DNA of 22,025 nt from positions 1-22,025 of IMG/VR virus record IMGVR_UViG_3300047378_000025; one strand, given 5' to 3'. The stretch comes from a virus. A program made the translations under genes and the position numbers. Positions 1 through 22,025 of the stretch are shown piece by piece. The notes beneath the pieces are model-generated. The model was given only the letters and a program-made list of their open reading frames with translations. It was not told the origin of the DNA and did not search any database. Every line of letters begins with the position of its first letter. Positions within the stretch are counted from its first letter, which is position 1.

Positions 1-1302
1 AGAACCTGCAGCCGCCCAACCGCTAGATTTATAAACTTTTAATTCGTTAGCTGTTGTATCAAAATATAAGTCACCAACATTTAAACTTGATGTAGGTGCT
101 GAACTTGCAATTCTATATTGTTCTGCAAAGTTATTTACAGAGGCTAGGTTTGTAGCAACTGTATTTACGTTAGCAATAGAACCACCAACATTATTAATGT
201 TAGCGATTGCTCCACCAACATTATTAACATTAGTTATTGCTCCTGCAACTGCTGTAATATTTGAGTTAGCACCTGCTACTGTTGTAATGTTAGAATTATT
301 ACCTGCTACTGTTGTTACGTTAGCCGCAATGTTTTCTACTGCCGCTACGTCACTTGATATGTTTGCAACACTTGTAATATCACTATCAATACCTGCAACA
401 GTGTTTATGTTAGCTGAATTAGCATTAACTGCATTAATGTTTGTGCTATTTGAGTTAACAGCAGATACCGCACTTGATATTCCTGCTACTGAAGTTACGT
501 CTGTATTTATTCCCGCAACTGTTGTTACATTAGCATTGTTACCTGCTACTGTATTTACGTTAGTAATATTAGTTCCTACAGTATTAACATTAGCAATATT
601 GTTTGATACTGTGTCTATTTCTGAAGTTGTTTCTTGTAAATCTAAAGCCGCAGTTTCTATTTCTGAAACTGTTTCGTTTAAATCATTTGCTACTACAATT
701 ACTTTAGCAATATCTGTAGCAACTGTATTTACTGAAGCAATGTTTGTAGCTACTAAACCAATATCGGTAGCATCACTAGCTACTGCTGTTACATTAGATG
801 CAATACCTGCAACTGTAGTAACGTCAGAACTAATGCCTGATACTGTTGTAATATTTGGTAAGTTTGTAGATATAAATTGTTTGTTAACACCATCAGTATT
901 GTTTACTGGGTCTGCTACATTTGTAAGTCTTTTATTTTGTGTGTCCCATTGAAAATTTGTATTAGATAATTTAATTACATCACCTGCATCATCAATAGCT
1001 TCTTGCGACATAAAGAACGCTTGGTCACTATCTGTATCTAAATCACTCTCTGTAAGGACTGACCCAGAAGCATAGTCTACTAATTTAGTAGTCTGTGACG
1101 TTCTTCTTCTAATCTCAATAGCCGCATCTTGGGCAGGTGCAGAGTTAAAAGTAAGGGTAGTTCCTGCACTATTTAAGCTAAAAGCTGTAGTAGCTACTCC
1201 TGATAGAGTGACTGTAAGGTCACTTGTGGCTCTATAGCTAAAAGGTATAGAATAAGATGTTGTACTGTTATCGCCTGTATAACGTACAAAACTATTTGCC
1301 AT
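1..1302 (-). CDS. Tail fibre protein, T7 gp17-like N-terminus (partial, cut by window edge)
   Basis: This frame is open from an ATG at 1302 to the window edge, giving 434 residues with no stop, so the C-terminus is missing. An AAGGA lies 9 bases before the ATG. Residues 1-145, beginning MANSFVRYTGDN, match the T7 tail-fibre N-terminal domain that attaches the fibre to the tail. Residues 151-394 are ten-residue repeats of the form (V/I)-x-x-V-(A/G)-x-x-x-x-(N/D). Residues 402-430 (APTSSLNVGDLYFDTTANEL, then KVYKSSGW) resemble a short module common in marine phage fibres. The receptor-binding tip would be encoded beyond position 1. The gene lies next to the gp16-like gene, as gene 17 follows gene 16 in T7. 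The assignment is firm; the function of the repeats is inferred to be a trimeric shaft. Confidence 0.9.
   Translation of the reverse strand, partial: MANSFVRYTGDNSTTSYSIPFSYRATSDLTVTLSGVATTAFSLNSAGTTLTFNSAPAQDAAIEIRRRTSQTTKLVDYASGSVLTESDLDTDSDQAFFMSQEAIDDAGDVIKLSNTNFQWDTQNKRLTNVADPVNNTDGVNKQFISTNLPNITTVSGISSDVTTVAGIASNVTAVASDATDIGLVATNIASVNTVATDIAKVIVVANDLNETVSEIETAALDLQETTSEIDTVSNNIANVNTVGTNITNVNTVAGNNANVTTVAGINTDVTSVAGISSAVSAVNSNSTNINAVNANSANINTVAGIDSDITSVANISSDVAAVENIAANVTTVAGNNSNITTVAGANSNITAVAGAITNVNNVGGAIANINNVGGSIANVNTVATNLASVNNFAEQYRIASSAPTSSLNVGDLYFDTTANELKVYKSSGWAAAGS
121..618 (-). repeat. Main array of decapeptide repeats in the tail fibre (30-base period)
   Basis: Seventeen ten-residue units cover residues 229-394 of the fibre, the last being partial. 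A Val or Ile falls every ten residues (229, 239, 249 and so on to 389), with Val usual three residues later and Asn/Asp just before the next unit. The DNA is degenerate at synonymous positions, so the repeat is conserved at protein level more than base level. The regular hydrophobic spacing suggests a trimeric shaft. Confidence 0.85.
673..852 (-). repeat. Shorter decapeptide repeat array in the tail fibre, out of phase with the main array
   Basis: Six ten-residue units cover residues 151-210, with Val/Ile at 151, 161, 171, 181, 191 and 201. The following 18 residues (211-228, rich in Glu and Thr) break the pattern. The main array then restarts with its register shifted by eight residues, which points to an insertion or hinge in the shaft. 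Confidence 0.75.
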
Positions 1303-1335
1303 GTATGATTTTCCTTAATATTTGATTGGGTTTTA

Positions 1336-1354
1336 CTAAAAGTGTAAGTTTAGT
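1336..1354 (-). promoter_or_regulatory. Candidate phage RNA polymerase promoter before the tail fibre gene (phi17-like position)
   Basis: The minus strand reads ACTAAACTTACACTTTTAG in the 55-base gap between the gp16-like and fibre genes. The same 19 bases with one change occur right after nrdB (15819-15837). The CACTTTTAG end resembles the CACTATAG of T7/SP6-type promoters, and T7 has its phi17 promoter in the same place. The gap holds no other gene and no clear terminator. Promoter function is an inference. Confidence 0.5.
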
Positions 1355-1357
1355 TGT

Positions 1358-4300
1358 TTATTGAGTAAGTATCTCAATGTAGTTCTTTTTAGCTCTTTTT
1401 TTAGCGTTTCTTTTAATAAGTTTTCTATTTTTTCTCATATCTTTAATATTAGTAAATTCTTTTAATAATTGCTTTTTAGCTTTGGCTTCAGCTTTATGAA
1501 CAAACTCTAAAATAAATTTCTGTCTTTCATCAACACCTGCGATAGTCCCATCAGCTTTTTTATATAGTTTGCTTTTAGGGTCTTGTATTACAGTCTCAAT
1601 TAATTTTTTAAGAGTTAATCTTTGCCCTTTATAAGGTAAAGTAACTTGTCCTGTAAGCTCTCTCCATCTGTCATAAGCTGTTTGGTCTTTTGCATTTTTA
1701 ATAGTTCTTAAATCAACACCAGATTTTCTATCTATTTTAGAAGGAGGTCTGTAATCAAAATCTCTATTTTCATAAAATTTTTGTATCATAGGGTTTTCAG
1801 TTTTAGTCATAGCAAAAGGTGAAGACCATAACCCACTTTTTCTACCTAATCCAAATAACCAACCTCTGTCTCTATCAATTACTTCACCATACATATTACG
1901 TTTTGGCATAATACTATCTGTACCTTTCCAAGGTTGTATAGCTAATAATCTATCATTTAGAGTAAATAATTCTTTTTGATAATCTTCATCAACTCTTGAA
2001 GCGTACCTTAATCCTCCTGATAAAGGTGTAATTTTGTATAATGCTCTTGCTAATACAGAAGCACCTATTCTATCAGGCGACCTTGTAGAAACAAAGTCAT
2101 CACTAAAAAACATGTTTGCTGTTTCAACTATATTTTTCATATAAAATTTAGAGTTAAGATTTCTAAACAAAGAAGTTAAAACACCCATAGATAATTCTGT
2201 CATATCTTTTTCTACGGCTTCAGGTATGTCTTCATTGTATCGTAAAAACTTATTCATACTATCTTGCAAATCTGCCATAATAAAAAAGGGCATCATTACT
2301 GGGTCTGCTCTATTTAATTGAACATATCTTCCGTCAGCAGTTTTATATGAATAAGGTTTCCAACCTGTGTTAATTTCTCTTTCAGCATTTTCTCTATAGT
2401 TTCTCGAACCACCACCAGTAATTTTACCTGCTGACACTAAAGCAAATGCTCCTGTCCATAATACAGCACCCATAGTTGCTCTGGCGTTAGCTTCTGCCGC
2501 CGCCTCCACGTTTAAATATTTACCATCTGCTCCTTTTTTTAAAGCATGTCTTGTAGATAAAACCAGTCTATTTAATATGGGTAAATGTTGAAAATTCCAT
2601 TTTATTAAATTAGAAGGTGTATTAATAAAGTGTAAACCTAATGCTCTTGACCATCTGTGTTTACTTGTAAAAGATAAAACACTACCTGTAATCCCGCCTT
2701 CCATTTTACCTGTTACAGGGTCACGGGAATAAGAAGATTCTGTATATGTAGATTCTCTTGCAGTTTGTAATGGGTCGTTTTCTTTTAATCTGTTTACATC
2801 TTTAATACTGGTACTCGTCATATCAGCAGTTTCCAACGCACCACCAGATGCACTTTTTTGATAATCTGCTTCTAGTTCTTTAAATCTAGCTTTGTAATCA
2901 TCTTCTTTAATGACACCTTTCCAAAATCCTTTACCAGTTTCTTCTCGTATTAGTGTATTAACTTGTGATGCTACTCTTGCTTTGTAAGTCATAGTTTTAA
3001 GAAATTCATCACCTGCACTTAAAATTCTCATAGGAAAAGTTGTAGCGTAACCTAGCGGTCTAAATACATATTTATCAAGACCAACACCTACTGTTCCCAT
3101 TCTATCTGTTAAAAGTCTTGATGTTTCTTGCAACCATCTTTGAAGTTGTCCTTGTCTAATGTTGTTATCAAATTTCATTTGTTTACTATCAAGTATACCT
3201 CTACCTTCCACAAAACTTCTTTTAGCCGCCATCAAAGCATCTTTAGTGTATAGAAAATGGTGAATGTAAGTATCAAATGCTTCTTTAGCTAATTCGTTTG
3301 CTCTTTTACTATCTTGTGGTGCTAAAAATGCGGCTCTGACTAACATAGTTAAAGGCTTCCATTGTGTTTGGAATAAACCCGATATAAGGTTAATGGCATG
3401 TGTATCAGGTGAAGACAGTAAGTTGTTATTAATAAATTCAGAAGTTAAATCCCAACCATTTACTTTTCTAGCATTTTGTAATGCCACAATAACTTGGTCT
3501 GTGTCATGCAGTTTAGCTATTGCTTTATAAAATTCTTTTGGATTTCCTGTTTTTAAAGTTGCCATTGTAGGGTCTTCAGGATTTAATTTTAATTCTGCGG
3601 CTCTAGCAGTATCTTTATTTAACTGCATAAATCTCATAGACCTCGCTATATTTTTAGTAATCTCTTTTTGATTTTTTAAAGTTTCACCTGCAATGTTTTG
3701 TCTTATCTCCAATTCTTTTAATACTTTAGCTTCGTCAGCAGGACTAATATTTAATACATGTAATTGATTGCTAAGTTTGATAATATCTTCACTTTGTTTA
3801 GCCAGTAAATCTCCATGTGCTAAAATTTCAGCATATAATAATCTATCGTTTATTGCTCTTGATTTACCCAATGCAATAACTGCGTCTGGATTTAATCCTA
3901 TGATTGCCGCTTGTTTAATTGCATATTTTTCCGTAACTTCATCATTTAATATTTTACCATCTTTGACCATTTGGTCTGCAAGGTTTTTTAAATGTGGTCT
4001 CACGTTTGCAGGATATTTATAAAGATTTAATTCTTCTTCAGGAGACTTACCTATAGAACGACTTATTCTTAAATTACCAATTTTTTCATCAATAGTTCTA
4101 CCTGTTAATGAACTTTCTCTTGCAATGTTATCTACTGTGTTTTTATCAAGATTTTTATATAATGCTTTATCAGGTTTAGGTTCTGCTAAATCTTGAAATA
4201 ATTGTTTACCTGTAATTTCACTTCTACCATATTCATGGATATCTTTTAAATTTTTAACTGCTGTATTTTTACTTCCTCTTATGCCTAATTTAAAACCTCC

Positions 4301-5107
4301 ATAAGAAAACGCACCACCAAAAACTGTACCAAAACCAAATCCTGCACCTGTAGCTATTGCACTTCTTTTAAGACTAAACTCATCTGTTACTCCTGTTTTA
4401 ATTTCTGTAAGTTGAAGCATAGTGTCTTGTGCTGTTGCTACTACTGCACCAATTTTACCTTCTACTAATGCACCTTTCATTACAGCTTTTCCCATAGCTT
4501 TGTTGGCTTCCATTTTTACTTGGGCTTCTAATGCTTCTTTTGTAATTTGACCTGCAATTTTACCTTTAAGAGCTTCATTTAATGCGGCTTTATAAGCAAC
4601 TTTAGCGGCTTGACCTCCAATACCAAAAGATATTAAATTTACTGGGTCAGCTATCATTGCTCCGCCATTGTCATATAACCATGAACCAAAACTTCTATTT
4701 GGGTCGTCCCAAAATGATGGCAATGCGTGATAAGTGGCTGATATGTAACCTAACTGTGCATTTCTATCTGCACTGTCAGTAAACGCATTTGCTAAATCTT
4801 TAGTCATAGCACCTGTATTATTGTTTCTCCAAGACCTATCGTTGTAGAAATACTCTAATAAATCTGCATGAGACATTTCTGAAAATTTATTAAATCCTCT
4901 TGTAGTAAATTCCCCTTCTTCTCCGTCTCTATGAGTGTAATAACTTTTTAATGTATTATAAAATTCTTCTGTTTGTATTTCTTCAAGAGCTTCTTCTTCT
5001 GATGTTACTTTTCTTAATTTTGAGATTGTTGATGATGCTGAAATTTCATCTGTTGGTAGTGGGGGAAGTTTATTTTTTTTTATTCTGTTAGCTGACCTAG
5101 TTGCCAT
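1358..5107 (-). CDS. Internal virion protein D, T7 gp16-like
   Basis: The 1249-residue product corresponds to the T7 inner-core protein gp16 (1318 residues), which leaves the capsid first and helps form the DNA channel across the cell envelope. Recognisable blocks are at residues 84-160 (YFYNDRSWRNNNTG; LPSFWDDPNRSFGSWLYD; GGAMIADPVNL), followed by an Ala/Gly-rich stretch with a glycine-zipper-like segment near 251-272 that could insert in a membrane. The C-terminal 45 residues are very basic. T7 gp16 starts with a lytic transglycosylase domain; I see no such catalytic motif here, and the first 60 residues are polar and probably disordered. The ATG at 5107 follows the gp15-like stop by one base, and its ribosome site AAGGA lies within the last codons of that gene, so translation is probably coupled. 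Confidence 0.9.
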   Translation of the reverse strand: MATRSANRIKKNKLPPLPTDEISASSTISKLRKVTSEEEALEEIQTEEFYNTLKSYYTHRDGEEGEFTTRGFNKFSEMSHADLLEYFYNDRSWRNNNTGAMTKDLANAFTDSADRNAQLGYISATYHALPSFWDDPNRSFGSWLYDNGGAMIADPVNLISFGIGGQAAKVAYKAALNEALKGKIAGQITKEALEAQVKMEANKAMGKAVMKGALVEGKIGAVVATAQDTMLQLTEIKTGVTDEFSLKRSAIATGAGFGFGTVFGGAFSYGGFKLGIRGSKNTAVKNLKDIHEYGRSEITGKQLFQDLAEPKPDKALYKNLDKNTVDNIARESSLTGRTIDEKIGNLRISRSIGKSPEEELNLYKYPANVRPHLKNLADQMVKDGKILNDEVTEKYAIKQAAIIGLNPDAVIALGKSRAINDRLLYAEILAHGDLLAKQSEDIIKLSNQLHVLNISPADEAKVLKELEIRQNIAGETLKNQKEITKNIARSMRFMQLNKDTARAAELKLNPEDPTMATLKTGNPKEFYKAIAKLHDTDQVIVALQNARKVNGWDLTSEFINNNLLSSPDTHAINLISGLFQTQWKPLTMLVRAAFLAPQDSKRANELAKEAFDTYIHHFLYTKDALMAAKRSFVEGRGILDSKQMKFDNNIRQGQLQRWLQETSRLLTDRMGTVGVGLDKYVFRPLGYATTFPMRILSAGDEFLKTMTYKARVASQVNTLIREETGKGFWKGVIKEDDYKARFKELEADYQKSASGGALETADMTSTSIKDVNRLKENDPLQTARESTYTESSYSRDPVTGKMEGGITGSVLSFTSKHRWSRALGLHFINTPSNLIKWNFQHLPILNRLVLSTRHALKKGADGKYLNVEAAAEANARATMGAVLWTGAFALVSAGKITGGGSRNYRENAEREINTGWKPYSYKTADGRYVQLNRADPVMMPFFIMADLQDSMNKFLRYNEDIPEAVEKDMTELSMGVLTSLFRNLNSKFYMKNIVETANMFFSDDFVSTRSPDRIGASVLARALYKITPLSGGLRYASRVDEDYQKELFTLNDRLLAIQPWKGTDSIMPKRNMYGEVIDRDRGWLFGLGRKSGLWSSPFAMTKTENPMIQKFYENRDFDYRPPSKIDRKSGVDLRTIKNAKDQTAYDRWRELTGQVTLPYKGQRLTLKKLIETVIQDPKSKLYKKADGTIAGVDERQKFILEFVHKAEAKAKKQLLKEFTNIKDMRKNRKLIKRNAKKRAKKNYIEILTQ

Positions 5108-5108
5108 A

Positions 5109-7118
5109 TTATCCTTCTATGTTGTATGAATTAAAAAGTAATTCTTCTAAATTTCTTCTAATATAAAAATCTTGGTTTTCATCTCCAGTAAATAGTTTTG
5201 CATTAGTTCCTAGTGTAGTTATAATATTGTCAAAATCTTCATTACTCATAGCGTTAAAAACATCTTGTGAAAATCCAGTACCAATAACTTCTTTTATATA
5301 TTTTTTAAGTGTAGGTTCTGTTTGTTGTCTATATTTCTCATCTTCAGAAATAATACCTGAAAATATAGTAGCGGGAAATCTCGGTATATCCACATCTGCA
5401 AAGGCTTGTGTAATTTCATTTACATAATCTTTTAGAGTTATAGGCTCACCTCCTCTTTGCATAATAACTGTGTTGTTAGCTTTCTCTTGTGCTTCTTTTA
5501 TTTGTATTTGTTCTGCTTCTATTCTCTCGTTTTCTATTTCAATCTCTTTTGCTTGATTTGGAGAAACTGTATTAGGAGGTGAATAAGTCCCATCTTCTTT
5601 AGCAACCCCTGTCCATGTTTTAGATACATAATCTTGTGTTTCTTCTATAAACTTTTTTCTCATTGGCTCTGTAACTTTTACACCTTCTTCTCGCCACTCA
5701 TCTTCTTGGTCTAAAATTGCCATCTCCACATATCTTAATACGTCTCTTGTTGCATCTTCTCTAGTTCCTAAACCATCATCATCAAGAAAATATTTTTGAT
5801 TAATTTCTTTTATCATACTGTCTTTACCAGTTGTGTAATGATGGTTAACATCATAAATAGGTTTTAAAGCTCCCGCATTAAATTCAGCTTCATATCTGTC
5901 CCACCTTATATTAATTTTAGGAAATAAACTTTGAGGAATATTTTGTGCCGCCATTTCTATCATAATTTCTGCGTGACTTTCAAACTCACCATTTGAAATT
6001 GCTAATAAAAAATCATTATTTTTTTTAGGGTCTTGCATCTGCCTTGAACTTGGGTCTGAATTAAAATATTTGACTAACGCATCTATCTGATTAACGTCTC
6101 CTTTACTTGCAATAATCAGTTTTCTTTTTATTTCTTCCATTTGTATAGTAGATTTTTGTGTACCATCTTCATTAGGTGTGAATGCCTCAACCCACACAGC
6201 TTGTGTAGCTTTAGCTGTGTTATAATTTTCATCTCTTCTTTCTTTTTGTATTACAGCATCTTTCCTTGCAGTAAGGTTTGCTTTTAAAACATCTGTGTTT
6301 CTATTTTTTCTACTATTTAAAGAACCTAAATCTTGACCATTAGTGCCTTGCCCTAAATTTAAAGACATAATCTTTTCTGCTCTTTCAATATCTTCAAGGC
6401 TATCTGCTGTATCAATGATAGAATTTACGTCTTGTCTAATAGCTTCCATTAGTTCTTCGTTAGTATAAAATTTGGTTAACTCTTTGTTGTCACTTGTACG
6501 AAGTACAGTTCCAAAAGATTTCCATTCTTCTACATATCTTGTATCTAAATCTTTAGTAGGAATTCTTCCTAATACTTGTCTTACTTCATCAATTTTATTT
6601 TGAGATGCAATTTCTCCTCTTTTTTTAGCATCTTGTACATCAACATCATTTTTCCAAACATTATAGAATGAACCAAACCCTGCCATAAAAGAACTATCTT
6701 GTCCTTCCATATCAGGTAAAAACTTTTTACTAAAATCGTTAAGATTATCTTTTGTAATATCGTAATCAGTCTCCATTGCTAAAGTCATTTGTTCAATAAC
6801 TTCTGCCGCTTTTACTTTACCACTGTGAAACTGTGTAGTTGCATCAATGTATTTACCAGTTAAATCTGGGTGTTTACCTGCAAGTATCTCTCCTTGTATA
6901 GCTTCAAGAGTTTTACCTGATGCTTCTAGTGCTTGTATTTTTTCTATAGCTTTATCTTTTTTTCTATCAATTCTTAAATTTTCACCTATAGCAACGGATT
7001 GTGAAGCACTTGCTAACGCTTTAGCTAAGCCATCTGATGCTGACCCTGTTCTTACATACCCTGCGTTAGCCGCACCATAGTATTTGTTTGTTGATTGTCT
7101 GTTATATTTTATAGCCAT
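5109..7118 (-). CDS. Internal virion protein C, T7 gp15-like
   Basis: The 669-residue protein is close in size to T7 gp15 (747) and lies between the gp14-like and gp16-like genes, where T7 has its ejection protein gp15. In T7 this protein forms part of the inner core stacked on the portal and of the periplasmic tube during ejection. The sequence is mostly predicted helix, with many charged residues and a Gln/Glu-rich coiled-coil-like segment around residues 528-552. No enzymatic motif is visible. The N-terminus (MAIKYNRQSTNKYYGAAN) is typical of marine T7-like gp15 proteins. The start is three bases after the tandem TAATAA that ends the previous gene, with no strong ribosome site, so reinitiation is likely. 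The identification rests on order, size and general character more than on a diagnostic motif. Confidence 0.82.
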   Translation of the reverse strand: MAIKYNRQSTNKYYGAANAGYVRTGSASDGLAKALASASQSVAIGENLRIDRKKDKAIEKIQALEASGKTLEAIQGEILAGKHPDLTGKYIDATTQFHSGKVKAAEVIEQMTLAMETDYDITKDNLNDFSKKFLPDMEGQDSSFMAGFGSFYNVWKNDVDVQDAKKRGEIASQNKIDEVRQVLGRIPTKDLDTRYVEEWKSFGTVLRTSDNKELTKFYTNEELMEAIRQDVNSIIDTADSLEDIERAEKIMSLNLGQGTNGQDLGSLNSRKNRNTDVLKANLTARKDAVIQKERRDENYNTAKATQAVWVEAFTPNEDGTQKSTIQMEEIKRKLIIASKGDVNQIDALVKYFNSDPSSRQMQDPKKNNDFLLAISNGEFESHAEIMIEMAAQNIPQSLFPKINIRWDRYEAEFNAGALKPIYDVNHHYTTGKDSMIKEINQKYFLDDDGLGTREDATRDVLRYVEMAILDQEDEWREEGVKVTEPMRKKFIEETQDYVSKTWTGVAKEDGTYSPPNTVSPNQAKEIEIENERIEAEQIQIKEAQEKANNTVIMQRGGEPITLKDYVNEITQAFADVDIPRFPATIFSGIISEDEKYRQQTEPTLKKYIKEVIGTGFSQDVFNAMSNEDFDNIITTLGTNAKLFTGDENQDFYIRRNLEELLFNSYNIEG

Positions 7119-7123
7119 AATTA

Positions 7124-7630
7124 TTAATTTTTCTTCGGTTCATTTTTGTCTTGATTTCTTTCGTAGCCTTCATAAGCAGAACTTGCGACCTCAATAATTA
7201 GTCCAGTTCTTGATGGGTCTATAGGAGGAGTTAAACTGTTATAAGTTTTTGCTTGATTAGCAAAGGCTTCTGATTGTTGTTCTTGTAATGTTGTTACATC
7301 TTTACTGTAATCTCTACTAATAGTATTCCAATCATCATCAAACAAAGCACCGATTGATTGAACAATTTTAGTACCATTACCAAATCCTGAATTTAATGCT
7401 TGTGCAATTTCACCATCTCGTTCTTTTTTAGAAATAATTTCTGCTAGTTTTTTTTCTCTATCAGCATTGACTTTTTCTCTGTCAATTTTAGTCATGTCGT
7501 GAAGATAACCTTTATCGGCATTTCGTCTTGTTATCTCTTGGTCTCTTCTAATACCTTTGTTAGTAGCTTTCTTTTGTTGATACTCTGCAACTGTTCCTGC
7601 TATTTTAAGTGCCGCTTCAGGACTACACAT
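7124..7630 (-). CDS. Internal virion protein B, T7 gp14-like
   Basis: The 168-residue product starts MCSPEAALKIAGTVAEYQQ. The Met-Cys start followed by an Ala-rich helix recalls T7 gp14 (196 residues, also starting MC), the ejected protein that forms the pore in the outer membrane. Residues 10-75 are a long charged helix rich in Lys, Arg, Asp and Glu. A short Gly/Ser section (81-95) follows, then a second helical part. No transmembrane segment is obvious beyond the weakly hydrophobic N-terminus. The ribosome site GAGGT lies within the last codons of the preceding gene, and the ATG is two bases after that gene's stop. The order 13-14-15-16 as in T7 supports the call. Confidence 0.82.
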   Translation of the reverse strand: MCSPEAALKIAGTVAEYQQKKATNKGIRRDQEITRRNADKGYLHDMTKIDREKVNADREKKLAEIISKKERDGEIAQALNSGFGNGTKIVQSIGALFDDDWNTISRDYSKDVTTLQEQQSEAFANQAKTYNSLTPPIDPSRTGLIIEVASSAYEGYERNQDKNEPKKN

Positions 7631-7632
7631 AT

Positions 7633-8106
7633 TTATTTTACCTCTTTCATCATTAATAAAAATGGCATCTTACCGATACCGAAATCTCCTATTTTTTTCT
7701 TTGGTTCAAATCCTAAAAATTGTAACCATTTTAAACTTTTCCAATTTCTTTCATCTACAAAATTGTAGACGTACTCATAATCTTTACTCATCTCTGTTAC
7801 CCATTTGGGACATTCTTGAATAAATTGTTTAATATGTTTAAACAAATCCTCACTAGATAAAAGCCAGACTACTCCATAACCTTTTTCTTTTGTTGGACTA
7901 GACCCAAACATGCCAATTACACCTTCTGACTTTGTTCCAATTATAGAATAAATCTTTGCATTCTTTTGTGTAAATGGGATTACTAAAGCCTCTAATGGTG
8001 ACGCACCATCTGAAGCCATAATTTCTTGTCTATCACCTTTTCTTATTCTAGGTGCTAACTGTAAGCTGTCCTCTAATTTTGCAGGACGTACATAATTTTC
8101 TTTCAT
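7633..8106 (-). CDS. Internal virion protein A, T7 gp13-like, GNAT-type fold
   Basis: The 157-residue protein carries features of the GNAT acetyltransferase fold: an N-terminal VRPAKLEDSLQLAPRIR block (residues 6-22), a central strand region around 78-87 (YGVVWLLSSE), and the C-terminal pattern N-x-x-S-L-K-x-L-x-x-L-G-F (residues 121-133), which in GNAT proteins lies near the acyl-CoA site. T7 gp13 (138 residues) has the same pattern at the same genome position and is needed for assembly of the internal core. Whether this protein is enzymatically active cannot be told; in the T7 family the fold appears to be structural. Its ATG overlaps the stop of the tail tube B gene as TAATG at 8104-8108, indicating coupled translation. 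Confidence 0.8.
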   Translation of the reverse strand: MKENYVRPAKLEDSLQLAPRIRKGDRQEIMASDGASPLEALVIPFTQKNAKIYSIIGTKSEGVIGMFGSSPTKEKGYGVVWLLSSEDLFKHIKQFIQECPKWVTEMSKDYEYVYNFVDERNWKSLKWLQFLGFEPKKKIGDFGIGKMPFLLMMKEVK

Positions 8107-10598
8107 TAAATCCTTCTTGCTCTATTGTGATAATAGCCTTCAACCTCTGCACCTGCGATATACATAGGCAAGTGAGATGAAGACTTAATATCTAAAGTAA
8201 ATTCTGTGTTTTGACATTGTACAGGTACTCTTAATGTGCCTGTAGCTATAGCAGGTTGTCCTACTACTGATGTGGCTGTACCAATTATATAACCATTCAT
8301 AATAGCTGTAGATGTATCTCTATTAGTAGGAGTAACTTCTACTTGAAAGTACCCACTGTTCTCAAAGTTAAATGATATGTTTCTTATTTGGTATCTACCT
8401 GAAGTTACCGCTACTAATCCTCTTCCAGTATTTTCTCTGACATACTGCGGGGACATTGTGTATTTACTTTCGTAAGGAACACCAATGTATAACGCTGTGT
8501 GATTACCAACGATTGTATATGTAGAACCTGATGTATTTGTTACTGTGTAATTATTACCATTAGTTTTATCTACTGCAATCAATCCAGTTTTTGCACCATA
8601 AGGTGATGTAAACGTAGTTAAACCTGTTGTTGCACTATACGTTCCTGTAACTGATGTTTTAAGGTCAATATAAACTCCATGACCTATTGTTGTATCTTTT
8701 AAATTTCTTAAATCTATCTTAACTAGTTTTGTAGTTGTGCCTTCTGAAACTAATAAGTAAATAAAACTTTCTAAAGACATACCACCTAAAATCTTAACAC
8801 CTGTAAATGTCCATTTAGACCAAGCGTTTTGTACTTTCTCTCCACCATCAAAGAAATACTTATAGATGTACATTGTGTTAGCGTATGTTGTAGACACTGT
8901 GCCACTATAAGGAGCTGTTTGACTGTCTCCTGTATCTGACGTTAAAAATATTAAATTATCTTCTGTTGTATTACTTATAATTTGATAACAGTTAGTAGGT
9001 ATTAAGTTTCCTACTGATACTGTAATGTCCATACCATCATTGGTAAGTGTATCATCATTAGCAAAGTATTCTCTAATTGCTGTATTGTTTGTTCTTGCTT
9101 GTGCAAAGTATGCAAACTTACCTGCTGACACTGGTGTTACTTTATCATCATGTTCAAATGACGATACTTCATTAAGTATAGCTGTTGTAGGTGATATACT
9201 TTCACCTGAACTATCTAATTTATATTGTGCTGTATCAGAAAATAATAATAAACTTTCATTAAATCCTACAGAGTTTTTAAGTGTGTTAACTTGTGTACCT
9301 GAAGCCGCAATATCAATAGGGTCAGTATCTAATACTTGTGTAGATGTTGTTGCAAAGTAATTAAAGAAAGAAGCATTCTCTGTTAATACTAAATTCTCAC
9401 CTGATAAAATACCTAATCTATTTTTGTAATAGGTAAGGTTATTAATTTTCTTACCAACAAAAGTTGGATTAGGGTTAGTGTCAATATCTCCACAAGTTCT
9501 ATCTGTCCAATTTAATTGTTGAAATGTAAATGTCCCATTATTGTTATTAATCAAAGCATGTGGCATTGTAGAATTATCTAATCCTATAGAAGTTGCAGGT
9601 GCTATAGTTTCATTCCATACACCAGATTTACCTGAAAATTTTACATAGTAATCAGATAAGGTATCACCTTCTTCACCAGTTATTTTTAAAATTACACCTT
9701 CTTTTCCATAAAAAGGTAACTTACTAAAATCTTGTATTTCATCTCTAATAGAATACATGGCTGTATTACCAGAACCATCAGATGTAGTTATAGTATAACT
9801 TGCATTCCCATCAGTAGGTTTTCCATAAATAACACTATCGTATGCTTGAAATGTAAAGTGAGATGTAAAACCAGAGTAGTTTGCTAATCCTTGTGTTGTT
9901 GATACTGAAGCATTTGTGTCAGTTCTTCTAACATTAAATGCTATACCATCAGCACTACTATCCCAGTGTGTACTTGAAGTTCCATACAAAAGTATATCTG
10001 TAATTTTGTTTGTATCTCTAAATTTACTATCAGTAGACGCGTCATTACCTGAAGGTAACTGAAAGACTACTTCTAGTTCTTGTGCCATTGATGGGTGTTT
10101 CAATGCAACTTTATATTCTCTACCATAGTTTGTTAGTTTACAAACAATTAAGAACTCTTCTACTTTAGCCGCAGACGTTGTACTGTCAGCCGTTACTGTT
10201 GTTCCTGTATTAGCTAAAAACGTGTAATCAGCAATGTTAACTAACTTAAAGTTTTCTCTAGGGTTTGTTGAAGTTAGATAACTTGAACCACTTGCAACTG
10301 TAACTGTTTTTTCATTACCTGCTAAATCAAATACTTTGATGCCACCATTATATAAAGCTACAATGTATTGGTTATCAGCATCTCTTTGTATTTGCCAAAA
10401 TTTTGTTTTGTTAGAATAAATATTACTACTGTCTACTGTTGCTACAAAATCTAAAGGAGGTCTTTTTGATAGACCATCTACTAAACCATTCTGTAGATTT
10501 ACTTGGTCTGCTCCCTGATTGATACCTCTTTGTGTTGGTGTCTGTTGGGACATGCCATTTAAAAAGTTAGGAATAGATTGTGAAACAACACTTCCCAT
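8106..10598 (-). CDS. Tail tubular protein B, T7 gp12-like
   Basis: The 830-residue protein corresponds to T7 gp12 (794 residues), which forms the lower conical nozzle of the short tail and carries the fibre attachment region with gp11. The N-terminus (SQSIPNFLNGMSQQTPTQRG, residues 6-25, followed by QVNLQNG and LSKRPPL) has the conserved family signature SQSI-x5-G-(I/M)-SQQ ... Q-V-N ... GL-x-KRPP. The rest is rich in Thr, Ser and Gly with many beta-type stretches, as expected for a mainly beta protein. It begins three bases after the stop of the tail tube A gene, with no strong ribosome site of its own, and ends in a TAATG overlap with the next gene. The length agrees with a complete gene. 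Confidence 0.93.
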   Translation of the reverse strand: MGSVVSQSIPNFLNGMSQQTPTQRGINQGADQVNLQNGLVDGLSKRPPLDFVATVDSSNIYSNKTKFWQIQRDADNQYIVALYNGGIKVFDLAGNEKTVTVASGSSYLTSTNPRENFKLVNIADYTFLANTGTTVTADSTTSAAKVEEFLIVCKLTNYGREYKVALKHPSMAQELEVVFQLPSGNDASTDSKFRDTNKITDILLYGTSSTHWDSSADGIAFNVRRTDTNASVSTTQGLANYSGFTSHFTFQAYDSVIYGKPTDGNASYTITTSDGSGNTAMYSIRDEIQDFSKLPFYGKEGVILKITGEEGDTLSDYYVKFSGKSGVWNETIAPATSIGLDNSTMPHALINNNNGTFTFQQLNWTDRTCGDIDTNPNPTFVGKKINNLTYYKNRLGILSGENLVLTENASFFNYFATTSTQVLDTDPIDIAASGTQVNTLKNSVGFNESLLLFSDTAQYKLDSSGESISPTTAILNEVSSFEHDDKVTPVSAGKFAYFAQARTNNTAIREYFANDDTLTNDGMDITVSVGNLIPTNCYQIISNTTEDNLIFLTSDTGDSQTAPYSGTVSTTYANTMYIYKYFFDGGEKVQNAWSKWTFTGVKILGGMSLESFIYLLVSEGTTTKLVKIDLRNLKDTTIGHGVYIDLKTSVTGTYSATTGLTTFTSPYGAKTGLIAVDKTNGNNYTVTNTSGSTYTIVGNHTALYIGVPYESKYTMSPQYVRENTGRGLVAVTSGRYQIRNISFNFENSGYFQVEVTPTNRDTSTAIMNGYIIGTATSVVGQPAIATGTLRVPVQCQNTEFTLDIKSSSHLPMYIAGAEVEGYYHNRARRI

Positions 10599-10600
10599 AA

Positions 10601-11209
10601 TTAGTAATGCCTTCTAGTGGGTCTATGAATTATAGAGAATGTATTACTATCACCATCAAGCATATTTATATCACTCTCTTGGCTATCAGCTTGATGAAAT
10701 GCCATAAGAGCTTCATTCTCATCTTGACCAATTAATTGTGTAATTTCTTTATCACCAATAAATCTAGCCGCAAATCTTCTTGCCGCTTTTAATGTAATAT
10801 ATTGTCTTGCGTATTCTGGTAAATCTTCAAATTGTTGTACTAAAACTAAATCAACAGATTTAGGTGCAGAGATAAATACGTCTGTATGGTTTTCCATATC
10901 GTATAAATATCCACTTCTAATAGTGTAGTTTAAGTGTCTGAATTGAGAGTTAGCGTCAGCTTTTACGCAGTTTGAAGGTAGGGGTACTTTGCTGTCACTG
11001 TCTAAAGATAGTGATTTATAATTTGTATGTGTGTTAAAATTCCACCCTTGTGATTGGATAGACATAGATGTTTCATTAAGAATATTTTTTGCTGTACTTA
11101 CGTCAACTGTAGTAGTGCCAGTAATACTATTCACTGGAGCTTCTCCGATTGTAGAGAGCATGATATTTACAGATTGTAATTCGCTTGTGGGTGTAATTTG
11201 TGTAGTCAT
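10601..11209 (-). CDS. Tail tubular protein A, T7 gp11-like
   Basis: The 202-residue protein matches T7 gp11 (196 residues), which forms the adaptor ring between the portal and the tail nozzle. The family signature is at residues 9-28: the pattern ELQSVNIMLSTIGEAPVNSI parallels the AVNDILASIGEPPV segment of T7. Further blocks are at about residues 56-75 (W-N-F-N-T-H) and 131-150 (EYARQYITLKAARRFAARF), typical of this adaptor family. An AGGA lies four bases before the ATG. It is the first tail gene after the capsid gene, separated from it by the inverted repeat at 11238-11275. Lower expression than capsid would be expected if that structure attenuates transcription. Confidence 0.93.
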   Translation of the reverse strand: MTTQITPTSELQSVNIMLSTIGEAPVNSITGTTTVDVSTAKNILNETSMSIQSQGWNFNTHTNYKSLSLDSDSKVPLPSNCVKADANSQFRHLNYTIRSGYLYDMENHTDVFISAPKSVDLVLVQQFEDLPEYARQYITLKAARRFAARFIGDKEITQLIGQDENEALMAFHQADSQESDINMLDGDSNTFSIIHRPTRRHY

Positions 11210-11237
11210 CTATCCTTTGTGTTAAATTTTGTGTGAG

Positions 11238-11275
11238 AACACTGGGCGGATTGTCAGTGTTAATCTCCGCCCAGT
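11238..11275 (-). terminator. Strong inverted repeat with an alternative fold after the capsid gene (terminator or processing site)
   Basis: A perfect 10-bp inverted repeat (ACTGGGCGGA at 11241-11250 and TCCGCCCAGT at 11266-11275) has a 15-base loop. A second perfect 7-bp inverted repeat (AACACTG at 11238-11244 and CAGTGTT at 11255-11261) shares bases with it, so the two cannot form together. T7 has its main late terminator at this point, after gene 10. No T-run follows on the coding strand, so factor-independent termination is uncertain; RNase III processing or attenuation are alternatives. Confidence 0.55.
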
Positions 11276-11288
11276 ATAAAAAGAAGTA

Positions 11289-12269
11289 TTATGCTTCTTT
11301 AATTCCGACTGCCGCTTCTGGTCTTAATACACCATGACCCATGCTGTATTTAGCAACCATTAACGTACCTTGTCTTCTGATGTCGTATTCTTTCTCGACA
11401 GCTAAATCCATTAGCTTAACAGTTCCAACCGCACTTGGGTGTGAAACTAAAGCTACGAAGTTAGTCAAGTTAACAGCTTGTGGAGTTGAACCACCATTAG
11501 TTGCTGAACCTGCGTCTGCACCTGAAGTAACATTAGAAGCTACAAAGTGAGGAACTGGTACTAATTCAATTCCTGCAATTCTTGTAACTTTACCTGATGC
11601 AACACCACCATTAGCACCACCACTGAAGTCAACATTGACTGCATTAGTAGCATTCGCTAATTTGTAGTATTCTTCCAATCTCATAAAGCATTTTCTGCCT
11701 TCAGATGGAACATAGTTTGCATCAAGCTCTTTAGCCGCCGCAAAGATTGCATCAATCATTGCATTAGCCGCAGTAGCATCTGTACTAGATGCGATACCTG
11801 TGTTTACTACGTTAGTTGTAGCATCTCCACCAGATACGTTTGCACTAGCTAGAGTTGCTTGACCAATAGTTTGTAAGATATGCTTATCTTTTTGGAAAGA
11901 TAATGCTCTACCCATTTCAGTAGAGTACGCACTTCTTACGTCCCAGTGGTTTTTTGCTTCTTCGATATTCGAAACGAATACTGAAGATATTAGAAGGTCA
12001 TTAATTGTAATAACCTTTTCGTTTGAGTTAACATCTGAACCTGTAATTTCAGTTCCAACTGCGTGATACGAAGCACCTACTCTGCCCATTACTGGGAAAG
12101 AAGCAGATTTTCCGTTGCTGATACTTCTTACCATATCTGCACCTGCTGTTTTTGAAGCTCTATCAAATGAAGTAATTACTTCACCTGCGAATACTTTTAG
12201 AAACAGAGCATCATCTCTAGTCGAACCACTATTTACATTTCCAAATTTAACTGGACTTGCGTTTGCCAT
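11289..12269 (-). CDS. Major capsid protein, T7 gp10A-like
   Basis: The 326-residue protein corresponds in size and position to T7 gp10A (345 residues), the HK97-fold shell protein. Characteristic parts are the N-terminal section with LFLKVFAGEVITSFDRAS (residues 23-40), the GRVGASYHAVG segment (62-72), and the C-terminal part with EKEYDIRRQGTLMVAKYSMG (about 295-314). It lies after the scaffold gene and before tail tube A, the standard late order. A strong ribosome site, AGGAG, is eight bases before the ATG, fitting the most abundant virion protein. I found no slippery sequence at the 3' end like the one that yields the T7 minor form gp10B. The flanking non-coding stretches on both sides suggest it is transcribed or processed as its own unit. 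Confidence 0.93.
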   Translation of the reverse strand: MANASPVKFGNVNSGSTRDDALFLKVFAGEVITSFDRASKTAGADMVRSISNGKSASFPVMGRVGASYHAVGTEITGSDVNSNEKVITINDLLISSVFVSNIEEAKNHWDVRSAYSTEMGRALSFQKDKHILQTIGQATLASANVSGGDATTNVVNTGIASSTDATAANAMIDAIFAAAKELDANYVPSEGRKCFMRLEEYYKLANATNAVNVDFSGGANGGVASGKVTRIAGIELVPVPHFVASNVTSGADAGSATNGGSTPQAVNLTNFVALVSHPSAVGTVKLMDLAVEKEYDIRRQGTLMVAKYSMGHGVLRPEAAVGIKEA

Positions 12270-12410
12270 AGTATTTTCTCCTGTTATGACGTTAGTTTAT
12301 AAAAGCCTCTTCAATAAGTTATTTAGTCAAGATTGTCCCTCGCAAGGGGTCAAGTTATTTGGCTAATTAAAGTTGGCAGTTGCCACGCATAAGCGTTGCA
12401 CAACTATTTT
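12270..12410 (-). promoter_or_regulatory. Non-coding leader before the capsid gene, with repeats and a small hairpin
   Basis: This 141-base gap has no credible gene. On the coding strand it holds, in order: an imperfect stem around GCAACGC-TTAT-GCGTGGC; then AAATAACTT, CTTGAC, a CCCT-TGCG-AGGG hairpin, CTTGAC again and AAATAACTT again; then TTTTATAAAC and the ribosome site AGGAG. The two copies each of AAATAACTT and CTTGAC flank the hairpin. T7 has promoter phi10 here. The 19-base motif seen elsewhere in the window is not present, and the sigma70-like elements (TTGACT, TATAAA) are too far apart to be convincing. Confidence 0.4.
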
Positions 12411-12650
12411 TTAGTTACAGTTCCACTTTCGTAAAGCTAATGCTTTTCTAGTGGGTTTTCCGTTTTTAGACATAGCTCCTTTTACTCCGCCCATTCTCGC
12501 ACAGAAACTCTTTTTTCTTCCTGCGGCTCTTGAACCTGCTTTAGGATTGCCTGTGACTGGAGCTTTTAAGTTATGTCCTTTACTCTTAAAGAAAGCCCTT
12601 CCTCTAGCATTTAAGCCACCAGAAGGACTTTGATGTTTTTTAGCAACCAT
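12411..12650 (-). CDS. Small basic protein of marine phages, unknown function
   Basis: The 79-residue product is rich in Lys, Arg, Gly and Ala. The pattern SPSGGLNARGRAFFKSKGHNL (21 residues from 8), then LKAPVTG, then KKSFCARMGGVKG and a C-terminal RKALALRKW, is a conserved small protein I associate with marine phages, usually annotated as hypothetical. Two cysteines (in FCARM and near the C-terminus) could bind a metal or be structural; this cannot be decided from sequence. Its ATG overlaps the stop of the preceding small gene as TAATG (12648-12652). It lies just before the capsid gene, so it is probably made with the head proteins. DNA binding is possible from its charge but is speculation. 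Confidence 0.75.
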   Translation of the reverse strand: MVAKKHQSPSGGLNARGRAFFKSKGHNLKAPVTGNPKAGSRAAGRKKSFCARMGGVKGAMSKNGKPTRKALALRKWNCN

Positions 12651-12796
12651 TATGCTTTCGCAGTTTTGGCGGCACGTTTGAATTGTTTAGCAGTAGGTCT
12701 TCCTTTAGTACCTGCTGTTCGCATTTTCTCACCTGAACCTGCTTTAATTCTAGCACGTTTCTTATGTATGTTTGCGTATAATCCGTTCTTTGCCAT
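12650..12796 (-). CDS. Very small basic protein (48 residues), unknown function
   Basis: The frame gives a 48-residue protein starting MAKNGLYANIHKKRARIKAG and ending in RAAKTAKA, with about one third Lys or Arg. The first 20 residues are of a type I associate with marine phages. It starts in a TAATG overlap with the stop of the preceding gene (12794-12798) and ends in a TAATG overlap with the next (12648-12652), so it is embedded in a chain of coupled genes. The lack of gaps and the sensible reading frame between two coupled neighbours support a real gene despite its size. Function unknown; a nucleic-acid or virion role is only suggested by charge and position. Confidence 0.75.
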   Translation of the reverse strand: MAKNGLYANIHKKRARIKAGSGEKMRTAGTKGRPTAKQFKRAAKTAKA

Positions 12797-12903
12797 TATG
12801 CTTTCTTTTTCTTACTCATTATTTTAGCTTTTAAAGCGGCAGGTAATCTTTTCTGTCCACCTTTTAATACTTTACTTGGTTTCTTTGGTTTCTTTCCGTA
12901 CAT
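12796..12903 (-). CDS. Very small Lys-rich protein (35 residues), unknown function
   Basis: The frame starts MYGKKPKKPSKVLKGGQKRL and ends KKKKA, with about 13 lysines in 35 residues. The ribosome site AGGA lies seven bases before the ATG. Its first 32 bases overlap the end of the preceding 80-residue gene in another frame, and its stop overlaps the next start as TAATG. A good ribosome site, coupling on the 3' side and a composition like the two following genes all support it. It has no Cys and no predicted membrane segment. I do not recognise a family. Confidence 0.65.
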   Translation of the reverse strand: MYGKKPKKPSKVLKGGQKRLPAALKAKIMSKKKKA

Positions 12904-13114
12904 TGTTTTTTCCTTCTGTTACGTTTTTAGTTATCTCATCAATTTCTGATATGGCATGTTTTGCATGTACTAATTTATCAAACTGTGATTTTATAGTTTT
13001 CATAAAATTATCATGGTCTGCAACACCAACAGAATTTTTTAAAAATGTATCAATAACTGCTGTACTCTCCGCAACCTCTGCGTCATACAGCTTTCTTAAA
13101 GCTATTAACCACAT
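12872..13114 (-). CDS. Unknown 80-residue protein between scaffold and capsid genes
   Basis: The protein starts MWLIALRKLYDAEVAESTAV and looks almost wholly helical, with a charged Lys/Glu tail (last 20 residues). There is no signal peptide: the short hydrophobic start is followed at once by charged residues. The ATG is one base after the scaffold stop (TAATATG), which suggests reinitiation. Its 3' end overlaps the next small gene by 32 bases. I do not recognise the family. Position suggests a head-assembly or minor capsid role, but nothing in the sequence shows it. Confidence 0.7.
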   Translation of the reverse strand: MWLIALRKLYDAEVAESTAVIDTFLKNSVGVADHDNFMKTIKSQFDKLVHAKHAISEIDEITKNVTEGKNNVRKETKETK

Positions 13115-13115
13115 A

Positions 13116-13850
13116 TTATAAATCTGATTTAGCTAATTTTTCTTGAACCATTGCTTGATAAGCAGGGTCTTTTGAATACCTGTCATCACCCATAGCGGCA
13201 GTAACTTCAGCCCAAGACTTATAACCATCTTGTCCTGTGATTGTACCTTTACCTTCTACGAGACTTGGTTCATTACCATTAGCACTTTCAAATTTAGCTT
13301 TTAATCCTACCACTGCTAACTTTGCAGTTTCTATATCTTTAGAATTAACGGCTGTATTGTAAGCTGTCTTTTCTTGTTCGGACATATTCTCTGCCGCCCA
13401 ATTAGACATCTCTGTATAAGCATCAGTACCACCTACCATATCTTTGATAGATGTTGCTTGTTGGTCAGCGATTGCTTTTTGACCTTCAATAAACTGGTTT
13501 ACATAATCTTTAGGTATACCTGCTTTTTCTAATGCTTCGTATGATTTAGTATCTAGCTCACCTTTTTCATTATACTCTGTTGCAAGGTTATCCATATTTA
13601 AACCTGCACTCTCAACTGCCTTTTCAGCAATCTCTAAATCAGATGTTTTTGTTTCTGTTTTAGGAGCTTCTTCTTTAGGAGCTTCTTTGTTGTCACCAAG
13701 TTTCTTTTCTAGTTCTGAATATGACTTTGCTAAATCTTCAACGCTGTTGAATTTTTCAGGTAAGCCTTCAGGTTTACTTTGTGTAACATTTTCTTCTACT
13801 GGCTTTTCGCTAGTAGTTTCTTCTTGTTTTATCTCTACTGTTTCTACCAT
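13116..13850 (-). CDS. Capsid assembly (scaffolding) protein, T7 gp9-like
   Basis: The 244-residue acidic protein has the family signature LPEKFNSVEDLAKSYSELEK near residues 29-48, found at the start of T7-type scaffold proteins, after a Glu/Thr-rich disordered N-terminus. The middle is helical and Ala/Glu-rich. The C-terminal 40 residues, which in scaffold proteins usually contact the capsid, include SWAEVTAAMGDDRYSKDPAY. T7 gp9 is longer (307). Scaffolds line the inside of the procapsid and leave before DNA packaging. An AAGGA is seven bases before the ATG, and the gene lies between portal and capsid as in T7. Confidence 0.87.
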   Translation of the reverse strand: MVETVEIKQEETTSEKPVEENVTQSKPEGLPEKFNSVEDLAKSYSELEKKLGDNKEAPKEEAPKTETKTSDLEIAEKAVESAGLNMDNLATEYNEKGELDTKSYEALEKAGIPKDYVNQFIEGQKAIADQQATSIKDMVGGTDAYTEMSNWAAENMSEQEKTAYNTAVNSKDIETAKLAVVGLKAKFESANGNEPSLVEGKGTITGQDGYKSWAEVTAAMGDDRYSKDPAYQAMVQEKLAKSDL

Positions 13851-13860
13851 TTGTGTTTCC

Positions 13861-15420
13861 TTATTGTGGTTTAGTTAGATTGTTTGCGACTTGTGGGATA
13901 GCTTTCTCTGCCATCTGAACCATTTGTTGTTGTTCCATTTGCTCTGCTTCTGCCGCTTGTTCTTCTGCTAGTTGCTCTTGTGATTTTAATAAACCATCTG
14001 TATCAATCCCTAAACCAATAGCGATACGTTTGATTAAATCATCAGGGTTTAACGCCTGAACAACTTGCGGATTTATCTGTGCAAGATTTCCTATCTCTGC
14101 AACAAATTCTCTTAATTTTTGTAAATCATTACCTCTACCTAATGCTTCAATACCAGTAATAATAGTTGGTTGAACTGTACCTTTAGGTAGTTTTGGTATT
14201 TCATTTGCTTGTTCCATTCTTTTCATCAGTATAGAAACTAATGGTAGTTGGAACTCTTGTGATAGTAATGAATAAATACCACCCATAGCAGTCTCTAATT
14301 GTTCTGCCATGTATCTAATTTCTTGTGCAGTAACTCTTTCTGCATCTCTTTGGATTGCTGTGTGTAGTAAGAATGCGTAAGACATTCTTTCTTCTAGTTT
14401 AGCAATACTTCTTTCTACTACTTGTAAATCATATTGTTTTTGTGCTTGTAGAACAGACACATCATCAGCCGTACCAGTAATGATGTCACCATTTCTAGTC
14501 ATAGCTAAATCTTTTTTTCTAGTAACAGAGTTAGGTCTTACCATAAATACTATTTTAGATGATGCCGCCGCACTCTCTACAAGTGCTTGTGATAATCCTT
14601 CTAATGATTTTAAATCACCTAAAAATTCTTCAACATATCCTCTGCCGTAATCTTCATTGTCAACTCTTACCATTCTTAATGCTTGGTAAGGCATTCTTTC
14701 TTTTTTAAATGTACCAATACTTTCTGGTATTTTAATTCCGTTCACTTCTTGGCAAACATAAAACTCGTTCTCATTTAATTTGTAAATATGTGTGTATAAT
14801 TCTATGTCTTCATCTGACTTATAATCTGGGTCAGAAATAACTTGTGCAGTTACATCTTTACCTAAAGATAAAATACTTGCTTTCTCACAGATAACTACTT
14901 CTAGTACATTACCTGAAGCATCTCTTCTAACTACATACTGTGATAAAGGAAACACTCTCATGCTACCTTTTTTAGGTAAGTAAGTTAATACGTTACCACC
15001 TACAATAAGATGTTTAAGAGCTTCAAACACACTAACTCTTAATGCTAGTTGTTCAATTTTACCTGACACTTCTTTTTCTATTACAGACAAAGACTTCTCT
15101 ATGTCAGTCTTCATGTCTTTATTTTCTTCTAATTCTTTTTTAGCGTCACCTGTAATTGATAATCTAAAAAATGGGGAGTTAGGGGGAAGCAATAATAAAA
15201 GAAGTTTACTTGCTAAATTGTTGACACCTCTTGCACCAACTGATTGGAATGGATTGTATAGTTCATCTGAAGATGTAAAACCTTCAGGTTTAATAAGTGA
15301 TGGGATAGTTAATTCACTACACTCTTCAGCTCTATCTAAATAATGTTCTCTATCTTGTTGTAGTTTAAGATATCGTTCTTTAGCTGTATGAGCTTTCTGT
15401 AAACTACCTGCGTATTCCAT
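13861..15420 (-). CDS. Portal (head-tail connector) protein, T7 gp8-like
   Basis: The 519-residue protein is close in length to T7 gp8 (536), the dodecameric ring at one vertex through which DNA enters and leaves. Family features are the N-terminal RYLKLQQDREHYLDRAEECS region (residues 17-36), the N-L-A-S-K-LLLLLLPPNSPFFRL segment (about 68-88), and the central Q-A-L-x-E-S-A-A-A-S-S-K block near 280-292. The C-terminus is rich in Gln, Glu and Ala, forming the usual helical barrel. The ATG follows the previous stop by four bases without a strong ribosome site. The identification is firm from sequence and from its place before the scaffold and capsid genes. Confidence 0.93.
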   Translation of the reverse strand: MEYAGSLQKAHTAKERYLKLQQDREHYLDRAEECSELTIPSLIKPEGFTSSDELYNPFQSVGARGVNNLASKLLLLLLPPNSPFFRLSITGDAKKELEENKDMKTDIEKSLSVIEKEVSGKIEQLALRVSVFEALKHLIVGGNVLTYLPKKGSMRVFPLSQYVVRRDASGNVLEVVICEKASILSLGKDVTAQVISDPDYKSDEDIELYTHIYKLNENEFYVCQEVNGIKIPESIGTFKKERMPYQALRMVRVDNEDYGRGYVEEFLGDLKSLEGLSQALVESAAASSKIVFMVRPNSVTRKKDLAMTRNGDIITGTADDVSVLQAQKQYDLQVVERSIAKLEERMSYAFLLHTAIQRDAERVTAQEIRYMAEQLETAMGGIYSLLSQEFQLPLVSILMKRMEQANEIPKLPKGTVQPTIITGIEALGRGNDLQKLREFVAEIGNLAQINPQVVQALNPDDLIKRIAIGLGIDTDGLLKSQEQLAEEQAAEAEQMEQQQMVQMAEKAIPQVANNLTKPQ

Positions 15421-15424
15421 CTAA

Positions 15425-15634
15425 TTAGACAGTTGTGTTAGTAGCTATGTTCAAACCTGAAGAAGTATTTAAAGCAGATGTACCTGATTGCTTTTTCTTC
15501 TTTTTCCTAATGTTTAAATCCTGTTCATTCGCTGTAACCAAATCTGGTGCAGTTTGTTCACCCACAGTTTGTGAAGTGTTAACTGGAGCAGGAGCAGGTT
15601 CAGGAGCAGGTGGTATCTTTGGTGACATGCACAT
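15425..15634 (-). CDS. Small Pro-rich, Lys-run protein before portal; T7 gp7.3-like candidate
   Basis: The 69-residue protein has a Pro/Ala-rich N-terminus (MCMSPKIPPAPEPAPAPVNT), a run of basic residues at 43-48 and a Ser/Thr/Asn-rich end (SGTSALNTSSGLNI...). T7 gp7.3, a tail-assembly/virion protein encoded just upstream of the portal, has the same layout: a basic, low-complexity body ending in a Lys/Gly-Ser-Leu...Gly-Ile-Asn-Ile tail. Similar MC-x-Pro-rich proteins precede the portal in many podoviruses. Homology is an inference because the protein is short and of low complexity. A second ATG two codons on (15628) could be the true start. The ATG at 15634 follows the previous stop by one base. 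Confidence 0.65.
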   Translation of the reverse strand: MCMSPKIPPAPEPAPAPVNTSQTVGEQTAPDLVTANEQDLNIRKKKKKQSGTSALNTSSGLNIATNTTV

Positions 15635-15635
15635 G

Positions 15636-15818
15636 TTATTTATCCCTCTCTTTAAGTGTATTAATAAAATTAACTACGTCCCTTTGACCTGCTTTAAAAT
15701 AAATAGTTTTACTATCATCTTTTAAATCAGGTGACTTTTCAGGGTAAACTGTGTTCAATAATTTAATTAAATCATCTACTTTTTCAGGTAAGATTAAATC
15801 TTCCATTACGTTTTTCAT
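15636..15818 (-). CDS. Conserved-looking small protein (60 residues), unknown function
   Basis: The protein has a helical first half (EDLILPEKVDDLIKLLNTVY) and a second half containing KTIYFKAGQRDVVNFINTL. I do not recognise a named family. Two starts are possible, at 15818 and four codons later at 15806; neither has a good ribosome site. The first ATG is immediately downstream of the candidate promoter at 15819-15837, so a transcript starting there would be leaderless or nearly so. It lies between nrdB and the gp7.3-like gene and is the first gene of the proposed head transcription unit. There is no membrane segment and no cysteine. Confidence 0.68.
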   Translation of the reverse strand: MKNVMEDLILPEKVDDLIKLLNTVYPEKSPDLKDDSKTIYFKAGQRDVVNFINTLKERDK

Positions 15819-15837
15819 CTAAAAGTGTAAGGTTAGT
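15819..15837 (-). promoter_or_regulatory. Candidate phage RNA polymerase promoter after nrdB (phi6.5-like position)
   Basis: The minus strand reads ACTAACCTTACACTTTTAG. It differs by one base from the motif before the tail fibre gene (1336-1354). It overlaps the nrdB stop codon and ends just before the ATG of the 60-residue gene, so it sits at the boundary between replication and head genes. T7 places promoter phi6.5 at the comparable boundary. The CACT...AG core and the TAACC block resemble T3/SP6-type promoters. Confidence 0.5.
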
Positions 15838-16783
15838 CCCAAAGATTACCTGTGACAGTACCTTTGTTATATTCTGTAGCTCTATTCTCAAAGAAATTAG
15901 CATGTTCTACGCCATTTAATACCCAATCCAACCACGCTAATGGGTTTTCTTTAACACCATAATTAGGTTTCAAAGATAGTTGAAGTAGTCTTCTATCTGC
16001 TATGTATCTAATATACTCTTTAACTTCTTCAGCTTTTAATCCTCTGATACCACCCATAGAAAAAGCTAAATCAATAAACTTATCTTCAAGGTCAACCATG
16101 TCTCTAGCTGTTTGATAGATACTTGCTTTAAATTTTTCTGTCCAAATATTTGGGTTTTCTTTTATGATTTGATGAAACAATTTAATCATGCTTTCAACGT
16201 GGTGTGTCTCATCTCGGATAGACCAAGTTACGATTTGGCACATTCCTTTCATACGCCCATATCTTTGAAAGTTAAGAAGCATGACAAATGATGCAAACAA
16301 CTGTAAGCCTTCACCAAATGCAGAGAAACAAGCTATCTCTCTAGCTAGTCCTTCAAGTCCTTTACCTTTAGATGTGAATAGATACTCATGTTTATCCGAC
16401 ATTTCTTTGTACTCTTGAAATGCTTTGTATTCTTTATCAGGTAATCCAATAGTATCATTTAACAAAGAATAACTATGTGCATGGTTTGCTTCACTAGAAG
16501 CTATTGCAGATAACATCATTCTTATTTCAGGTGATTTAAACTGTGGAATATATTTATCTAAATAGGCTTGTGCTATATCGACATCTCCTTGTGTAAAGAA
16601 TTTTAATATTTGTCCTATTAAATTTTTCTCTTCTGCACTTAATCTTTCATTCCAGTCTCTTACATCTTCATGCAATGGTACTTCACTTGGTAGCCAGTGC
16701 ATCTTCTGTTGCATATCGTATGATTGAAATGCCCATTCGTAATCAAAGGGTTTGTAGTATGCTCTCTTCTTAAATAAACTCAT
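15833..16783 (-). CDS. nrdB: Ribonucleoside-diphosphate reductase, beta subunit (class I NrdB)
   Basis: The 316-residue protein is the radical-generating subunit that works with NrdA to make dNDPs from NDPs. The di-metal site is complete: Asp67 (QGDVDIAQ), Glu98 and His101 (SSEANHAHSY), Glu158 (AFGEGLQ), Glu192 and His195 (RDETHH). Tyr105, four residues after His101, matches the radical Tyr of class Ia enzymes. It is shorter than E. coli NrdB (about 375) and ends in GNLWD, lacking the longer tail of cellular enzymes. Its ATG overlaps the stop of the small membrane-protein gene as ATGA (16780-16783). It lies downstream of nrdA but is separated by two tiny genes, all apparently co-translated. 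Confidence 0.95.
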   Translation of the reverse strand: MSLFKKRAYYKPFDYEWAFQSYDMQQKMHWLPSEVPLHEDVRDWNERLSAEEKNLIGQILKFFTQGDVDIAQAYLDKYIPQFKSPEIRMMLSAIASSEANHAHSYSLLNDTIGLPDKEYKAFQEYKEMSDKHEYLFTSKGKGLEGLAREIACFSAFGEGLQLFASFVMLLNFQRYGRMKGMCQIVTWSIRDETHHVESMIKLFHQIIKENPNIWTEKFKASIYQTARDMVDLEDKFIDLAFSMGGIRGLKAEEVKEYIRYIADRRLLQLSLKPNYGVKENPLAWLDWVLNGVEHANFFENRATEYNKGTVTGNLWD

Positions 16784-16938
16784 CTTAATAATTCAATCCC
16801 TTCTATAATAATTATGATTAATAATTCCACTGCTAGGATTGTGTGATACACAGTCCATAACACTGATTGTTTTGGTTTTCTTTTACGTCTCTTCTTTCGT
16901 GGTTTATCAAAACCATCAAAAATACTTTCATCTGTCAT
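16780..16938 (-). CDS. Small single-pass membrane protein between nrdA and nrdB (52 residues)
   Basis: The frame starts MTDESIFDGFDKPRKKRRKR, continues with further basic residues to position 23, then has a hydrophobic segment at about residues 26-45 including five Ile in a row, and ends EGIELLR. By the positive-inside rule the basic N-terminus should be cytoplasmic. An AGGGAG lies upstream, within the preceding tiny gene, though about 12 bases away. The start overlaps that gene's end by 11 bases and the stop overlaps the nrdB start as ATGA. The tight packing on both sides argues that it is a real gene. Function unknown; a small membrane protein of this layout could be a holin-like or membrane-anchoring protein, but no motif decides this. 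Confidence 0.68.
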   Translation of the reverse strand: MTDESIFDGFDKPRKKRRKRKPKQSVLWTVYHTILAVELLIIIIIEGIELLR

Positions 16939-17044
16939 TGTTGTAACCTGCTCCCTTCTTTCTATCTCCGTATAATCTTTGCCATGACCAAGACGTTAAA
17001 GCTGTTGAATAATGATAGATAATTTCTAATATATATCTCTTCAT
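16928..17044 (-). CDS. Tiny protein directly after nrdA (38 residues), unknown function
   Basis: The frame starts in a TAATG overlap with the nrdA stop (17042-17046) and runs 38 residues: MKRYILEIIYHYSTALTSWS, then WQRLYGDRKKGAGYNNDR. It has a hydrophobic, aromatic N-terminal half and a basic, polar C-terminal half, with two Trp close together. It overlaps the next gene by 11 bases. No other frame covers this stretch, and both junctions are of the coupled type used elsewhere in this genome. I do not recognise it. It could be a real small protein or a leader whose translation brings ribosomes to the next gene. Confidence 0.6.
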   Translation of the reverse strand: MKRYILEIIYHYSTALTSWSWQRLYGDRKKGAGYNNDR

Positions 17045-18795
17045 TATTCACATGCTAAACAATCGGCTTCTGGTATGATTGTTCTTTCTACTTTTTTTGA
17101 TACTAACTCTGCACGTTTGATTGCTTCACTTCTACAATAGTACAAAGTTTTTATTTTTCTTTTCCAAGCTAACATGTGTATGTCATGTAACTCTTTGATG
17201 TTTACATCAGCAGGTACAAATACATTTACTGACTGCCCTTGACATACATACTGTTGTCTGTCTGCCGCATGTTCTATTACCCATTGCTGATTAATTTCTA
17301 TAGATGTTTTAAATGTATCTTTTTCATAATCAGATAGTTCATCTAAATGTAATACTGAACCTCTCTGTGCTACTATGGATTGCCACACTGCATCAGTGTT
17401 CATGCCTTTTTTATCTAGTAACTTTTCTAAATATTTATTCTTAACTAGAAAAGAACCTGACATTGTTTTCTGTACATAAGCGTTAGCTCTGTATGGTTCT
17501 ATTGATGGTGATGTCGTACCACAAATAATAGATGATGATGCGTTAGGTGCTATGGCTAACAAGTGTGCATTACGCATACCTGTACCTTCCATATCAGGTG
17601 CTTCACCTCTCTTGATTGCTAGTCTTTGACTTTCTTCTACAGCTTCTTGTTTAATCTTTTTGAATATCTTTAAGTTCATAGCTTTAGCCAATGCACTTTC
17701 AAAAGGTATACCTTTAGATTGTAAGTATGCGTGAAAACCCATAGCTCCTAACCCAATACTTCTTTCACTAGCCGCACTAAACTTTGCTCTGAACACACTC
17801 TCTGGTGCATTCTCTATAAAGTGGGACAAAGCATTATCTAAAAACCTAACTAAATCTGGTACAAACAATGGTTCATTCTTCCACTCTTCATACTTTTCTA
17901 AATTAACTGAAGACAAACAACACACTGCTGTTCTATTTTCATTAGTAGGTAATGTAATCTCTGTACATAAATTAGAATGATGTACTTTTAATCCTAGTTT
18001 CTTTTGTGTTTCAGGCAATGCGTCATTGATAGTATCTATAAATGAAACATAAGGCTCACCAGTAGCAACTCTTGTCTCTAATAATTTTTGCCACAACTCT
18101 CTAGCTGATACAGTTCGTATTACTTTCTTTGTATGAGGGTCAATTAAATTCCAACTGTCATCATAGGTAGGTTCAGCAATACATTTTTCTATCAACTGCA
18201 TAAACTCATCAGATATATTTATTGCATGATGTAGGTTAAGACATTTTCTATGTATGTCTCCACCACTAGGCTTACGCATTTCTAAAAATTCTATTATCTC
18301 TGGGTGTGACATATCCATATATGCCGCATAACTTCCACGCCTTGTTTTACCTTGAGAGAATGCAAGTATCTCACTGTCTACAACGTGAAGAAAAGGTATT
18401 GAACCTGAAGATGCAGAACCACCTGATGTACTAACACCATCACTTCTTACATGTCCCCAGTAACCACCAATACCACCACCAATAGATGCCAACCAAGCAT
18501 TCTCTGTGTAGTGTCCTGTTAATCCTTCTCTACTATCGCCAACATAATTTAAGAAACAAGAGATAGGCATACCTCTGTTAGTACCACCATTAGATAAAAT
18601 AGGTGTGGAGTACATGAACCAAAGTTTACTAGCGTAGTTGTAAATTCTTTCAGCCATCTCATCATTATCTGAAAATGCTTTTGCCGCTCTCATAAATCCA
18701 TCTTGCGGTGATGTTTCTTCTGGTAATAAATACCTATCTTTTAAAGTTGTCTTACCGAAGTCAGTAAGTAACTCGTCTCTATCGTAATCAATCAT
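17044..18795 (-). CDS. nrdA: Ribonucleoside-diphosphate reductase, alpha subunit (class I NrdA)
   Basis: The 583-residue catalytic subunit has all expected active-site residues: Cys80 (PISCFLN) and Cys292 (VCCLSS) as the redox pair, the NLCTEI motif with Asn275, Cys277 (thiyl radical) and Glu279, the Tyr552-Tyr553 radical-transfer pair (LYYCRS), and a C-terminal CxxC (Cys579, Cys582) for re-reduction by thioredoxin or glutaredoxin. It is about 180 residues shorter than E. coli NrdA and begins directly with the alpha-helical domain, so the N-terminal ATP-cone that mediates overall activity control is absent; the phage enzyme should escape dATP shut-off through that site. No thioredoxin or glutaredoxin gene is in the window, so host reductants are probably used. 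It overlaps the DUF3310 gene by 8 bases. Confidence 0.96.
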   Translation of the reverse strand: MIDYDRDELLTDFGKTTLKDRYLLPEETSPQDGFMRAAKAFSDNDEMAERIYNYASKLWFMYSTPILSNGGTNRGMPISCFLNYVGDSREGLTGHYTENAWLASIGGGIGGYWGHVRSDGVSTSGGSASSGSIPFLHVVDSEILAFSQGKTRRGSYAAYMDMSHPEIIEFLEMRKPSGGDIHRKCLNLHHAINISDEFMQLIEKCIAEPTYDDSWNLIDPHTKKVIRTVSARELWQKLLETRVATGEPYVSFIDTINDALPETQKKLGLKVHHSNLCTEITLPTNENRTAVCCLSSVNLEKYEEWKNEPLFVPDLVRFLDNALSHFIENAPESVFRAKFSAASERSIGLGAMGFHAYLQSKGIPFESALAKAMNLKIFKKIKQEAVEESQRLAIKRGEAPDMEGTGMRNAHLLAIAPNASSSIICGTTSPSIEPYRANAYVQKTMSGSFLVKNKYLEKLLDKKGMNTDAVWQSIVAQRGSVLHLDELSDYEKDTFKTSIEINQQWVIEHAADRQQYVCQGQSVNVFVPADVNIKELHDIHMLAWKRKIKTLYYCRSEAIKRAELVSKKVERTIIPEADCLACE

Positions 18796-19012
18796 CTTTT
18801 GTTTCTGTTACTGTGGGTTGTGCTTCTTTCTCAATAATAAAATCTATGTATTGTTTAGCTTTCTTTAAATCTTGTACGCCACCTTTAAATCTCCAACGAG
18901 AAATATACTTAACTACATTACCTTCGCAGTAAGACAGGTCATTCTTTGTGATGTAATCTATAGGTTCAATACCACCTTGATTGTAGTGCATTGGTTTTTT
19001 TATATCGTCCAT
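18788..19012 (-). CDS. DUF3310 family protein
   Basis: The 74-residue protein carries the DUF3310 pattern: KPMHYNQGGIEPIDYI (residues 6-21), then YCEGNVVKYISRWRFKGG (28-45) and DLKKAKQYIDFII (48-60). The family is widespread in phages, often near nucleotide metabolism or replication genes; its biochemical role is not settled. Here it lies between the exonuclease and nrdA genes and overlaps both, by 13 and 8 bases, which fits a link with nucleotide metabolism. A good ribosome site, GGAAGG, lies eight bases before the ATG within the exonuclease gene. The polar C-terminal tail (QPTVTETKDD) is probably disordered. Confidence 0.88.
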   Translation of the reverse strand: MDDIKKPMHYNQGGIEPIDYITKNDLSYCEGNVVKYISRWRFKGGVQDLKKAKQYIDFIIEKEAQPTVTETKDD

Positions 19013-19752
19013 AGTTTTACCTTCCCTGTTTTCTTATTGTATTCTCCATGTCTTAAAATGTGTGCGACCCTAGCTTGTTGTAGAGCTTCTTTTTGTGTGT
19101 AACCTTTTTCTTTGTAGATACCTTTGACTATCTTCCATAGGTCTAAAAGTGGAACATTAGTATATTTAAGAAGGAGCTTTTCTGCTGTCTTAATACCAAC
19201 ACCATCAATACCATCATAGCCATCTGTCTTGTCACCCATGATTGTCTGTATCATAAAGTTATAATTAGCTATCTTCTCTGGTATCTGTTCTACTGTCATA
19301 CCATCTTGTGAAAGATTGCATGGTATTGTTCGCATGTCTTTATCAATGCTAACTAATATTCTTTCTTCATCACTAGGTTCAGTTGCCATAATACCCATGA
19401 CATCATCTGCTTCTAGGTTAGCCCACATGACACCATTATGTTTTTCCATAATGTGTTCACGCATTGCATTTAAAACTATTGGCTTACGTTTTTCTTTACG
19501 ATTACTTTTGTATGTAGGAAGAACATCTTTTCTAAAATTATTCTTATCTGTAAGTGCTACAACATAGTCATCTGCTGATAACCCAGAACCTAAATCATCT
19601 ATCACTGCATCTAATTGTGAATTACAAGTAGGTAACTCTGCGTGTAATGTCCATAAGCCATCACCCCAGTTGATAGGTTGTTCATTGTTAGTTGCTATCT
19701 GGTAAGCAAGTATGTCACCATCAATTACTAATACTCTTTTCTTTTTATACAT
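19000..19752 (-). CDS. 5'-3' exonuclease, FEN/T7 gp6-like
   Basis: The 250-residue protein is a FEN-type nuclease. Metal-binding acidic residues are visible in order: Asp11 and Asp13 (VLVIDGDILAY), Glu114, Asp116 and Asp117 (NLEADDVMG), Asp136 and Asp138 (VSIDKDM), Asp174 and Asp177 (MGDKTDGYDG), followed by the helix-3-turn-helix DNA-binding motif GIDGVGIKTAEKLL (181-194). The basic arch region FRKDVLPTYKSNRKEKRKP (73-91) is also typical. In T7 the equivalent gp6 removes RNA primers, degrades host DNA and takes part in recombination. The ATG overlaps the stop of the preceding nuclease gene as TAATG (19750-19754). A weak copy of the promoter-like motif lies in its 3' part. Confidence 0.92.
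   Translation of the reverse strand: MYKKKRVLVIDGDILAYQIATNNEQPINWGDGLWTLHAELPTCNSQLDAVIDDLGSGLSADDYVVALTDKNNFRKDVLPTYKSNRKEKRKPIVLNAMREHIMEKHNGVMWANLEADDVMGIMATEPSDEERILVSIDKDMRTIPCNLSQDGMTVEQIPEKIANYNFMIQTIMGDKTDGYDGIDGVGIKTAEKLLLKYTNVPLLDLWKIVKGIYKEKGYTQKEALQQARVAHILRHGEYNKKTGKVKLWTI
19143..19161 (-). promoter_or_regulatory. Weaker copy of the promoter-like motif, inside the exonuclease gene
   Basis: The minus strand reads ACTAATGTTCCACTTTTAG, matching 16 of 19 bases of each of the two intergenic copies, including the whole CACTTTTAG end and the ACTAA start. It is within coding sequence, so chance and codon use could explain it. If active it would drive DUF3310, nrdA, the two tiny genes and nrdB. 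Confidence 0.25.
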
Positions 19753-20156
19753 TATTTAACTATCCTCTCCTGCATAGATTTGCTTAAATTTTTTGGTAAA
19801 AATATTTCGGCTAAAGGTATTAAAACAAACCTACTACGCCAACCATCACCACCATTTTTAAGTGTACCTATGTATTTTTTTGCTAATCTTTTTATTGTTC
19901 TAGTATCAAATATTAATCTGCAATAATCTTTGTCACCCTCTGCTAATATGTGTACCCAATAGTCAGCTTTGGTTGCCATGATACCTGAAGGTTTACCATT
20001 GCATTCTACTTCTATTGCAATGTTACCTGTTTTAAACCACCAGTCTCTTTCAGTTTTAACTTCTATTTTATTTTTATCTTTGTCTAATATAGATGCTAGT
20101 CTTTGTTCTCTTTCTTGACCATACTTTAGGTCAATATCGAATTTGTTATTCTTCAT
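19752..20156 (-). CDS. PD-(D/E)XK-like nuclease, at the T7 endonuclease I position
   Basis: I place the start at the ATG at 20156, which overlaps the polymerase stop as TAATG, giving 134 residues; a longer frame would need a TTG at 20174. The segment KIEVKTERDWW (residues 30-40) provides the E-x-K part of a PD-(D/E)XK active site (Glu32, Lys34), followed by strands and the conserved-looking GNIAIEVECNGKPSG (44-58) and KADYWVHI (63-70). This type of protein is found in many phages as a putative restriction-fold nuclease. It is not recognisably similar to T7 endonuclease I (gp3), although it could do the same job of cutting branched DNA or degrading host DNA. Specificity cannot be read from sequence. 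Confidence 0.72.
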   Translation of the reverse strand: MKNNKFDIDLKYGQEREQRLASILDKDKNKIEVKTERDWWFKTGNIAIEVECNGKPSGIMATKADYWVHILAEGDKDYCRLIFDTRTIKRLAKKYIGTLKNGGDGWRSRFVLIPLAEIFLPKNLSKSMQERIVK

Positions 20157-21853
20157 TAGTGTGTTCCACTCCAATCTGTGTGTATTTTGTATTCGCCTGT
20201 TAGCGGCACTCTTAATTGGAAGTGTTCACCTGCACGTTTAATACATTCGACTGCTATCTTACCAATGTCTTCAGCGTCTTGTTCTTCACACTCAACTTGT
20301 ATCTCATCATGTACCCATACAACTTGTTGTGCGTTCTTAAATTTCTTAATCTCTTTATTAAATTCTACTAACCATCTCTTACATAGTATTGCACCTGCAC
20401 TTTGTAACAATGTGTTAAGTGCCGAGTAACTATTACGAACTTTAATTTGTCTTTTGTCTAAACCATTTAGATAACCACGTTCAGCCGAAGACTGTACGCC
20501 TTCTATAAGTTTATGTAATGCAGGTAAGTTATTTAAAAACCTTTTCTTAATCTTTCCTGCTTCTTTGAATGGTTTGTTTATTACTTCAGCAATTTTTTTG
20601 ACACTTCCACCATATAAAAAGCAATAGTAAAAACGCTTTGCTAAATCTCTGCTGTCTAACCCTGCTAGTTTCTGTGTCTCTGTGTGTATGTCACCTTCAA
20701 GTGCAACTTTAGTGTACTCACCATTGTCAAACTTTGACATAAAGTGGCAAAGCATCATAACTTCTAAAGAGCTTACGTCTACACCTACTAATCTTTTACC
20801 TTCTGGTACTGTAAATAATTCTCTACACTCTTTACCATAAGGTGCAGACGAACTAACCACCTGTCCTAAATTTGGGTGAGAATGACTTGCTCTTTGAGTT
20901 ACACAAGAATTTGTATTACATGTGCCATGAATTTTACCATCACGTTCATGTTTTAACCAAGCCTGTGAACCATTAGATATTTGTGCAATTCTTTTAGTTA
21001 ATAAAAAAGTTTCACATAATATTTTAGCTTCTGGGTATGGTAGTTTACTTAAAATTGTATCATCAAGTTTAGCTTTGCCATCACTTGTGAACTCTTCTGC
21101 ACTCCAACCATACTTATCTTTTAATCTTTGTGCTACATGGTGTCTGCTTGATGGATTAAATACAGTAACACTATCTTTTAATCTCTTGCCTGTTTTAGTA
21201 GACCATCTTTCAGCTACGATAGGTTCAAACACACCTTGTAATTCTTCAGCTAACTCTGCTTGTCTTGCTTTTAATTTAACAGACAATGCCTCTGCTTTTT
21301 CTCTATCAAAAGTAAAGCCATGTTGTTCTTGTTTAAATATTAAAGAAGCTACTTCATGTTCTAAATCCATAGCTTCTTGGGAGTAACCTTTTTCTTCTAA
21401 AACTTTATATAATTTATATGTTACTTCTGTATCTTGTTTGCAATACTCCAACATCTCTGGTGTAAAAGTTTGCCAATCTGTTTGTATCTGTTCCTTGTAT
21501 TCACCAATACGATTACCCCATGCTTTTAATGAGTGTCTACCTATACAATCTTTAGGAAAGTCTTTTTTAGAAAAGTCACTTTCTTTAATGTCTGCATAGA
21601 CTAATCTTGTACCCACTAATGTGTCGAAAATTTTGCCTTTAAATGTAGCGGAATATAATTTCTCTAATACAGGAATATCAAACTTAATAATGTTATGACC
21701 AATGATAAGCTCTGCTTCTTCTAAAAGTTTAATAGCGTCTTCATTGCTAGGTGTAAGTATCTCTCCTGTGTCTATGTTTTTAAGTACAATACAATGTACC
21801 TTATCGCATAGATGTAGAAATCCATTTGTTTCTATATCAAAGACGTATCTCAA
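20156..21853 (-). CDS. DNA polymerase, family A, T7 gp5-like
   Basis: The 565-residue protein has a 3'-5' exonuclease domain (Exo I Asp6/Glu8 in FDIETNG; Exo II Asn54/Asp59 in GHNIIKFDI; Exo III Tyr137/Asp141 in YCKQDTEV) and a polymerase domain with motif A DVSSLE (359-364), motif B RDLAKRFYYCFLYGG (402-416) and motif C VHDE (514-517). The TTG start is supported by an AAGAAGGT ribosome site five bases upstream and by the Exo I motif lying at residue 6, as near residue 5 in T7. It is about 140 residues shorter than T7 gp5 (704), mainly in the thumb region, so the thioredoxin-binding loop of T7 is probably absent. Tyr410 sits at the position equivalent to E. coli Phe762. Cys411 replaces the usual Gly. 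The start overlaps the preceding stop (TTGA). Confidence 0.95.
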   Translation of the reverse strand: MRYVFDIETNGFLHLCDKVHCIVLKNIDTGEILTPSNEDAIKLLEEAELIIGHNIIKFDIPVLEKLYSATFKGKIFDTLVGTRLVYADIKESDFSKKDFPKDCIGRHSLKAWGNRIGEYKEQIQTDWQTFTPEMLEYCKQDTEVTYKLYKVLEEKGYSQEAMDLEHEVASLIFKQEQHGFTFDREKAEALSVKLKARQAELAEELQGVFEPIVAERWSTKTGKRLKDSVTVFNPSSRHHVAQRLKDKYGWSAEEFTSDGKAKLDDTILSKLPYPEAKILCETFLLTKRIAQISNGSQAWLKHERDGKIHGTCNTNSCVTQRASHSHPNLGQVVSSSAPYGKECRELFTVPEGKRLVGVDVSSLEVMMLCHFMSKFDNGEYTKVALEGDIHTETQKLAGLDSRDLAKRFYYCFLYGGSVKKIAEVINKPFKEAGKIKKRFLNNLPALHKLIEGVQSSAERGYLNGLDKRQIKVRNSYSALNTLLQSAGAILCKRWLVEFNKEIKKFKNAQQVVWVHDEIQVECEEQDAEDIGKIAVECIKRAGEHFQLRVPLTGEYKIHTDWSGTH

Positions 21854-22025
21854 ACTGATACCTTCTTAATCTTTAATACGTTTACTGAAGGCATAGTAGT
21901 TACGTTGCCTACGTCACCTAATGTGCCATCATCATTAAAGTTAACATCACCTGCAATTACATGCACATCTTTGTCTGCTCTTAAAAGCCAACCTGCTGTA
22001 ATACAAATTGTAACTTTACTTGCTT
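21850..22025 (-). CDS. C-terminal end of an unrecognised protein (partial, cut by window edge)
   Basis: An open frame enters from the window edge and ends with a TGA that overlaps the TTG start of the DNA polymerase gene. The visible 58 residues include TICITAGWLLRADKDVHVIA, then GDVNFNDDGTLGDVGN, and end VLKIKKVSV. The segment looks like a small beta-rich domain. Overlap with the polymerase gene and the ribosome site for the polymerase within its last codons support it as a real, coupled gene. No family can be named from this fragment. Confidence 0.6.
   Translation of the reverse strand, partial: ASKVTICITAGWLLRADKDVHVIAGDVNFNDDGTLGDVGNVTTMPSVNVLKIKKVSV

Follow-up and report, generated by a model that had tools for sequence, protein, structure and literature searches.

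A 19-bp motif at module boundaries of HTVC019P-type Pelagibacter phages is very probably the promoter of their own T7-type RNA polymerase

We analysed a 22,025-nucleotide stretch of viral DNA (IMG/VR record IMGVR_UViG_3300047378_000025, referred to in its full length as the window) and conclude from sequence comparison that a 19-bp motif repeated in it very probably serves as promoter for a single-subunit T7-type RNA polymerase (RNAP) of the phage itself. The motif occupies orthologous gene junctions in related phages, and its bases covary with the RNAP specificity loop, which together support the promoter role first proposed from the window alone. Genome comparison identifies the window as minus-strand sequence of an HTVC019P-type Pelagibacter phage of the genus Pelagivirus (HTVC019P is classified in Autographiviridae, Pelagivirus). 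Jormungand and Ran cover 90% of the window at 91% identity, followed by HTVC304P, HTVC201P, HTVC022P, HTVC019P and others; the group I relatives encode a MarR-like regulator and an integrase. The record carrying the window spans just 22,025 bases and has no RNAP gene. Since it ends there, and since RNAP lies upstream of the DNA polymerase gene in relatives, we place the RNAP gene outside the window, and what we say of this phage's own polymerase is drawn from its relatives because the contig lacks one.

Copies of the motif in the window

The first-pass annotation of the window had reported a repeated 19-mer on the coding strand. The repeat is real, with two copies that differ by one base on the minus (coding) strand (Table 1). 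Site 1 occupies an intergenic gap, which opens at the stop of the gene for internal virion protein D at 1358 and closes at the tail fibre ATG at 1302. Site 2 shares bases with the stop codon of nrdB (15835-15833) and runs right up to the following ORF, whose ATG is at 15818. The proposed correspondence of these positions to phi17 and phi6.5 holds on the T7 map. Site 3 is within the exonuclease ORF (19000-19752).

Table 1. Motif sites and associated features, in window coordinates
Feature	Coordinates	Strand	Remarks
Site 1, putative late-class promoter before tail fibre gene	1354..1336	-	ACTAAACTTACACTTTTAG; T7 phi17 position
Site 2, putative late-class promoter after nrdB	15837..15819	-	ACTAACCTTACACTTTTAG; T7 phi6.5 position
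Site 3, promoter-like copy in exonuclease gene	19161..19143	-	3 mismatches; function uncertain
Tail fibre gene	1..1302	-	ORF and homology to annotated tail fibres; cut by window end; downstream of putative promoter 1
Small ORF, first gene of structural module	15636..15818	-	ORF; equivalent of HTVC019P gp26
5' leader of tail fibre transcript (35 nt), predicted	1303..1337	-	From predicted +1 to ATG at 1302

It had also been argued that two such 19-mers are unlikely to arise by chance. For the window taken alone this is weak, since 24 of 100 dinucleotide shuffles contained one or more 19-mer pairs differing at no more than one base; sites 1 and 2 are the window's only such pair outside the repeats of the tail fibre gene. 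A chance expectation of 0.05 for the motif pattern is circular because the pattern was derived from its own matches. The significance of the motif comes from comparison with relatives.

The repeats of the tail fibre gene are near-identical coding repeats at window positions 149-733.

Sites at orthologous gene junctions of close relatives

A scanning matrix built from all three window sites had been suggested. Site 3 proved unfit for this use and was excluded because it is missing from six group I relatives (HTVC019P, Jormungand, HTVC022P, HTVC131P, HTVC021P and HTVC105P); the matrix was instead built from HTVC019P and Jormungand sites and scanned over whole genomes. High-scoring sites were identified in all seven group Ia genomes at four orthologous junctions, every one on the coding strand: the genome left end, RNAP/SSB, nrdB/next gene, and internal virion protein D/tail fibre. 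The further boundary copies and the conservation that the first-pass annotation had proposed to look for beyond the window are thus present in complete relatives, where the motif is both kept and seen to covary with the RNAP specificity loop. At every group I site the element is 19 bp long and ends in TT(A)G with a predicted start, and its location is at module boundaries on the coding strand (four junctions per group I genome).

Strict-pattern sites numbered 28 in the seven genomes, 27 at the four junctions, counting two in tandem at the S35C6 left end, and one in the exonuclease gene of S35C6, against none in 20 order-2 Markov simulations of those genomes. The left-end site of HTVC304P and HTVC201P is one base short of the strict pattern. 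An independent scan of 2.9 million IMG/VR viral contigs with the pattern ACTAAASTTACACTWTTAG returned 73 matches, 66 of which lay at two junctions (55 tail-fibre, 11 left-end). Wherever measured, the tail-fibre-junction matches were 34-35 nt from the tail fibre match, with one at 32 nt, and none of the 73 was inside a homologue of any HTVC022P gene. Chance or shared coding sequence could in principle produce repeats of this kind, given the frequency of such pairs in the window shuffles and the coding nature of the exonuclease copy, but the 28 matches against none simulated and the concentration of independent matches at two junctions make it an exceedingly improbable explanation, which is refuted for sites 1 and 2 and may hold for site 3.

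Two side observations concern these scans. Tandem left-end promoters occur 17 bp apart in S35C6 (L082:29309-29344) and about 150 bp apart in the near-complete genome G001. The seven remaining viral matches (contigs L037, L041, L045, L047, L052, L059 and L076) share a common ACTAAAGTTACACTTTTAGAGGCTACA and represent one unrelated sequence with no Pelagivirus genes nearby.

A search of bacterial and archaeal genomes totalling 257 Gb gave 9 exact motif matches compared with about 7-8 expected (a rough figure that assumes equal base frequencies), and none of the nine adjoins a homologue of an HTVC022P gene. These counts bear on whether the sites might be host sigma-70 promoters used by the SAR11 RNA polymerase, as their location upstream of genes would allow. 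However, no -35/-10 hexamer pair with 16-18 nt spacing was found on the coding strand at site 1 or site 2, the motif is not enriched in bacterial or archaeal genomes, and its bases covary with the phage RNAP loop. We consider a sigma-70 origin highly improbable and rejected it on the lack of a coding-strand match at either site and of enrichment in prokaryotic genomes.

Unlike in T7, no site was found before the capsid or scaffold genes in these phages, and in group I Pelagiviruses nothing matched the promoter immediately ahead of RNAP.

A structured leader of about 140 nt (window 12270-12412, minus strand) immediately precedes the capsid gene and is conserved in every relative examined, HTVC134P and HTVC119P among them. 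RNAalifold predicted 14 pairs, 6 of them with double compensatory changes, and the leader had no match in Rfam. It may be an element for control or processing of the capsid mRNA.

Variant motifs in divergent relatives

More divergent groups carry variants of the motif at the same junctions as the group Ia sites: AGTAAAGT(A/T)(T/G)C(A/C)CT(A/T)TTAG in group Ib (HTVC021P, HTVC105P), forms of TAAAGTNCCCNTWNTAGA in group II (Eistla, HTVC142P, HTVC168P, HTVC031P, HTVC109P) and RGNNCCCNNATTAGAA in group III (HTVC134P, Bylgja). Groups II and III have one extra site directly before RNAP (L085:10881, L089:4223, L090:5575), where a promoter would permit autoactivation, as proposed for LUZ100. In the more distant group IV (HTVC119P, HTVC200P) we detected no convincing promoter set and no repeated motif, only a single shared TTAGATACACATATAGATACA after RNAP.

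The distribution across groups also bears on whether the motif could be a site for some other phage protein, for example the MarR-like lysogeny regulator or the integrase. Group I relatives encode both of these proteins, and the LUZ100 study ties MarR to an RNAP promoter. Yet HTVC031P, HTVC142P, HTVC168P and Eistla keep the junction sites with neither MarR nor integrase annotated, and the motif is not consistently palindromic and tracks RNAP residues 748 and 758. A regulator or integrase site is accordingly very unlikely, and a MarR operator in particular was discarded because the motif persists in phages without an annotated MarR.

Three group II phages have an opposite-strand promoter-like match, GGT(A/T)CCCGTATAAGA, near the genome end (L085:7332, L086:38818, L087:39017), a possible leftward phage promoter. 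In roseophage CRP-125, GTTGCACCATAG is repeated on both sides of RNAP and at further gene junctions (L093:5917, 7541 and others); these repeats are probably that phage's own promoter set.

Covariation of the RNA polymerase with promoter bases

Reading the motif as a promoter of the phage RNAP calls attention to the polymerase itself, and a search for a T7-type RNAP gene with inspection of its specificity loop had been recommended. Such a gene is encoded in all relatives, the window fragment stopping short of it, and the loop residues do track the promoter bases. HTVC019P RNAP aligns with T7 RNAP over most of its length (E about 1e-122), and its specificity loop aligns with T7 residues 739-770 with a one-residue deletion at R756. 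In T7 RNAP, N748 contacts -10/-11, R756 contacts -9 and Q758 contacts -8 (PMC5937735).

We compiled 113 RNAP/promoter pairs, comprising 97 distinct RNAP loci from viral contigs and 16 isolates and genomes. Each RNAP was assigned the site that scored highest against a pooled matrix in the sequence following the RNAP stop codon; the matrix came from the same phage family, and the RNAP loop was not used in picking. Much of the resulting association among tips reflects shared ancestry, the tips not being independent and the independent switches only a handful. At T7 position 748, R/K goes with GT at -11/-10 (97/97), D/E with CC (9/9), C with CT plus C at -12 (5/5) and Q with CT (2/2), while at position 758, A goes with A at -8 (33/34), K with C (58/58), M with G (7/7) and Q with T or G (14/14). 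The promoter bases thus match the loop residues expected to contact them, 748 with -11/-10 and 758 with -8. These RNAPs lack a residue equivalent to T7 R756, and no similar signal links the loop to -9.

When all 774 variable RNAP columns were scanned blind, position 748 was the sole full predictor of -11/-10 (uncertainty coefficient 1.00; next 0.77) and 758 the best predictor of -8 (0.89). Changes were also counted on a tree from which the loop had been left out; the five columns best coinciding with -11/-10 changes all fell in T7 736-772, a region holding 30 of the 774 columns. The change from GT to CC was reconstructed three times, D/E748 being present in each such lineage and, in two of them, appearing on the identical branch. 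All five sites of G001 (E748) carry CC, and all four of G008 (Q748), also a near-complete genome, carry CT, from which it follows that whole promoter sets switch together. One or two specificity-loop changes, at 748 and 758, have probably re-specified the whole promoter set repeatedly, a switch of the T7-to-T3 type (acidic 748 with CC at -11/-10) being re-invented several times, in phages that would have 4-5 ATP-initiating promoters of two positional classes.

This natural covariation shows polymerase and whole promoter set changing together, a process so far approached via laboratory evolution of T7 (PMC6171733), and yields RNAP/promoter pairs from nature whose specificities are predicted to differ. 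We found no published promoter map or promoter statement for HTVC019P-type phages in the literature searched, and an earlier prediction may exist outside it; the motif supplies such a map and makes RNA-seq data from these phages interpretable.

Predicted start base and order of transcription

Start base, promoter strength and timing are predictions from comparison with other phages. The first-pass annotation had placed the start at the final G of the motif, whereas the register places +1 at the preceding A. T7 phi2.5, CACTATT-AGGG with an annotated start at the A, aligns gap-free with the pelagiphage core CACT(A/T)TTAG. This register, together with the T3/T7 contact code, predicts +1 at the A of TT-AG, and it is further supported because the pairings of -11/-10 with 748 and of -8 with 758 fit the T7 contacts only there. 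Start sites would be the A at 1337 for site 1 and the A at 15820 for site 2, the ATG of the small ORF downstream of site 2 being at predicted +3.

The term "late promoter" used in the first-pass annotation suits the nrdB and tail-fibre sites, but not the motif as a whole, since the left end and RNAP/SSB are also covered and the set is therefore not solely late. In groups Ia and Ib and in the E748 lineage, the base at -3 is usually A at the left end and at RNAP/SSB, and is T after nrdB and before the tail fibre gene. The exceptions are G008, whose early sites have T there, and the second of the two left-end sites in S35C6. RNA-seq of HTVC022P resolved three temporal clusters, each contiguous, in which RNAP is early and nrdAB middle (PMC12753301), so that the nrdB promoter would mark the middle-to-late border.

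By analogy with T7, host RNAP would first transcribe the early genes, including that of the phage RNAP. The latter would then bind the sites through its specificity loop, with 748 reading -11/-10 and 758 reading -8, melt the AT-rich -4 to -1 region and start at the A. Transcription from the left-end and RNAP/SSB sites would serve the early, middle and replication genes, and that from the other two junctions the virion genes.

The copy in the exonuclease gene

Site 3 encodes TNVPLLD. Among phages that keep the Pro, those of group I encode it by CCA, and the five of group II all use CCC, which makes up only 2-4% of Pro codons; in both groups the codon matches the group's promoter base at -6. This agreement, with the rare CCC codon, and the perfect core at the exonuclease site of S35C6 are what a real intragenic promoter similar to T7 phi4c might leave, a proposal compatible with the motif being a phage RNAP promoter. 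Against it stand the absence of the copy from the six group I relatives named above and the C at -8 of the window copy, where group Ia promoters have A. We regard the proposal as rather unlikely overall: certain phages may have a genuine promoter at site 3, and in the window it is doubtful as one.

Comparison with known promoter systems

The group Ia sites do not have the T7 promoter proper (TAATACGACTCACTATAG), their -12 to -8 bases being (A/C/T)(C/G)TTA compared with CGACT in T7. They resemble T7 phi2.5 in the CACTATTAG core, the predicted A start, the use of a single-subunit RNAP and, for the RNAP/SSB site, a position just upstream of the SSB gene, but differ from it at -17 to -8, where T7 has TAATACGACT and these phages A(C/G)TAAA(C/G)TTA. 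T7 has 17 annotated promoters, mostly with a G start, whereas Pelagivirus has 4-5, all apparently with an A start.

T3 RNAP has D at position 748 and nearly all annotated T3 promoters have CC at -11/-10, a combination of acidic residue and CC that recurs in those Pelagivirus lineages with D/E748. The window's closest relatives, in group Ia, differ in having R748 with G/C at -11 and T at -10, and in T3 the start base is G or, less often, A. The SP6 promoter has an ACACT core, A at -8, T at -10, and G at -9 and +1. The pelagiphage sites share the core and the bases at -8 and -10, and SP6 RNAP has R748 by alignment; the G at -9 and +1 and the shorter loop set SP6 apart, and the phages are only distantly related.

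LUZ100, a temperate T7-like Pseudomonas phage, uses a different motif, but is likewise a MarR/integrase phage with few phage-specific promoters at T7-like positions (PMC10134795). Its promoter upstream of RNAP is a feature shared with groups II and III, whereas group I has no match there.
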